A DNA stretch of 64,000 nt from NCBI GenBank assembly GCA_022239325.1, contig JAKOGP010000002.1, positions 1 to 64,000 of the forward strand, given 5' to 3'. A model generated the notes under the pieces. That model was not told the DNA's origin and searched no databases. It saw only the letters and a program-made list of their open reading frames with translations. Below are positions 1 to 64,000 of this stretch, piece after piece. Each line of letters starts with the position of its first letter. The first letter of the stretch is position 1. The translations under genes were made by a program, and so were the position numbers. Origin of the DNA: Flavobacteriaceae bacterium LSUCC0859. GTDB taxonomy: Bacteria > Bacteroidota > Bacteroidia > Flavobacteriales > Flavobacteriaceae.

Positions 1-36
1 TCTTTTTTATACTCGCTCTGTCTCCCAAAGCGGGTG

Positions 37-44
37 CAAATATA
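37..44 (-). promoter_or_regulatory. -7 promoter box pointing out of the left edge
   Basis: Read on the minus strand the sequence is TATATTTG, a perfect match to the Bacteroidota -7 consensus TAnnTTTG, followed by CACCCGCTTTGGGAG and then an A-rich stretch to the window edge. This resembles the start of a stable-RNA or highly expressed leader in Flavobacteriaceae, but the transcribed gene lies outside the window. No convincing -33 TTG was found at the usual spacing. Bases 1-233 hold no gene that I can support. Confidence 0.45.
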
Positions 45-167
45 CAACGCCTTTTTCGAGTTCACACCATACAAATCAAAAAAAATAACATCTTTTTTTA
101 TCCAATTACTCAGCTCCCTATTTTACAAGCACTTACAACTTTGAAAAAATCGAAAATACCCCGCAAA

Positions 168-182
168 GCATCGGCCAAAGGC
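168..182 (-). repeat. Degenerate copy of a GCATCGGCC-AGGC repeat
   Basis: The + strand reads GCATCGGCCAAAGGC. It matches the core of the exact 19-bp repeat at 2268-2286 and 31197-31215 except for AA in place of GG after GCATCGGCC. It lies just past the porin gene's 3' end and could be a decayed copy or a chance match. Confidence 0.3.
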
Positions 183-233
183 ATAAAGAAAGAGAAAATA
201 AGGAAGTTAAATTCCAGAAAAAGGCGAGGGAGA

Positions 234-2351
234 CTATTTAAAGAAGTTCCAAACCAGTCCAAAGCGCACTACAAAATCCCTAAAAGGATACCCGGGTGCT
301 ACATAATAGTCATAACCGGTAATGGGGGCGTTAAAATGCTCTGCCTTAAGGTAAATACGCGTTTGCTTCACCTTGCCGTTCATGAAGAAGTCTATCAGTG
401 GGTAGCCCCCTAAGAGGGTGCTGTTCTGGGTGTAAAATTCTCCAAGCACTGGGCTGTAGCCTGGCATATTAAAAGCCGTAAAATACTTAAAAGTGAGCCC
501 TGTTTGGAAAAACATGGCGTTATTAAAGATATTTTTAGAAAAATATAAGGTGTTCCTAGTGGTGATCTCAGGCACATTCAAGACTTGATTTTCCTGTGAA
601 ACCTGCTGATACATAACCGTATTGTTTAGTGCAAAACGGCCCCAGCGTATTTCGTTTTGATACTTAATTTTGAGTAAACCCATCTCTGCAGTCTCTTGCA
701 ATGGTTTTACGTAAGCGTTGTCTAAGACCTGCTCAAAGACATAGTCATCTGGGCGCTGCGCAATAGGGATTATGGGCTGTAGACCTGCAAAATAGGTATA
801 GTTTCCAAGCCTGCTATAAGAAGCGTCTAGATGCCCCCAAACAGGAGAATCTAAACGCAGAAAGGCCTTTTTAAGGTCTTCCATCTGGAAATCTGAAGTG
901 TGCTGCCAATTAAAGTTCTCGTATTCACTCTGATGGAGCAAATAGTTAAAGTCTGGCATGCGCAGCTGGCTTTCTACACCTATCTGTAGGCGGTGTTTCT
1001 TGCGAATATGGTAGGCTGCTGCTGCCTGTGCTTTGTGGCTGGTGAGCTCTCCCACTAAGGTATAATCCAATTGGGCCTCTAGCGAGAAATCTCCGATGGT
1101 TTTCTGGTAATCTCCTCCTATGCTAAGCTCCTGACCACTTAAGGCAGAGGCAATGGTTTGCTCGGGAGTAAGCAGCAGGGAATTAAAATAATATCGGTAG
1201 TCATAGATATTGGCCTTGGTTTTAAGGGTTCCCAATAAGGGATTGCTAAAAGTGGCAGAAAATTCCTGATCTAAGGTCTTTAGATGAGATTTATCGCGAA
1301 TTCTACTGCTAAAAGCGTCTCCAAAATAATTGTTTGCTGCTGTCTGTAGGAATTGAAAAGAACGGGTCTCATAGGCTATGGTATGCCCCAATACCAAACT
1401 GCTTTTTCTGGGCTTGGCCAGGGAGTCCTTGGAGCGGCTTCTGGTTAAGCGATAGTTTTGGTCCAAAAACACCCTTTTTCCCCGCGCTACAGACATGGCG
1501 TTAGTAAAGTAAAGGTCTATCCGAGAGCGGTCAAAAAATCTAGGATTGGCAGACTGAAACTGCCTTTCTTTAAAGGGAAGTCCCCCATATTCCTCTCCCT
1601 CTATATCCTGAGCTGCGTAATGGGTACGCACACTGTAGGCCTCATTTTTAGTCTGATAATTAAATGTTGCCACAAAATTTCCTGCATTTACCTCGTCATA
1701 GCGATACTTCCCCATAGACCTAAAGCCCAGATGGCTTAGGGAAAAATTAGTCCTGCGACCTGTATTGGCAGTCACTAAAAAGTCTAGAAACTGTCCCTCT
1801 TTAAAAGAGGTCTTAAACATCATTTCTGTGAGAGGGGTGGGTACGTTGTAATAACGCACATCTTCTAGCTCTTTGTAACCAAAGTGTCGGGCTTTGGCTC
1901 CTATCTCTGGCCTGTATTTTCTATGTCCCACATTGGCCCCTAATTGGGTGTAGCCCTGCCCCATATTGGCCATGGGCATGAGTTCAAAATCGTCCCTGCG
2001 CAAAAAGTTGTATTTATACTCTTTTTGAATGCTCAGGGTGGTGTCTACATAAGTGGTGTCTCTGTGGTGGGAAATAATTTGGTAATCTGTTATACCTATC
2101 CGGATGGTGTCTATTTTCACTGCCTCCCTGGCAGCCATTTTTTTAACCATCAACTTCAGGCTGTCTGCCTTGCTAAGGGTCTTAACAGAGTCTATGGGCT
2201 GTTTTGCCAGGGTATCTATTTGCTTTGTAGGGAGGGTGTCTATTTGCTTTGTGGGCAGCGTGTCTTTTTTGGCCTCCGGCCGATGCGCTTTTTCCTGGGC
2301 ATTCCCAACACATACCATCCATCCCAAAAAGAAAAAAATTAGCTGTTTCAT
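234..2351 (-). CDS. Putative outer-membrane porin (Bacteroidota Porin_10-like beta-barrel)
   Basis: A 705-residue protein predicted to form an outer-membrane beta-barrel. I chose the ATG at 2349-2351 because it opens a clean signal peptide (MKQLIFFFLGWMVCVGNAQ); an in-frame start eight codons upstream would put charged residues before it. The mature N-terminus is a low-complexity spacer with DTLPTKQI repeated about three times, followed by a region rich in alternating aromatic and polar residues typical of beta strands, and the chain ends in an aromatic-rich strand (VWNFF plus K), as barrels do. The size and layout fit the family annotated as 'putative porin' in Flavobacteriaceae. Substrate is unknown. 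It stands alone: the upstream SusD gene is separated from it by a terminator. An exact 19-bp dispersed repeat sits in the coding region just after the signal peptide. Confidence 0.75.
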   Translation of the reverse strand: MKQLIFFFLGWMVCVGNAQEKAHRPEAKKDTLPTKQIDTLPTKQIDTLAKQPIDSVKTLSKADSLKLMVKKMAAREAVKIDTIRIGITDYQIISHHRDTTYVDTTLSIQKEYKYNFLRRDDFELMPMANMGQGYTQLGANVGHRKYRPEIGAKARHFGYKELEDVRYYNVPTPLTEMMFKTSFKEGQFLDFLVTANTGRRTNFSLSHLGFRSMGKYRYDEVNAGNFVATFNYQTKNEAYSVRTHYAAQDIEGEEYGGLPFKERQFQSANPRFFDRSRIDLYFTNAMSVARGKRVFLDQNYRLTRSRSKDSLAKPRKSSLVLGHTIAYETRSFQFLQTAANNYFGDAFSSRIRDKSHLKTLDQEFSATFSNPLLGTLKTKANIYDYRYYFNSLLLTPEQTIASALSGQELSIGGDYQKTIGDFSLEAQLDYTLVGELTSHKAQAAAAYHIRKKHRLQIGVESQLRMPDFNYLLHQSEYENFNWQHTSDFQMEDLKKAFLRLDSPVWGHLDASYSRLGNYTYFAGLQPIIPIAQRPDDYVFEQVLDNAYVKPLQETAEMGLLKIKYQNEIRWGRFALNNTVMYQQVSQENQVLNVPEITTRNTLYFSKNIFNNAMFFQTGLTFKYFTAFNMPGYSPVLGEFYTQNSTLLGGYPLIDFFMNGKVKQTRIYLKAEHFNAPITGYDYYVAPGYPFRDFVVRFGLVWNFFK
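2268..2297 (-). repeat. 30-bp dispersed repeat, copy 1 (within the porin N-terminus)
   Basis: On the minus strand this holds GCATCGGCCGGAGGCCAAA (19 bp), identical to 31197-31215. Upstream flanks also match (CAG-x-AAAAA-xx), giving 27 of 30 identical bases. It contains the inverted repeat GGCC-GGA-GGCC and is translated here as part of the low-complexity spacer. Confidence 0.7.
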
Positions 2352-2430
2352 TACAAGCAGTTCTAAGCCTCGCAAAGGTAATGGTTTTAAAAAAACTCAA
2401 ATGATAAATAAAACCCAAAATATGTTGCAA

Positions 2431-2458
2431 AAAAAACGGCCCCGAGTGGGGCCGTTTT
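2431..2458 (-). terminator. Intrinsic terminator after the SusD gene
   Basis: An 11-bp perfect stem (AAAACGGCCCC at 2433-2443 pairing with 2448-2458) with a 4-base loop; on the minus strand it is followed by a T tract (2431-2436 complement). It ends the SusC/SusD operon 20 bases after the SusD stop and separates it from the porin gene. Confidence 0.85.
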
Positions 2459-2477
2459 AAATCTATAAGCAATGGGC

Positions 2478-3992
2478 TTAGTTTTGAGTAGAAAGGTTTG
2501 GATTAAACAAGATCTCCTCTTGTGGGATCTCGTAAGTCAAACGCTCGTCTGTGTGAGGGAAAGACTCACCGGCATTGTCTAACCAGTTTGGTCCTCTTCT
2601 TCTAGTCTCACGTCTTCTCTTCATAATAAAGTAAGACTGACCCTCTGCAAAAAGCTCTAAACGAGCTTGCAATGCAGCTTCTTCTGCTAATGCTTTTCCA
2701 GAAAGTGCGTCTACATAAGAACTATCTCCAATTCTAAGATCCAATACCGCTTTTAAACTGGCTCTAGCCGCAGCATTGTTACCGTTCTCAGCAGCAGCTT
2801 CTGCATGCAATAAATACATTTCTGCAACTCTCATATAGTGAGAGTCAGAGTCTATGTTAGACTGTGGTCCTGAGAATGGTCTAAAGTTGTTTTTCTCTGC
2901 CCCTTTGTAGTAGAATTTACCTGTAGGCATTAGGATAGAGTTAAACTGGTTCTTTCTAATATCGTCATCTCTAAAGTTGGCGTACAAGTCAGCGTCCATT
3001 CCTTTTCTGTTACCTACCGCAGCATAAGAATAGCTGTAGTAGTCCATAAAGCCCCACCATGAGAATAGAGAAGCTAATCCTTGCCCTGCTGGCGTAATGT
3101 CTATTCCCCACATGACACCAGGAATAGAGTTAATGTCGTTAAAACCACCTACAGTTCCGTCTTCACCAGGTAGTAAAGCTACCTCGTCTGCAGTCATGAT
3201 AGGGAAACGCCCAGAAGTAACCACCTTAGCAGCGTACTCCTCTACCTTAGGCCAGTTGTTAAGTGCACCGTATGCCTTGGCCAAAAGCCCTCTAACAACG
3301 TCTTGATCTAATTCTATCTTATCTGTTCTTTGGAAACCTTCTAAAAGTAGCTCTGCGTCTTCTAAATCTTTGATCATTACATCAAAAACGGCTTGCAAAG
3401 TACTCTTTGGCTGGTCTAAGTCTTCTGCACTGGTGTAAATAGGCAACACCTCTTTAGACATATCTGTAATATCGTTCACAAATACGTGTGCTAAAAAGAA
3501 GTAAGCGTAGCCTCTGAGTGCTTTGGCTTGTCCTACAGTGTGTCTGGCAGAAGCTGTTTCTGGAACAACGTCGTTACCACCAGCTCCATCTATCACAAGG
3601 TTAGACAGGTTAATGATTCTGTATAAGAACCTCCATGGTCTGTAGTTATAGGCGTTGTCAGGGTCTTGAGTGGCTGTAAGTTCAGAGATAGCCGTTTGTC
3701 GGTTGTAACTCTTCCCTAAATGCGCCATGTCTGCAGACAACATATCCAATTGAATGTACTGGGTCGTGATTCCAAAATCTTCCTGAGAAGAAGTTCCTCC
3801 ACTACCTCTACGGTATAGGTTCTCGTAGATACCTAAAAGCGTGGCTTTAGACACATCAGGGTTTACCTGAGCCGCCTCCGTTACCTGCTCCTGAGACAAA
3901 CTCGCTGTTGGGAAGGTCTCCAAGAAGTCTTTTTCACATGATATAAGTGAAACCAAGACTCCGGCTAATGCTAATTTTTTTATTGTTTTCAT
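2478..3992 (-). CDS. SusD/RagB-family nutrient-binding lipoprotein
   Basis: A 504-residue surface lipoprotein that partners the SusC-type channel encoded just upstream and captures substrate at the outer membrane. The lipobox LISC puts the lipidated Cys at residue 19. Typical SusD features are visible: an N-terminal helical region with an LRGYAYFFLAHVF-like segment, and the hallmark MRVAEMYLLHAEAAAENG helix near residue 390 that lies in the C-terminal SusD domain, followed by a PQEEILFNPN ending. Only 5 bases separate it from the SusC gene, so they are one operon, closed by the terminator at 2431-2458. No glycan-degrading enzyme lies beside it, so the substrate cannot be inferred from context. 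Confidence 0.93.
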   Translation of the reverse strand: MKTIKKLALAGVLVSLISCEKDFLETFPTASLSQEQVTEAAQVNPDVSKATLLGIYENLYRRGSGGTSSQEDFGITTQYIQLDMLSADMAHLGKSYNRQTAISELTATQDPDNAYNYRPWRFLYRIINLSNLVIDGAGGNDVVPETASARHTVGQAKALRGYAYFFLAHVFVNDITDMSKEVLPIYTSAEDLDQPKSTLQAVFDVMIKDLEDAELLLEGFQRTDKIELDQDVVRGLLAKAYGALNNWPKVEEYAAKVVTSGRFPIMTADEVALLPGEDGTVGGFNDINSIPGVMWGIDITPAGQGLASLFSWWGFMDYYSYSYAAVGNRKGMDADLYANFRDDDIRKNQFNSILMPTGKFYYKGAEKNNFRPFSGPQSNIDSDSHYMRVAEMYLLHAEAAAENGNNAAARASLKAVLDLRIGDSSYVDALSGKALAEEAALQARLELFAEGQSYFIMKRRRETRRRGPNWLDNAGESFPHTDERLTYEIPQEEILFNPNLSTQN

Positions 3993-3997
3993 GATCG

Positions 3998-6900
3998 TTA
4001 TAAGTTTAAGTTAACACCTAACACAATGGTAGATAATGGGTTGTAAGTGTAAATGCTCGTACCTCCAGTAATAGAAGTAGAAGGGTTAAATCCTTGTCTT
4101 TGCGAAAGCAACCAAAGGTTATCCCCTGTTACAAATACATCTGCATTTTTAAGTCCAATCTTAGACGCGAAACTCTTAGGCACAGAGTACCCAATTCTGA
4201 TGTTGTTTAGAGCTATATAGTCAGACTTAGTCAAGAATCTAGTAGAGGTAGCGTTTTGCTGAATCTGGTATCTAGCGTCTTGTCTTGGGATGTTAGTTAC
4301 ATCTCCTGGTGCTTGCCAACGGTCTCTAACGTCTACGTGGAAGTTATTGGTTCCGTTGTAGTCATTGTCCATTAAATTAGCGTAAGCAGAGTCATAAGCC
4401 CAACCACCTAATTGGTAGTTAAATAGCGTACTCAAAGAGAAATCTCCGAATTGTGCATTTATTCTAAAGGCCCCTCTCACATCTGGAATAGCTGTTTTGT
4501 TAATGAACTTATCCGTAGCCTCTGCGTATACCTCTGTAAGGTCTTGCGCTACATTGGCAGAAGGATTGTCATTGAGGTAGGAAGTTAAAGAAGTAATCAT
4601 AGTATCACTATCTTCGTCGTACACCCCATTGCTGTTTTTGTCATCAAAGTTACGTTCCCACTGGGCTGCTCCTGTCTGTGCATTCACACCAGCGTATACT
4701 GGCATATACCAATCATATAAAGAACGACCTACTGTTCTTGCAAAACTACCGTCTTGGTCTAATTTCTGCTGCTCTCCTGTAGCTGGGTCAATTGGCATGG
4801 CCAACAGCTCATTTCTAAAGGTCTCTCCGTTTATCGCTAAGTTTAAAGAGAATTTTTCGTTTTTTACGACACTAAAGTCTAAATCAAATTCTAACCCGGC
4901 GTTAACCAATTCTCCATCGTTCACTTTAATGAGCGCATAACCTACAGAAGGTCCTACACGTCTGTCAAAGAACATGTCTGTAGTAGATTTACTGTAAGCT
5001 TCAATAGAACCTTCTACAAAACCTCCTAATTCAAATTCTAAACCAAGGTTAAATTGGTTTGAACTTTCCCAAGTTAGGTCTGGATTTCCTTTGGTAGCAA
5101 AGGCCAATGAAATGTTATCGTTCAAGTTATTCACTGAGTATATGTTGTACCCTGGGTAGAAACCTACTCCTCCAGAGTTACCAAGTACTCCGTAAGACGC
5201 CTTAAATTTTAAGAAGTCTACAAAGTCTACACCAGACATAAAGTCTTCTTGAGTAAGTACCCAAGCAGCTCCTACAGAGTAGAAGTCACCCCACTTGTTG
5301 TTTAAGAATCTAGAAGACGCATCTCTGTTAAAAGTAGCATTCAAGAAATACTTGTTGGCGTAATCTGTAGTCACGTTGGCAATGTAAGACTCTGTTCTTT
5401 CATTGTCAGTATAACCGTCAGATGGGTTGTTTATGACCCCATTTGCAATATCGGTTCCAAATGGAGTTACCAATTTAGAACGCTCTGCCTCTAAGTAGTT
5501 AAACTCGTATGCAGTAGCAACGTGAGAAACAAAGGCAGATAAGTTTACATCTTTAAATGAAGTGTTGTATCTGAGACCTGTTCTAATGGTGTAGTTTTTA
5601 GTTTCAGATCTAGATCTGTTAATTCTACCACCATCTCCTTTTGCAGGAGAGTAGAAAGGCTCATTGAGTGAAGTAAAATCATTCATGAAATACTGGTAGG
5701 CAAAATTATTTTCAAATTTCAAACCTTTAGCCAAAGTCACTTTAGTGTCATTGTTAAAGTTTACAGAGTTGCCTTTTGAATTACTGATATTTATCTGAGA
5801 ATCTGCCACACCATTAGTAGCAAAACCGAATCCACGACCGTCTTCTAACCCGTAGTCAAATAAGAAACCTCCGTATATTGGGTCTTCTATTTTCTGACCA
5901 GCAGCATCTCTTGTAAACAATGGATAAATGGTAGGCAAGTTATCTATCCACCAGAACTGTGAAGAAGAAGAAGAACCAGTACCATTGTTATTGGTTTCAG
6001 ACTGCGTATAGTTCAAAGACGTATTCATGTCTATAAAATCTCCAAATCTATTGGTAGCAGCCACACGCGCATTTAACCTTTTGTAATCAGTGTTAGAAGC
6101 GTAACCAATGTCATCTATAAAACCAACAGAGGTATAAACAGAAGAATTATCGCTAAAGTTAGAAATAGTTAAGTTGGCTTCTGTTCTGTTAGAGTTTTGG
6201 AAAGCAAAGTCCTCCCAAGATTCTGGAGTATATCTCCTTGTTACTCCAGGTCTAACCGTTCCAGTAGCAGGGTCAATTAATTCAGACACTCCTTGAGCAC
6301 CAGAACCAGATACGTTCCACATATTGTACACCGGAGAAATATCAGATACGTCTGCATTTCCAGGACCTTCAAATAAGTTGGCGTTAGCGTAAGCAATAGC
6401 TGCTGCATTGTCTCCATTGTTTTCTAACAAACCTCTCTGACGAGTAGCCTGCCAGTTAATACCAATGTATTCTTCTGGAGACTGAATTGTTTCATACCTT
6501 CCAATACCTTGGTAGTTAGTTCCAGATTTCACAGATACATTTATAGAGTTACCAGAGTCTTTACCTCTTTTGGTTGTAATTACAATTACCCCATTGGCAC
6601 CTCTTGCTCCGTATAGAGAAGTAGCAGAAGCGTCCTTCAATACAGTTACAGACTTTATGTCGTTAGGGTTAATGTCGTTTAATGAACCTCCAAATGGAGC
6701 GTCATCTACAATGTATAAAGGTGCCTGAGATCCGTTTACAGATCCAAAACCACGAATTCTAACTGTAGAAGTACTACCTGGTTGTCCTGAGGTATTAAAT
6801 ACAGCTACCCCTGCAGCCTCACCTGCTAAGGCTTGAGACACGTTAGTAAATGATTTGTTAGAAATGTTTTCTCCTGCAACCACCTTTGCAGAACCAGCAA

Positions 6901-7252
6901 AAGAAGTTTTAGACACATTACCAAAACCAGTAACAATTACTTCCTCTAATGCCTGAGCGTCTTCTGCCATCTGCACGTTAATAGTGTTAGAAGCACCTAC
7001 TACAACATCCTGAGTTCTTTGACCGATATAGCTAAAACGAAGCGTAGCTCCCTGAGCTACAGAAATAGTATACAAACCATCAAAATCTGACTGAGTACCC
7101 GTTGTGGTACCCACTACCAATACAGAAACTCCCGGTAATGGAGCACCGTTCTGGTCCGTCACCTTTCCTGAAACTGTTTTTTCTTGAGCGAAAGAAAAAA
7201 CAAACAATAACATCATAAAAGATGTTAAAAGCTGTGTTAAATTTAATTTCAT
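3998..7252 (-). CDS. SusC/RagA-family TonB-dependent outer-membrane transporter
   Basis: A 1084-residue TonB-linked transporter that imports an oligomeric nutrient captured by its SusD partner. A signal peptide (ending SFAQ) is followed by a carboxypeptidase-regulatory-like Ig domain (about residues 25-105, with VSGKVTDQNGAPLPGVSVLV), the EEVIVTGFG segment, a plug domain (about 115-240, with ARGANGVIVITTKRG) and a large beta-barrel to the C-terminus. Length and order are standard for SusC. It is the first gene of the SusC-SusD operon; a promoter with -33 and -7 boxes lies directly upstream. Confidence 0.95.
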   Translation of the reverse strand: MKLNLTQLLTSFMMLLFVFSFAQEKTVSGKVTDQNGAPLPGVSVLVVGTTTGTQSDFDGLYTISVAQGATLRFSYIGQRTQDVVVGASNTINVQMAEDAQALEEVIVTGFGNVSKTSFAGSAKVVAGENISNKSFTNVSQALAGEAAGVAVFNTSGQPGSTSTVRIRGFGSVNGSQAPLYIVDDAPFGGSLNDINPNDIKSVTVLKDASATSLYGARGANGVIVITTKRGKDSGNSINVSVKSGTNYQGIGRYETIQSPEEYIGINWQATRQRGLLENNGDNAAAIAYANANLFEGPGNADVSDISPVYNMWNVSGSGAQGVSELIDPATGTVRPGVTRRYTPESWEDFAFQNSNRTEANLTISNFSDNSSVYTSVGFIDDIGYASNTDYKRLNARVAATNRFGDFIDMNTSLNYTQSETNNNGTGSSSSSQFWWIDNLPTIYPLFTRDAAGQKIEDPIYGGFLFDYGLEDGRGFGFATNGVADSQINISNSKGNSVNFNNDTKVTLAKGLKFENNFAYQYFMNDFTSLNEPFYSPAKGDGGRINRSRSETKNYTIRTGLRYNTSFKDVNLSAFVSHVATAYEFNYLEAERSKLVTPFGTDIANGVINNPSDGYTDNERTESYIANVTTDYANKYFLNATFNRDASSRFLNNKWGDFYSVGAAWVLTQEDFMSGVDFVDFLKFKASYGVLGNSGGVGFYPGYNIYSVNNLNDNISLAFATKGNPDLTWESSNQFNLGLEFELGGFVEGSIEAYSKSTTDMFFDRRVGPSVGYALIKVNDGELVNAGLEFDLDFSVVKNEKFSLNLAINGETFRNELLAMPIDPATGEQQKLDQDGSFARTVGRSLYDWYMPVYAGVNAQTGAAQWERNFDDKNSNGVYDEDSDTMITSLTSYLNDNPSANVAQDLTEVYAEATDKFINKTAIPDVRGAFRINAQFGDFSLSTLFNYQLGGWAYDSAYANLMDNDYNGTNNFHVDVRDRWQAPGDVTNIPRQDARYQIQQNATSTRFLTKSDYIALNNIRIGYSVPKSFASKIGLKNADVFVTGDNLWLLSQRQGFNPSTSITGGTSIYTYNPLSTIVLGVNLNL

Positions 7253-7278
7253 TGATTGTTTTTTTAGTTAATTCTCAG

Positions 7279-7310
7279 CAAAAATGATTAAAAATTGTTA
7301 TTCATCCAAA
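7279..7310 (-). promoter_or_regulatory. Predicted promoter of the SusC/SusD operon
   Basis: On the minus strand a TTTG -33 box (7307-7310) is followed after 20 bases by CATTTTTG (7279-7286), one mismatch from the Bacteroidota -7 box TAnnTTTG. This would give a leader of roughly 20 bases before the SusC start. Confidence 0.5.
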
Positions 7311-7479
7311 TTAAGACCCCAGATTAAGTGCTAATTTTGCCCGATTAAGTACATTTTTACGGATTATCATTTAAACTTGAGTTTTTAGGTGTTTTTTTTT
7401 AAAAAAATCTCGTTTAAATGTCGCTTAAATGGGATTAAACGTTAATAAATTGTTATTTTAATAATATTAAACGGTTTTT

Positions 7480-8076
7480 ATGCTATCAGAATACAACTCA
7501 AATTTAGTGGTGGCAGGTACAGATGAGGCAGGTAGGGGTTGCCTTTGCGGCCCAGTAACAGCGGCGGCAGTTATCCTCCCAAAAGATTTTTATCACCCGC
7601 TATTAAACGACTCCAAAAAGATGTCTGAAATTCAGAGGGAAATTTTAGCACCCATCATAAAAAAAGAAGCCATAAGCTATGCCATTGCTCATATAGACCC
7701 AAAAAAAATAGATGAGATAAACATTTTAAATGCATCTATCTTAGCCATGCACCAATCTTTGAAAAAACTATCCATCTCTCCCGAGTTTATCATTGTAGAC
7801 GGAAATAGATTTAAGCCTTTCCAAAACATAGCTTACCAAACCATTGTTAAAGGAGATGGAAAATATCTAAGCATTGCGGCAGCCTCTGTCTTAGCCAAAA
7901 CGGAAAGAGACCAGTATATGCATAAGCTACACCTTCAGTACCCACAGTATAGCTGGGACAAAAATAAAGGCTATCCCACTAGATCTCATAGAAAAGCTAT
8001 TGTAGAACACGGCATGACCAACCACCACAGAAAGTCATTTAGATGCTTACCCCTACAACAAAGTTTGGACTTATAA
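7480..8076 (+). CDS. rnhB: Ribonuclease HII
   Basis: A 198-residue RNase HII, which cleaves RNA in RNA-DNA hybrids and removes single ribonucleotides misincorporated in DNA. The family's four acidic catalytic residues are visible: D15 and E16 in GTDEAGRG, D107 in IIVDGNR, and D126 in VKGDGKYLSIAAASVLAK. Length is normal for the family. It is divergent from the SusC gene and lies 36 bases before an unknown lipoprotein gene transcribed the same way, so the two may be cotranscribed. Confidence 0.96.
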   Translation: MLSEYNSNLVVAGTDEAGRGCLCGPVTAAAVILPKDFYHPLLNDSKKMSEIQREILAPIIKKEAISYAIAHIDPKKIDEINILNASILAMHQSLKKLSISPEFIIVDGNRFKPFQNIAYQTIVKGDGKYLSIAAASVLAKTERDQYMHKLHLQYPQYSWDKNKGYPTRSHRKAIVEHGMTNHHRKSFRCLPLQQSLDL

Positions 8077-8112
8077 TAGTAACTTTGTAAGCCTAGATCT
8101 TATACCCTACTT

Positions 8113-10563
8113 ATGAAAACGTTTTTATTAAGCTTTACAAGTCTCCTACTTTTTTCGTGCAGCCAGAGCAACAGAACATTAGAGGACCCACTAGCTATAC
8201 ATATTCCTAAGGCTGCGGACGTTATTGTGAGAACTGCTCATTTTGATCTCCTAAAAACCCAACTTAAAAACAATGCGTCCTTTACACACTTTATTGAACA
8301 TGCAGACTTCAAGAATACGAAAGAATTATACCAGAGCTTAAACCATATCTCTGTAAAAGGGAGCTCTTTACTTTGTCTTAGAGAAATAGGAAAAAATAGT
8401 ATGGATTTTATATTGATTAGCCCTCTAGCGCAATCAGACATCAAAAATACCATAATAAAAAGCACCAGAACTTATGACAACAAAAGCATTACAACACATG
8501 CTTTAGCCAACAATAATGAAGATGAGTTATTGATATTTACTGCTCAAATTGGAAATAACTTATTGAGCAGCAGCTCTTTGTTAATGATTGAAAATGCGCT
8601 GAGAACTCCAGATCAAAATAGGGAAAATAAAGACTTATTGGCCCTATTTAAGGCATCTAAAGAGAACAGCATATACACCAAGCTAGACCAAAACAATTGG
8701 TTGTCCCAAAATGGGTTTAGCTCTTTTCCTTCTTACAGATTTGGCGCGTGGAGCGCCCTACACCTGAATATAGACACCGAGCAATTATCCCTCAACGGAT
8801 TTAACACCTACACAGATAGTCTTCCTGCTATTTTAAATCTGTTTAAAAACACTAAGCCAATTTATTTTAATAGCCCGGAAGTCATTCCCCAAAATACTCA
8901 AAGCACCAAAATATATGCCCTCAATAACTATACAGATTTCCAGGTAGAACAGCTCAAACTCTTAGATACTTCTTCAAAAAATGACACCATATTTAAAGAC
9001 ATTGAAGAAGTAGCCTTAACCAAGTCCAACAACAGATTTATGGCTTTTTTGCAATTCAAAGAGACGGAGAACATTCAAGACTTCTTGCAAAGCCAAGACA
9101 CGAATCCATTAGCCTACAGAGAGACTTATATTTACCAAATTACACAAAGCACTTATTTGGAAGATAGTTTTGAGCCTTTGTTAGACTCCCTTCAAACCAA
9201 ATATGCCAGTTTATTAGGAAAAACACTGATGGTCGCAGCCACTAAAGCAGACATTCAGACCGCTATCACATCTATTCAAACAGGCGCTACCCTCTCTAAA
9301 GATCCTTTTTTCAGCCAGAACCAAGCTCAATTAGCCACACAGAGTAATATTCTTTTTTATGAGTCATTTCAAGAGAAGACTCCTAAAAACAAAATCTCAG
9401 ATTACTTTATTCCATCTGATCTAGAAAAAAACGAAACCTACACCAAAAGCGCTCAATGGGTTGCTGGAGACGGTTTCTTCCATGAGCACACCAAACTGTC
9501 AAAACATCTGCTAGCAGAAGAAAGCTATAATCTTAGACCTCTTTTCACACTAGCTTTAGATAGCCCTATAGCTGGAACACTACAATGGGTTAAAAACCAT
9601 AAAAACCAGGAATATGAAATAGTACTTCAAGACACCAATCATGTACTCTATTTGGTAAATAACAAAGGAAAACTGCTTTGGAAAAAACAATTAGAAAGCC
9701 CAATTCAAGGAAAAATTCATCAGGTAGATCTCTATAAAAACGGACGTTTGCAGCTGGCCTTTACTACCGAAAAAAATTGGATGATATTGGACCGGAATGG
9801 CAAAGTAGTGCCTCCATTTAACAAGAATTTTAAGGGACAAGCATTGGGGCCTCTTGCCGTATTTGACTATGACAACAACAAAGAATACCGCTTTGTTTTC
9901 ACACAAGGAAAAAAAATTAATATGTATGACCGCAGCGGTAAAATAGTTAAAGGGTTTCGCTTTAAGAAATCAGAATCAGATATTGTAGGCATACCGCAGC
10001 ACTTCAGAATAAAAGGAAAAGATTATTTGGTTTTCAGAACTTTAAAAGGAGAATTGCTCATTAAAAACAGAGTGGGTAACAATCGGATTCCCCTCCGCAA
10101 AAATTTCAATTTTTCTGACAATACGCCAATGCTTTTAGATGGGAAATTCTCATTTACAGACTTGGATGGACAGCTTGTGCAAATTAGCAATAAAGGAGAT
10201 ATTCAAACTAAAAACTTAAGGATAAATGCAGCCCACAAAACTACGGCGCTACACAATCAACTCGTGGTTCTTGAAGACAATGTGTTATATAGTCAGGGAA
10301 AGAAAGCTACTTTAGATTTTGGGATTTATAGCCCCCCAAACATTACAGAGGTAAATAAGGAGACTTTCATTAGTATTACGGACGTACAAAATGAAAAAGT
10401 ATATCTATTTGACAAAGCTCTTGAGGGCATAGCAAACTTTCCAATCTTTGGCAGCAGTCCCGCCTCTCTTACAGACATGAATAACAATGGAGAACTAAAC
10501 CTACTATGCCAGCAGGACAAACAAACTATTGTAGTCTATGGCATGAAAATTCCAAAAAAATAA
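8113..10563 (+). CDS. Large lipoprotein of unknown function with a C-terminal propeller-like region
   Basis: An 816-residue protein with a lipoprotein signal (LLLFSCSQ, Cys16). I do not recognise a named family with certainty. Residues from about 480 to 816 contain repeated short blade-like segments such as LYLVNNKGKLLWKK, WMILDRNGKVV, INMYDRSGKIVKGF and LVQISNKGDIQ, which look like a beta-propeller of the PQQ/WD type. The first half resembles periplasmic or surface domains without recognisable motifs. It follows rnhB closely. An envelope-associated binding or scaffold role is possible, but this is inference. Confidence 0.7.
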   Translation: MKTFLLSFTSLLLFSCSQSNRTLEDPLAIHIPKAADVIVRTAHFDLLKTQLKNNASFTHFIEHADFKNTKELYQSLNHISVKGSSLLCLREIGKNSMDFILISPLAQSDIKNTIIKSTRTYDNKSITTHALANNNEDELLIFTAQIGNNLLSSSSLLMIENALRTPDQNRENKDLLALFKASKENSIYTKLDQNNWLSQNGFSSFPSYRFGAWSALHLNIDTEQLSLNGFNTYTDSLPAILNLFKNTKPIYFNSPEVIPQNTQSTKIYALNNYTDFQVEQLKLLDTSSKNDTIFKDIEEVALTKSNNRFMAFLQFKETENIQDFLQSQDTNPLAYRETYIYQITQSTYLEDSFEPLLDSLQTKYASLLGKTLMVAATKADIQTAITSIQTGATLSKDPFFSQNQAQLATQSNILFYESFQEKTPKNKISDYFIPSDLEKNETYTKSAQWVAGDGFFHEHTKLSKHLLAEESYNLRPLFTLALDSPIAGTLQWVKNHKNQEYEIVLQDTNHVLYLVNNKGKLLWKKQLESPIQGKIHQVDLYKNGRLQLAFTTEKNWMILDRNGKVVPPFNKNFKGQALGPLAVFDYDNNKEYRFVFTQGKKINMYDRSGKIVKGFRFKKSESDIVGIPQHFRIKGKDYLVFRTLKGELLIKNRVGNNRIPLRKNFNFSDNTPMLLDGKFSFTDLDGQLVQISNKGDIQTKNLRINAAHKTTALHNQLVVLEDNVLYSQGKKATLDFGIYSPPNITEVNKETFISITDVQNEKVYLFDKALEGIANFPIFGSSPASLTDMNNNGELNLLCQQDKQTIVVYGMKIPKK

Positions 10564-10601
10564 AGGGGTAAAATGCTCCGTTTTTAGAAACCTATAAGGG
10601 T

Positions 10602-11297
10602 CTAAATATGCGCCTCAAAAAGATCGCAAATATGCTGCAGCAAACTGGCTTTAACAGCCTGTTCATCTTGCAGTATACCTCCCAACTCAGCGGCCATAGA
10701 GGTAACTGCTTTACCTTTTATTCCACAAGGAATCATAAGGTCAAAATAACCTAAATCTACATTGACGTTTAGTGCCAAACCATGCATGGTAACCCACCTG
10801 CTAGCCCGAACGCCCATAGCACAAATTTTTCGTGCAAAAGGAGTCCCTACGTCTAACCACACACCAGTTTCTCCCTTAGACCGGGTGGCTGAAATATTAA
10901 AATCTGCCAAAGTAAGTATCACGGCCTCTTCTAAAAATCTGAGATACTTGTGAATGTCTGTGAAAAAATTCTCCAAGTCCAGAATGGGGTAGGCTACAAT
11001 TTGACCAGGGCCGTGATAGGTAATGTCTCCCCCTCTATTTATTTTATAAAAGCTAGCTTCTTTTTCTTTAAGTAGGGCTTCAGAGGCTAATAAATTTTGG
11101 ATGTCTCCGCTTTTTCCCAGGGTAAATACATGTGGGTGTTCTACAAACAATAGATGATTGGTAGTGGGATCTGAACTGCCATTCCTCCTGTTGCTCACTT
11201 TGGTAGCTAAGGTTTTGGCAAATAAAGCTTCTTGAAAATCCCAAGTTTCTTTATAATCTTTTCTGCCTAAATCTTGAACTTCCAGCTTTTTGTTCAT
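10602..11297 (-). CDS. lipB: Octanoyltransferase LipB
   Basis: A 231-residue lipoyl(octanoyl) transferase that moves octanoate from acyl carrier protein to lipoyl domains of 2-oxoacid dehydrogenases and the glycine cleavage system. The family signature RGGDITYHGPGQ is at residues 88-99; the catalytic lysine (K157 in ARKICAMGVR) and the acyl-accepting cysteine (C191 in IPCGIKGKAV) are present. It is a single gene on the minus strand. A perfect -7 box ends only about five bases upstream of the start codon, so the mRNA is probably leaderless or nearly so. Confidence 0.96.
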   Translation of the reverse strand: MNKKLEVQDLGRKDYKETWDFQEALFAKTLATKVSNRRNGSSDPTTNHLLFVEHPHVFTLGKSGDIQNLLASEALLKEKEASFYKINRGGDITYHGPGQIVAYPILDLENFFTDIHKYLRFLEEAVILTLADFNISATRSKGETGVWLDVGTPFARKICAMGVRASRWVTMHGLALNVNVDLGYFDLMIPCGIKGKAVTSMAAELGGILQDEQAVKASLLQHICDLFEAHI

Positions 11298-11301
11298 GGC
11301 G

Positions 11302-11309
11302 CAAAGATA
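11302..11309 (-). promoter_or_regulatory. -7 promoter box of lipB
   Basis: On the minus strand it reads TATCTTTG, a perfect TAnnTTTG. It ends at 11302, while the lipB start codon occupies 11295-11297, which implies a very short or absent leader. Confidence 0.55.
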
Positions 11310-11327
11310 ACACTTATACCAAAAAAA

Positions 11328-11486
11328 TTATGAATTGGGATTGTTCAAAATCACTAGGGCCGCTATAACACCGGGCACCCAACCACAAAGGGTCAGTAAA
11401 AAGACAATAAGGATAGAGCCACAACCCTTACCAATCACAGAAAGGGGTGGAAAAAGTATGGCTAAAAGCACGCGCCAAAAACTCAT
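11328..11486 (-). CDS. YqaE/Pmp3-family small membrane protein
   Basis: A 52-residue protein that begins MSFWRVLLAILFPPLSVIGK and continues with two hydrophobic segments and the GWVPGVIAAL motif. This is the Pmp3/YqaE (UPF0057) pattern: two short transmembrane helices with the conserved FPP and GWxPGxIxA motifs. Members are linked to membrane potential and salt stress in yeast and plants; the bacterial role is not well established. It lies between lipB and lysS, with 30 bases to lipB. The start is an ATG and the frame ends at TAA. Confidence 0.88.
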   Translation of the reverse strand: MSFWRVLLAILFPPLSVIGKGCGSILIVFLLTLCGWVPGVIAALVILNNPNS

Positions 11487-11576
11487 AGAAATAAGGGTTT
11501 AGGTTCTTAACTTAACCTTTAGACGTAAGTATGCGTCAAATGTTACAAAGCCATTTAATAATTGAAGTGAAGTCCT

Positions 11577-11584
11577 TATCTTTG
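11577..11584 (+). promoter_or_regulatory. -7 promoter box of lysS
   Basis: TATCTTTG is a perfect TAnnTTTG match, 19 bases before the lysS ATG. The expected -33 position holds only a weak TTTAA. Confidence 0.5.
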
Positions 11585-11603
11585 CCTCTTATAATTCCCA
11601 CAG

Positions 11604-13298
11604 ATGCAACTGACAGAACAAGAAATTGTAAGAAGAGAAAAATTATCCAAATTAAAAGCCATGGGTATAGACCCTTATCCAGCGGCCTTATTCCCTGTAG
11701 ACACGCTATCTAACCAAATTGAGTCTCATTATGAGGAGGGAAAAAAAGTGGTCATTTCTGGAAGGCTCATGAGGAAAAAGGTGCAAGGGAAAGCCTCTTT
11801 TGCAGAAATACAAGACAGCGAAGGACGTATTCAGGTATATTTCAATAGAGATGAGATAGATCTTTCTCCAGACAGTAACCAGTACAATGAAGTGTTTAAA
11901 AAACTCATAGATCTTGGAGATATCTTAGGAATAGAAGGGAGCCTTTTTACTACCCAAGTTGGTGAAAAAACGGTGATGGTTAAAAAATTCACACTACTCA
12001 GTAAGGCCTTAAGACCCCTTCCCCTTCCAAAAGTAGACGCAGAGGGAAAGGTATATGATCAGTTTAACGACCCCGAACTCAGGTACAGACAACGGTATGT
12101 AGACCTTATTGTGAACCCGCAGGTAAAAGATACTTTCATAAAAAGAACAAAAATCACCAACAGCATACGGCAGTTTTTTAACGAAAAAGGCTACTTAGAA
12201 GTAGAAACCCCCATTTTACAACCCATACCAGGAGGGGCTTCTGCCAGGCCTTTTATAACACATCACAATGCACTAAACATGCCTCTTTATCTTAGAATAG
12301 CAAATGAGCTATACTTAAAAAGATTGATTGTTGGCGGTTTTGACGGCGTATATGAGTTTTCAAAAGACTTTAGGAATGAGGGAATGGACCGCACCCACAA
12401 TCCAGAATTTACCGTCATGGAATTGTATGTAGCCTATAAAGACTACCATTGGATGATGGACACCACTGAAAAATTACTGGAAACCATAGCTGTAGCCTCC
12501 AACGGAAGCACTGCAATTAAGGTAGGGGAACACACCATAGATTTCAAAGCTCCATATCCAAGAGTGCCCATTTTAGAGGCTATTAAAACTCATACCGGAG
12601 AGGACGTCGCTGGTTTAGACAGAGAGGGCCTAGCAGAGGTAGCCAAAAAACTAGGTTTAGAAGTAGAAGAGAGTATGGGTGTTGGGAAACTCATAGATGA
12701 AATTTTTGGCGAGTGCTGCGAACACCACTACATCCAACCCACTTTTATTACAGACTACCCCAAAGAAATGAGCCCACTTACCAAGGCACATAGAAATAAC
12801 CCCGCACTCACAGAGCGCTTTGAACTTATGGTAAACGGAAAAGAGCTAGCCAATGCCTATTCTGAGCTAAACGACCCCATAGACCAACGCGCCAGATTTG
12901 AAGACCAACTGGCATTGTCAGAGAAAGGAGATGACGAGGCCATGTTTATCGATCAAGATTTCTTGAGAGCCCTAGAATACGGTATGCCCCCTACCTCAGG
13001 AATAGGGATTGGAATAGATAGGTTGGTTATGCTTATGACCAATAATGCCTCCATACAAGAGGTGTTATTTTTCCCTCAAATGCGACCAGAGAAAAAACCT
13101 ATGGCACTTTCTGAGAATGAAAAACTAGTTTTTGAGCTTCTGAAAAAAGAGCAGGAAATGCTACTTTCAGACCTAAAATCTGCTAGCGAACTCAGTAACA
13201 AAGCCTGGGACAAAGCCATAAAAGGACTCACCAAGTTACAGTTAGTTTCGGTGGCCAAGCAGGCCGATGCACTAATCTGTAAGCTTAACAAAGTATAG
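11604..13298 (+). CDS. lysS: Lysyl-tRNA synthetase, class II
   Basis: A 564-residue lysine-tRNA ligase. An N-terminal OB-fold that reads the anticodon (about residues 45-150, with ISGRLMRKKVQGKASFAEIQD) precedes the class II catalytic core. Class II motif 2 is visible as FSKDFRNEGMDRTHNPEFT and motif 3 as GIGIGIDRLVMLMT. After the core there is an extra tail of about 60 residues (from about 505) with a helical, possibly winged-helix character; such tails occur in Bacteroidota LysS proteins, and the role is unclear. The start at 11604 follows a good -7 box by 19 bases. Confidence 0.97.
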   Translation: MQLTEQEIVRREKLSKLKAMGIDPYPAALFPVDTLSNQIESHYEEGKKVVISGRLMRKKVQGKASFAEIQDSEGRIQVYFNRDEIDLSPDSNQYNEVFKKLIDLGDILGIEGSLFTTQVGEKTVMVKKFTLLSKALRPLPLPKVDAEGKVYDQFNDPELRYRQRYVDLIVNPQVKDTFIKRTKITNSIRQFFNEKGYLEVETPILQPIPGGASARPFITHHNALNMPLYLRIANELYLKRLIVGGFDGVYEFSKDFRNEGMDRTHNPEFTVMELYVAYKDYHWMMDTTEKLLETIAVASNGSTAIKVGEHTIDFKAPYPRVPILEAIKTHTGEDVAGLDREGLAEVAKKLGLEVEESMGVGKLIDEIFGECCEHHYIQPTFITDYPKEMSPLTKAHRNNPALTERFELMVNGKELANAYSELNDPIDQRARFEDQLALSEKGDDEAMFIDQDFLRALEYGMPPTSGIGIGIDRLVMLMTNNASIQEVLFFPQMRPEKKPMALSENEKLVFELLKKEQEMLLSDLKSASELSNKAWDKAIKGLTKLQLVSVAKQADALICKLNKV

Positions 13299-13360
13299 TT
13301 TCCAACTTTACTTTTTAATTCTCTCAAAAAAAAGCTAGCTTAGGATAAATTTTTTAAGAG

Positions 13361-14791
13361 ATGCACATAAGTAAGCGTATTGGATTATTTACTGGACCCC
13401 TACTTTTTATAGCTTTACTCCTTTGGCCACAACCTCTTTTATCTGAAAGTGGAGACGCAGTGATAGCTGTAGCCCTTTGGATGGTGTGCTGGTGGCTTAC
13501 AGAGGCTGTGTCTATTTCAGTAACTGCACTACTCCCCTTACTTTTATTCCCCCTGCTAGATATTATGCCAATTGCAGAAGTAGGAAACAATTATGGCAGT
13601 CCAATTATCTTTTTATTTTTTGGAGGCTTTGTTATGGCACTGGCCTTGGAAAAAGTAAATCTTCACAGAAGAATTGCTCTGAATATTATAAAGATCACAG
13701 GGACTACTCCCAATAAAGTGGTCTTAGGATTTATGATTGCTACAGCGGCCTTAAGCATGTGGATAAGCAATACCGCTACTACGGTGGTCATGCTACCCAT
13801 TGCTCTTTCTGTGATTCATTTACTCATAGACGACGCAGATGGCTTTACCAAAAAAGATAAGAATTTTGCCATCAGTGTCATGTTAGGTATTGCTTTTGCT
13901 GCCAACGCTGGTGGTATTGCCACAGTCATTGGTACACCTCCAAATTCCATTCTCATTGGACTTTTAGAAAATGAATATCAGATTCAGATTTCATTTTTAA
14001 AGTGGATGCTCTTTGGACTGCCTTTCTCTATCATAATGATTGGCATGAGTTATGGGATTATGGTACACCTAATTTTTCCTTCCAAAGGTTTAAATTTCAA
14101 AGCATCTAAGCATGTCATTCAAGAGGAGTTAGAGAAACTAGGTCCCACTAAACCCAAAGAAAAAATGGTGCTTATAATCTTTGCAGTAACCGTTTCCCTA
14201 TGGATTTTCAGAACCCTTATAAATGCACTCCTCCCCGGTCTAGGGCTTTCAGACACTATGATCAGTATGGGGGCCGCCATTAGTCTTTTCTCCATCCCCT
14301 TTAATTTAAAAAAGGGAGACTTCATACTACAATGGAAGGACACTCAAAAATTAGCCTGGGGGATACTCATTTTATTTGGTGGAGGCTTAGCATTGGCAAA
14401 AGGGATGTCTGTATCTGGAATTGTAGACGCAGTCTCAGGAGCCATTGCAACAGGAAATTTTAGTGTTACAGCTACCGCTAGTTTATTGATCATACTTATG
14501 CTTTTTATGACAGAACTAATGAGTAACGTTGCCTTGGTTGCTGTCTTAGCTCCTGTGGTAGCGGGAATAGCTATAGGCCTAGGGGTACCTATTCTGTATT
14601 TACTCATTCCTGTGACCATGGCAAGTAGTTGTGCCTTTATGCTCCCCATGGCCACCCCACCAAACGCCATTGTTTTTGCTAGTGGTTTTGTAGAAGTAAA
14701 ACATATGGTAAAAGCAGGGGTGCTTTTAAATGCCATAGCAGTGCTCTTACTTATATTTCTTTTTGAATACGTTATTCCAACTCTGTTCTAA
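13361..14791 (+). CDS. SLC13/DASS-family sodium-coupled anion transporter
   Basis: A 476-residue polytopic inner-membrane protein of the divalent anion:Na+ symporter family, which imports dicarboxylates, sulfate or related anions with sodium. Two family hallmarks are visible: the first SNT motif (MWISNTATTVVMLPI, about residue 128) and the second inverted-repeat counterpart (ELMSNVALVAVLAPV, about residue 386), plus TPPNSI and TPPNAI loops. About a dozen hydrophobic helices are present. The substrate cannot be assigned from sequence alone. It follows lysS by 62 bases on the same strand. Confidence 0.88.
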   Translation: MHISKRIGLFTGPLLFIALLLWPQPLLSESGDAVIAVALWMVCWWLTEAVSISVTALLPLLLFPLLDIMPIAEVGNNYGSPIIFLFFGGFVMALALEKVNLHRRIALNIIKITGTTPNKVVLGFMIATAALSMWISNTATTVVMLPIALSVIHLLIDDADGFTKKDKNFAISVMLGIAFAANAGGIATVIGTPPNSILIGLLENEYQIQISFLKWMLFGLPFSIIMIGMSYGIMVHLIFPSKGLNFKASKHVIQEELEKLGPTKPKEKMVLIIFAVTVSLWIFRTLINALLPGLGLSDTMISMGAAISLFSIPFNLKKGDFILQWKDTQKLAWGILILFGGGLALAKGMSVSGIVDAVSGAIATGNFSVTATASLLIILMLFMTELMSNVALVAVLAPVVAGIAIGLGVPILYLLIPVTMASSCAFMLPMATPPNAIVFASGFVEVKHMVKAGVLLNAIAVLLLIFLFEYVIPTLF

Positions 14792-14872
14792 AAGGTATCT
14801 TATGATTTTATTAACATTTCTTTAAGTCTTTTTTTCGGTTATTTGAGAAGCTAAAAATAAAAAACAACTCAA

Positions 14873-17371
14873 ATGATCAAAAACAATCTCAAATCTATTC
14901 TTCTAGCATGCCTAGTTTTGGGTAGTATGGGAACAGCAGAAGCACAGCTGTTCAAGAAAAAGTCCAAGGCAAAGGTACCAACAGAGGCCAAACCAAAACC
15001 AGACAAAAATGCACCGCAGCCCTATGCAAAGGTGATCACCAAAGAAGCCAAAACAGATACTGGTTTGTTTGACGTACATAAAATAAAAGAAAACTACTTC
15101 TACGAAATACCAAATGAGCTTTTTGGTAGAGAAATGCTAATGGTGAGTAGAATTTCTAAAACTGCAGCCGGTATTGGCTTCGGAGGTGGAAAAATAAACA
15201 CCCAAGTCATGAGATGGGAAAAGAAAGGCAATAAAGTGTATCTCAGAGTGGTAAGCCATGAGGTAGTAGCCAACGACTCTTTACCCGTTAAAGAAGCTGT
15301 GATAAACTCCAATTTTGAGCCTGTATTATATGCCTTTGACGTGAAGTCTAACAGAAAAGACTCCATTGCAAGCTCTACAGTGATAGAAGTAACAGATCTT
15401 TTTAGCAAAGACGTTAGTGCGCTGGGAATGCCAGATTACTACAAAAAAAGATACAAGGCTTCCAGATTGGACAGCGATAGAAGTTTCATAGAAAGTGTGA
15501 AATCTTATCCAAAAAACATAGAAGCCAGACACGTAAAAACATATTTAGCTAGCAACCCACCTTCTAACAGCAGTTTAGGATCTATTTCTGTAGAGATTAA
15601 CAATTCTATGATTTTACTTCCTGAAACACCAATGAAACGACGCTATTTTGACAAAAGGGTAGGCTGGTTTGAAAGAGACCAAGTAGACTACGGTTTAGAT
15701 GCACAGGAAAGTAAAACTGTTAAGTTTTTAGATCGTTGGAGATTAGAGGTTAAAGACGAGGATATTGAAAAATTCAAAAGGGGAGAATTAGTAGAACCAA
15801 AAAAACCAATTATATACTATGTAGACAGGGCTACACCAAAAAAATGGGTGCCATATATTAAACAAGGTATAGAAGACTGGCAGGTAGCGTTTGAGGCAGC
15901 AGGTTTTAAAAATGCCATTATTGCCATGGATCCTCCTACACCAGAAGAAGACCCAGAATGGTCTCCAGAAGACGTTCGTTATTCTGTAGTTCGCTATTTA
16001 GCCTCTCCCATTCCAAATGCCAACGGCCCTCACGTAAGTGATCCAAGATCTGGAGAGATTTTAGAGTCCGATATTAACTGGTATCACAATGTGATGACGC
16101 TACTTAGAAACTGGTACTTTGTACAAACTGCTGCCATTAACCCAGAAGCACAGGGCGTGGCTTTTAAAGACGAGGTTATGGGACGCCTTATTCAATTTGT
16201 CTCTTCTCATGAGGTAGGACACACTCTGGGCTTACCACACAATATGGGTTCTAGTGCCGCTTACCCGGTAGACTCTTTAAGGTCTGCTAGCTTTACTAGC
16301 AAATACGGAACAGCTCCCTCTATTATGGACTATGCACGTTTTAATTACGTAGCACAGCCAGAAGATAAAGGAGTAGCTCTTATGCCAAATATTGGTGTAT
16401 ATGACAAATACAGTATAGAGTGGGGTTACAGACCCATTTTAGATAAAACTGCAGAGGAAGAAAAACCCATTTTAGACAGTTGGATTTTAGCACATGAAGG
16501 AGATCCCATGTACCGATTTGGAAGCCAGCAATCCAGAGATGTAGTAGACCCAAGTTCTCAAACAGAGGATCTGGGAGACAACGCCATGAAGGCCAGCAAT
16601 TACGGGATTATGAACCTCAAGAGGATTGTACCTAATCTTATTAAGTGGACCTCTGAAAACGGAAAAGATTACGAGGATCTAGCTACCTTATACGGACAGG
16701 TGTTATCTCAATACAACCGCTATATGGGCCATGTGTCTAACAATATTGGTGGGGTGTACGAAAACCACAAGACCTATGAGCAAGAAGGAGCGGTATATAC
16801 TCCAGTGGCTAAATCTCACCAAATGGAGGCTATGAAGTTTTTACAAAAGGAATTATTTACCACTCCAGAGTGGATGCTGGACCAAGACATCCTATCCAGA
16901 ACAGAATACTCAGGTACGGTAGAACGTATTAGAGGGGTACAGGTAAGAACGCTAAACAATGTCCTTAGCTTAGGTAAAATGGCCAGACTCATAGAGCATG
17001 AAACAGCTATGGGAAACAAAGCTTACACCCTCACTCAAATGATGTCTGAACTCAGAAGAGGAGTTTGGTCTGAAATATACAACGGACGCGCCATAGACAC
17101 CTACAGAAGAAACCTGCAGAAAGGGCATATAGACCGTTTGGAATATCTCATGACGGCAGAAAGTCAGAGAAAACTACCAGAATATGGTGGCTACCAGAAA
17201 TCTACTGCCGTAACAACATCTCAGTCAGACATTCGTTCTGTGGTAAGAGGAGAATTAGTGACCCTGAGAGCCCAGTTAAGAAATGGACTTTCTGGAGCAG
17301 CTAACACCTTATCTAGATACCATATGCAAGACGCCATAGCGAGAATTAACCACATTTTGGATCCTAAATAA
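14873..17371 (+). CDS. Secreted zinc-dependent metalloprotease (DUF5117/DUF4953/DUF5118 type)
   Basis: An 832-residue exported protein with a signal peptide (ending AEAQ). A long extended N-terminal part (DUF5117-like, with AxSxTVIEVTDLF features) precedes a zincin domain with HEVGHTLGLPHNM near residues 446-458: two zinc-binding histidines, the catalytic glutamate, and a third histidine. A Met-turn-like SIMDYARFNYV lies about 35 residues later. This architecture is common in Bacteroidota as 'zinc-dependent metalloprotease'; substrates are not established. It is monocistronic and ends at a bidirectional terminator shared with hemL. Confidence 0.9.
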   Translation: MIKNNLKSILLACLVLGSMGTAEAQLFKKKSKAKVPTEAKPKPDKNAPQPYAKVITKEAKTDTGLFDVHKIKENYFYEIPNELFGREMLMVSRISKTAAGIGFGGGKINTQVMRWEKKGNKVYLRVVSHEVVANDSLPVKEAVINSNFEPVLYAFDVKSNRKDSIASSTVIEVTDLFSKDVSALGMPDYYKKRYKASRLDSDRSFIESVKSYPKNIEARHVKTYLASNPPSNSSLGSISVEINNSMILLPETPMKRRYFDKRVGWFERDQVDYGLDAQESKTVKFLDRWRLEVKDEDIEKFKRGELVEPKKPIIYYVDRATPKKWVPYIKQGIEDWQVAFEAAGFKNAIIAMDPPTPEEDPEWSPEDVRYSVVRYLASPIPNANGPHVSDPRSGEILESDINWYHNVMTLLRNWYFVQTAAINPEAQGVAFKDEVMGRLIQFVSSHEVGHTLGLPHNMGSSAAYPVDSLRSASFTSKYGTAPSIMDYARFNYVAQPEDKGVALMPNIGVYDKYSIEWGYRPILDKTAEEEKPILDSWILAHEGDPMYRFGSQQSRDVVDPSSQTEDLGDNAMKASNYGIMNLKRIVPNLIKWTSENGKDYEDLATLYGQVLSQYNRYMGHVSNNIGGVYENHKTYEQEGAVYTPVAKSHQMEAMKFLQKELFTTPEWMLDQDILSRTEYSGTVERIRGVQVRTLNNVLSLGKMARLIEHETAMGNKAYTLTQMMSELRRGVWSEIYNGRAIDTYRRNLQKGHIDRLEYLMTAESQRKLPEYGGYQKSTAVTTSQSDIRSVVRGELVTLRAQLRNGLSGAANTLSRYHMQDAIARINHILDPK

Positions 17372-17396
17372 GGGTCTTAAATAACCAACCATTTCC

Positions 17397-17429
17397 AAAA
17401 AAGGGAGGCCACTGGCCTCCCTTTTTTTT
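17397..17429. terminator. Bidirectional intrinsic terminator between metalloprotease and hemL
   Basis: A perfect 8-bp GC-rich stem (GGGAGGCC 17403-17410 with GGCCTCCC 17414-17421) with a 3-base loop, flanked by an A tract on the left and eight Ts on the right, so it can stop transcription from both convergent genes. Its right arm overlaps the last codon region of hemL. Confidence 0.9.
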
Positions 17430-18714
17430 AATGTAAACTAGGAGCTATTTTTTCTAAAGCAGCAATGGTGAAGTCTAAATCTTCATAACTTATAGCATCA
17501 TTTAAAAAATAACTCTCATAAGCAGAGGGAGGAAGATAGACACCCTGTGACAACATACCGTGAAAATACTTTTTAAAGGTGTCATTATCACCGGCAGCAG
17601 CTGTGGTGAAGTCTACCACCTCATGCGCGCAAAAATGAACAGAGATCATAGAACCCACTCTATTTATAGTGTGTGGTATGTTATGGCGGTTTAAGACCTC
17701 TTGGATTCCTCTGTGCAAATAAGCTGTTTTTTCTGCCAAACTCTTATAAGTAACTCCTTTATTTAGTGCTTTGAGCATAGCTAAACCAGCACTCATGGCC
17801 AAAGGATTACCACTGAGTGTACCCGCCTGATATACCGGCCCCTCTGGTGCCAGATGGCGCATAATCTCTTTCTTTGCAGCAAAAGCACCAACAGGTAAGC
17901 CCCCACCAATTACTTTTCCAAAACAGAGAATATCTGCGGCCACATCTAAGACCTCTTGAGCACCACCAGCGGCTAGTCTAAACCCGGTCATGACCTCATC
18001 AAAGACCAGTAAAATTCCTTCCTCACTACATATCTTTCTCAAACCTTGGATGAAAATAGGGTCAGGAGGAACACAACCCATATTACCCGCTACGGGTTCT
18101 ATGATCATTGCAGCAAGTTCTCCTCTGTGCTCTTGCACCAGATTTAAGACCCCTTCCAAGTCATTGTAGTCTGCCAATAAGGTGTCCTGAGCAGTCCCCC
18201 GGGTAACACCCGGACTACTGGGTGCTCCAAAAGTTACTGCACCACTCCCCGCCTGAATTAAAAAGGCGTCGGAATGCCCGTGATAACAGCCCTTAAACTT
18301 AATTATTTTATCTTTCCCTGTGTATCCTCTAGCCAGTCTAATAGCACTCATACATGCTTCTGTTCCTGAGTTCACAAAACGGATCTGATCTATATTTGGC
18401 ACCATGGAAACCGCTAAGGCAGCCAATTCAGTTTCTATTGCCGTGGGCATTCCAAAAGAGGTCCCCAATTTTGCCTTGTCTACCACAGCAGATAAAACAG
18501 GCTCATAAGCGTGTCCTAAAATGAGCGGCCCCCAGGAGGCAATAAAATCTATATATCTGTTGCCATCTACATCATAGAGATAAGCGCCTTTGGCTTTATC
18601 TACAAAAATAGGTGTACCCCCAACGGCTTTAAATGCCCTAACTGGAGAGTTCACACCCCCAGGAATATATTGTTGTGCTTCTTTAAATAAGGCGCTGCTT
18701 CTTTGATAATTCAT
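17428..18714 (-). CDS. hemL: Glutamate-1-semialdehyde 2,1-aminomutase
   Basis: A PLP enzyme that converts glutamate-1-semialdehyde to 5-aminolevulinate in C5-pathway tetrapyrrole synthesis. Visible signatures are [28 protein letters not shown] (the PLP-binding aspartate) and the Schiff-base lysine in [15 protein letters not shown] prefer the ATG at 18712-18714 ([10 protein letters not shown]), which matches how the family begins; another ATG five codons upstream (18729) is possible. The 59-bp tandem duplication upstream sits between this gene and the glucosaminidase gene. Confidence 0.95.
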
Positions 18715-18735
18715 ATGTTTCTTTTTCACTTAAAA

Positions 18736-18853
18736 ATAGAGCAAACCCTCATACACTTATATGTATAAGCATGTAAAAGATTACTCATTATTATATAGAA
18801 CAAACCCTTATACACTTTTGTCTATAAGCATGTGAGAGATTGTTCATTATTAT
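18736..18853. repeat. Tandem 59-bp imperfect duplication upstream of hemL
   Basis: Two adjacent copies, 18736-18794 and 18795-18853, differ at about nine positions. Shared blocks include CAAACCCT, ATACACTT, TATAAGCATGT and TCATTATTAT. Each unit contains a short inverted repeat around CTTAT...ATAAG. The second copy runs into the stop codon of the neighbouring glucosaminidase gene (18850). Confidence 0.85.
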
Positions 18854-19680
18854 TTGGAACCGAGCACGAGTTCGTCTCCAATTTTAATATTGTTATTAGA
18901 AAGCCCATTGAGCTTTTTTAGGACCGAAATACTCAGACCGTATTTTTTTGAAATACTGTACAAAGTATCTCCTTTTTGAACCCGGTGAACCCGGGCATTA
19001 CCTTTACTCTCAGTGGGAGTGTTAAACTCCATTTTAGATAGCTTTCTAGACCATTTCTTTGCCCCTTTGGGCGTGTCAAACCTGTCTAAGTTATAAGTCT
19101 TGATTTGAGCAATTAATTTATCGGGGTACTTTGGATCTGTGGCATAGCCAGCTTTCTTTAGCCCTTTAGCCCAGGATTTATAATCTTTAATGGAATACTC
19201 AAATAAAAAAGCGTACCTACGTCCGTTCACTAAAAACAAGCTATGATCTCTATAGGACTCCCTAGGGTGTAGGTATTTTCTAAAACACTCTCCTTTTTTA
19301 TCGTCATCATGAGTAGTAGAGGGACCCCGCCAAGAAGTATGACACTTTATCCCAAAGTGATTGTTAGACTTTTTAACCAAATTACTCTGCCCTGCCCCAC
19401 TTTCTAGCAAACCTTGCGCCAGGGTAATGCTTGCAGGAATTCCGTATTTCTCCATTTCTTCAATGGCAATAGGAGCAAAGGTATTTATGTAATCTTGAGC
19501 AGAATGAAAGACAAAAGATTCTGGAGAGCTAGAGTTGTTCTTATCTGTATCTCTTTTTACAGAGCTATACCCACTAGCCTTTTCTGAAGCGCCACCACCA
19601 AAAGTACGCTTTTTCTTTGCAAAGCAAGAACTTAAAAGGAGTCCCAGAAAACACATTCCTAAAACAGATCTTAGCCTCAT
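18850..19680 (-). CDS. LysM-containing glucosaminidase lipoprotein (GH73-like)
   Basis: A 276-residue lipoprotein (LLLSSC lipobox, Cys19) predicted to cut peptidoglycan glycan strands. Residues about 60-205 form a mannosyl-glycoprotein endo-beta-N-acetylglucosaminidase/flagellum-type domain with ITLAQGLLESGAGQSNL, where E93 is the likely catalytic acid, and NNHFGIKCH. The C-terminus (about 231-274) is a LysM peptidoglycan-binding domain (VHRVQKGDTLYSISKKYG). Its ATG overlaps the stop of the upstream PLP-enzyme gene (4-bp overlap), so the two are translationally coupled. Confidence 0.93.
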   Translation of the reverse strand: MRLRSVLGMCFLGLLLSSCFAKKKRTFGGGASEKASGYSSVKRDTDKNNSSSPESFVFHSAQDYINTFAPIAIEEMEKYGIPASITLAQGLLESGAGQSNLVKKSNNHFGIKCHTSWRGPSTTHDDDKKGECFRKYLHPRESYRDHSLFLVNGRRYAFLFEYSIKDYKSWAKGLKKAGYATDPKYPDKLIAQIKTYNLDRFDTPKGAKKWSRKLSKMEFNTPTESKGNARVHRVQKGDTLYSISKKYGLSISVLKKLNGLSNNNIKIGDELVLGSK

Positions 19681-20585
19681 AACAATAATTCGCTTCCTTG
19701 CTTTTTTAATTTTTCGTTCATTCCTTCCAGGGCTTGTAAACCACCTGTATGGATCATTAACAGATGGGAGCCCGACGGAAAATAATCCTTTCTCACCAAA
19801 TCCAAAAGGCCAAAGGCCACTTTCCCAGTGTAAATAGGATCTAATGCCACCTGGCTTGTCCTCTTAAATTCATTTATAAAACGAACTAGTTCTGGTGTAA
19901 GCTTGGCATAACCCCCAAAGTGATAGTCTTTCATTAGACGCCAATTCCTTTGGCTTGTAAAATTACAAATATCTTTTTGCAAAAAATCACCTTTCAGAGC
20001 TGGAAATCCAAGAATTTGCTGCCCGGGAAATGCTCCTTCCGCCACGCCTGCCAGGGTAGCACCAGTACCAACAGCTAAGGCCATATGGGAAAAATGTTTA
20101 TCCTGCACATTAATAATTTCTGCACATCCCCTCACAGCCAAATCATTACTCCCGCCCTCAGGCAATAAATAAAAATCTCCATACAAAGCCTCCAATTCCC
20201 CTAAAAAACAAGGACTTACTTTTTCTTTGTAAGCCGCTCTAGACACAAAATGTAATTTCATTCCATGAGCTACAGCCTTGGAGAGGGTATGATTTAATGG
20301 TTTACTTTCCAATTCTTCTCCCCTTATCACCCCAATTGTTTGGAACCCATAAATTTTTCCAGCCAAAGCGGTAGCGGCAATGTGGTTTGAAAAACCACCA
20401 CCAAAGGTGAGCAGCGTACGCTGCTTTGCCGCCTTAGCGGCCTCTATATTGTATTTGAGCTTCCGATATTTATTCCCAGAGATACCAGGAAAAAGTAACT
20501 CTTCTCGTTTTATGGTCAAGGACACACGCTTCTCTTTCAATAGGGGAAGGTCTACTTGTGTATAGCTAGCAATTTCTTGGGACAT
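19677..20585 (-). CDS. 1-aminocyclopropane-1-carboxylate deaminase / D-cysteine desulfhydrase-like PLP enzyme
   Basis: A 302-residue fold-type II PLP enzyme. The cofactor lysine is K39 in ISGNKYRKLKYN, and LTFGGGFSNHIAATA is the substrate-side Ser-Asn-His loop of this family. VGTGATLAGV is the phosphate-binding glycine loop. Members act on ACC or D-cysteine; sequence alone does not separate these, and Flavobacteria members are usually annotated generically. It is the first gene of a two-gene operon with the glucosaminidase, with a perfect -7 box 22 bases upstream. Confidence 0.88.
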   Translation of the reverse strand: MSQEIASYTQVDLPLLKEKRVSLTIKREELLFPGISGNKYRKLKYNIEAAKAAKQRTLLTFGGGFSNHIAATALAGKIYGFQTIGVIRGEELESKPLNHTLSKAVAHGMKLHFVSRAAYKEKVSPCFLGELEALYGDFYLLPEGGSNDLAVRGCAEIINVQDKHFSHMALAVGTGATLAGVAEGAFPGQQILGFPALKGDFLQKDICNFTSQRNWRLMKDYHFGGYAKLTPELVRFINEFKRTSQVALDPIYTGKVAFGLLDLVRKDYFPSGSHLLMIHTGGLQALEGMNEKLKKQGSELLL

Positions 20586-20606
20586 AGATATCTATGAATA
20601 GAAAAC

Positions 20607-20614
20607 CAAAGATA
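20607..20614 (-). promoter_or_regulatory. -7 promoter box of the ACC-deaminase-like operon
   Basis: On the minus strand it reads TATCTTTG (perfect TAnnTTTG), ending 22 bases before the start codon. No clear -33 TTG is seen. Confidence 0.5.
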
Positions 20615-20642
20615 CAGCCTTGAACATAAAGTTGTAATTTAG

Positions 20643-20825
<183 letters not shown>

Positions 20826-21000
20826 CATTTAGCTTGGCACACTTTTTGAATTTTTAATTATAGAAATTATATTTTTTTCAGTGCAGTGGTTGTAAATAAC
20901 ACAAAAAGAGGGATTTAAACCCTTATCCAAACATATTTTTGCCATCTAAACCACTAACTGAAAACTAAAGATACAGTTCCATCATTTTAAATATATCCCT

Positions 21001-21567
21001 ATGAAAAAGCTCTTACACTTCCTCTTCTTATTCATCTTGCTACTCACACTAGGCAGCTGTCACTCTATTAAAGTAATGACAGACTATGACCCAAGTGTTT
21101 CCTTTGACACATACAAGACCTACGCTTTTTACAAGAAGGGAATAGACCAGGTTCAAATCTCAGATTTAGACAAGCGACGCATACTAAAAGCCTTAGAAAA
21201 TACACTTCAGGCCAAGGGCTTTACCCCTTCTGAAAACCCTCAAATTTTAATCAATATTTTCACGAAAGAGTCTGCTAAAGTAGACGTGTTTAACAACAAC
21301 ACCTTTGGTGGGGCCTGGGGCATGGGCTGGGGTTGGGGATGGAACCCCTGGATGTGGCCTGGCATGGGAATGAGAAACACAACGGTGAGCACCTATGCCC
21401 AGGGCAGTTTATATATAGATTTTATAGACGCAAATACCAAACGTTTGCTCTGGCAAGGAAGTGGCGAAGGGGTCTTAAAGCCACAATCCGAACCCATGAA
21501 AAAGCAAGAGGTCATTCAAAAATTTGTAGACGAAATTTTATCTCAGTATCCGCCTCAAAAAAAATAG
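21001..21567 (+). CDS. DUF4136 lipoprotein
   Basis: A 188-residue lipoprotein with the lipobox LGSC (Cys20). The body shows DUF4136 features: FDTYKTYAFY near the N-terminus, a DLDKRRILKALENTLQAKGF helix, and the C-terminal LYIDFIDANTKRLLWQGSGEG. A glycine/tryptophan/methionine-rich insert (GGAWGMGWGWGWNPWMWPGM) lies in the middle. Members are envelope lipoproteins of unknown function. Single gene. Confidence 0.88.
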   Translation: MKKLLHFLFLFILLLTLGSCHSIKVMTDYDPSVSFDTYKTYAFYKKGIDQVQISDLDKRRILKALENTLQAKGFTPSENPQILINIFTKESAKVDVFNNNTFGGAWGMGWGWGWNPWMWPGMGMRNTTVSTYAQGSLYIDFIDANTKRLLWQGSGEGVLKPQSEPMKKQEVIQKFVDEILSQYPPQKK

Positions 21568-21613
21568 GAGGCTATCACAAAGAATAGAAAGGTATCCTAA
21601 GGTTTCTGTGAAC

Positions 21614-22630
21614 CTACAGATCCAGGGAGAACATCCAAGGATATTGCTGCTTAATGCCCCTGATCTGATCTTTTACTTTGGCCTTAAAGGCTGTATGTGC
21701 TGCGGAGTTTTCCTGAAAGGGCCTGTGATTTAAATCTCTTTGCACCTGACTTACCCGCTCCATAAATTTCAAACAAGCTGGACTCATATACGCCTCCTTA
21801 AAACGCTCCCAAATATAAGACACTGCTTGCTCGGTGGGGTGCGTCATGTCTGCTTGGTAAAACCGGTAGTCTCTAAGCTGGTCCATCTGTATTTCAAAGG
21901 CAGGAAAATAGGACATCTGATCCTGAACCCCAGGTGAGGCACTTTCCATAAAATCGTACATGGCGGTAAGTAAGGCAGCCTTACTCCTACTGTTTTCCTG
22001 TAAACCATCTTTTAGGTGACGTACTGGAGAGACTGTAAATATCAGATGAATGTGAGGGTTTAGCTGTAGCACTGCTTGTTGTATGCGTTGTAAAGCGCTA
22101 TGCAACTGACTTTGAGTGGCCATTTTCTTAACAAAGCTAGCTGCGGGCTGTTTGTGACAATTGGCTACCCATACCTCAGAAGAGTCAGATGCCTTTGTAG
22201 CAGCAAAGCTATCTGAGGAGGCACCCTCTGCCAATACATAACCCCAGGCAGAACCTAATGTAATGAATAGGTGACTGCTGCCTTTTATGAATTCAATAGC
22301 CTCTAATAAGGCCTGATTGGCTAGTTCTATACTGGCAGCCTCTGAGGACTGACTTAGCTGTGAATGAAAGGCAAAAGAGTACCATTGCTCTTGAAACTCA
22401 AAAAAATCATCAGATGTAAAGAGCCGCCCACTGGCCATTCTTTCAAACAAAACAGCCATGGGTATGGGATTAAAAATAACACCAAAGGGATTGGACTGCG
22501 TCCTAAACTGAGCTTGCTTACATTTCTCACCTATATGGGTGCTAAAGCAGGAACCCCACAAAGCCAACTGGCTCTCATAATTAATAGGAGCAACTGCAGC
22601 AGAAATGTGAATTCTAGTTTGTAAGTCCAT
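21614..22630 (-). CDS. GSCFA-domain protein (SGNH-hydrolase-like)
   Basis: A 338-residue protein with the defining GSCF motif in LALWGSCFSTHIGEKC near residue 25. A later IHLIFTVSPVRHLKDG segment provides the VxPxxH pattern seen in SGNH-type hydrolases. The family may act as an esterase or acyltransferase on an unknown substrate; that is inference from the fold. It stands alone upstream of alaS on the same strand, 154 bases away, and nothing is recognised in that gap. Confidence 0.85.
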   Translation of the reverse strand: MDLQTRIHISAAVAPINYESQLALWGSCFSTHIGEKCKQAQFRTQSNPFGVIFNPIPMAVLFERMASGRLFTSDDFFEFQEQWYSFAFHSQLSQSSEAASIELANQALLEAIEFIKGSSHLFITLGSAWGYVLAEGASSDSFAATKASDSSEVWVANCHKQPAASFVKKMATQSQLHSALQRIQQAVLQLNPHIHLIFTVSPVRHLKDGLQENSRSKAALLTAMYDFMESASPGVQDQMSYFPAFEIQMDQLRDYRFYQADMTHPTEQAVSYIWERFKEAYMSPACLKFMERVSQVQRDLNHRPFQENSAAHTAFKAKVKDQIRGIKQQYPWMFSLDL

Positions 22631-22784
22631 ATATTACGTTATTATCCTAAAAGGCAAAGCCCTCATGGTAAAAACTTTGGGCAAATTCAATTCAATTTAG
22701 CGAAAAGCGGTGCATGGCCTGTGAGTCCCTTTAAACTAATAGTAAAGCATGACTTACATTGCCTGTAACCCAGATCTAAGTATG

Positions 22785-25424
22785 CTACATTACAACATAA
22801 GACTTTGCCGCTGCAATGGCCTCCGCTATACCTGCTGGATTTTTCCCACCTGCTGTAGCAAAGAATGGTTGGCCGCCGCCCCCCCCTTGAATGTGTTTAC
22901 CTAATTCGCGAACAATCTGTCCTGCGTTAAGTGACTTTGCAGCCACCAACTCTTTGGAAATATAACAGCTCAAGAGCGCTTTACCCTCGTGACTAGATCC
23001 CAAGACCATAAAGGTGTTTTCTGAATTGGCACCCAATTGAAAACACAAATCTTTCATGGCTGCAGCGTCTAAAGATACTTCTGCTGCTAGGAATCGGACC
23101 CCCTGAACCTCTGTAAAAGAAGCACTTAACTCTTTTGCAACATCCCCAGCTTTTTCCTTCTGCATGCTTGCCACTAAAGTTTTGAGCTGGCTGTGCTCTT
23201 CTTGCAACTTAGCAATAGCCGCTACTGGGTCTGCATGGATTTGCAACTGATCTAAAATATTTTGCAGGGTCTGGTCTGTTTGCAAATAATGGTCTTTCAC
23301 AGCGTCTGCGGTAATGGCCTCTATCCTGCGAATACCGGAGGCAACGGCAGACTCTGATTTTATTTTAAATTGCCAGATATCTGATGTGTTTTTTACATGG
23401 GTCCCCCCACAGAGTTCTACAGACTTTCCAAACTTAACACAACGCACCGTGTCTCCATATTTCTCTCCAAACAAGGCCATAGCTCCTAGTTCTTGGGCCT
23501 TGGCAATAGGCATATTTCTCTCTTCCTCCAAAGGAATTTGAGCGGTTATTCTCGAGTTCACATAGCGTTCAATGTCTGCCAATTCTGCTGCTGAAACTTT
23601 AGAAAAGTGAGAAAAATCAAATCTGAGGTATTTTGAATGCACCGCAGAACCTTTTTGTTCTACATGTGTTCCTAAAATAGCTCTCAGCGCCTCGTGCAAT
23701 AAATGTGTAGCTGTGTGATTCTTTGAGGTTCTATCTCGCTGTTTTTGGTCTACCGTGGCTTTGAAGGATTGAGAGGGCTCTTTAGGAAGGCTCTGAGCGA
23801 GGTGAATAATTTCATTGTTCTCCTTTTTGGTGTCTACAATATATGTGACATCTCCATTGGGCGCCTCTAAATAGCCTTTATCTCCAACCTGGCCTCCACC
23901 CTCAGGATAAAAAGGAGTTAGATTAAATACCAACTGGTACATTTCGCCTTCTTTTTTGGAGGTAAGCTTTCTGTATTTGGTTATTTTTACCTGTGTGTGC
24001 AATAAATCATAACCTATAAATTCTTGGGTGTCGTCTTCCAAAAGCACCACCCAATCTTCCTTAGCTACCTCAGAGGCAGCTCTGGAGCGTTGCTTTTGTG
24101 CCTGCATGGATTTTTCAAATCCAGAAGCATCTAGACTATAGCCACGCTCAGAAAGTATTAGTGCTGTAAGGTCTATAGGAAAACCATAGGTGTCATAAAG
24201 CTCAAAGGCTTTTTCACCAGACAACACCTTATCCTTTGCGGTGAGAATTAGACTGTCTAATAAAATGAGGCCCTGATCTAAGGTTCTTAAAAAAGACTGT
24301 TCCTCTTCCTTGATCACATTTTCTATGAGTTGTTTTTGGGTGTTGAGTTCCGGAAAAGCCCCCCCCATAGTTCTGCTGAGTACCCCTACCAATTTATACA
24401 TAAAAGGCTGCTTACTATCTAAGAAAGTAAAACCATAACGTATGGCCCGTCTTAAAATTCTTCTAATGACATAACCAGCTCCTGTGTTGGATGGTAATTG
24501 TCCATCTGCAATAGAGAAAGAAACCGTTCTAATATGATCTGCAATCACTCGTATGGCAACGTCTGTCTCTTCTTTCTTGCCATAAGTGGTCCCACAGATA
24601 AGTTCTATTTCTTTTATAATCGGTGTAAAAACATCTGTGTCGTAATTAGACTGGACCCCTTGTAAAACCATACACAAACGTTCAAAGCCCATACCAGTGT
24701 CTACGTGTTTGGCTGGCAGTGGCTCCAAATCTCCATTGGCTTTTCTGTTAAATTGCATGAAAACCAGGTTCCAAATCTCTACCACCTGAGGGTGGTCCAT
24801 ATTGACTAAGCTAGCTCCAGAAATTGCTTCCTTTTCTGCGGCTGATCTAATGTCTACATGTATTTCAGAGCAGGGGCCACAGGGACCCTGATCTCCCATT
24901 TCCCAAAAGTTATCTTTTTTGTTGCCAAATAAAATTTGAGACTCGGGTACTATGGCTTTCCATAATTCTAAGGCCTCTTGGTCCATTTCCAAAGCGTCTG
25001 CGTCTTTAGATCCCTCAAATACAGTAACATACAAACAACTGGGGTCAATCTGAAACTTTTCCGTAAGCAATTCCCATGCCCAAGCAATGGCTTCTTTTTT
25101 AAAATAACCATTGGTGTTGCCTTTCTGGAGTCCAAAACTCCAGTTACCCAACATCTCAAACATGGTATGGTGATAGGTATCTTTACCCACTTCTTCCAAA
25201 TCATTGTGTTTGCCACTCACTCGAAGGCATTTTTGAGAATCTGCTACCCGCTGATCCTTAGGAACAGTATTCCCTAAAAAATAAGGCTTAAAAGGCACCA
25301 TTCCGGCGTTGGTAAACATCAGGGTGGGGTCATCTTTAATGACCATAGGAAAAGAAGGTACAATACTGTGGTTTTTCTCTTTAAAAAAGTCTAGAAAAGC
25401 CGCTCTAATATCTTGAGATTTCAT
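22785..25424 (-). CDS. alaS: Alanyl-tRNA synthetase
   Basis: An 879-residue alanine-tRNA ligase. The class II catalytic domain is N-terminal ([17 protein letters not shown]), followed by the tRNA-recognition region. The editing domain has the zinc-binding [12 protein letters not shown] and CGGTHV motifs (about residues 570-680), and the C-Ala domain follows with [17 protein letters not shown] at the end. Length is standard. It is divergent from the M23 peptidase gene. Confidence 0.97.
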
Positions 25425-25492
25425 AAATGCAAATTATCATATGTGATTGGCACTACTTAACAAACTAAACTTAAGGTTTTTCTAAAAAATGA

Positions 25493-25520
25493 TTGGATAG
25501 AAAAACAATGATTATATTTG
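25493..25520 (+). promoter_or_regulatory. Predicted promoter of the M23 peptidase-MerR operon
   Basis: TATATTTG at 25513-25520 is a perfect -7 box. A TTG at 25493-25495 lies 17 bases upstream, a little closer than usual for a -33 element. The start codon is 46 bases downstream. Confidence 0.5.
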
Positions 25521-25566
25521 TGTATTGGCTGCGTATAACGGCACAAAAATAGCATAATTTCTACAG

Positions 25567-26544
25567 ATGTCTAAGGTAAAATACTATTACGACTCAGAGA
25601 CGCTCTCTTATCGCGAAATTGCAGATAAGAAGATCACCCGCTTTAAAAAATTCATGCTTTTTATATTGGCCTCATTCCTATTTGGAATGATAGGTCTAAT
25701 ATTTCTACTAAACACCTCCTTAGTAAATACACCTAGAGAATTGAGTTTAAGTAGGGAATTAAAAAATCTAGAGTTTCAATTTGAACAACTCCATAAAAAA
25801 ATGGACCAGGCAAGTTTGGTACTACAAAATATCGAGAGCAGGGACAACACCCTATACCGGGTTTACTTTGAGGCCAACCCTATACCTGAGTCTCAAAGAA
25901 TGGCCGGTTTTGGTGGGCTTAATAGATACAAAAATCTTGAGGGATATGCCCACTCTGAGCTCATCATTAACACTGCAAAAAGAATTGAAATTCTACAAAA
26001 ACAACTTGTGGTACAGTCTAAATCTTTGGACGAAATTAGCGCCTTAGCCGCAGAAAAAGAGGCCTTATTAGACGCCATCCCCTCTATACAACCTATCTCT
26101 AATCAGGACCTCACAAGAATGGCCTCTGGTTTTGGATGGCGATCAGATCCATTCACCAAAGTCAGGAAAAGACACCGAGGTATGGATTTCACAGCACCTA
26201 GAGGCACCCCCGTATACGCTACTGGTAATGGACGCATTCAAAGAGCAGACAATAGAGCTGCTGGCTTTGGAAAACACATACGCATAGATCACGGTTTTGG
26301 CTACATTACTGTGTATGCCCACCTAAGTCAGTATAATGTTCGCAGAGGGCAACGCGTAAAAAGAGGAGATATCATTGGGTATGTAGGCAGCACAGGCCGC
26401 TCCCAGGCACCTCACTTACACTATGAAGTTTGGAAAGACAAACAGCGTATAAATCCTATTAATTTCTATACCGGTACTTTAAGTCCCAAAGAATTTGAAA
26501 ATCTATTGCGTTTTGCGAACCAAGAAAATCAATCCCTAGATTAA
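25567..26544 (+). CDS. Membrane-anchored M23-family peptidase
   Basis: A 325-residue cell-wall peptidase or amidase activator. A single transmembrane helix (about residues 30-50) is followed by a coiled coil (about 58-85) and a C-terminal M23 (LytM) domain. The zinc ligands appear intact: HRGMDF (first His and Asp) and HLHYEVW (HxH). Such proteins act in peptidoglycan remodelling or cell division. Its last base overlaps the ATG of the MerR-like gene (TAATG), which indicates a coupled operon. Confidence 0.93.
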   Translation: MSKVKYYYDSETLSYREIADKKITRFKKFMLFILASFLFGMIGLIFLLNTSLVNTPRELSLSRELKNLEFQFEQLHKKMDQASLVLQNIESRDNTLYRVYFEANPIPESQRMAGFGGLNRYKNLEGYAHSELIINTAKRIEILQKQLVVQSKSLDEISALAAEKEALLDAIPSIQPISNQDLTRMASGFGWRSDPFTKVRKRHRGMDFTAPRGTPVYATGNGRIQRADNRAAGFGKHIRIDHGFGYITVYAHLSQYNVRRGQRVKRGDIIGYVGSTGRSQAPHLHYEVWKDKQRINPINFYTGTLSPKEFENLLRFANQENQSLD

Positions 26545-26870
26545 TGCTCCCTTTAGCAGACAAAAGATATTACAGTATTGGTGAAGTAGCAAAAGCCTTT
26601 GAGGTAAACACCTCTCTCATTCGTTTTTGGGAAAATACTTTTGACATTCTCAAGCCCAAGAAAAATGCCAAAGGCAACAGGAAATTTACGCCACAAGATG
26701 TGAAAAATCTGCAACTCATTTACCATCTGGTAAAAGAGAAGGGCTACACTTTAGAGGGCGCCAAAGCGCATTTAAAAACAGCAAAGAATACCACTGCAGA
26801 CAAGTTAGAGCTTGTGAAAAGATTGGAAAATGTAAGGACAGAACTGCTTAAAATTAAAGAGCAGTTATAA
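26544..26870 (+). CDS. MerR-family transcriptional regulator
   Basis: A 108-residue DNA-binding protein with an N-terminal MerR winged helix: YYSIGEVAKAFEVNTSLIRFWE, followed by NRKFTPQDVKNLQLIYHLVKEKGYTLEGAKAHL. There is no C-terminal ligand-binding domain, only a short helical dimerisation tail, as in many Bacteroidota MerR-like proteins. It overlaps the M23 peptidase stop by one base; the co-conserved pairing of these two genes suggests a shared envelope or cell-cycle role, which is inference. Confidence 0.9.
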   Translation: MLPLADKRYYSIGEVAKAFEVNTSLIRFWENTFDILKPKKNAKGNRKFTPQDVKNLQLIYHLVKEKGYTLEGAKAHLKTAKNTTADKLELVKRLENVRTELLKIKEQL

Positions 26871-26902
26871 GTCTACTGGAGAAGCTATAATACAACAGCT
26901 TA

Positions 26903-29677
26903 TCAGTCACCGTAATACCTTCTACCTCCCCGATTGGGCGCCTTACCGCCAAACTTATCTATCTTATAGCTAAAGCTCAACATAAAGTACTGTTGTAGTA
27001 CCGTGCCTTGAAAATCCTCAATATAATCTTCTGCGGTGGTCCTTCTGGTATTGATGTTTTGATTTAAAATGTCATAAGCTAAGACCTTAAGAGTGGCCTT
27101 ATCTTTAAGCATTTGCATTCCAATACTCATATTCCAAAAGAAGGCATTTCTAGCAAAGCCAGGACCTACATTGGGGTTGTAAGAATAGGTAATGTCATTC
27201 CCCCAGACCACATTTTCTGGCCAAAAGGTAGTTGTTTTTAAACTGGCATTGTGGTTTAACACTGTAACATCTTCCAAATTGTCTAAGTTATAGGTGCTTT
27301 TAGAATACCCTAAGGAATACCCAGGTTCTAATTGTATCTTTTCATTGAAGTTTATAGAGGTAGAAACTGAGGGACTTAGATTTACCGTGGTTGTTTTTAA
27401 TAGTTGCCCATTGGAAAAGCCTACGTTTTTTGAAAAATTAGCATTGGGTCTAATATTCAAATTCATGGTGTAGACAGAGTCTTTCTTGAGCTGCTTGGAG
27501 TATCCAATTCCAAAATATCCATTATAATTACCATTCACATTGGTAAAGGTGGTGTTCCTTAAAAAGTTCTCGTCTGTAAGGGTCACTGCACTCACCCTAT
27601 TGTCTATAAAAGTAGCACCAGCGTATACAAAAACTCCTGAACGCTCTCTCCAATTGTAGTTGTTGTAATTTATACCTACACGGTGGTTTAGTGCAGGGTC
27701 CAAATTTGGATTTCCAACCACAATATTTAGGGGATTGTTTAAGTTAGGGACAGGTTGTAATTGGTTTATACTCGGTAAATCTAGGTTGTTAGAGTACCTT
27801 AGACTCATACTCTTGTTTTTACCCAAACTATAGCGGGCGTACATATTCAAAAGTAGTTTGTTGTACTCTTTCTCAAAACTGGCATTTTGCAAAAAGTCTT
27901 GGTTAGATAAGCTAGCGTTTGTGTAACTAGCCGTCATGCGCAGTCGCCACTTTTCAGAGTTATTTCTAAGCCCAACAGAAGGGGTTTTCTGAGTGGTTTT
28001 AAAGTTAAAATCTGAACTTTGTAGGTTGTTAAAATCCGAGTAATCTCCGCTGCTAGGGTCTAGATCAAAGACAGATAAGGTGTTTTCTCTATTGCTTTGG
28101 TCGTAGGCAAAGCCAGCTTCTACAAAAATATCTTTAGAAAGTGCTTGTCTGTATTCGAGCTCCGCATTGTAGCTAGTGTTTTTATTCTCAGAACGGGTCT
28201 GTTGGTCTAAAAGTGTTTCTTCTATACCAGCGTCTGTGTACACTTCTCTGAGAGAGTTTAAAGAAGTAAGACTCTCATTGTTATTTTGAGAAAAATCAAA
28301 ATCTACAGATAAATAACTTCCAATCGTATCTAATTTTTGGAATATACTCATCTGATTGGAGAAGCTTCTTAGATCTGCCCTACTCGCTGTTTTTACCCGG
28401 TTGGTGTTTATTAGCCCACCCGCCTCATTCTTAGAGAGGGTATTTTGGTCATTATAAGTGGTGGTATTTCCCACATTTACATTGGGCTCAAAACTGATAA
28501 TTAAGTTCTTATTTAAGTTAAATTCTAAATCTGCAGAGCCCTTGTTGTTTTGATTGGTCCCTTTAAAGCTAGAGGTGCGTTCTGTAAAGAACCTGCTATC
28601 TGGCAAAATATTTTCCCTAAAAGAAGACTCGTCATTATAAGAATCTGAGTAAGAATAAAAATGATTCCCGTCTATTTCATACGCCCCTTTTTTGGCGTCT
28701 GCATAACTAGCCCCCACAGTAGAAGCTGTGGTAATTCCCTGACCAAAGCCAAAATTAATACCTCCTACATTAAAGCCTCCTCCAAAATTTCGCCTAGAAT
28801 TTCCGCCACCCAGCATGTCAAAGACCTCGTCGTATGAAAAACCAGCATTATTAATATTATTACTGCTAGCCAGAACACTCACCCTCTTTTTATTGTTAAA
28901 ATAATTCACCAATCCATTGGCCTGGTAGCGGTCGTCTGTTCCGTAGCCACCAGACATCCTAGCCAAGTACCCTTTGTTCTTATCTTCTTTTATGGTGAGG
29001 TTAATGGTTTTATTTTCGCTTTGAGCGTCGTCTCCGGTGCGTTCCTCTAGCTTGGTCTTGGTATTGGTAATCTGAATTTTACTGATAATGTCCTTAGGCA
29101 AAGTCTTGGTAGCCACCTTAGGGTCACTACTAAAAAACACCTGGCCATTTACCAACACCTGATCTACTTCTTGGCCATTTACCGTAATGGTTCCATTGGC
29201 GTCTATAGCCACTCCAGGTAATTTTCTAAGTACGTCTTCTACCGTGGCGTCTGGGCGTGTCTTAAATGAGTTGGCGTTAAACTCTAAGGTGTCTTTTTTA
29301 ACCGCAATTGGCACCCGCTCTGCAGCTACCAACACCTCACCTAGCTGTTCTACTTGTTGCTCCAAACTCAAACGGCCCATGTTTACTTGGGCACTTATTT
29401 GAATCTGTTTTTTTAAAGGGGTATAGCCGTTAAAACTTGCAAAAAAAACAAGAGATTTTGAATTGGTTTTACCTTCTATCATAAAACTGCCGTCTGGCTC
29501 TGTAATACTGTAGGCCACCAGTACAGAGTCTTGAGGGGTTTCTACATAAACAGTTGCAGCGTCTAGGGGCGTTTGCATGTCCTTGTCTATCAAGGTGCCT
29601 TTAATTACGAAGTCTTGTGCACTCAGGCTTAAAATACTAAAAAATGTAAAAAACAGGAAAGTAAAACGGTGGTTCAT
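26903..29677 (-). CDS. Outer-membrane beta-barrel protein with N-terminal regulatory Ig domain (TonB-receptor-like)
   Basis: A 924-residue exported protein: a signal peptide (ending SLSAQ), a carboxypeptidase-regulatory-like domain (about residues 24-105, with IKGTLIDKDMQTPLDAATVYV), a plug-like region (VEDVLRKLPGVAIDANGTITVNGQEV, about 140-165) and a long barrel of the OMP_b-brl_3 type. The plug marks it as TonB-receptor-like, but this class lacks a SusD partner. It is convergent with the MerR gene and stands alone. Confidence 0.88.
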   Translation of the reverse strand: MNHRFTFLFFTFFSILSLSAQDFVIKGTLIDKDMQTPLDAATVYVETPQDSVLVAYSITEPDGSFMIEGKTNSKSLVFFASFNGYTPLKKQIQISAQVNMGRLSLEQQVEQLGEVLVAAERVPIAVKKDTLEFNANSFKTRPDATVEDVLRKLPGVAIDANGTITVNGQEVDQVLVNGQVFFSSDPKVATKTLPKDIISKIQITNTKTKLEERTGDDAQSENKTINLTIKEDKNKGYLARMSGGYGTDDRYQANGLVNYFNNKKRVSVLASSNNINNAGFSYDEVFDMLGGGNSRRNFGGGFNVGGINFGFGQGITTASTVGASYADAKKGAYEIDGNHFYSYSDSYNDESSFRENILPDSRFFTERTSSFKGTNQNNKGSADLEFNLNKNLIISFEPNVNVGNTTTYNDQNTLSKNEAGGLINTNRVKTASRADLRSFSNQMSIFQKLDTIGSYLSVDFDFSQNNNESLTSLNSLREVYTDAGIEETLLDQQTRSENKNTSYNAELEYRQALSKDIFVEAGFAYDQSNRENTLSVFDLDPSSGDYSDFNNLQSSDFNFKTTQKTPSVGLRNNSEKWRLRMTASYTNASLSNQDFLQNASFEKEYNKLLLNMYARYSLGKNKSMSLRYSNNLDLPSINQLQPVPNLNNPLNIVVGNPNLDPALNHRVGINYNNYNWRERSGVFVYAGATFIDNRVSAVTLTDENFLRNTTFTNVNGNYNGYFGIGYSKQLKKDSVYTMNLNIRPNANFSKNVGFSNGQLLKTTTVNLSPSVSTSINFNEKIQLEPGYSLGYSKSTYNLDNLEDVTVLNHNASLKTTTFWPENVVWGNDITYSYNPNVGPGFARNAFFWNMSIGMQMLKDKATLKVLAYDILNQNINTRRTTAEDYIEDFQGTVLQQYFMLSFSYKIDKFGGKAPNRGGRRYYGD

Positions 29678-29804
29678 AGGGTACTCTTGAATGCATTATT
29701 AACTTTAGACTACAGATGTAGCAAAAGGTTTAAAAATAACAGCAAAAATAGTCCCAATTAAAAAGCAAGGGCGGGAATTAACGTAAGTTTAAGAAGCTCC
29801 GGGC

Positions 29805-31115
29805 TTATTTTTTTCGCATATAAATAGTGATAGGCACCCCGGAGAAGTCATATTGCTCTCTAATCTTATTTTCTAGGTAGCGCTTGTAAGGGTCCCTAAC
29901 GTATTGTGGTAAATTACAAAAGAAAGCAAATTGAGGGTAGTGGCCAGGAAGCTGGGTACAAAATTTAATTTTTACGTATTTCCCCTTGTAAGCTGGTGGC
30001 GGATAATATTCTATCTGCGGAAGCATAAACTCATTAAACTTCCTAGTAGAAATTTTTCTGGAACGGTTTTCATACACCTGAACTGCGGTCTCTATCGCCT
30101 TAAAAATACGCTGTTTAGTGAGCACCGACATAAAGATAATGGGCACGTCTACAAAAGGAGAAATGGCCTCTTGAATTTTCTGGGTATAGGCCTTTACAGA
30201 ATTGGTTTCTTTGTCTTCTACCAAATCCCATTTATTGACCAAAATCACAATCCCCTTATTATTTCTTTGAGCCAACCAAAAAATATTTTCTACCTGACCG
30301 TCAAAACCACGGGTAGCGTCTAGGACTAGAATACACACATCGGCGTGCTCAATAGCACGCACTGAACGCATAACAGAGTAAAATTCAAGGTCTTCCTTCA
30401 CCTTAGCCTTACGTCTAATTCCGGCTGTGTCTACTAGGTTAAACTCAAATCCAAAGCGATTGTATTTAGTGTCCATACTATCTCTGGTAGTTCCAGCAAT
30501 ATCTGTCACTATATAGCGCTCCTCTCCAATCAGGGCATTTATAAACGAAGATTTTCCAGCATTGGGGCGTCCCACAACAGCAAACCTTGGTAACTCGCTT
30601 TCCTCGGTAGCATGGTTGTCTTCAGGCAAAGCCGCTACTAGAGCGTCCAGCAACTCTCCTGTACCGCTACCGTTGGTACTGGCAATGGGATAAAAATCCC
30701 CCAAGCCAAGGTTGTAAAACTCCACAGCGTCTTCTAACCTACTGGCGTTATCTACCTTATTTACAGCTAATAAAACCGGTTTTTTTACCTTTCTAAGCAA
30801 TTTGGCAACGTCTTCATCCATACCAGTAATCCCGGTTTCTACGTCTACCATAAATACAATGGCGTCTGCCTCATCTATAGCCAACTCCACCTGATGGTCA
30901 ATTTCTTTTTCAAAAACGTCGTCGCTACCCAGCACATATCCACCGGTATCTATCACAGAAAAAGTGCGACCATTCCAGTCACTTTTACCGTAATGACGGT
31001 CTCTAGTCACCCCACTCACGGCGTCTACAATGGCTTCTCTCCTTTGTATAAGGCGATTAAAAAAGGTCGATTTCCCTACATTAGGTCTTCCTACAATGGC
31101 TACAATAGCGCTCAT
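29805..31115 (-). CDS. der: Ribosome-assembly GTPase Der (EngA)
   Basis: A 436-residue essential GTPase in 50S assembly, with two tandem G domains. G1 motifs are GRPNVGKST (residue ~8) and GRPNAGKSS (~183); the matching DTGG and DTAG switches and NKVD/NKWD base-recognition motifs are present. A C-terminal KH-like domain completes the canonical layout. A minus-strand -7 box lies 16 bases upstream of the start. The gene is followed by a short intergenic region before the next convergent genes. Confidence 0.97.
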
Positions 31116-31131
31116 ATTTCTTAATTTGTTG

Positions 31132-31139
31132 CAAAAGTA
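31132..31139 (-). promoter_or_regulatory. -7 promoter box of der
   Basis: On the minus strand it reads TACTTTTG, a perfect TAnnTTTG, 16 bases upstream of the der start. No clear -33 TTG at the expected spacing. Confidence 0.45.
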
Positions 31140-31196
31140 CTACTTAATTTTCACGCAGCAGGATTTGTGGCTACTTAGGAGCTTCTTTTTCTTGAA

Positions 31197-31226
31197 TTTG
31201 GCCTCCGGCCGATGCTATTTTTGCTG
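31197..31226 (-). repeat. 30-bp dispersed repeat, copy 2 (at the era stop codon)
   Basis: It carries the same GCATCGGCCGGAGGCCAAA as 2268-2286, with the CAG-x-AAAAA-xx flank in the same spacing. Here the era stop codon TAG falls inside the repeat, directly before CATCGG, so the last codons of era belong to the repeated sequence. Confidence 0.7.
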
Positions 31227-32102
31227 GTAGCCAAAGCGGCGCAACTGCTGGCTGTTAGAACGCCAGTTCTTGTTTACCTTCACATAGAGTTCTATATGCA
31301 CCTGCTTGTCAAAGAATTTTTCCAAATCTTTTCTGGCCTCTACTCCAACCTTTTTTAAGGCGGCACCTTTGTGGCCAATGATAATTCCCTTCTGAGAGTC
31401 TCTTTCTACCATGATTACCGCACGCATTCTAATAATGTCTTCGTCTTCAAAAAACTCCTCTGTCTCAATTTCTACCGCATAGGGAATTTCTTTTTTATAG
31501 TGCTGAAGTATTTTTTCTCGAATGGTTTCATTAACAAAAAAACGCTCTGGTTTATCTGTAAGCTGATCTTTTGGATAATAGGCTGGACCCTCGGGGAGCA
31601 GTTCTATAAGTCTTAAAAAAACTTCTTTTACATTAAAATTATGAAGGGCAGAAATGGGGTGTATTTCTGCCGTAGGGAGCTGCTCTTGCCAATAGGCAAT
31701 TTGCGCTTCTAAAATTGCCTGATCGGAAATATCCATTTTGTTGAGTAAAAGCAAAACGGGAATTTTAGAATTTTGAAGCTTTTGAAAAAACATCTCATCT
31801 TTGAGGCTTTTCTCTCCCAATTCTACCATATAAACGAGAATATCTGCGTCTTCAAAGGCAGACTTCACAAAATCCATCATAGAAGCCTGCAACTCATAGG
31901 CGGGCTTAATAATACCTGGGGTGTCTGAGAGAATCATTTGGAAGTCTTCCCCGTTCACAATGCCTAGAATTCTATGCCTTGTGGTTTGTGCCTTAGAGGT
32001 AATAATGGAGAGTTTTTCTCCTACAAAGGCATTCATAAGGGTAGATTTCCCCACATTGGGGTTCCCTATAATATTGACAAATCCAGATTTATGTTCGCTC
32101 AT
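31215..32102 (-). CDS. era: GTPase Era
   Basis: A 295-residue GTPase that binds 16S rRNA during 30S maturation. The G domain has GNPNVGKST, DTPG and NKMD; the C-terminal type II KH domain has the GxxG loop in GIIIGHKGAALKKVG. Its ATG lies inside the end of the AGCS symporter gene (14-bp overlap), so it is translated from the same transcript. The last codons fall within a dispersed repeat also present in the porin gene. Confidence 0.97.
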   Translation of the reverse strand: MSEHKSGFVNIIGNPNVGKSTLMNAFVGEKLSIITSKAQTTRHRILGIVNGEDFQMILSDTPGIIKPAYELQASMMDFVKSAFEDADILVYMVELGEKSLKDEMFFQKLQNSKIPVLLLLNKMDISDQAILEAQIAYWQEQLPTAEIHPISALHNFNVKEVFLRLIELLPEGPAYYPKDQLTDKPERFFVNETIREKILQHYKKEIPYAVEIETEEFFEDEDIIRMRAVIMVERDSQKGIIIGHKGAALKKVGVEARKDLEKFFDKQVHIELYVKVNKNWRSNSQQLRRFGYQQK

Positions 32103-33456
32103 GAGCCTGTTTTAGAAAGTATTTTTTAGTGGCAGCATTTACTTTGGGTGCCAAATACAGCACGGCAATCATATTGGGAATACACATTAGTGCAAAGGAC
32201 AAATCTATTAGATTAATCACTAGATCCAAGGAGGCAACCGCTGCAAAGGTAATACTCCCAACGTAAATGTAGTTATAGCTGGGCCCAATTTTCGCGTTGG
32301 TGAGAAAAGAAAGACATTTGGTGCCATAATAGGAGTAGGTAAAGAGGGTAGAAAGCGCAAAGGCACTTACTACTAACATGAGTAACACGTCTCCATACCC
32401 AAACAAGGAGGTCTTAAATGCCAAGAGTGTCATTAGAATACCATTGGTCTCTTCAGACAAATAAGCCCCACTAACTATGATCACTAAAGCCGTTAGGGTA
32501 CACACCACAATAGTGTCTATAAATGGGCCCAACATGGCTACTAAACCTTCCTGAATGGGCTCCTTGGTTTTAGATTGCCCGTGAAACATAGGCGCGGTTC
32601 CCACTCCAGCTTCATTAGAAAAAACAGCCCGTCTAATTCCTATGATAATAAGTCCCCAAAATCCGCCTTTTACAGCGGTCTCCAGATTAAAAGCTTCTGA
32701 AAATATTAATTTAAAAGCCGGAAATACAGCCGCGGCATTTTGAATCATAATAAAGACCACCGCTAACAAATACACTAGAACCATAAAAGGTACAATAGCA
32801 GTTGCTACCTTGGCAATTTTTTTTAGCCCTCCAAAGACCACAAAAGAGGTAGCTACAGATAAACTCACACCTATAATGACTTTCCATTTAAAAACAGAAA
32901 GGGTCCAAATATTTTCATGAGGTCTCACCACATCCATTAGGGTTTGGGTAAACTGGTTGGTGGTAAAAGCTGGCAGCACCCCAAACAAACCAGCAATGGC
33001 AAAAAAAACCGCCATCCCTTTGGCTTTTTTACCCATACCCTGAGTCATATAATACATAGGTCCCCCTTGCATAACACCCTGGGAGTCTGCCCCTCTAAAC
33101 ATCACTGCCAAACTACAAGAATAGAATTTAATACCCATGCCAATGAGCGCGGTAATCCATATCCAAAACACCACTCCGGGCCCTCCTTGGTATATGGCAA
33201 TCGCCACTCCGGCAATATTACCCATACCTACAGTGGCAGCTACTGCAGAGGAAAGGGCCTGCAGGCTAGACACCTCTCCGGGGTCATCTTCTTTTCTGTA
33301 TTTCCCTCTGGTGATATCTATAGCGTGCTTAAAGTATCTAAAAGGAAGTAACTTGGAATACACAGCTAAAAAAAGCCCACCTCCTACTACTAAAAATAAC
33401 ATCACCCACTCGGTGTAAGGTAGCACAGAAGTTAAAAAATCATTGATCAGATTCAT
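32089..33456 (-). CDS. AGCS-family alanine (amino acid):sodium symporter
   Basis: A 455-residue inner-membrane transporter that brings in alanine or glycine with sodium. Family signatures are visible: AVAATVGMGNIAGVAIAI, GGPGVVFWIWITALIGMG, and the central FSNEAGVGTAPM motif. About eleven transmembrane segments. I chose the ATG at 33454-33456 (MNLINDF); an upstream ATG would add nine residues without character. It overlaps era by 14 bp, giving a symporter-era operon. Confidence 0.92.
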   Translation of the reverse strand: MNLINDFLTSVLPYTEWVMLFLVVGGGLFLAVYSKLLPFRYFKHAIDITRGKYRKEDDPGEVSSLQALSSAVAATVGMGNIAGVAIAIYQGGPGVVFWIWITALIGMGIKFYSCSLAVMFRGADSQGVMQGGPMYYMTQGMGKKAKGMAVFFAIAGLFGVLPAFTTNQFTQTLMDVVRPHENIWTLSVFKWKVIIGVSLSVATSFVVFGGLKKIAKVATAIVPFMVLVYLLAVVFIMIQNAAAVFPAFKLIFSEAFNLETAVKGGFWGLIIIGIRRAVFSNEAGVGTAPMFHGQSKTKEPIQEGLVAMLGPFIDTIVVCTLTALVIIVSGAYLSEETNGILMTLLAFKTSLFGYGDVLLMLVVSAFALSTLFTYSYYGTKCLSFLTNAKIGPSYNYIYVGSITFAAVASLDLVINLIDLSFALMCIPNMIAVLYLAPKVNAATKKYFLKQAHERT

Positions 33457-33510
33457 GAAAAGTGTTTTGGGGCAAGATAGCAAAAGTGCAGAGAACTCCC
33501 ATAAGAATCC

Positions 33511-33518
33511 TATATTTG
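33511..33518 (+). promoter_or_regulatory. -7 promoter box of the GH13 gene
   Basis: TATATTTG is a perfect TAnnTTTG, ending 16 bases before the start codon. No good -33 TTG was found. Confidence 0.45.
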
Positions 33519-33534
33519 GATACTAAAGCTTTTT

Positions 33535-34962
33535 GTGATGAAAAAATATATGTTCCTTAGTTTGTTTTCGCTAGTCTTAGTCTTGGGTTGTAAAGAGTTA
33601 CCAGCTAAAAAAGAAGAGCGCACATCTACAAATGTGGCAGCTATTACGGAGGCCACTTCAGAAAACGCAGTGATTTACGAGGCCAATATTAGGCAGTATT
33701 CTCCAGAGGGTACCTTTAAGGCTTTTACCCAAGATATTCCCAAACTCAAAGCATTGGGAGTCAAAATCATTTGGGTTATGCCTATTAACCCCATCTCTAA
33801 AGTAAAACGCAAGGCCAAAGGGGATCTGTTTACCTCCCAGATTGAAGACCCCAAGGAAAGAGAAAAATATTTAGGAAGCTATTACGCAGTTTCAGATTAC
33901 AAAGCCATAAACCCCGAATTTGGAAGCTTAGAAGATTTTAAAACTCTAGTGAACACAGCCCACACAAACGAAATGCATATAATTTTAGACTGGGTACCCA
34001 ATCACACTGGCTGGGACCATCCATGGATAAAGGAACACCCAGACTACTACACCCAAAATGAGCAAGGTGAGATTATAGATCCATCCGATCCAGACACTGG
34101 AGTATCATATGGCTGGACAGACACTGCAGACCTTAATTACGACAACCAAGAAATGAGAACAGCTATGTTAGACGCCTTAACCTATTGGGTAGAAATAGCC
34201 AATATTGACGGCTATAGAATGGACGTGGCCCACCAGGTTCCTCAAGACTTTTTTGAAACTGCAACCACTGCCTTACAACAAATAAAGCCCGTGTTTATGT
34301 TGGCAGAGGCTGAGCAGGCCTCTCTCATGGAAAAGGCCTTTGACATGCACTATGCCTGGGAGCTTCACCACCTCATGAACGATCTCTCTAAGGGGCACAA
34401 AAGCCTAACAGAATTAGACGCTTACCTCGCTAAAATGGATACCCTACTGGCGGCAGACGACATTACAATGAATTTTATAACCAACCACGATGAAAACTCC
34501 TGGGCAGGCACTTTAGAAGAACGCATGCCTGGCAGGAAAGAGATTTTTACAGCGCTAATTTACAGCCTTCCAGGTATGCCGCTTATTTACTCCGGCCAAG
34601 AATACGATCTAAACCACCGCCTAAAATTCTTTGAAAAAGACAGCATTCCCAAAACCAAAGGCGCCTATTTTGAGCTTCTATCTAAGCTAGGTGCGCTAAA
34701 AAACGCGCACCCCGCCCTTCATGGCGGAAAATCTGCTGCCGCTTATAAAAGACTCAAAACAAACAATCCAAACATCTTTTCATTTAAAAGAGGCAAAGAC
34801 GGCAGGGAACTCTGTTTTATAGGTAACTTCTCCAATGATACCCAAAAAGTTCGAATTGGTTATGGCAAACTATACACGGACTATCTTAATAACTCCAGTT
34901 ATATTCCAGAAAACAGCGAAATAGAATTGGGTGCCTGGGAATTTAAGATTATCACAGAATAA
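33535..34962 (+). CDS. Alpha-amylase-family (GH13) lipoprotein
   Basis: A 475-residue lipoprotein (lipobox LVLGC, Cys19) with a GH13 (beta/alpha)8 domain for alpha-glucan hydrolysis or transglycosylation. Conserved regions are visible: LDWVPNHTGWDHPW (region I), GYRMDVAH with the nucleophile D230, FMLAEAE with the acid/base E258, and NFITNHDENSW with D319. A small C-terminal beta domain follows. It is a cell-surface or periplasmic enzyme by its lipoprotein signal. It is not next to the SusC/SusD pair, so no common locus is claimed. Confidence 0.92.
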   Translation: MMKKYMFLSLFSLVLVLGCKELPAKKEERTSTNVAAITEATSENAVIYEANIRQYSPEGTFKAFTQDIPKLKALGVKIIWVMPINPISKVKRKAKGDLFTSQIEDPKEREKYLGSYYAVSDYKAINPEFGSLEDFKTLVNTAHTNEMHIILDWVPNHTGWDHPWIKEHPDYYTQNEQGEIIDPSDPDTGVSYGWTDTADLNYDNQEMRTAMLDALTYWVEIANIDGYRMDVAHQVPQDFFETATTALQQIKPVFMLAEAEQASLMEKAFDMHYAWELHHLMNDLSKGHKSLTELDAYLAKMDTLLAADDITMNFITNHDENSWAGTLEERMPGRKEIFTALIYSLPGMPLIYSGQEYDLNHRLKFFEKDSIPKTKGAYFELLSKLGALKNAHPALHGGKSAAAYKRLKTNNPNIFSFKRGKDGRELCFIGNFSNDTQKVRIGYGKLYTDYLNNSSYIPENSEIELGAWEFKIITE

Positions 34963-35005
34963 ACAAGTTTAACATAAGCTTTAGAAATAGCCCATTTTCA
35001 TTAGG

Positions 35006-35013
35006 TATTTTTG
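35006..35013 (+). promoter_or_regulatory. -7 promoter box of the TonB receptor-DUF4249 operon
   Basis: TATTTTTG fits TAnnTTTG and ends 19 bases before the ATG at 35033. The upstream -33 region is only TTTAG-like. Confidence 0.4.
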
Positions 35014-35032
35014 AACAAAATTAAAATTGCTT

Positions 35033-37414
35033 ATGCGGTTATTAAAGCTGTACTTTCTGATTATAATAATAGCAATAAGCAACTCATATTTATTTGCTCA
35101 ACAAGAGTACGTCACGCTCAGCGGTACCATATCTGAAGCTAACAGCAACGAAACCCTTATTGGAGTTACAGTAGCTATTCCCTCATTAAAAAAAGGAGTT
35201 ATCACTAATGAATACGGATTCTATTCCATTTCTATTCCCAAAGGAAGTTATGAATTGGAAGTGAGCTATTTGGGTTATGAGCAGATTTTAAAAAGGGTAT
35301 ATATAACTTCTAACCAAAAAATTGACTTCCAATTAAATGAAGAATCTCAATTACTAGATGAGGTTGTTTTAACCAACAACATAGAGAAAACGGAGATCAA
35401 AAAGCCCCAAATGAGTGTTCATGGCCTTAGTGCGGCTAGCATAAAAAAAATTCCAGCCATTCTTGGAGAAGCAGACGTTATTAAGTCTCTCTTGTTACTT
35501 CCTGGAGTTTCCAGTGCTGGTGAAGGAGCCTCAGGTTTTAATGTTAGAGGCGGTGCAGCAGATCAAAACCTCATCTTATTAGATGAAGCTATTGTATTTA
35601 ACTCCTCCCACCTCTTTGGTTTTTTCTCCGTATTTAATCCAGACGCTATTAAAGATGTTAAATTATTCAAAGGGGGTATCCCAGCCAGATATGGGGGTCG
35701 GATTTCTTCGGTCTTAGATATCTATCAAAAAGAAGGTAATAGCAAACAGTTCCAAATGAACGGAGGGATTGGGCTTGTTTCTAGCAGGCTCTTGGCAGAG
35801 GGTCCAATAAAAAAAGATAAAGGCGCTTTTCTCATTGGAGGCAGGGCGTCTTATGCCCATCTTTTTTTAGCCCTAAGTGGTAATGAAAACAGCGCTTATT
35901 TTTATGATTTAAACACCAAGCTCAATTATAAAATAAATGACAATAACAATATTTACCTCTCTGGTTATTTTGGTAGGGATTTATTTGGCATTGGCAATAG
36001 CTTTGTAAATGTATATGGGAATTCAGTAGCTAATTTTAGATGGAATCACTTGTTTTCAGATAAGCTATTTTCCAACCTCTCTCTAATTTACTCAGATTAC
36101 TATTATGGATTAGAGTTAGATGTGTTAGGTTTTCAGTGGGACTCTGGCATTGAAAATTTTAATATTAAATACGACTTTAAAAATTATATTTCCTCAGAGT
36201 TTCAACTCAATTATGGGTTAAACAACATCTATTACACCTTTAATCCTGGACTCATTAAACCTAATCAGGAGAGTTCTGGCATAGTGAAACAACAACTCAC
36301 AAAAAAATATGCCAATGAATTTAGCGCTTACTTAGAAGCAGAGCAAAAGATCTCTGAGAAACTCAGTGTACAATATGGCTTAAGATGGAGCTATTTTAAT
36401 AGACTGGGACAAGACCAATTAGGCGTCTATGAAAACGACCAAGCGGTTGTTTTTAATCGTGATTTTCAAATTTATGAAGCGGCTATTCCTATTAGAGAGG
36501 AGTCTTACAAAAGGCATGAAAGTCTAGCTCAATTTAACAACTTTGAACCTAGGTTGGGTCTCTCATTCATGCTCAATGAAAACAACTCTTTAAAATTTAG
36601 TTATAACAGAATGGCCCAATACCTTCACCTACTCTCCAATACATCTTCACCCACTCCATTAGATGTTTGGACCCCAAGTGGGCCCTTTGCAAAACCTCAG
36701 CTCTTAGACCAATTTGCTGGAGGGTTCTTTAAAAACTTTAAAGAAGACATGTACTCCATAGAGTCAGAGGCATTTTATAAAACCATTCAAAATAGGATAG
36801 ATTATATAGATGGTGCCAATTTAATAGCTAATGATCGTATAGAACAGGTCATACTCCCTGGAGAGGCAAGGGCATATGGTTTGGAAATATTAATCAGAAA
36901 AAATAGGGGCAGCTTAAAAGGGTGGTTGGCCTACACCCTATCTAAATCTGAACAGAGAACTCCAGGTGCAAGTCCGGAAGAAACAGGAATAAATAATGGG
37001 GAGTGGTATGTAACTCCCTTTGATAAAACACACGATTTTTCATTAAATGCAACTTATGAGCAAAATAAGAAATGGAGCTTTAATACCAATTTTGTGTTTC
37101 AAACAGGCCAAGCTACCAACTACCCGCTAGGCCAATATGAGTACAGAGGTATGAATGTACCCTTATACGGACCTAGAAACCAACAACGTCTTCCTTCATA
37201 CCATAGGTTTGATGTTTCTGCTACCTTAACACCCTCAAAAAACAGGAATAGAAAAGTACAGGGGGAATGGAATTTTGGAATATACAATTTATACAACAGA
37301 CGCAATGCCGCTGCTATAAACTTTAGGGAAAATTCAGATACGGGAAACAATGAGGCTTTAAGAACCTCCATTTTTGGTATTGTACCCTCCATTACTTATA
37401 ATTTTAAATTCTAG
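35033..37414 (+). CDS. TonB-dependent receptor with carboxypeptidase-regulatory-like domain
   Basis: A 793-residue outer-membrane receptor. I chose the ATG at 35033 over a TTG two codons upstream. Order of parts: signal peptide (ending LFAQ), Ig-like domain (about residues 25-105, TLSGTISEANSNETLIGVTV), plug (about 115-230, with GFNVRGGAADQNLILLDEA and GGIPARYGGRISSVLDI) and a beta-barrel ending in IVPSITYNFKF, with a terminal phenylalanine. The following DUF4249 lipoprotein gene begins three bases after the stop; this pair is a recurring unit in Bacteroidota. The ligand is unknown. Confidence 0.93.
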   Translation: MRLLKLYFLIIIIAISNSYLFAQQEYVTLSGTISEANSNETLIGVTVAIPSLKKGVITNEYGFYSISIPKGSYELEVSYLGYEQILKRVYITSNQKIDFQLNEESQLLDEVVLTNNIEKTEIKKPQMSVHGLSAASIKKIPAILGEADVIKSLLLLPGVSSAGEGASGFNVRGGAADQNLILLDEAIVFNSSHLFGFFSVFNPDAIKDVKLFKGGIPARYGGRISSVLDIYQKEGNSKQFQMNGGIGLVSSRLLAEGPIKKDKGAFLIGGRASYAHLFLALSGNENSAYFYDLNTKLNYKINDNNNIYLSGYFGRDLFGIGNSFVNVYGNSVANFRWNHLFSDKLFSNLSLIYSDYYYGLELDVLGFQWDSGIENFNIKYDFKNYISSEFQLNYGLNNIYYTFNPGLIKPNQESSGIVKQQLTKKYANEFSAYLEAEQKISEKLSVQYGLRWSYFNRLGQDQLGVYENDQAVVFNRDFQIYEAAIPIREESYKRHESLAQFNNFEPRLGLSFMLNENNSLKFSYNRMAQYLHLLSNTSSPTPLDVWTPSGPFAKPQLLDQFAGGFFKNFKEDMYSIESEAFYKTIQNRIDYIDGANLIANDRIEQVILPGEARAYGLEILIRKNRGSLKGWLAYTLSKSEQRTPGASPEETGINNGEWYVTPFDKTHDFSLNATYEQNKKWSFNTNFVFQTGQATNYPLGQYEYRGMNVPLYGPRNQQRLPSYHRFDVSATLTPSKNRNRKVQGEWNFGIYNLYNRRNAAAINFRENSDTGNNEALRTSIFGIVPSITYNFKF

Positions 37415-37417
37415 GAT

Positions 37418-38245
37418 ATGAAAAAATTAACAATCCTTTTTCTGTTTTCTATCATTGTTATAGGTTGTGAAGACGTAATTGAAATAGAGTTACCTAGTAC
37501 AACACCTACCCTTGTGATAGATGGTAACATCAATCTGTTTGAAACCACAAACCAACATATCGTAGAAGGAGGAGTAAGACTGAGTTTTACAGCAGATTAT
37601 TTTGACACTTCTCTCCCCTCAGTAGAAAATGCAGACGTACGAATAACCAATCTAGAAACTGGGGAGGAACACAGACTACTTCATTCCTCAAATGGTTGGT
37701 ATACTACTGAGTACTCAGATTTATTTTCAAATCAAGACGCTAGCTATGAGTTAGTAGTAAATCATGAGAACAAAACCTATAGAGCAAAATCTAAAATATA
37801 TGGAGTCTCTCCCATAGATTCTTTAAAACAAGGAACTAGAACCTTATTTGATGGTGACGAGATTGAAGTTGTGATCTCCTTCAGGGACTTAAATGATTCT
37901 GATAATTTTTTCTTGTTTGATCTAGGATTTAATGATTTTATCCCCATCAGAGATCTTTTTTTCCAAGGGAGTAGTTTTACATTTTCAAATTTCTATGACC
38001 CAGATCAGCTTCGTGTAGGAGACACCTTGAACATAAAATCCTACGGAATAAGCAAACAATACTTCAATTATATGGAACTACTCTTAGAGCAAGCAGACGC
38101 CAACGGTGGTCCTTTTGGAACTGCAGCTGCCTCTTTAAAAGGAAATATTATCAATGAAACAGATCCTAGTGAAAACCCACTTGGTTATTTTATTATTTCT
38201 AAGGCAGTTAGTAAAGGTTTAGTGATACAAAAAACAGACCCTTAG
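37418..38245 (+). CDS. DUF4249 lipoprotein
   Basis: A 275-residue lipoprotein with lipobox VIGC (Cys17) and the DUF4249 opening EDVIEIELPSTTPTLVIDGNI. The body is beta-rich with TAYDYF- and GLVNRD-like features common to the family, and ends with ISKAVSKGLVI. It follows the TonB receptor by three bases and probably works with it as an accessory surface protein; its exact role is not known. Confidence 0.9.
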   Translation: MKKLTILFLFSIIVIGCEDVIEIELPSTTPTLVIDGNINLFETTNQHIVEGGVRLSFTADYFDTSLPSVENADVRITNLETGEEHRLLHSSNGWYTTEYSDLFSNQDASYELVVNHENKTYRAKSKIYGVSPIDSLKQGTRTLFDGDEIEVVISFRDLNDSDNFFLFDLGFNDFIPIRDLFFQGSSFTFSNFYDPDQLRVGDTLNIKSYGISKQYFNYMELLLEQADANGGPFGTAAASLKGNIINETDPSENPLGYFIISKAVSKGLVIQKTDP

Positions 38246-38327
38246 AGACTTTAATTTTTAGACTTACAATTTCTCTATATTTATTTGCTAGGAGAGCGAA
38301 GCCGGAAAAAATAAATTTTGATTTTCC

Positions 38328-38360
38328 TTTGGTCGTAAACTATTAATATTCGTATCTTTG
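38328..38360 (+). promoter_or_regulatory. Promoter of tRNA-fMet
   Basis: A TTTG -33 box (38328-38331) and a perfect -7 box TATCTTTG (38353-38360) are separated by 21 bases, and the tRNA begins 10 bases later. This is the best promoter match in the window. Confidence 0.75.
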
Positions 38361-38370
38361 CCATCCACAT

Positions 38371-40055
<1,685 letters not shown>

Positions 40056-40064
40056 AATTACAAT

Positions 40065-40081
40065 TTTATATATTAAATAAT
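40065..40081. repeat. 17-bp AT repeat, copy 1, upstream of the recombinase
   Basis: TTTATATATTAAATAAT, identical to 40251-40267; 14 of these bases also occur inverted at 38454-38467. In such AT-rich DNA chance similarity is possible. Copy 1 lies upstream of the recombinase start and copy 2 directly abuts the end of the endonuclease gene. Confidence 0.45.
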
Positions 40082-40211
40082 GTCTCCCATAAATTTAAAC
40101 ATTTCTCTCACATTATCTGTTTTTTTATATACAACTATATTAAAACCTCATTAACCCCTATTAAAACTAATCTTTCATATTATATCCCAATTAATCTTAA
40201 CTATAAGACAT

Positions 40212-40242
40212 AAAAAAAGTGATAATATTTCTATCATCACTT
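40212..40242 (-). terminator. Hairpin terminator after the endonuclease gene; left copy of a 31-bp direct repeat
   Basis: On the minus strand a stem of ten positions with one mismatch and a 6-base loop (AAGTGATGAT pairing with ATTATCACTT) is followed by seven Ts. It shares 29 of 31 bases with 41851-41881. It lies 27 bases past the endonuclease stop. Confidence 0.7.
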
Positions 40243-40250
40243 ATTCTATC

Positions 40251-40267
40251 TTTATATATTAAATAAT
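40251..40267. repeat. 17-bp AT repeat, copy 2, at the endonuclease 3' end
   Basis: Identical to 40065-40081 (TTTATATATTAAATAAT). Together with the flanking 31-bp repeats it may mark rearrangement around the restriction-modification cassette. Confidence 0.4.
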
Positions 40268-40268
40268 A

Positions 40269-41009
40269 CTACAATTCTAACTTCTCTTTATATAATCCAT
40301 ATAAACTTTCCTTTTTAATCCTAAATCCACTTCCATGATCATGAGGTTTTCCATAATTTTTACCAGATTTATAAACACCTATTCTTATATCAAATTGTAT
40401 AAATCCATTTTCAAGAATTTTAAGAAATTCATTAAAATCAATATCTAAAAAAACAGTTCCAGAGTTATAATGATAATGATAAATATTATCTATGCTTTTT
40501 TGTTCTGCTGATACAACAAATAATTTATTCAGTTTATTTAAACCTTTTTCTAAATCTTCAAAATTCCAATAAACTTCATCATAAATTTCCCCTCCATTTT
40601 TAACATGAAGATAAACCCTATTATTAGAATAGTCTACATGCATTTTCATAAAGTACTTACCATAAACCTCACTCCATTTATTTCCAAAAACACTAGCATA
40701 AAGTTTTTTTAAATCTGGAAAACTAGAATCTCTTACCTCTCCATATTTCTCTTTTAAAATTGCATTTGCTCCTTTTGGATATGATGGTGATTTAGAGAAT
40801 AAAGTTATATAACTTGATGTTAATTCTCTTTGAGTTTTAATCTCAAAACCTTCAAAATCTGGATCTTTGAGATTATTTTCCTCTACCCCTAAATAATCTT
40901 CAAAAGTATTTCCAATACCACCATCTTTATTTTTTACTCTGTTTGATTTAACAAATCCTAATTTTTTAATTCTATTAAATTCCTTTACTATTTTTTCTAC
41001 TTTATTCAT
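40269..41009 (-). CDS. Type II restriction endonuclease, MvaI/BcnI family
   Basis: A 246-residue protein similar to the MvaI/BcnI family, which cut CCWGG (MvaI) or CCSGG (BcnI) as monomers. The characteristic opening KNKDGGIGNTFEDYLG, the ENN that follows, and the D...FEIKTQR core (Asp-Glu-x-Lys) are visible around residues 25-65. Unlike its island neighbours it contains normal numbers of Thr, Pro, His, Ala and Gln, so it has not undergone C depletion. It is divergent from the methyltransferase gene, 36 bases apart, as usual for type II pairs. The target CCNGG is inferred from family only. Confidence 0.85.
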   Translation of the reverse strand: MNKVEKIVKEFNRIKKLGFVKSNRVKNKDGGIGNTFEDYLGVEENNLKDPDFEGFEIKTQRELTSSYITLFSKSPSYPKGANAILKEKYGEVRDSSFPDLKKLYASVFGNKWSEVYGKYFMKMHVDYSNNRVYLHVKNGGEIYDEVYWNFEDLEKGLNKLNKLFVVSAEQKSIDNIYHYHYNSGTVFLDIDFNEFLKILENGFIQFDIRIGVYKSGKNYGKPHDHGSGFRIKKESLYGLYKEKLEL

Positions 41010-41020
41010 TACTTAGTTCA

Positions 41021-41028
41021 TATCTTTG
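41021..41028 (+). promoter_or_regulatory. -7 box of the methyltransferase in the R-M divergent region
   Basis: TATCTTTG is a perfect TAnnTTTG, 18 bases before the GTG start. A minus-strand TACTTTAG-like box for the endonuclease at 41032-41039 lies between it and the start, so the two divergent promoters overlap; such overlap could bias timing of modification and restriction. Confidence 0.5.
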
Positions 41029-41045
41029 AAACTAAAGTACAAATT

Positions 41046-41792
41046 GTGATAGAATTAGATAAAGTTTATTTTGAAAATTGTCTTGAAACATTAAGTAGAA
41101 TGGATAATGATAGTGTGGATTGTGTTATTACATCACCTCCATACAATATGAATTTGAGAATTAGAAATGGAAAGTACTGCTCAAGACAAATTGTTAAGGA
41201 ATTAAGTACTAAATATTCAACTTTTGATGATAATTTACCTATTGAAGAGTATAATGAATTTCATAGTAATGTTTTAAGTGAATTATTAAGAGTATCAAAA
41301 GTTGTATTTTATAATATCCAAATTGTTACAGGTTCTAAAAGATCAATCTTTAAAATGATTGGTGATTTTAATGAACAGTTAAAAGATATAATAGTTTGGG
41401 ATAAAGGAGTTGCACAACCTGCAATGCAAAAGCAAGTATTAAATAGAAGAACTGAATTGATTTTAGTTTTTGAAACTGATTACCCAATTAGCAGACAATA
41501 TAAATATGCAAATTTTGAAAGAGGTACATTGAATGATATTTGGGAAATAAAAAGAGGTAAAAAAGTAAGTAAAAATCATGGTGCAACATTTCCTGAAGAA
41601 TTAATCAGTAAAATACTTGAAAACTTCACAAAAGAAGGTGAGATAGTATATGATCCATTTATGGGAACAGGAACAACTGCTATAGTATGTAAAAAGATGA
41701 ATAGAAGATTTATTGGAAGTGAATTAGGAAAAGAATATTATGACTTTATATTGGAGAGATTAAGTGAATTAAATAATGAAATTCAATTTTAA
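41046..41792 (+). CDS. DNA methyltransferase, probably N4-cytosine (beta-class), of the MvaI/BcnI-type R-M system
   Basis: A 248-residue SAM-dependent DNA methyltransferase starting at GTG 41046. The catalytic SPPY motif (ITSPPYNMNL, about residue 32) comes before the SAM-binding motif YDPFMGTGTTAIVC (about 203-216), the order of beta-class enzymes. An SPPY motif together with an MvaI/BcnI-like partner points to N4-methylcytosine at CCNGG, because the MvaI and BcnI methyltransferases are of that kind; N6-adenine activity cannot be fully excluded. Composition is AT-rich but balanced, unlike the C-free genes around it. Its protective partner is the divergent endonuclease gene. Confidence 0.88.
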   Translation: MIELDKVYFENCLETLSRMDNDSVDCVITSPPYNMNLRIRNGKYCSRQIVKELSTKYSTFDDNLPIEEYNEFHSNVLSELLRVSKVVFYNIQIVTGSKRSIFKMIGDFNEQLKDIIVWDKGVAQPAMQKQVLNRRTELILVFETDYPISRQYKYANFERGTLNDIWEIKRGKKVSKNHGATFPEELISKILENFTKEGEIVYDPFMGTGTTAIVCKKMNRRFIGSELGKEYYDFILERLSELNNEIQF

Positions 41793-41850
41793 CTATTTTT
41801 CATTCTTTTTAATCTAAATCCTTAATAAAAAATTTTCAATTTAATTATAA

Positions 41851-41881
41851 AAAAAAAGTGACAATATCTCTATCATCACTT
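41851..41881 (-). terminator. Hairpin terminator after the excisionase-like gene; right copy of the 31-bp direct repeat
   Basis: Differs from 40212-40242 at two positions, both in the same orientation, and again forms a stem-loop with a seven-T tail on the minus strand. It ends the minus-strand operon just past the excisionase-like gene (stop at 41911). The two copies bracket the restriction-modification cassette. Confidence 0.7.
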
Positions 41882-41910
41882 CTTCATTTTTACTATGAGA
41901 ACTTATTACA

Positions 41911-42099
41911 TTAACTAATTTTTCTATTATTCATATAATCATTAACATCATTAATATCAAATCTAACATTTCTTCCAAATTTCACATATTTCAAACCATC
42001 ATCATACATCATCTTTTCAACCTTTCCAATACTCACATCTAAATACTCACACAACCCTTTTTTATTTACAAATCTTCTATTTACTACTTCACTATCCAT
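41911..42099 (-). CDS. Excisionase-like helix-turn-helix protein
   Basis: A 62-residue DNA-binding protein of the HTH_17/excisionase type: VNKKGLCEYLDVSIGKVEKMM forms the winged helix, followed by GLKYVKFGRNVRFDINDVNDYM, with the conserved wing and the usual DVxxYM ending. In such elements this protein usually directs excision or regulates the integrase. It contains no Pro, Thr, His or Ala. It lies upstream of the terminator at 41851-41881, with the unknown gene 17 bases further upstream in the same operon. Confidence 0.85.
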   Translation of the reverse strand: MDSEVVNRRFVNKKGLCEYLDVSIGKVEKMMYDDGLKYVKFGRNVRFDINDVNDYMNNRKIS

Positions 42100-42116
42100 C
42101 TTAAAATTTATATTAA

Positions 42117-42383
42117 TTAAACATTTATATTTTTTCCACCTTTTCCTAATAAATCAATCCACTTCATCATCATTTCCACTTCCTCTTTTTCCTTACCCTT
42201 ATTTACAACACCAATTTTTAAACCATAATTTATCCATCTACTTACATCATCTAAACTATAAATTTTTTTAAAATCATTTCTCATCACTCTCTCTCTCAAA
42301 CTATCATCACTCTCCCATTTTATAACATCATTTTCTACTCCAATTTCTTCAAAATCACTCCCAACTATTCTTAAATTTCTCAT
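42117..42383 (-). CDS. Unknown small protein of the C-free element
   Basis: I chose the ATG at 42381-42383 (88 residues, beginning MRNLRIVGSDFEEIG); a GTG 15 codons upstream would overlap an upstream repeat cluster. The sequence is acidic and helical with no Ala, Thr, Pro, His, Gln or Cys at all. No domain is recognised. It is placed directly before the excisionase-like gene, so it may help control excision or replication; this is only position-based inference. Confidence 0.6.
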   Translation of the reverse strand: MRNLRIVGSDFEEIGVENDVIKWESDDSLRERVMRNDFKKIYSLDDVSRWINYGLKIGVVNKGKEKEEVEMMMKWIDLLGKGGKNINV

Positions 42384-42854
42384 ATTTAATTCTTTTTTAT
42401 TATAAATATCTTCAAATTCTGAATACACCTATTTATACCTATTTTTCCCTATTTTTTTATTTAATCAGTTTTATTTTACAATCCAAATTCATATTTTTAT
42501 TTTGCTAAAACCACTCTTTATATAATATAATACCACTCCCCCTTATTTCCAACTATTACCCCATAAAACCCTATTTTTTAGTATACTCCATAAAAATTTA
42601 TTCATAACTTTATGCTGATACACCATTCTTAAAAAAATCCCCCTACACCCCACACACACTTATATACCTAATATAATTCTATACACACTTACTTATTTAT
42701 TCTATACACTATCACCCTATATACCAAAAAATCTTCAGCAATATAAACACCAATATTTCCCACTTTTTACCAAAAAATACTTTTTAAGGGAATTTAACTA
42801 AATACTTTATAAATTTTTCTTTAAAACCATTACTCTATACATCACTATTATTTT
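42384..42854. other. Non-coding 470-bp region of the element (possible origin or control region)
   Basis: No convincing gene. It is nearly free of G on the + strand although it is non-coding. It holds a CCTATTT array (42428-42457, with a fourth copy at 42570-42579), G-run-rich minus-strand stretches around 42640-42660 (complement of ACCCC and CCCC), and a few residual G clusters near 42611-42618 and 42787-42789. It could hold the element's origin or promoter region; I see no decisive motif. Confidence 0.45.
42428..42457. repeat. Three direct CCTATTT repeats at 10-bp spacing
   Basis: CCTATTT starts at 42428, 42438 and 42448, exactly one helical turn apart, with a further copy at 42570. This is a plausible operator or origin array upstream of the unknown small gene. 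Confidence 0.6.
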
Positions 42855-43532
42855 CTACACACTCATATATAACTTCATCATATTATAAACACTACTCATA
42901 TACCACTCTCCCCCATATTTACTTTTAACACCATCTTCATTTAATCTATTACTGATTTTACTCCAACTATACCCTCTACTTCTTAATCCCTTTATTCTAC
43001 TTATCACTTTCATTTCTTCTTCATTTTTAACTAATCTACCATCTACATCATTATATCCATACATCAATCTCCCACTAACTAATCCTTTACTCTTCTTTTC
43101 CCTCTTAACATCTCTAATTCTCTCTCTAATATTCTCTACTTCAAACTCATTTATACTACTCATTATATTAACTATCAAACTCCCAATCTTATCTTCATTA
43201 TTCAAATTCTCCTTTATACTATAAAAACTTTTTCCATTTTTTTTCAATACATCTAACAATCCAATTACATCACTCATCCTTCTACCCAACCTACTCAAAC
43301 TATACACTACCACTCCATCAATATTATTATTCATCAAATAATCTAACATATCCTTATAACCATTTCTCTTATCTATACTCATACCACTTATTCCCCTATC
43401 CTCATAAACATCTAATAATTCATAATCCATATACTTACAATAATCTTTAATCTTACTACTCTGATTAATTAAACTGTATCCTTTAATCTGACTCTTACTA
43501 CTTACTCTAATATATCCTATAACCTTTTTCAT
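42855..43532 (-). CDS. Small serine recombinase (resolvase/invertase type)
   Basis: A 225-residue serine recombinase. The catalytic domain has GYIRVSSKSQ with the nucleophile S11, the SLINQS segment, EDRGISGMS, and YSLSRLGRRM with the arginine pair, followed by the long E helix (FEVENIRERIRD). A C-terminal HTH follows (SRGYSWSKISNRLNEDG). It contains no Ala, Thr, Pro or His; its only two Gln (CAG) are at positions conserved in the family. The P of the usual GYxRPG/PPYGY positions is replaced. It is preceded by a 28-bp promoter-like repeat (43543-43570) shared with the 522-residue gene. Role may be dimer resolution or inversion. Confidence 0.9.
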   Translation of the reverse strand: MKKVIGYIRVSSKSQIKGYSLINQSSKIKDYCKYMDYELLDVYEDRGISGMSIDKRNGYKDMLDYLMNNNIDGVVVYSLSRLGRRMSDVIGLLDVLKKNGKSFYSIKENLNNEDKIGSLIVNIMSSINEFEVENIRERIRDVKREKKSKGLVSGRLMYGYNDVDGRLVKNEEEMKVISRIKGLRSRGYSWSKISNRLNEDGVKSKYGGEWYMSSVYNMMKLYMSV

Positions 43533-43542
43533 ATCTATAATT

Positions 43543-43570
43543 TATAATATCATTACACTAAAAAAATATA
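43543..43570. repeat. 28-bp repeat upstream of the small recombinase (promoter/operator candidate)
   Basis: It matches 45865-45892 with one difference and shares 22 identical bases with 45921-45942. Core: ATCATTACACTAAAA followed by an AATATA-rich stretch. On the minus strand it sits just before the recombinase start, which suggests a promoter or operator common to both genes. Confidence 0.6.
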
Positions 43571-43572
43571 CA

Positions 43573-43797
43573 CTACTTTCTAAATTCATTTATAACATCA
43601 CTCCACTTATCTAAATCTCCTTTCATCATTACCTTCAAAACTATTTTACACAAATAATCATATATATCATCATCAAAAAATCCCTCCTCTCTAAAATCAT
43701 CAACAACCATTTCTAAATATCTTTCAACAATTTCTTTTTCACTTAACAATACATTTCCATCTAAATACTCAAACTTTTCTAAATCCATAACCATCAT
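43573..43797 (-). CDS. Unknown 74-residue protein
   Basis: A short acidic protein, MMVMDLEKFEYLDGNVLLSE at its start, with predicted helices and without Ala, Thr, Pro, His or Gln. I recognise no family. It lies between the small recombinase and the zinc-ribbon gene, all on the minus strand, and shares their C-free composition. The frame is intact in a DNA with many potential stops, which supports it being a real gene. Confidence 0.55.
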   Translation of the reverse strand: MMVMDLEKFEYLDGNVLLSEKEIVERYLEMVVDDFREEGFFDDDIYDYLCKIVLKVMMKGDLDKWSDVINEFRK

Positions 43798-43888
43798 TTC
43801 TATATTAATATTAAAATACTACTATAAAATTAATACCACTCCCTCATGCCTCCAACCATATAACTAACTCTTTATCAATTATTTAAAT

Positions 43889-43916
43889 AAAAAAAAGCAT
43901 AACTTTCATTATACTT
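43889..43916 (-). terminator. Weak hairpin terminator within the element
   Basis: On the minus strand AAGTATAA pairs with TTATGCTT (one mismatch) around a 6-base loop and is followed by a T-rich tail. It resembles the other element terminators in design but is weaker. It would end transcription of the zinc-ribbon gene. Confidence 0.4.
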
Positions 43917-43969
43917 TTCTAAATTAAATCCACAATTATTTTTATCTGATAATTACATATCTATTAATA

Positions 43970-44239
43970 TTAATTTCCTTTTTTCTTCTTCTCTACATAT
44001 TCTTTATTATAATCAACCCTATAATACTTACCTCTTTCACTCACTTCTCCATTTCTATAATCTCTTAAATATTTAGAAACACATTTTTTACATCTAAAAC
44101 TATAACCATCAATTCTATTACTTTTATCTTTTACAAAATCCTTAATATCTTTCCATTCATCACATATACTGCATTTCTTTTCTACTACATCACCCCTTTC
44201 ATTAAACTTCCTCTTATAATTTTTTTCTCTATTATCCAT
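43970..44239 (-). CDS. Small zinc-ribbon protein
   Basis: An 89-residue protein with two CxxC pairs, CSICDEWKDIKDFVKDKSNRIDGYS then RCKKCVSKYLRDY, a zinc-ribbon layout often found in short phage and plasmid proteins and at the N-terminus of some HNH-type endonucleases; the HNH residues themselves are absent. The C-terminus is a basic helical tail. It has no Ala, Thr, Pro, His or Gln. DNA or RNA binding is likely from the fold, but function is not known. Confidence 0.65.
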   Translation of the reverse strand: MDNREKNYKRKFNERGDVVEKKCSICDEWKDIKDFVKDKSNRIDGYSFRCKKCVSKYLRDYRNGEVSERGKYYRVDYNKEYVEKKKKGN

Positions 44240-44266
44240 AACCTTAATAATTTTACAAAATCTGTA

Positions 44267-45835
44267 CTATTTGCTTTTAAAACTAATACAACTATTCAAC
44301 CCTTCTAACTCACTATCAATTAAAATATTTACAATACCTAAATCACTCTTTTTAATTAACATCCCATCATATAAACTTATATAAAATATTTTTCTTTCAA
44401 TAAATTTCTTCCAAATACCTCTCATAATTAAAACCTCCATACTCATCAACACCCTACTCATATTTTTAAATCTCTCATATCCATAATAATTCTCCCCTCT
44501 TAATTTAAAATCAATATCACTATTTTTTATTTTCTCTATTACTTCATATCCCCCTTTACAAAAAATCTTCTCCATTATCTCATCATAACTAAACTGATTA
44601 TTCAAATACCTCTTTCTCATTCCATCTCCCCTTTCTCCATTAATCAAATACAAAATCAATCCCTTCATATATTTCCTATTTACCTCACCAATATTTTTAT
44701 CAATAACTCCTAATTCTATACCTAAATACTTATAAAAATCAATTCTTTCATTTCCCTCAAAACACATTTCATACTTATTCAAAAAATCACTTACATCAAT
44801 ATCACCAACAATTTTTTTTATATAATCATCAAATTTACTTTCCCCTTTTTTTACATTTTTAATACCCTTCAATAATCTGTAAAACAAACTCACATAACCA
44901 TTCACCATATCAACATCTACAACATTTTCACCATCTAATTTTATTACACTTCTAAATTCTTTTTCCTTATTAATTATAATATTTACATACCTGCCACTTT
45001 TATTATCTCTACCAAATCCATCAAAACTAAATCCTCCTCTTTTTAATTCATCTAATTCAATTTTTAATAAATCAAAACTCAATCTTCCATTAAACAAATA
45101 ATCACTTCTTCTTTTATCATCCCAACCCCTTTCAACTTTTTTTCTCTCTTTATTACTTATAAAATCCCAATCTCTTTTTTCCCAATCTAACTCAATTTTA
45201 CCATTCAATCTTCTCTTCAATAAAACACCAATACCATCACTATTACTTACAACATCAACATTTTTACAACTTTCAATTTCCCAATAAATAAATTCATCTC
45301 TATCATTACCAACCTTCAATTCTCCACTATATAATTTATCTAAAAATCTATTTAACCTACTATTCCTAATCCAAACAATCCTTCTTTCACATTTCTCATT
45401 AAAAAACCCATCATTCAACTCATACAACTCTTTTTTCTTCCCAAACTTTCCTTTTTCATATTTAATATTTATTATATCTAAATTCTTTAACTCAGCAATT
45501 ATTTCAATATATCTACTTCCCAAAATTCCACAACATACTTTACTACTCTCAACATAAACCCATCTATTATCTCTTCTTCTCTCAACCTCAATTCCTTTTT
45601 TGTATAATACAAACAAAAACCTACCTATTCTCTCAACTAAATCATACCCAAATATTTTCTCAATCTCTCTTTCATCCCAATAACTAAACTCATATCTGAT
45701 ATATTTTTCATCAATTACTATATTATTTAATCTACTTACCCACTTACCACTATCTTCATTAAAATATTTTTTAATATCCTTATTATAATCACCATAACTA
45801 TATTCTCTATTTTTACTATACCACTTATAACTCAT
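44267..45835 (-). CDS. Polymerase-like protein of the element (candidate replication protein)
   Basis: A 522-residue protein with zero Pro, Thr or His, one Ala and one Gln. I do not recognise a named family with certainty. Three segments in the C-terminal half recall family-A-polymerase-like mobile-element proteins: VVDVDMVNGYVSLFY (motif A-like, Asp-rich), RKYMKGLILYLINGERG (motif B-like, with Lys) and FYISLYDGMLIKKSD (motif C-like, YDG in place of HD). The N-terminal half includes a possible winged helix (SSKVCCGILGSRYIEIIAEL). It is the largest gene of the element and starts beside two copies of a repeat also found before the small recombinase. A replication or priming role is inference. 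Confidence 0.6.
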   Translation of the reverse strand: MSYKWYSKNREYSYGDYNKDIKKYFNEDSGKWVSRLNNIVIDEKYIRYEFSYWDEREIEKIFGYDLVERIGRFLFVLYKKGIEVERRRDNRWVYVESSKVCCGILGSRYIEIIAELKNLDIINIKYEKGKFGKKKELYELNDGFFNEKCERRIVWIRNSRLNRFLDKLYSGELKVGNDRDEFIYWEIESCKNVDVVSNSDGIGVLLKRRLNGKIELDWEKRDWDFISNKERKKVERGWDDKRRSDYLFNGRLSFDLLKIELDELKRGGFSFDGFGRDNKSGRYVNIIINKEKEFRSVIKLDGENVVDVDMVNGYVSLFYRLLKGIKNVKKGESKFDDYIKKIVGDIDVSDFLNKYEMCFEGNERIDFYKYLGIELGVIDKNIGEVNRKYMKGLILYLINGERGDGMRKRYLNNQFSYDEIMEKIFCKGGYEVIEKIKNSDIDFKLRGENYYGYERFKNMSRVLMSMEVLIMRGIWKKFIERKIFYISLYDGMLIKKSDLGIVNILIDSELEGLNSCISFKSK

Positions 45836-45864
45836 AACAATAACTTATCTATATATAATACCAA

Positions 45865-45892
45865 TATAATATCATTACACTAAAATAATATA
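45865..45892. repeat. 28-bp repeat upstream of the polymerase-like gene, copy 1
   Basis: One difference from 43543-43570. On the minus strand it lies about 30 bases before the start of the 522-residue gene. Copy 2 is exactly 50 bp further upstream. Confidence 0.6.
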
Positions 45893-45920
45893 TAAAAAAT
45901 ATAATTAATAAATTACTACA

Positions 45921-45942
45921 ATCATTACACTAAAAAAATATA
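45921..45942. repeat. 22-bp repeat upstream of the polymerase-like gene, copy 2
   Basis: Its 22 bases are identical to 43549-43570. Spaced 50 bp from the preceding copy, about five helical turns, which suits cooperative binding of a regulator. Confidence 0.55.
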
Positions 45943-46029
45943 TAACCATTAAAACTAATTATTCATCAAATAAAATAAAATCACACATAATTAATCAATA
46001 TAATTAATCCAAAAAATAATAAATATAAA

Positions 46030-46165
46030 CTACTGATAATCAGATATATACATTTTATTTCTATTATAATTTATCTTACTTCTCCCACAAATATTCCAAT
46101 TAACATCCAAAACTACATTAACAATAAATCTATTTTTATATATCAAATTACAACCCTTTACTACT
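46030..46165 (-). pseudogene. 3' fragment of the serine recombinase gene, separated by integration
   Basis: A minus-strand open frame of 43 codons past the core (beginning VKGCNLIYKNRF and ending MYISDYQ) with the same C-free composition as the element. It lacks a start of its own within the element; the ATG further upstream (46242) lies in chromosomal DNA beyond the core. At the CTACT core its codon phase equals that of the recombinase (core adenine is a third codon base in both), so joining the ends extends recombinase residue 538 by these 43 residues. In DNA of only A, G and T about 3 of 27 codons are stops, so a 43-codon run is unlikely by chance. Confidence 0.75.
46161..46165. repeat. 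Right attachment core (CTACT)
   Basis: Same five bases as 38441-38445. G becomes frequent again immediately to its right, and the tRNA-type terminator follows five bases later. There is no longer duplication of the tRNA 3' part here, as expected for a serine rather than tyrosine integrase. Confidence 0.6.
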
Positions 46166-46169
46166 TCAT

Positions 46170-46202
46170 AAAAGGCTTTCAGATAACTGAAAGCCTTTTT
46201 TA
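46170..46202 (+). terminator. Strong terminator, probably the original terminator of tRNA-fMet
   Basis: A perfect 13-bp stem (AAAAGGCTTTCAG, 46170-46182, pairing with 46187-46199), a 4-base loop and a T-rich tail. It has no gene of its own ending nearby in the element. In the reconstructed empty site it would start only a few bases after the tRNA, so integration has moved it 7.7 kb away. Confidence 0.85.
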
Positions 46203-46240
46203 TTTTATATTGCAGGATATCTAATACTAGTATAAATGCC

Positions 46241-46864
46241 ATGACTGAAGAAGCACGTAAAAATCACTGGGAACATATTTACAAAACGAAAGCCTTAACA
46301 GAAGTAAGCTGGTATGAGCCCATTCCTAAAACTTCTTTAGAGACATTTAAATCTTTCCAGATCCCTAAAACCGCAAAAATTATAGATGTAGGTGGCGGCG
46401 ATAGCTTTTTGGCAGACTCCCTTTTAAAACAAGGCTACCAAAATATCACAGTTTTAGATATTTCTCAGGCAGCCATTCTCAGAGCACAACAAAGATTAGG
46501 GCCACTTAGCCAAAAAATTAATTGGATAGTGTCAGATATTACCGCTTTTAAACCCAAAGAAACCTACGATTTTTGGCATGATAGAGCGGCCTTCCATTTT
46601 CTGAATACAAAAACAGATATTGAAAAATACATAAAAACTGCACACCATAGCTTAAGTGAGCAAGGACTCCTTTCTATAGGAACCTTTTCAGAAAACGGCC
46701 CAAAAAAATGCAGTGGTATAAACATAACTCCATATTCAGAAATAAGTTTAGTGGAACAATTCGCTCCACTATTTAGCAAAATGAGTTGCAGCACCTATAC
46801 ACATATTACACCATTTAATACCAAGCAAGAATTCACCTTTTGCAATTTTAAAAAAAATAAATAA
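46241..46864 (+). CDS. Class I SAM-dependent methyltransferase
   Basis: A 207-residue Rossmann-fold methyltransferase; motif I is IIDVGGGDSFLADSLL (about 46-61) and the acidic post-I loop is VLDISQAAI. It begins MTEEARKNHWEHIY, a start typical of small-molecule methyltransferases in this clade. The ATG lies just outside the mobile element. Substrate unknown; no operon partner is apparent. Confidence 0.85.
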   Translation: MTEEARKNHWEHIYKTKALTEVSWYEPIPKTSLETFKSFQIPKTAKIIDVGGGDSFLADSLLKQGYQNITVLDISQAAILRAQQRLGPLSQKINWIVSDITAFKPKETYDFWHDRAAFHFLNTKTDIEKYIKTAHHSLSEQGLLSIGTFSENGPKKCSGINITPYSEISLVEQFAPLFSKMSCSTYTHITPFNTKQEFTFCNFKKNK

Positions 46865-46967
46865 GCTTATTTTTTAAGGCTAAATATTAATTAGACTATA
46901 TGATGTACGGGACTCCTTAGCTCTGTTTTCTATGAACTAGCATTTTTTAGTACCTTTAAAATAAAAA

Positions 46968-47381
46968 ATGATGCATTTATTTTTATGGAGTTTATTATGG
47001 CTCATTCAAACTGCTCCAGTCACTGGTACCTGGGTAAGCATTGACGACGAAACTGGTGTTGAAAAATCCGAAATTACCCTCTATGAGTCTCAGGGCAAAC
47101 TTTACGGAAAGGTGAAGCGCTTGCTGCTCCCTGAAGATCAAGGGAAATTATGTGTTAATTGTAAGGGAGCAGAGAAAAATAAGCCCATTGAAGGTCTTGT
47201 GATTGTTAAAGGTTTATCTAAAGATGGGGAAACTTGGACAGATGGAAAGATCATGGACCCTGCAAATGGTAAAAACTATGACTGCACCATATCGCTAGAG
47301 AATTCAAATACCCTAAAAGTAAGAGGTTATTTGGGCTTCTCCTTTCTTGGCCGTACCCAAACATGGAAAAGAAAAGAGTAG
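46968..47381 (+). CDS. DUF2147 protein
   Basis: A 137-residue exported protein (hydrophobic start MMHLFLWSLLWLIQ) with DUF2147 features: VTGTWVSIDDETGVEKSEITLYE, GKLYGKVKRLL, LCVNCKGAEKNKPIEGLVIV and the ending GFSFLGRTQTWKR. The family forms a small lipocalin-like barrel; function unknown. Start could be either of two adjacent ATGs. A GTACxTTTAAA leader resembling that of the gene at 48224 lies upstream. The next gene follows after 20 bases. Confidence 0.9.
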   Translation: MMHLFLWSLLWLIQTAPVTGTWVSIDDETGVEKSEITLYESQGKLYGKVKRLLLPEDQGKLCVNCKGAEKNKPIEGLVIVKGLSKDGETWTDGKIMDPANGKNYDCTISLENSNTLKVRGYLGFSFLGRTQTWKRKE

Positions 47382-47401
47382 ACTTGCAAAATTCAAGTTT
47401 A

Positions 47402-48148
47402 ATGAGAGCCTTTTTAATTGGGTTTTTATTTTTTGGAATAAGTTGCTCTACGGAGCAGATTAGTGACACAGATCTAAAAAATCCAGACTCCCAAAATCAA
47501 AGTCAAGACCACAGCTCAGGGGAAAGTACTTCCAATACTGCAGACAACAATTCTAATTCTCAAAGCCAAACAGATGCTTCAGTGCCAGAGGGCCCCTTAT
47601 ATTTGGCTTCAAATGGAATTACAGTAAAAGCAGGAACGCTTGCCAGTATAGGGGACAGAATTGAATTTAAAGGAAATGAATACCTTGTAGTAGACAATAA
47701 AACGCTTAGAGATATTATTAAAAATGACCGAGAAATTCTCACTTATTTGGTCACCTCTTATGTCACAGATATGAGCTATTTACTTGAAGGCAGACAGTCT
47801 CTTACTCCAAATATTGGAGGCTGGGACACCAGTTCAGTTACAGATATGAGTTATTTATTTTACCGGGCCTCTATCTACAACGGAGATATTAGTAAGTGGG
47901 ACACCTCAAAGGTGAGGGATATGTCTTATATGTTTTCAGAGGCTATTGAATACAACAGAGATCTAAGCTCTTGGGACACTGAAAAGGTAAATCAAATGGA
48001 AGGAATGTTTTACGGAGCAAGCCAATACAGTAAAGATTTGAGTTCTTGGTGTGTTCCTCTAATAAGCCAAGCTCCCAAAGATTTTTCTAGAGCATCAAAA
48101 CTTAGTGCAAACCAACTTCCTAAATGGGGAAGCTGCCCCAATTCCTAA
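47402..48148 (+). CDS. BspA-like (DUF285) repeat lipoprotein
   Basis: A 248-residue surface lipoprotein; I chose the ATG at 47402 (MRAFLIGFLFFGISC, Cys15), because an upstream ATG would overlap the DUF2147 gene and precede the signal. After a Ser/Asn/Gln-rich linker, three DUF285 repeats of the WDTSSVTDMSYLF type appear (GGWDTSSVTDM, SKWDTSKVRDM, SSWDTEKVNQM) and a fourth decayed unit ends the protein. Such repeats are surface-exposed leucine-rich-like modules that mediate binding or adhesion; partner unknown. Confidence 0.85.
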   Translation: MRAFLIGFLFFGISCSTEQISDTDLKNPDSQNQSQDHSSGESTSNTADNNSNSQSQTDASVPEGPLYLASNGITVKAGTLASIGDRIEFKGNEYLVVDNKTLRDIIKNDREILTYLVTSYVTDMSYLLEGRQSLTPNIGGWDTSSVTDMSYLFYRASIYNGDISKWDTSKVRDMSYMFSEAIEYNRDLSSWDTEKVNQMEGMFYGASQYSKDLSSWCVPLISQAPKDFSRASKLSANQLPKWGSCPNS

Positions 48149-48223
48149 GCTAATGAACAAACTCTCTTAGGCTTCAAATGTTTTGGGCCCATAAATATTA
48201 TGTTTTGTACATTTAAATAAAAA

Positions 48224-48562
48224 ATGAAAAAAATTCTAAGCCTTTGCATTCTGTTTGTATGCTTTTCATGTGAAGAAAAACAAGAGGAGTACACAGCAGC
48301 AACTGTTAATTTTGAAGAAATCTCTTTCTTAAGTAGAACCAATGAGAACGTAGGTGCTGGGACTCAATTTGTTTATCTAAGTGCTGGCTTAACTGCAGAT
48401 GACGCTTCCTATTGTTTTTGTCAGTTAACTTGCGAACGAACGGCTGAAGTATATTTTTTACTGGAATACAACAAAGACACCAACATACTTCGCTTTAAAA
48501 AAACAGCATCCGACCCTTATACGGAGTACAACACCAGTAACTGGTGTATTAGGTATAATTAA
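48224..48562 (+). CDS. Small cysteine-containing lipoprotein of unknown function
   Basis: A 112-residue lipoprotein (lipobox CFSC, Cys16). The mature part has YCFCQLTC and a late NWCIRYN cysteine, which could form disulphides in the periplasm. I recognise no family. It follows the BspA-like gene after 75 bases on the same strand and has the same GTACATTTAAA-type leader as the DUF2147 gene. Confidence 0.65.
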   Translation: MKKILSLCILFVCFSCEEKQEEYTAATVNFEEISFLSRTNENVGAGTQFVYLSAGLTADDASYCFCQLTCERTAEVYFLLEYNKDTNILRFKKTASDPYTEYNTSNWCIRYN

Positions 48563-48599
48563 AGTGCCTAGACACATATATTTTTAATATATTAAACTC

Positions 48600-50093
48600 A
48601 TGTCAAAATATATTGTATCTATAGACCAGGGTACCACCAGCTGTAGGTCTATTATTTTTAATAAAAAGGGGCAAATTGTTTCTGAGGCCCAGCAAGAGTT
48701 TACCCAGTATTTTCCTAAATCGGGTTGGGTAGAACACGATCCTTTAGAAATTTTAAACGTCCAAATAGCGGTCACCCAAAAGGCCTTGGCCCTCAAAGGA
48801 CTCCATGGTACAGATATCGCAGCCATGGGAATTACAAACCAAAGAGAAACGGTTGTAGTATGGGACAAGAACACAGGAAAACCTATCTACAACGCCATTG
48901 TTTGGCAAGACAAACGCACAGCAAATTATTGCGATGCCCTAAAAAGTGCAGGGCATGAAGCACTTATCCGTGAAAAAACTGGACTGGTTATAGACGCCTA
49001 TTTTTCTGGCACCAAAGTAAATTGGATATTAAATGAAGTGGAGGGCGCCAAAGAAAAGGCAAAAGCAGGAGACTTACTTTTTGGCACTATGGATAGTTGG
49101 TTAGTGTGGAATATCTCTGAAGAGAAAAAACATATTACAGATGTTTCAAATGCTTCCAGAACATTGCTATTTAATATTCAAAGTATGGAGTGGGACAAAC
49201 AACTGTTAGATATATTTGATGTCCCAAAAAATATGCTGCCTCAGGTGGCAGCTTCAAGCGAGGTATATGCACATACTTCAGAAGCACTCTTTAAGGGCTC
49301 CATTCCTATTTCTGGAATAGCTGGCGACCAACAAGCGGCCTTATTCGGTCAGATGTGTACCCAAGCAGGTATGGTCAAAAACACCTATGGTACAGGTTGT
49401 TTTATGCTAATGAATATTGGAGATAAACCCATCATTTCAAAAAACAAACTACTCACTACTGTGGCATGGAAAATTGGAAATAAAACTACCTATGCCTTGG
49501 AAGGGAGTATTTTTATGGCAGGAGCAATAGTTCAATGGCTTAGAGATGGTTTAAAAATAATCGATTCGGCGGGTGAAATTTCTGCTTTAGCGGGTTCGGT
49601 TCCAGATACAGATGGTGTATGCTTTGTTCCCGCCTTTGCTGGACTAGGCGCACCCTATTGGAATATGCAAGCCAAAGGGAGCCTTTTTGGCATGAGTAGG
49701 GGTACCACAGATGCCCATATTGCTAGAGCCGCTCTTGAGTCAATTGCCATGCAAACCATGGATGTTTTAAAAGCGATGGAGGCAGACGCAAAAATAAGGG
49801 TCAGGGAACTCAGGGTAGACGGAGGAGCTGCAATAAACGAACTTCTCATGAAATTTCAAGCAGACGTGCTACAAACCAATATTTTAAGGCCTAAAATAAC
49901 AGAAACCACCGCCATGGGGGCTGCTTTTTTAGCAGGCTTGGCTGTTGGGTTTTGGGAGAGCGAAAAAGAGATTCAATCCATGTGGGCCATAGATAAGAAA
50001 TATAAACCAAATGTAGACTGGGCAGAAAGAGATACTAAAATTAAAGCATGGCAGCGCGCTGTAAAAGCTACTGAATTTTGGGCAGCCGATTAA
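48600..50093 (+). CDS. glpK: Glycerol kinase
   Basis: A 497-residue FGGY-family kinase that phosphorylates glycerol to glycerol-3-phosphate. The N-terminal [12 protein letters not shown] phosphate loop, [28 protein letters not shown] and the C-terminal [21 protein letters not shown] are typical of GlpK. Length is standard. It is not next to glpF or glpD here. The next gene starts 21 bases downstream. Confidence 0.97.
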
Positions 50094-50114
50094 AATTCCC
50101 GCTATCTTTACCCC

Positions 50115-51680
50115 ATGCATACCCTGGTACAAATTGTCGTAAAACCTGAGCAGCAGGAAGACCTCAAGCTTATCTATAAAATAGGCCTTCAAAAGGCACA
50201 ACTACATTCTAGCGATGTCTCTGACTGGCGAATAAGAAAACGCTCTATTGACGCTCGAAAACCCCAAATAAAAATCAATTTACAATTGGAGTTCTGGACC
50301 CAGGACTGTCTAAAAACACCGCCTCAAAATTGGACTCCTAGCCAGGTAGATACCCAAAAAAAAATAGCCATTATAGGCGCTGGACCAGCTGGGCTCTATG
50401 CAGCACTTAGGGCTATGGAGGCTGGCCACCAACCCGTTATATTTGAGCGTGGCAAGGATGTTAGGGCTAGAAGAAGAGATTTGGCAGCCATAAATAAAGA
50501 GCAAATAGTACATCCTGAATCTAATTATTGCTTTGGAGAAGGCGGAGCAGGCACTTATTCTGACGGCAAACTTTATACCCGCTCCAAAAAAAGAGGGAAC
50601 GTGCTCAAAGCCATGGAATGGCTCGTACACTTTGGGGCTTCTGAAGACATCTTGGTAGACGCTCACCCCCATATAGGAACCAACAAATTACCCGCCATTA
50701 TTACTGCCATGAGAACAGCCATTATGGAAGGGGGTGGAGAAGTTTATTTTAACGCCAAACTCACCGACCTCAGGATTGAAAATAACGCTATAAACGCTAT
50801 TGAAATCAATGGAGAAAAATGGCATGATTTTTCTGAGGTGGTACTAGCTACTGGACATTCTGCCAGAGATATTTTCTACCTGCTTCACAAAAGAGGTGTC
50901 GCTATTGCGGCGAAGGGTTTTGCACTGGGGGTTCGGGCAGAGCACCCTCAGCAGCTTATAGACCAAATTCAATACCACGGACAAACAGACAACCCATACC
51001 TACCCCCGGCCTCCTATGCGCTAGTAACACAAGTTAAGGGCATGGGGGTGTATTCATTTTGTATGTGCCCTGGCGGTATAATAGCACCTTGTGCCACAGA
51101 CAAAGAAGAAGTAGTAACCAATGGTTGGAGTCCTAGCAAGCGAAATAATCCCTATGCCAATTCAGGAATTGTAGTGACACTAGCACCAGAAGACTTACCC
51201 AACTATGATCCAAACAATCCGTTTGTTTGTTTGGAGTTTCAACAAAAAATAGAAAGAGACTGCTGGGAAGCTGCAGGAAAAACACAGCGGGTACCCGCCC
51301 AAAGAATGATTGATTTTGTCCAGGGGAAAAAATCAGTAGACTTTCCTAAAACATCCTACCAGCCGGGTATTGTTTCTGTAGATCTATCTGAAGTACTCCC
51401 ACCTATCATTGCACAAAGGCTTAAAAAAGCATTTAAAGATTTTGGAGTTAAAATGAAAGGGTATTACACCAACGAGGCCGTGTTACACGCCCCAGAGAGC
51501 AGGACCTCCTCTCCCATTTCCATTCCAAGACATCCTGAAACAATGGAGCATATAGAAATCCAAGGTTTATACCCCTGTGGAGAAGGTGCCGGATACGCTG
51601 GAGGCATTATGTCTGCCGCAGTAGATGGTATAAACTGTGTAGACGCCATAGTGAGAAAATACACCTCCACCCCAAGATAA
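50115..51680 (+). CDS. NAD(P)/FAD-dependent oxidoreductase
   Basis: A 521-residue flavoprotein. An N-terminal stretch of about 80 residues precedes the FAD-binding Rossmann fold (IAIIGAGPAGLYAALRAMEAG, residues ~83-103); NYCFGEGGAGTYSDGKLYTR and the C-terminal GLYPCGEGAGYAGGIMSAAVDG second FAD motif follow. It belongs to a family of large FAD proteins of unclear substrate found across Bacteroidota. A TATCTTTA-like box at 50110 precedes the start, which follows glpK by 21 bases. Confidence 0.85.
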   Translation: MHTLVQIVVKPEQQEDLKLIYKIGLQKAQLHSSDVSDWRIRKRSIDARKPQIKINLQLEFWTQDCLKTPPQNWTPSQVDTQKKIAIIGAGPAGLYAALRAMEAGHQPVIFERGKDVRARRRDLAAINKEQIVHPESNYCFGEGGAGTYSDGKLYTRSKKRGNVLKAMEWLVHFGASEDILVDAHPHIGTNKLPAIITAMRTAIMEGGGEVYFNAKLTDLRIENNAINAIEINGEKWHDFSEVVLATGHSARDIFYLLHKRGVAIAAKGFALGVRAEHPQQLIDQIQYHGQTDNPYLPPASYALVTQVKGMGVYSFCMCPGGIIAPCATDKEEVVTNGWSPSKRNNPYANSGIVVTLAPEDLPNYDPNNPFVCLEFQQKIERDCWEAAGKTQRVPAQRMIDFVQGKKSVDFPKTSYQPGIVSVDLSEVLPPIIAQRLKKAFKDFGVKMKGYYTNEAVLHAPESRTSSPISIPRHPETMEHIEIQGLYPCGEGAGYAGGIMSAAVDGINCVDAIVRKYTSTPR

Positions 51681-51726
51681 ATTAGCTGTGTTAGTTAGCA
51701 CCTATGGGCTTGAAAAAACAGTTAAA

Positions 51727-51749
51727 CAGATTTTTACACTAAAAATCTG
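51727..51749. terminator. AT-rich hairpin at the TolC gene end
   Basis: CAGATTTTT pairs perfectly with AAAAATCTG around ACACT; the TolC stop codon (51739-51741) lies inside. It could end both convergent genes, but the stem is AT-rich. Confidence 0.4.
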
Positions 51750-53097
51750 TATTTAACAAAGCGCCTCCCAATTGCAACAAAGCGTACTCTGCTAACTTGG
51801 CATTGTATTTGGCTGCGTTGCTACTGGTTTGAGCATTGAGCAGGTTTAACTGGGCCTGTCTAAATTCTATAGCGGTAATACGACCCAATGCATATTGTTG
51901 TTCAGAGCGCTCAAAATTATTTAAACTCGTAGCCACAAGTTCTTTTTGAAGCTGGTAAATCGCCAAGTTATTTTCATAGACCTCCCAGGCATTTTTAAGA
52001 TCTCTCTCAAAAGTAGCCTCTTGCTGAGCATTTAATATAGCCTGATTCTCTAAGGCTATTTTTGCATTTTTAATCCTGGTAGTGGTTTGCCCTCCATTGA
52101 ATAAATTCCAAGTGAGGTTGGCCCCTAAGCTCAAGTTATAATTGGTATTATTAGTACCAGGAAAAAATGCCGATGCGGCACTTTGGTTTAAATTCCATCC
52201 ATAATTCCCCACAAGACCAATTCTGGGCAAAAAGCCAGACTGACTAACCTTGAGATCAAATTCATTAATTTCTTGGTTGGTTTGTGCCAATAGATATTGA
52301 ACATTTTGAGTCTTAGCACTTTCTAATAGCGTTTTTAAATTGGGTAAGGGCATGAAAGTGAGCTGAGTGTCTACTCGGTAAGCTACAGACTCCTTCTGCC
52401 CAATGAGCAAACTCAAATCGCGTTTGGCTGTGGAAAGGCTTTGCTGGGCATTCATCACAGCTATGCTGTCATTGGCCACGTCTACCTGAGCGTTAAGCAC
52501 TGCTAGTTTATTAGATTGACCATATTCAAAGGCGTATTGGGCTCTTTCTAATCGGCGCTTGGAAAGCGCTAAAATATCCTTTAAAACACTAGTGTTTTCT
52601 GTAGCCTGAGCTACCCTAAAATACACACTAAAAAGCTGTATTAAAGTATTCTCTATAGTCTCTCTAAGTTGTAACTCACTTAAGGCATATTGGGCCTTGA
52701 GAGATTTGTAGTTATACGCCCTACCCATGCCGTCAAAAAGTGTGTAGTTTAATTGAAGGCCCGCATTGTAGCGTTGGGCCTCTGCCTTATCTAAAATTAC
52801 ATCGGGTCTCGGACTCCCATCTTCTAAGAATTGACCTGGAAATTCAATGGTACTGTTGTCTTGGTTGTAGGTAGCTGCAGAGGTGGCAGAAAGACTAGGT
52901 AAAAAACCACTATTTAACACACTAGCATTGTTTTTTGCAATCTCCAGCTGGTTTTTAGACACTAAAATACCAAAGTTCTTTTCTAAAGCTGCCTGGAAAG
53001 CGCTCTCTTTGTCTAAAACAATTTCTTGTGCTTGGTTGTGTATCGTGACCAAAAACGTAAGGCTCACTAAAAAAATAGTTCTAATTCTATGACTCAT
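51739..53097 (-). CDS. TolC-family outer-membrane efflux channel
   Basis: A 452-residue TolC-like trimeric channel subunit. I chose the ATG at 53095-53097 (MSHRIRTIFLVSLTFLV, a signal peptide); an earlier ATG 10 codons upstream would overlap the pump gene. Two long alpha-helical halves with the usual internal repeat are visible (for example, YDSGxxN-like LNYTLFDGMGRAYNY and LTWNLFNGGQTTTRI), typical of outer-membrane efflux proteins. It is the last gene of an adaptor-pump-channel operon read on the minus strand. Confidence 0.93.
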   Translation of the reverse strand: MSHRIRTIFLVSLTFLVTIHNQAQEIVLDKESAFQAALEKNFGILVSKNQLEIAKNNASVLNSGFLPSLSATSAATYNQDNSTIEFPGQFLEDGSPRPDVILDKAEAQRYNAGLQLNYTLFDGMGRAYNYKSLKAQYALSELQLRETIENTLIQLFSVYFRVAQATENTSVLKDILALSKRRLERAQYAFEYGQSNKLAVLNAQVDVANDSIAVMNAQQSLSTAKRDLSLLIGQKESVAYRVDTQLTFMPLPNLKTLLESAKTQNVQYLLAQTNQEINEFDLKVSQSGFLPRIGLVGNYGWNLNQSAASAFFPGTNNTNYNLSLGANLTWNLFNGGQTTTRIKNAKIALENQAILNAQQEATFERDLKNAWEVYENNLAIYQLQKELVATSLNNFERSEQQYALGRITAIEFRQAQLNLLNAQTSSNAAKYNAKLAEYALLQLGGALLNTDF

Positions 53098-53107
53098 AGT
53101 CTCTCTT

Positions 53108-56100
53108 TTACAATGAGGTATCTCCATCTAAATGGTGTGCCTCTTCAATTTCAATTACAGCCCTTTCTACAGACTCTTTTGCAGGCATTTTTCCAGACCA
53201 CAACCACTTAAATGTGGTTTTCAAACGGTTGTTAAACGCTAAGAAAACAGGCAGTAATATTAAGGTAAGTACCGTAGCAAAACCAATCCCATATGCAATG
53301 GAAATGGCCATTGGTTTTAAAAACTGAGCTTGTCTACTCTTTTCTAATAGTAGTGGTGCCAAACCTGCAATGGTTGTGATGGATGTTAAAAATATAGCTC
53401 TAAATCTAGATTTACCTGCCTCTATTAGGGCCTGATCAAAACTCAGACCCTCTTTGAGGTTGGTATTAAACCTCCCAATGAGGACCAATCCGTCGTTCAC
53501 CATAATTCCAAGTAGTGCAATTATTCCTAAAAGGGATAGGATATTGATGGGGAAACCGTGTATCCAATGCCCCCAAGCTACTGCTGTAAGACTGATGGGA
53601 ACAAGTAGGAGTAATAATATGGGCTGGGTGTAGCTTCTAAAAGTAAATGCTATGGTCAGATATATTAAAAATAAAATGGGCAGACCAGCCTTATTTAAGG
53701 ACTTAGTAAGTTTATTTGCCTCTCTATTTTGACCTTCATATGAGGCAGTAACTGATGGATATTTTGCCTGAATTTCTGGCATTATATGAGCTTTAATCTC
53801 ATCCATAATATCTGTCCCACTGGTAGTATTTGGATTTTTTAAATCTGCGGAAATTTGAATTTCTCTCCTGCCGTCCAAATGATTAATGGCAACGTCTCCT
53901 CTAACTATACTATAACTAGCTATTTCTCCCAAGGGCACTTTGCTCCCACTAGGTGTAAGCAATCTCATGTCTTCTAAATTAGCTATGGAAGAGCGGTCTT
54001 CTTTGTCATAGCGCACCCAAACTCTAATCTCGTCTTGCCCTCTTTGAAATCTTTGGGCTTGGGTACCAAAAAAACCTGATCTAACCTGGGCCATCACAGT
54101 TCTTACATCTAAGCCCAATGCATAGGCATTGTCTTTTAATGAGAGTCTAATTTCTTTAATCCCAGCTGGGTCATTGTCTACCACATCTTTTAAAAGATCA
54201 TTCTCTAAAAGTGCTTTTTTCAAGCTGACTTTAGCGCCCTTTAATTCCTCTATATTATTTCCCAACAGAGAAACAGACACAGGACTGCCTCCAAAATTAC
54301 CTCCAGAACCGTAAATAAGCTGTTCTACTCCTATAACTGGCCCTACCAACTCTGCAAGTCTAGTGGTTACCAAATCAGATCTAATGGCGTCTGGACGCTC
54401 TTCCCCTGGAAGTAAATTTATTTCTAGACTAGCCCTAGAAGCTCCGGGGCCTATAGTTTTTATAACATTTTCAAAGAGAACTTTATCTGTACCATTTAGG
54501 TATTTAGCGGTTAGTTCTTGGTTTACTATTTCGGATTTATGGGCAATCATACTAATAATAGAATCTGTAATCTGCTCATTGGTTCCATTGGGCATGACCA
54601 AACTAATGGAAACTCTATCACTAGCTATTCTAGGAAAGAAGGCTGTTTTTACAACCCCTCCTCCTACAGAGCCTAAGGTGAGGATAAGTGCTATTAGGAA
54701 GACAGAAAAAGTAAAAATTTTATGCCTCAAAGAAAACAACAATACTGGTGCGTACATTTTATCTCTGAGCGTATTCATGATTTTTTCTCCCACAGCGTTA
54801 AATCCTCTAAGTTTAGCAAAAACAGCTGCCATGCCTTGTTTGGGAGCTGCGTCTAGGGGTTGCAAAGCCTTAGAATGTGCTAAATGCGCTGGAAGAATGA
54901 TTAAGGCCTCTACTAAAGACACCACCAAAGTTAAAATCACAATCACAGAAACCTCACCAAAAAACTCTCCTATCCTACTGTCTAAAAACAAGAAAATAGA
55001 AAAGGCTAAAACGGTGGTTATAATAGCAGACACAATTGGGGGTATAACCTCCAGAATTCCATCTAAAGCAGCCTGAACAGGCTTTTTACCTCTTTCGTAG
55101 TGCTGGTATATGTTTTCTGCGATCACAATACCGTCGTCTACTAAAATCCCAATAACAATGATCATTCCAAAAAGAGAAAGCACATTAATGGTCACATCAA
55201 ACAAACCCGCAAAAGCAAACATGCCCAGAAAAGCAACTGGCAAACCAAAAGCAACCCAAAAGGCCAATCTGGTATTTAAAAACAAAGAGAGGAAAAAAAG
55301 CACCAGTAACATTCCTTGCCAAGCATTTTTAACCAATAATTCCGTTCGCTGGGTAAGGGTTATAGACTGATCACTAAGAACACTTAAATGCACCCCCTGA
55401 TGGGTTTCGTTATAGTTGGCTGCATATTCTTTAATCTTAGTAGCAGAAGAAATAAGATCTTCCGTATTGGTACTATTAATGGTAATTGTAATGGATTCTT
55501 CCCCATTGTAAAAAGTGGCGTTGGGAGACTCTGAAAACCTATCTCTAATCTCTGCTATATCTTTTAAACGCACTATAGTACCGTTGGTCTGTGTACTCAC
55601 AACGAGATTTTCCAGCTCAGTACCGTAATAAGATTTGTTATTAGCCCGGATTAAAAAATCTTCTACATCTGTTTTTACTGTCCCTCCTGTAATGAGAAGG
55701 TTGGCGTTAGAAACCGCTTGTGCTACCTCTGAAAAGCTCAAATTATAAGCTAGTAATTGGGTTTCATTAACCGCAATTTCTATTTCTTCATCTGGGTAAC
55801 CTGAGACCACAATTTGTGAGATTCCATCCATGCCTCTGAGGTCATTTTCAATACCCCTACCCATTTGTTTCAGAACCTTTAGTGGTATGTTTTTACCGCT
55901 GAAAGCCAAGGAGATGGTAGGCCTAATAGCTTCTTGCTTAGCTACTATTAATGGTTCCATTCCAGTAGGGTAAGAGGGTACCCTGTCTACTGCATTTTTA
56001 ACTTCTAACAACATAAAGTCTATATTGCGACCCTTTTCAATCTCTACCGTAATCCGCCCACTATTTTCATTGGCAACAGCAGTTACGCGATCTACGCCTT

Positions 56101-56326
56101 GTAAACCTTTAAGATTATCCTCTATTTTTAGAATGACCCCCTCTTCTATTTCTAGGGGAGAGGCGCCAGGATAAGTAATACTAATCTGAATGATTTTAGA
56201 TTCTGTAAGTGGGAAAAAAGAGGATTTTAGCGCACTAGCCCCAAAAACTCCAAACAATAAAAATGCAATTACAAAAATATTAACCGCAACAGAATACTTA
56301 ATAAAATAGGCTATGATTTTTCTCAT
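53108..56326 (-). CDS. RND efflux pump, AcrB-type inner-membrane subunit
   Basis: A 1072-residue RND permease with about twelve transmembrane helices in two sets of six and two large periplasmic loops. The conserved GILVDDGIVIAENIYQH (TM4 region, with the proton-relay Asp pair) and its second-half counterpart GIMVNDGLVLI are visible. It drives proton-coupled export of drugs, dyes or other amphiphiles. Its stop overlaps nothing, but its start overlaps the adaptor stop (ATGA, 4 bp) and the TolC gene follows 10 bases later, so the three genes form one operon. Confidence 0.95.
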   Translation of the reverse strand: MRKIIAYFIKYSVAVNIFVIAFLLFGVFGASALKSSFFPLTESKIIQISITYPGASPLEIEEGVILKIEDNLKGLQGVDRVTAVANENSGRITVEIEKGRNIDFMLLEVKNAVDRVPSYPTGMEPLIVAKQEAIRPTISLAFSGKNIPLKVLKQMGRGIENDLRGMDGISQIVVSGYPDEEIEIAVNETQLLAYNLSFSEVAQAVSNANLLITGGTVKTDVEDFLIRANNKSYYGTELENLVVSTQTNGTIVRLKDIAEIRDRFSESPNATFYNGEESITITINSTNTEDLISSATKIKEYAANYNETHQGVHLSVLSDQSITLTQRTELLVKNAWQGMLLVLFFLSLFLNTRLAFWVAFGLPVAFLGMFAFAGLFDVTINVLSLFGMIIVIGILVDDGIVIAENIYQHYERGKKPVQAALDGILEVIPPIVSAIITTVLAFSIFLFLDSRIGEFFGEVSVIVILTLVVSLVEALIILPAHLAHSKALQPLDAAPKQGMAAVFAKLRGFNAVGEKIMNTLRDKMYAPVLLFSLRHKIFTFSVFLIALILTLGSVGGGVVKTAFFPRIASDRVSISLVMPNGTNEQITDSIISMIAHKSEIVNQELTAKYLNGTDKVLFENVIKTIGPGASRASLEINLLPGEERPDAIRSDLVTTRLAELVGPVIGVEQLIYGSGGNFGGSPVSVSLLGNNIEELKGAKVSLKKALLENDLLKDVVDNDPAGIKEIRLSLKDNAYALGLDVRTVMAQVRSGFFGTQAQRFQRGQDEIRVWVRYDKEDRSSIANLEDMRLLTPSGSKVPLGEIASYSIVRGDVAINHLDGRREIQISADLKNPNTTSGTDIMDEIKAHIMPEIQAKYPSVTASYEGQNREANKLTKSLNKAGLPILFLIYLTIAFTFRSYTQPILLLLLVPISLTAVAWGHWIHGFPINILSLLGIIALLGIMVNDGLVLIGRFNTNLKEGLSFDQALIEAGKSRFRAIFLTSITTIAGLAPLLLEKSRQAQFLKPMAISIAYGIGFATVLTLILLPVFLAFNNRLKTTFKWLWSGKMPAKESVERAVIEIEEAHHLDGDTSL

Positions 56327-57444
56327 GGTGTCACTTTTACTGGCATTCCTTCATAGGCTCCCATAATAGGCTTGGCTAGCATTGCAGTTCCATCTGGTAT
56401 ACCAGTAACTACCACCTGGTCTTCTGAATAATGAACCACATGAACCGCTAGTGATTGTAATACATTGTCTTTAACCGTATAAATATGACCATCCTGACGC
56501 ACCAAGGCTCTAGGGAGAGAAATAGCCTGTTCCATCTCATTCCCCTGCAATTTGGCACTGACATAGACCCCGTCAGATAATTGAGCATCTGTGGTTTCTA
56601 TCATAATTGCTGTAGTTTGTGTGTTAGGGTCTACTTTGGCATTTATATTCCTAATAAAACCGGTATAACTTTTAGTGCCCTCCAAATTTTCTAGCTCAAC
56701 AATAGCCCCCTTACGGAGCTTTTTTGAAAAAGATTGAGGAACAGAAACCAGTAATTCATACACTCCTGGCTTCATGAATTCGCCAAGTTTTTGACCACTC
56801 CTCACCAAGGTGCCTTCTCGAACTAAAGCCTCAGTGAGTATCCCGGTAAAAGGGGCTCTTATAGAGAATTTAGAGAGTCTTTGCTCTAGATTTTTTAGGT
56901 TGTAGTAGGCCGTTAAAATACCACGCCCTGAAATAAATAGCCTAATGTCTTCTGTGTCCATTTCCGGCAGCGCAGGGATGTTTTTTTCAATGTCTATGCG
57001 CTTTAAAAAAGAGGCCCACGCTTGGTAATTGTTTGGGAAATCTAATCTGATGTCTGGAAGGATGGCTGCAATTTGATTGTGCAAATTATTTCTTGAAGCT
57101 TTTACATTGGCTAAAAACTCAGAGGCGTCTATTTGCAGCAAAGTCTCTCCAAGCCCATAAGATTGTCCTGTTCTAAAAAGCTTATTCCCTGGCTTAAATA
57201 TACCTTGAACCTCTGCGTAAAGCTCAATTTTCTGTTTGGCATTTACCAAACCCTGAGCGTTTATATATATTGGTACTGGGCCGTTTTTGGCATATGAAAT
57301 TGCCGCTTCTTTAACCACAATTTTTGCTGGGACCACTGCAGCGGCTTTACTGTCTACCAAATTTTTAGCAAATACGGCAGCCAGAAAAACTCCTATGATG
57401 CCTGCACCAACTAAAATGGCACTTCTCAGTTTATTTAAATCCAT
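56323..57444 (-). CDS. RND efflux periplasmic adaptor (HlyD/MFP family)
   Basis: A 373-residue membrane fusion protein with an N-terminal membrane anchor (LVGAGIIGVFLAAVFA), a barrel-sandwich/lipoyl-like hairpin (YAEVQGIFKPGNKLFRTGQ and FSIRAPFTGILTEALVREGTLVRSGQ) and a beta-barrel. It links the pump to the TolC channel. A minus-strand -7 box (57473-57480) lies upstream, so it is probably the operon promoter-proximal gene. Confidence 0.93.
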   Translation of the reverse strand: MDLNKLRSAILVGAGIIGVFLAAVFAKNLVDSKAAAVVPAKIVVKEAAISYAKNGPVPIYINAQGLVNAKQKIELYAEVQGIFKPGNKLFRTGQSYGLGETLLQIDASEFLANVKASRNNLHNQIAAILPDIRLDFPNNYQAWASFLKRIDIEKNIPALPEMDTEDIRLFISGRGILTAYYNLKNLEQRLSKFSIRAPFTGILTEALVREGTLVRSGQKLGEFMKPGVYELLVSVPQSFSKKLRKGAIVELENLEGTKSYTGFIRNINAKVDPNTQTTAIMIETTDAQLSDGVYVSAKLQGNEMEQAISLPRALVRQDGHIYTVKDNVLQSLAVHVVHYSEDQVVVTGIPDGTAMLAKPIMGAYEGMPVKVTP

Positions 57445-57472
57445 AAGAATAGTATCTAAGTCAATAAGACCA

Positions 57473-57480
57473 CAAAACTA
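57473..57480 (-). promoter_or_regulatory. -7 promoter box of the efflux operon
   Basis: On the minus strand it reads TAGTTTTG, a perfect TAnnTTTG, 28 bases before the adaptor start. The -33 region is unclear. Confidence 0.4.
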
Positions 57481-57550
57481 TCCAATAGTAAAGCCTTAAA
57501 ATGTTAAAAAAAACTTAAAAAAATGAGATTGCTTGCATTTAGAAACAGTC

Positions 57551-59473
57551 TTAACAACCAGATAAATCTATCTCTTCACTAATTTTCTCCCAACGTTTCA
57601 TGCAATCCTGAAGTGCCAATTTGTTGTTCTGGTAGCGATCAAAAAATTCAGGATCTGAAGCGGTCTTTTCATAATCCAACTCTAGGGACTGGTCTTGCTT
57701 TTTAATGGCTGCTTCCAGATCTGATATTTGAGCTTCTATATTGCTGAGTTTGTTTTGCAAAGACTTCATGGCTTTCTGCTCTTTGTAACTCAACTCCTTG
57801 TTTACAGGCGCCTCTTTGGATAATTTCTTTTGTTGCTGCTTTTTCTCGATAGCTCTAAAATCGGCCACCTTGCGCTGCTCCAAATAAAAATCTATATCTC
57901 CTAAGTACTCTTTGATCTTTTGGTCCTTAAACTCATATACCTTGTTGGTAAGACCCTGTAAAAAATCCCTGTCGTGAGACACCAACAACAAAGTACCTTC
58001 AAAGCTTTGCAAAGCTTGTTTTAAAACATTTTTAGATTTAATATCTAAGTGATTGGTAGGCTCATCCATCACCAGTACATTTAAAGGTTGCAAAAGCATT
58101 TTTGCCAAAGCCAGTCTATTGCGCTCCCCACCGGAGAGTACACGAACGTATTTGTCTGCGTCGTCTCCTCTAAATAAAAAGGACCCTAATATATCTCTCA
58201 CCTTTGCCCTATTAGACTCATTTGCAGCGTCTATCATGGTATCTAACACTGTCTTATTCCCATCTAAATATTCTGCCTGGTTTTGAGCAAAATAACCAAT
58301 CTGCACATTGTGTCCTAACTTAACATGACCCTGTGAGGCTTTTATATCTCCCACAATAATTTTTGCCAAGGTAGATTTACCTTGTCCATTTTGACCCACA
58401 AAAGCGGTTTTGGAGTCTCTCTCTATGAGTAGGTCTATCTCTGAGAGTACCTGATGGTCTCCATAGGCTTTTGAAACCCCATGACTTTCTATTACCACCT
58501 TTCCTGGGGTAACAGATACTGGAAACTTCAATTTCATGACTGAATTGTCGTCTTCGTCTACCTCTATTCGGTCTATCTTGTCTAGTTTTTTAATGAGAGA
58601 CTGTGCCATGGTTGCCTTGGAGGCCTTGGCCCTAAACTTTTCAATTAGTCTTTCCGTTTGTTGGATTTGCTTCTCCTGATTTTTTTGAGCATTCAATTGT
58701 AATTCTTTAAGCTCAGATCTAAGTACCAAATACTGTGAGTAAGGTTTGTTATAGTCATATATTCTACCCAAAGAAATCTCAATACTCCTATTGGTCACAT
58801 GATCTAAGAACATTTTATCATGAGATACAATCACGACCGCTCCTGTGAACTGGTTTAAAAATTGCTCCAACCAAATAATAGATTCAATGTCTAAATGGTT
58901 GGTAGGCTCATCTAATAAAAGTACATCATTGGTTTGCAGTAGTAACTTGGCCAATTCTATTCGCATGCGCCAACCCCCTGAAAAAGTTTCTGTTTTCTTG
59001 TCAAAATCGGATCTATTAAATCCCAGACCCTGCAAGATTTTTTCCGTTTCTCCTTGGTAGTTATACCCCCCAACCATCTCATAGCGCTGCGTAATTTCAC
59101 TGAGATCTTCAATGAGCTGAGAATAAACCTCACTCTCATAGTCTGTTCGGGTGGCCAATTGGTGATTAATCTCGTCTAACTGAAGTTCCAGTGCTTTAAT
59201 TTCTTCAAAGGCTTGTTGGGCTTCTTCCAAAACGGTTCTTCCTTGAACAAAGTCTATATCCTGCCTTAAAAAACCTAATTTGAGGTCTTTCTCTGAGGCT
59301 ATCACACCAGTGTCTGGAGCCATGTCTTTGGACAATAACTTGAGTAGGGTAGATTTTCCAGCACCATTTTTTCCTATGAGACCTACACGATCCCCTGCAT
59401 GTAATCTAAAAGAGATGTCTTCAAAAAGATATTCTCCTCCAAAACCAACAGATAACTTGTGTATATTGAGCAT
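57551..59473 (-). CDS. ABC-F family ATPase (translation-associated)
   Basis: A 640-residue soluble protein with two ABC ATPase domains in tandem and no transmembrane segments. Walker A motifs are GKNGAGKST and GQNGQGKST; ABC signatures are FSGGWRMRI and LSGGERNRLAL; Walker B sequences (LLLDEPTNHLD, LVMDEPTNHLD) are present. An interdomain linker of about 80 residues, rich in lysine and glutamine, and a coiled-coil C-terminus fit Uup/YdiF-like ABC-F proteins, which act on the ribosome. It is divergent from the DUF983 gene. Confidence 0.93.
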   Translation of the reverse strand: MLNIHKLSVGFGGEYLFEDISFRLHAGDRVGLIGKNGAGKSTLLKLLSKDMAPDTGVIASEKDLKLGFLRQDIDFVQGRTVLEEAQQAFEEIKALELQLDEINHQLATRTDYESEVYSQLIEDLSEITQRYEMVGGYNYQGETEKILQGLGFNRSDFDKKTETFSGGWRMRIELAKLLLQTNDVLLLDEPTNHLDIESIIWLEQFLNQFTGAVVIVSHDKMFLDHVTNRSIEISLGRIYDYNKPYSQYLVLRSELKELQLNAQKNQEKQIQQTERLIEKFRAKASKATMAQSLIKKLDKIDRIEVDEDDNSVMKLKFPVSVTPGKVVIESHGVSKAYGDHQVLSEIDLLIERDSKTAFVGQNGQGKSTLAKIIVGDIKASQGHVKLGHNVQIGYFAQNQAEYLDGNKTVLDTMIDAANESNRAKVRDILGSFLFRGDDADKYVRVLSGGERNRLALAKMLLQPLNVLVMDEPTNHLDIKSKNVLKQALQSFEGTLLLVSHDRDFLQGLTNKVYEFKDQKIKEYLGDIDFYLEQRKVADFRAIEKKQQQKKLSKEAPVNKELSYKEQKAMKSLQNKLSNIEAQISDLEAAIKKQDQSLELDYEKTASDPEFFDRYQNNKLALQDCMKRWEKISEEIDLSGC

Positions 59474-59538
59474 GATTTGTGACTGATGTTACATATAAAA
59501 ATATCCTAAAGGCGTATTTTTACATAAATTTTGTGCAA

Positions 59539-59943
59539 ATGTTAAAAAAAGGAAACAAACTAAATAGCATTTTAACAGGAAGTTGTCCCAGATGCCAAGA
59601 AGAAAACATGTATGTAGACAGCAACCCCTACCATTTGAGTAAATTATTTAAAATGCAAGAACGCTGTAGCCATTGCAACGCCAAGTATATGATGGAACCC
59701 TCTTTTTTTTACGGAGCCATGTATGTAAGCTATGGCGTAGGTATTGCCTTTGCAGTAGCTGCATTTGTCATTTCTTACTTGTTTTTAGGCAGTAATCTCA
59801 AAACAGCATTTATAGCTATTATTGGTACTTTGTTTGTTTTTTATCCTGTTGTTATTCGCTTGTCCAGAAACATTTGGATTAATATTTTCATGCATTACGA
59901 CCCCAAAGCTGTAGAAATTTTTAAAGCAGAGCAGAAAATCTAG
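59539..59943 (+). CDS. DUF983 membrane protein
   Basis: A 134-residue protein; I chose the ATG at 59539 (MLKKGNKLNS), since the longer frame from 59479 lacks family features. An N-terminal zinc ribbon (SCPRCQEENMY ... RCSHCNAKY) precedes two transmembrane helices (about residues 60-105), the DUF983 pattern. Function unknown. Its last 23 bases overlap the convergent FAD oxidoreductase gene. Confidence 0.88.
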   Translation: MLKKGNKLNSILTGSCPRCQEENMYVDSNPYHLSKLFKMQERCSHCNAKYMMEPSFFYGAMYVSYGVGIAFAVAAFVISYLFLGSNLKTAFIAIIGTLFVFYPVVIRLSRNIWINIFMHYDPKAVEIFKAEQKI

Positions 59944-60979
59944 CGATATCCATTTCTGGGTCTATGGGCTTAGAGGCGTAAATAAATTCAAATAAGGCCT
60001 TTGCAGCGCTGGGTGCAATTAAAACCCCTCGAGACCCCATTCCATTGAGCACATATAAGTTTTTAAAAGTAGGATGTACCCCCACCAAAGGCCTTCTGTC
60101 GGAAACCGTGGGTCTTATCCCTGCGGAATGAGATACAATTTCATAGGGGAGTTTCATGAATTTTTCTAGTCTCGATAACAAAAATTCCTTAGCATCGGCC
60201 GTAGGCCCGAGGGTTTTGTCTCTCCAAAAATAGGTAGAACCCACTCGGTATAGATCTTCGCCCAATGGAATGACAAAGACTCCAGACTTTATGATCAGAG
60301 ACTCTTTGAGGTCTGGTATTCTAAGCGTGAGCACCTCTCCCTTTGTGCCTTCTAAAGGAAGCCCATTAAAATATGGATTGTTTTTTAAGCCATAGCCCTC
60401 TGCGAAAACTACCCTTTGCGCCTGCAGGTCTCCATACTGAACGCCATTGGAATTAATTAGGAGTGCTTCGTAGTTAAAAGAATCCTCTATATAGAGGTCC
60501 CGAGCTATCAAATAGGCTTTAAAATCTTTCATTAAGGCTTTGGTGTCTACCCTACCTGTACCTCTTACTTTTCCGAACTTATGGGGGATAGATAGATTTT
60601 CATTGCCGTTCTCTACAAGAGTAGTAGACAAAAAAGGGGCTAAAGAAGGTTTGTCTGCGGCCTGAAACCATAAATTTTGCTCCGCTACAGAGGCAAAGCG
60701 CCTAAGAATAGGAGACTGATAGTCATATGTACCGCCTAACAAGCGCTCTAAATATGCATAAAAGGGTAACGCCTGGTCTAACTGTGTTTGGGCCTTCCAA
60801 GCGGCTGTAAATCTTTTTAATATAGTGGGATTGTATAGCCCACCCGCTACCACAGAGGCAGTTTGGGAGTCGTCTGCAAGGACAACAAAAGACTTATCTG
60901 CACCTAACATTTGAGTGGCATAGGCTACCCCGGCCAAACCAAGACCTACAATAATACTGTCTACCTTTTTCATTCTCAT
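59921..60979 (-). CDS. FAD-dependent oxidoreductase (DAO family)
   Basis: A 352-residue D-amino-acid-oxidase-like flavoprotein. The dinucleotide fold is at the N-terminus (DSIIVGLGLAGVAYATQML), and the C-terminal HSAGIRPTVSDRRPLVGVHP and LNGMGSRGVLIAPSAA are typical of glycine/D-amino-acid oxidases. The substrate is not determined. Start could be at 60979 or two codons later. Its 3' end overlaps DUF983. It begins just past the terminator of the gld operon. Confidence 0.85.
   Translation of the reverse strand: MRMKKVDSIIVGLGLAGVAYATQMLGADKSFVVLADDSQTASVVAGGLYNPTILKRFTAAWKAQTQLDQALPFYAYLERLLGGTYDYQSPILRRFASVAEQNLWFQAADKPSLAPFLSTTLVENGNENLSIPHKFGKVRGTGRVDTKALMKDFKAYLIARDLYIEDSFNYEALLINSNGVQYGDLQAQRVVFAEGYGLKNNPYFNGLPLEGTKGEVLTLRIPDLKESLIIKSGVFVIPLGEDLYRVGSTYFWRDKTLGPTADAKEFLLSRLEKFMKLPYEIVSHSAGIRPTVSDRRPLVGVHPTFKNLYVLNGMGSRGVLIAPSAAKALFEFIYASKPIDPEMDIARFSALL
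60192..60207. repeat. Near-copy of the GCATCGGCCGGAGGCC repeat within a coding region
   Basis: GCATCGGCCGTAGGCC differs from the 31197/2268 repeat core at one base. It lies inside the FAD oxidoreductase gene (LGPTADAKEF on the coding strand), so it may be a chance match or a repeat captured by the gene. Confidence 0.3.
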
Positions 60980-60983
60980 TTAT

Positions 60984-61006
60984 AAAAAACGCCTCTGAGA
61001 GAGGCG
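60984..61006 (-). terminator. Terminator of the gld operon
   Basis: A perfect 7-bp stem (CGCCTCT 60990-60996 with AGAGGCG 61000-61006) and 3-base loop; on the minus strand it is followed by a T tract. It lies 24 bases after the gldN stop. Confidence 0.85.
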
Positions 61007-61029
61007 CTTCATGCATATAATTGAAGAAT

Positions 61030-61929
61030 TTAATAACTCCACATATCTTGTTCTTTGTCTCGAATGGCCTCTTTAATTCTGTTAGATTCTAAAAGCTGGA
61101 ATAAGGCATTGTCTACAATATAATCCTTGATGTCTCTGTCTCCATACTCGTTGTCTTCCCTGTAAATAGTGGCGTTAAATCTCCTGGCATTTAAAAGCAT
61201 ATCAAAAGAGATAGGATTGGAAGGATTTTTTGGATTATACACTTTAGCATTGTGAAGGATTTCTCGAGCACCAGGATACCAAACCCAAAAAAGTGGGACT
61301 TTGTTTTCCTCAGGATCTATACTATCGTCGTCAATGAAATTCACATCTGGAGCCACAGGGGCTAGGCCCAGGAGTCTGTATTTTAGCTCACCTAAGCGCT
61401 TGTCAAAATACCACATACCCTTAATGAGGAACTGCTCTATGTCTGCCGCAGTGATGTCTCTTCTGGTAATATACTCTTGAGGAACTGGTTCTCCTGCGTT
61501 AAGCGCTTGAATTCCAAGGTCTGTAGTGTCAATTTTAGTAAGAGTGGCTTGGAGATCTTCAAAAGCTCTCTTCTCAGAAAAATAAGAGTCTACATAAACT
61601 CCCTCGAGATTTCCATTCTTGATATTCTTAACAAGTACGTCGTATAAAGACCTCCTGCTCGCGTCTAAAGCCACAGTGTCTACAGGGTAATAAAGTGGGA
61701 AATTTATTCTTTCATCTAAATCTATCACCTCCCAAACTGTTTTAGACCACAAAATATCTCTATCGTCTACGTATCCGTAAGGCAAAGGCTTTTGGTCCTC
61801 AGGAGCATTTTGAGCTAACTCTCTATACTCCTCTGGAGTTTTAGAATTTAGCAGATTAGACTGAGCTTGTGAAGGAGATAGGATCCCAACACAAAAGTAT
61901 AAAACAAAAATCTGTATACAATCCTTCAT
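61030..61929 (-). CDS. gldN: Gliding/type IX secretion protein GldN
   Basis: A 299-residue periplasmic protein (signal peptide ending SQAQ) of the GldN/PorN family, part of the ring that connects the type IX secretion motor to the outer membrane. DDRDILWSKTVWEVIDLDERINFPLYYPVD near residues 55-85 is the family hallmark. It follows gldM after 7 bases and the gld operon ends at the terminator at 60984-61006. Confidence 0.95.
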   Translation of the reverse strand: MKDCIQIFVLYFCVGILSPSQAQSNLLNSKTPEEYRELAQNAPEDQKPLPYGYVDDRDILWSKTVWEVIDLDERINFPLYYPVDTVALDASRRSLYDVLVKNIKNGNLEGVYVDSYFSEKRAFEDLQATLTKIDTTDLGIQALNAGEPVPQEYITRRDITAADIEQFLIKGMWYFDKRLGELKYRLLGLAPVAPDVNFIDDDSIDPEENKVPLFWVWYPGAREILHNAKVYNPKNPSNPISFDMLLNARRFNATIYREDNEYGDRDIKDYIVDNALFQLLESNRIKEAIRDKEQDMWSY

Positions 61930-61936
61930 TTAAACT

Positions 61937-63505
61937 TTAGTTTACGAGTTCAACAATTACAGGAGAAACCTTTTTAAGTTTATAGCTCTTGTTATTGGTA
62001 ATAAAGGCCTCTATATCAAATATCTGAACCAAATCTCCTCTTGAAGCCCTTTTCAAGGCAGATTTAGCACTATTATCTAACTTATTACCTTTCACCACAA
62101 CTGTTGGTTGTCCAGGAATTTTAAGTTTAAAGCCACTTACAGCAATATCCAAATCAAAGTCAAAGTCGTCCATCATAGCACCAACAGTAGAAATCTCTAA
62201 ATTATTTCTTGGCATTTTAACAGTTCCAGATTCGCCTCGAATAGTCCCCTCTGGCTTTGGAATTTCTTTAATCCTAAAAGAAGTGGTGGTTTCTATGTTT
62301 TTACCATCAGGTAGTTTACCCATAGCAGTAATTTTAACCTCTCTTCCAGACTGAGGCTTAAGAGTATATTTACTTCCACTAAGCTTTGTTAAACCGGGAG
62401 CAGAAGCCCTAACGTTGTTATCTGCAACGCCTGGAATTGAAATAGTCATTGGGTTGGACAAGCCTCTGTAAACTACATTCATTTTATCTGCAGAAATTAC
62501 AGCAGCGTTGGGCTTTGTAATAGTTGCAAAAGTAGACTGAACAGGCACTTTGGTTTCTTCGCCATCTTGAAGGAAAATTAACTCCCCCTTAATTTGGTGG
62601 TCACCAGGGCTACCTGCGTTTACAGTGAGTCTAACCCTACCGTCTTCAATCATATAATCTTCACCGTCTATTAGCTTTCTGCCGTCTAGAGTTAAATTTA
62701 CAGAATTAGGTCTTGTGCTAGCGTCTTTCCTTCCAAGTACAATACTACCTAAAAAAGCTTCTCCCTGATAAAATGCAGACTTTTCTTGCTCTAGAAGCGT
62801 GGTATAATTACTCATTGACACCTCAGAAGTTAACTGACCTTCTAACATACCCTTATAAACTTCTTGCTCTGTAATTTTTATGTCAGATTGTATTTGAGTT
62901 AGACTTGCCAAAGAACTTACTAATGGATAACCTTCATAGTGATAGTTTAACCATGGAATTGATTTTCCTTCCCTGTTTTTAACCTCACCGTTTTCATCTC
63001 CTGTAGTAAATCTTCTATCTACTCCTTTTGATAAACCAACGAGGTTTGGGGGTATTGATCCTTTGACCGTTGATTTAAAATTATTGAGTTGAGATAGAAA
63101 TTCTTGACCCTCCTTGGAAATATTATCTCCATTGAAAAACAACTGATCTAAGAAATCAGTCTTATCCATAACAACATAGTCTGTTTTATCTTCCAGATTT
63201 GCAGTCATTCTAGTTTTTAAATCTTCAATGTAGTTATAATAACTGTCTGCAGCTTCTTTTATTGTTTTAGCTGAGCTAAACAGTGATCCAAATTTTTCTG
63301 GACTTTCAGATGCTTTAAGTTTTAAGCCTTCAAAATACTGGCTATTTACTAATATCATTTCTTTGTTGGTATACTCAAATTTTTCATTCATTATACCAAA
63401 GGCGCCTAGAACCTCTTTACTCATGTTTAAGGCCAACATTGCTATGAAGACCAGATACATGAGATTAATCATTTTCTGACGTGGTGTTTCTTTTGATCCT
63501 GCCAT
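61937..63505 (-). CDS. gldM: Gliding/type IX secretion protein GldM
   Basis: A 522-residue motor component with one N-terminal transmembrane helix (MINLMYLVFIAMLALNMSKEVLGAFG, about residues 11-36) and a long periplasmic part of stacked beta domains. It pairs with GldL to convert proton flow into rotation that drives type IX secretion and gliding. Typical GldM segments are RKLIDGEDYMIEDGRVRLTV and IRGESGTVKMPRN. It is 23 bases after gldL, in the order L-M-N. Confidence 0.96.
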   Translation of the reverse strand: MAGSKETPRQKMINLMYLVFIAMLALNMSKEVLGAFGIMNEKFEYTNKEMILVNSQYFEGLKLKASESPEKFGSLFSSAKTIKEAADSYYNYIEDLKTRMTANLEDKTDYVVMDKTDFLDQLFFNGDNISKEGQEFLSQLNNFKSTVKGSIPPNLVGLSKGVDRRFTTGDENGEVKNREGKSIPWLNYHYEGYPLVSSLASLTQIQSDIKITEQEVYKGMLEGQLTSEVSMSNYTTLLEQEKSAFYQGEAFLGSIVLGRKDASTRPNSVNLTLDGRKLIDGEDYMIEDGRVRLTVNAGSPGDHQIKGELIFLQDGEETKVPVQSTFATITKPNAAVISADKMNVVYRGLSNPMTISIPGVADNNVRASAPGLTKLSGSKYTLKPQSGREVKITAMGKLPDGKNIETTTSFRIKEIPKPEGTIRGESGTVKMPRNNLEISTVGAMMDDFDFDLDIAVSGFKLKIPGQPTVVVKGNKLDNSAKSALKRASRGDLVQIFDIEAFITNNKSYKLKKVSPVIVELVN

Positions 63506-63528
63506 GAATTTAATATTTTAATTAGAAA

Positions 63529-64000
63529 TTACTTTCTGTTCATGGCCGTCAACATACCGTTGTATACCGCGTTTAGAGACTCTAAATTAGCCGTCATAGC
63601 CTCCATTTGCGCTTTAAGTGCTGCTGCATTTTGAGCAATATTTTCTTGAACTGCTGCCTGAGCGCCAGCACTTTCTAGCTGACTTTTGTATAAGTTATTT
63701 AAGGCTTCCATTTGATTAGCTGCATTTGCTAATTGATCAGAATAAGATTGGGTAGAAGCTATAGCGTCTGTTGTAGGTGATAAATTTTTAGCAGCGCTTT
63801 CAAAATTCTTAATACTTGCTCCCAAGCTTTCCATAAGGGCTGCGTCTATCTTTGCTTCTTTAAGTAAGGCGTCTAATTTTTTAGACATTTGAGCGTCTGT
63901 GTCAGATCCTGCAATAGCTTTTGATCTAGGTTCCCCGCCTTTAAGTTCAGGATAGGCTTTAGACCAGTCTAAGTCCAACTCTACTGGCTCAAAAGCCGAG
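63529..64000 (-). CDS. gldL: Gliding/type IX secretion protein GldL (C-terminal part, cut by window edge)
   Basis: About 156 residues are visible; the N-terminal part with its two transmembrane helices is outside the window. The open frame continues to the right edge (reading FEPVELDLDWSKAYPELKGG), so a TTG start at 63978 is not the true start. The visible part is the cytoplasmic alanine-rich coiled-coil tail that ends NGMLTAMNRK, typical of GldL C-termini. It is the first of the three gld genes seen here. Confidence 0.93.
   Translation of the reverse strand, partial: SAFEPVELDLDWSKAYPELKGGEPRSKAIAGSDTDAQMSKKLDALLKEAKIDAALMESLGASIKNFESAAKNLSPTTDAIASTQSYSDQLANAANQMEALNNLYKSQLESAGAQAAVQENIAQNAAALKAQMEAMTANLESLNAVYNGMLTAMNRK

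Follow-up and report, generated by a model that had tools for sequence, protein, structure and literature searches.

Does integration itself alter the way a serine integrase acts? The question becomes testable with a 7.7-kb element (38442-46162) that is inserted in the 3' end of a tRNA-fMet gene in the window, the whole stretch of 64,000 nucleotides from Flavobacteriaceae bacterium LSUCC0859 that was analysed here. Serine integrases are widely used as genome-engineering tools. Enzymes of this class integrate by recombination between attP and attB and need a directionality factor for the reverse reaction, and in the well-studied phage systems with large serine integrases attP lies outside the integrase reading frame. 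The gene for the large serine recombinase (LSR) of the present element crosses its left junction, and a reading made from the sequence alone, without database searches (the sequence-only reading), had proposed that integration cuts this gene in two and strands its 3' part at the far end of the element. That integration separates the 3' end of the gene and leaves it in phase at the far end is borne out in the window and, in other Bacteroidota, in four Pontibacter elements and in five distinct Winogradskyella/Nonlabens tails. We consider it likely that the LSR gene contains its own attP, and that integration splits off a tail available only in the circle while a tRNA-derived end takes its place.

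The element, its attachment sites and its recombinase gene

The target is a tRNA-Met(CAT) gene (38371..38444, plus strand), identified by ARAGORN and by target-like sequences of the same genus, and its 3' end forms the B half of attL. The attR sequence reads TTTACTACTTCAT, and the same-genus sequence G009 continues after its tRNA with CGCTACTACTTTACAAAAGGC (a continuation also given as CGCTACTACTTTACAAAAGGCTTTCAG; G008 is similar). Thus TACT (38442..38445 at attL and 46159..46162 at attR) is more likely to be the shared core than CTACT (38441-38445 and 46161-46165), the choice of the sequence-only reading, which this same-genus sequence and the symmetry of attP put one codon off. With CTACT as the core attP is less symmetric, and the extra ACT is accounted for by the same-genus sequence. 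G009 carries another, tyrosine-integrase-like element at the same tRNA and the contig of G008 ends soon after the tRNA, so that both sites show continuity of the target and are not pristine empty sites. A terminator-like hairpin at 46170..46199 (plus strand) is probably that of tRNA-fMet, given that the hairpin directly follows the tRNA in both G008 and G009, and the insertion probably put 7.7 kb between the two.

The attP built on the TACT core has its symmetry peak exactly at the TA within the core, with 17 of the 26 arm positions symmetric (P = 0.0016 with the centre fixed, and 0.06 if any centre is allowed). It is a site of about 52 bp consisting of two half-sites about the central TA, and it lies entirely within the 3' part of the LSR gene. 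Its build is that of the LSR class, namely an attP of about 50 bp with imperfect inverted half-sites and a 2-bp crossover, the bases of which are themselves putative. Four copies of the half-site motif TTTATATATYAAAT are present in the 64 kb, against 0.28 expected. One copy is placed in each attP arm, TTTATATATTAAAT in the P arm (38454..38467, minus strand) and TTTATATATCAAAT in the P' arm (46135..46148, plus strand), the latter within the tail frame, where both the motif count and the symmetry point to it. The motif search found the other two just upstream of the LSR gene (40065..40078 and 40251..40264, both plus strand); these extra copies may serve as operators by which the LSR gene regulates itself, or may be relics of att sites.

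The integrated LSR gene occupies 38403-40055 on the minus strand and encodes 550 amino acids. Pfam recognizes a Resolvase domain (residues 5-149), a Recombinase domain (170-260) and a zinc ribbon (275-351), in this order and above cut-off, and all of them belong to the body of the enzyme, residues 1-538, encoded by 38442..40055 (minus strand). The last 12 codons (AGTGLEPVTFGL) and the stop are lent by antisense tRNA-fMet (38403..38441, minus strand), as both the open reading frame and the joining of the element ends in silico confirm for the earlier claim. The stranded 3' end is an in-phase open frame of 42 codons (KGCNLIYKNR...MYISDYQ) plus TAG at 46030..46158 on the minus strand, the TAG itself lying at 46030-46032, and tails of the same design are conserved elsewhere. 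When the element ends are joined in silico they give one unbroken LSR frame, of 581 residues with the CTACT core and of 580 residues with TACT; the shift is 3 nt, and therefore the frame is the same under either core.

The sequence-only reading was thus correct that recombinase and tail share one phase and form a continuous frame, and correct on the TAG and on the composition shared with the element, while its lengths of 581 residues and 43 codons each shrink by one with the TACT core. Its statement that the tail frame has no start holds inside the element; in the host flank the frame stays open to an ATG at 46242. The resulting 70-aa ORF across attR crosses the tRNA terminator and was for this reason rejected as a host gene. 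The phrase "cut in two" captured the loss of the 3' part and overstated the division, as the gene is split at residue 538 and every recognized domain (residues 5-351) is kept in the large part.

C makes up 1.5% of the frame of the window tail, which is the C-poor coding-strand composition common to the element. A frame open for at least 44 codons has a probability of 0.004-0.009 in Markov shuffles, and 1.8% of the anchors in the non-coding parts of the element are open for at least 44 codons. The codon score of the tail lies at the low end of the range for real gene pieces, so that the window by itself would not decide. A search of 201 genomes of the family gave no credible match to the window tail, the best match to a long ORF not being a recombinase. 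The genome and viral collections held no near homologue of the window LSR, and only distant ones were found, in plasmids, phages and relatives. An AlphaFold model of the LSR has a mean pLDDT of 57 and is unreliable past residue 459.

Parallels in other elements

A distant LSR family was sampled as 53 loci, in which 45 LSR genes adjoin a tRNA or tmRNA gene (45 rather than 48, since three neighbouring tRNAs had been counted twice). All but one of these genes (44/45) are open through the 3' end of the adjoining RNA gene, and homologues that end ahead of residue 538, which would have spoken against a split gene, are thus not the pattern of this family. The RNA targets comprise Arg, Leu, Met, Tyr, Pro, Glu and Ser tRNAs as well as tmRNA, the latter in five cases. 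Three of the LSRs (L068, L087 and L093) end at tRNA-Met with exactly AGTGLEPVTFGL, as in the window, and an alignment of 18 sequences has the same valine at the core throughout (Val538 in the window LSR). These counts and the invariant valine reflect conservation by descent and not 45 independent events. As far as the sampled genes tell, the core lies inside the LSR gene throughout the family and the genes do not stop ahead of it. More widely in the order, LSRs at glmS take their end from the antisense strand of that gene (YSTVTDFAKFLG and stop). An alignment across LSR families was too diverse to be used in scanning. As a separate observation, the last codons ahead of the core form a hairpin in L042-L087 (e.g. 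AACGGGAACTTTC...GAAAATTCCCGTTT), judged by eye and unscored; it is probably the tRNA terminator, in which case the stretch would be coding and terminator at once.

The far ends are best seen in Pontibacter. Empty tRNA-fMet sites are present in sister genomes of the four elements (G472, G473, G509 and G483), and the missing host flank was taken from these sites. BLAST with the flanks placed the far ends 53-62 kb away, and all four carry the same in-phase tail from the core on, on the same strand, with the sequence VDQLAQQSNFLEEDIAALEAFYHQTGYTSSSQPKSSSKSKKK and stop or a close variant (in short form VDQLAQQSNFLEEDI...KSKKK and stop). Directly after the tail follow a helix-turn-helix gene (Pfam HTH_36) and then an ATPase-like gene. 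Between G472 and G483 the tail shows 11.5 synonymous differences over 27 sites and 10.5 non-synonymous differences over 99 (dS 0.62, dN 0.12, P = 0.0002); constraint is also found past the att part (P = 0.0017), and both other frames of the same DNA contain stops. By these substitution counts the Pontibacter tail is constrained as a protein. Without a start codon, a tail can become part of the enzyme only when the element is circular, and a tail under protein selection, here in one group, therefore probably has a role in the free circle.

In Winogradskyella and Nonlabens we found five distinct in-phase tails at far ends, VTSKGQSSNFLKEDIDLIISKSI and stop together with four variants, and every Winogradskyella genome in which the LSR C-terminus has a strong match (5/5) also carries a far-end tail. 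The far end of Nonlabens G021 was located by the tail motif and not by direct repeats or Nonlabens host flanks. These tails share the peptide QSSNFLxxDI (also as QSNFLxxDI), which is as far from the core as it is in Pontibacter. Their substitutions show no codon-position bias. Since the first ~12 tail codons double as attP DNA, part of the conservation may be for DNA, and the case for protein selection is thus mainly that of Pontibacter.

No tail motif joined to a whole LSR was found in the fetched loci, by a scan that is blind to a gene crossing the ends of a circular contig. Such a gene exists in the draft genome G091: contig C23 (locus L016, 9310 bp) is a circular contig of 9,171 bp with a 139-bp end overlap, which holds an uncut LSR of 605 aa together with a small serine recombinase and other genes. 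Judging from the assembly, this LSR would correspond to the whole form predicted for the free circle. Two minor observations concern tails by themselves. Far-end tails at L248 and L249 (genomes G662 and G707) have no matching recombinase C-terminus in the same genome and are probable footprints of decayed elements, and the presence of two tails each in G680 and G695 suggests stacked elements.

What integration would do to the enzyme

At the level of sequence, the anatomy, the phase, the continuity of the target within the genus, the symmetry of attP and the same arrangement in other elements are established; the gene is intact only while attP is, and an integrated copy has host-derived residues in place of the tail. 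In the model that we derive from them, the whole gene in the circle would encode a body of 538 residues, including the catalytic and DNA-binding domains, followed by the element-encoded tail of 42 residues, the predicted circle junction ...GACTTAGTAAAGGG... being read in one frame. The circle junction that the sequence-only reading predicts lies within one codon of the one indicated by the attP symmetry, and this check did not refute it. Crossover at the 3' end of tRNA-fMet would break the gene at codon 538; antisense tRNA would supply the body at attL with 12 residues and a stop, the tail would be stranded at attR without a start codon, and excision would restore the whole gene. The tail would work in the circle only, most likely for integration or for holding the enzyme in an integrating state, and the tRNA-derived end would be an inert replacement, so that integration itself would alter the form of the enzyme. 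Since all recognized domains are kept in the body, the integrated form is expected to be altered rather than dead. If it were dead, exit of the element would need another enzyme, for example the second, small serine recombinase. More tentatively, the tail may be needed for integration or bias the enzyme toward it, and its loss at attL may leave an excision-ready or resting enzyme. Put in full, it is conceivable, although we would not yet count on it, that widespread bacterial serine integrases report their own integration state in their C-terminus, with directionality arising through a change of the protein and not only through a separate directionality factor.

A plainer account is that the gene merely ends beside a compact attP, with an enzyme that is complete without the tail, two end forms that work alike, a tail that is a tolerated by-product and a stop supplied by whatever follows the core. 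Every recognized domain lies well ahead of the core, the integrated element still has to excise with the tRNA-derived end, and one group of tails shows no codon-position bias; a trivial explanation of this kind was offered for dsiB by McMurdie et al. (PMC3146451). It has difficulty with the Pontibacter tail, which is constrained as a protein past the att part as well, with the openness of nearly all family genes through the core although a stop just ahead of it would be cost-free, and with the peptide motif common to the Pontibacter and Winogradskyella/Nonlabens tails, and we regard it as rather unlikely. For the window alone it might also be supposed that the tail frame is a chance opening beside attR and that the protein naturally stops at the core or close to it. 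A probability of 0.004-0.018 for such an opening is not negligible, and the lack of a homologue and the low codon score of the window tail fit this supposition. However, phase and architecture match elements with conserved tails, both att half-sites lie within the frame, and its coding strand has the G content of a gene (21%, compared with 12% in the spacer next to it), which together make chance an improbable source of the frame.

One could further suppose that the tail is an alternative C-terminus reached by invertible recombination, in which the far-end piece would be half of a shufflon-like switch and not the original 3' end. This idea draws on G010 and G005, two genomes of the same genus, in which a glmS-targeting LSR (L010:16843-19098 and L012:7493-9763) lies beside an inverted copy of its own 3' end (263-272 nt, 97-99%); this copy abuts the LSR start codon and continues past the core into another tail, ~100 residues long. 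Inversion between the two cores would swap the tails, and the arrangement has the look of an invertible tail switch. A fainter parallel in the window is an inverted repeat of 25 nt (88%) located between attL and the LSR start. No second tail reading from this repeat was found, though; the far-end piece of the window lies exactly at attR, beside host DNA that continues the target site, and in Pontibacter and Winogradskyella the two parts simply lie at the two ends of the element, so that we hold inversion to be very improbable as the source of the window tail. A gene divided by integration at its own attP remains the reading that we prefer.

Known systems and the rest of the element

The sequence-only reading had likened the locus to archaeal SSV viruses, and this comparison holds as an analogy only. 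In the archaeal "suicidal" integrases (SSV, pTN3, pT26-2; PMC8371274) attP likewise lies in the integrase gene, which is split in phase with its parts at the two ends of the element. Those enzymes, however, are tyrosine recombinases (the Phage_integr_3 group) in which the catalytic domain is separated and the gene inactivated, whereas the window has a serine recombinase that keeps its catalytic domain in the large part and loses the terminal tail alone. A review of 2021 described self-disrupting recombinases, tyrosine enzymes, as exclusively archaeal (PMC8371274); a design so regarded appears here in bacterial serine integrases of many genera and with many RNA-gene targets.

A closer precedent among serine recombinases is the LSR DsiB of the Dehalococcoides ssrA islands (PMC3146451). 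The 3' end of its gene overlaps attL in every case, and the authors of that study remarked that the enzyme may be fully functional on the circle only. There, as in the window, the 3' end of the LSR lies over attL at a small-RNA gene, the stop comes from the neighbour and the module includes a small serine recombinase (DsiA). Compared by description, DsiB differs in belonging to another phylum and having ssrA as target, with no mapped in-phase far-end tail or selection described. Integration-dependent immunity of mycobacteriophages (PMC9262239) also places attP in a gene, and integration at a tRNA swaps the C-terminus of the protein and changes its stability. In that case a repressor is cut by means of a tyrosine integrase and the tail is an ssrA-like degradation tag, while in the window the recombinase itself is cut and the tail ends with MYISDYQ rather than with an ssrA-like LAA. 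In domain order, and in combining a small with a large serine recombinase, the element resembles SCCmec with CcrA/CcrB and the phage large serine integrases, although the match to the NCBIfam CcrB equivalog model reaches 47 bits against a cut-off of 900. What appears to be new is the mapped in-phase far-end tail in several groups of elements, the protein constraint in one of them and the breadth of targets; our comparison covered open papers, and an earlier description is possible.

For annotation, an LSR whose C-terminus has the form ...G[FIL]EP... and is read from antisense tRNA is probably truncated, and its true end is to be sought at the other end of the element. Databases will hold the tRNA-derived, wrong C-terminus, and any assays on enzymes cloned from integrated copies may thus have used the wrong form.

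The second, small serine recombinase (225 aa; 42855..43532, minus strand) was recognized by Pfam and has a weak match to the CcrB model, below cut-off. A 522-aa protein encoded at 44267-45835 matches neither Pfam nor NCBIfam, and in the circle its gene would be the first long one downstream of the tail. Over 38500-40055 and 42000-46160 the GC skew is about -0.95 on the plus strand, and the coding strand of the genes contains less than 1% C. The sole exception to this asymmetry is a restriction-modification cassette at 40.3-41.8 kb, in which genes for an MvaI/BcnI-like restriction endonuclease and an N4/N6 DNA methylase are convergent (40269-41792). Similar 46-nt hairpin repeats flank the cassette (40212-40257 and 41851-41896), and its composition, unlike that of the rest, indicates that it was probably acquired by the element.
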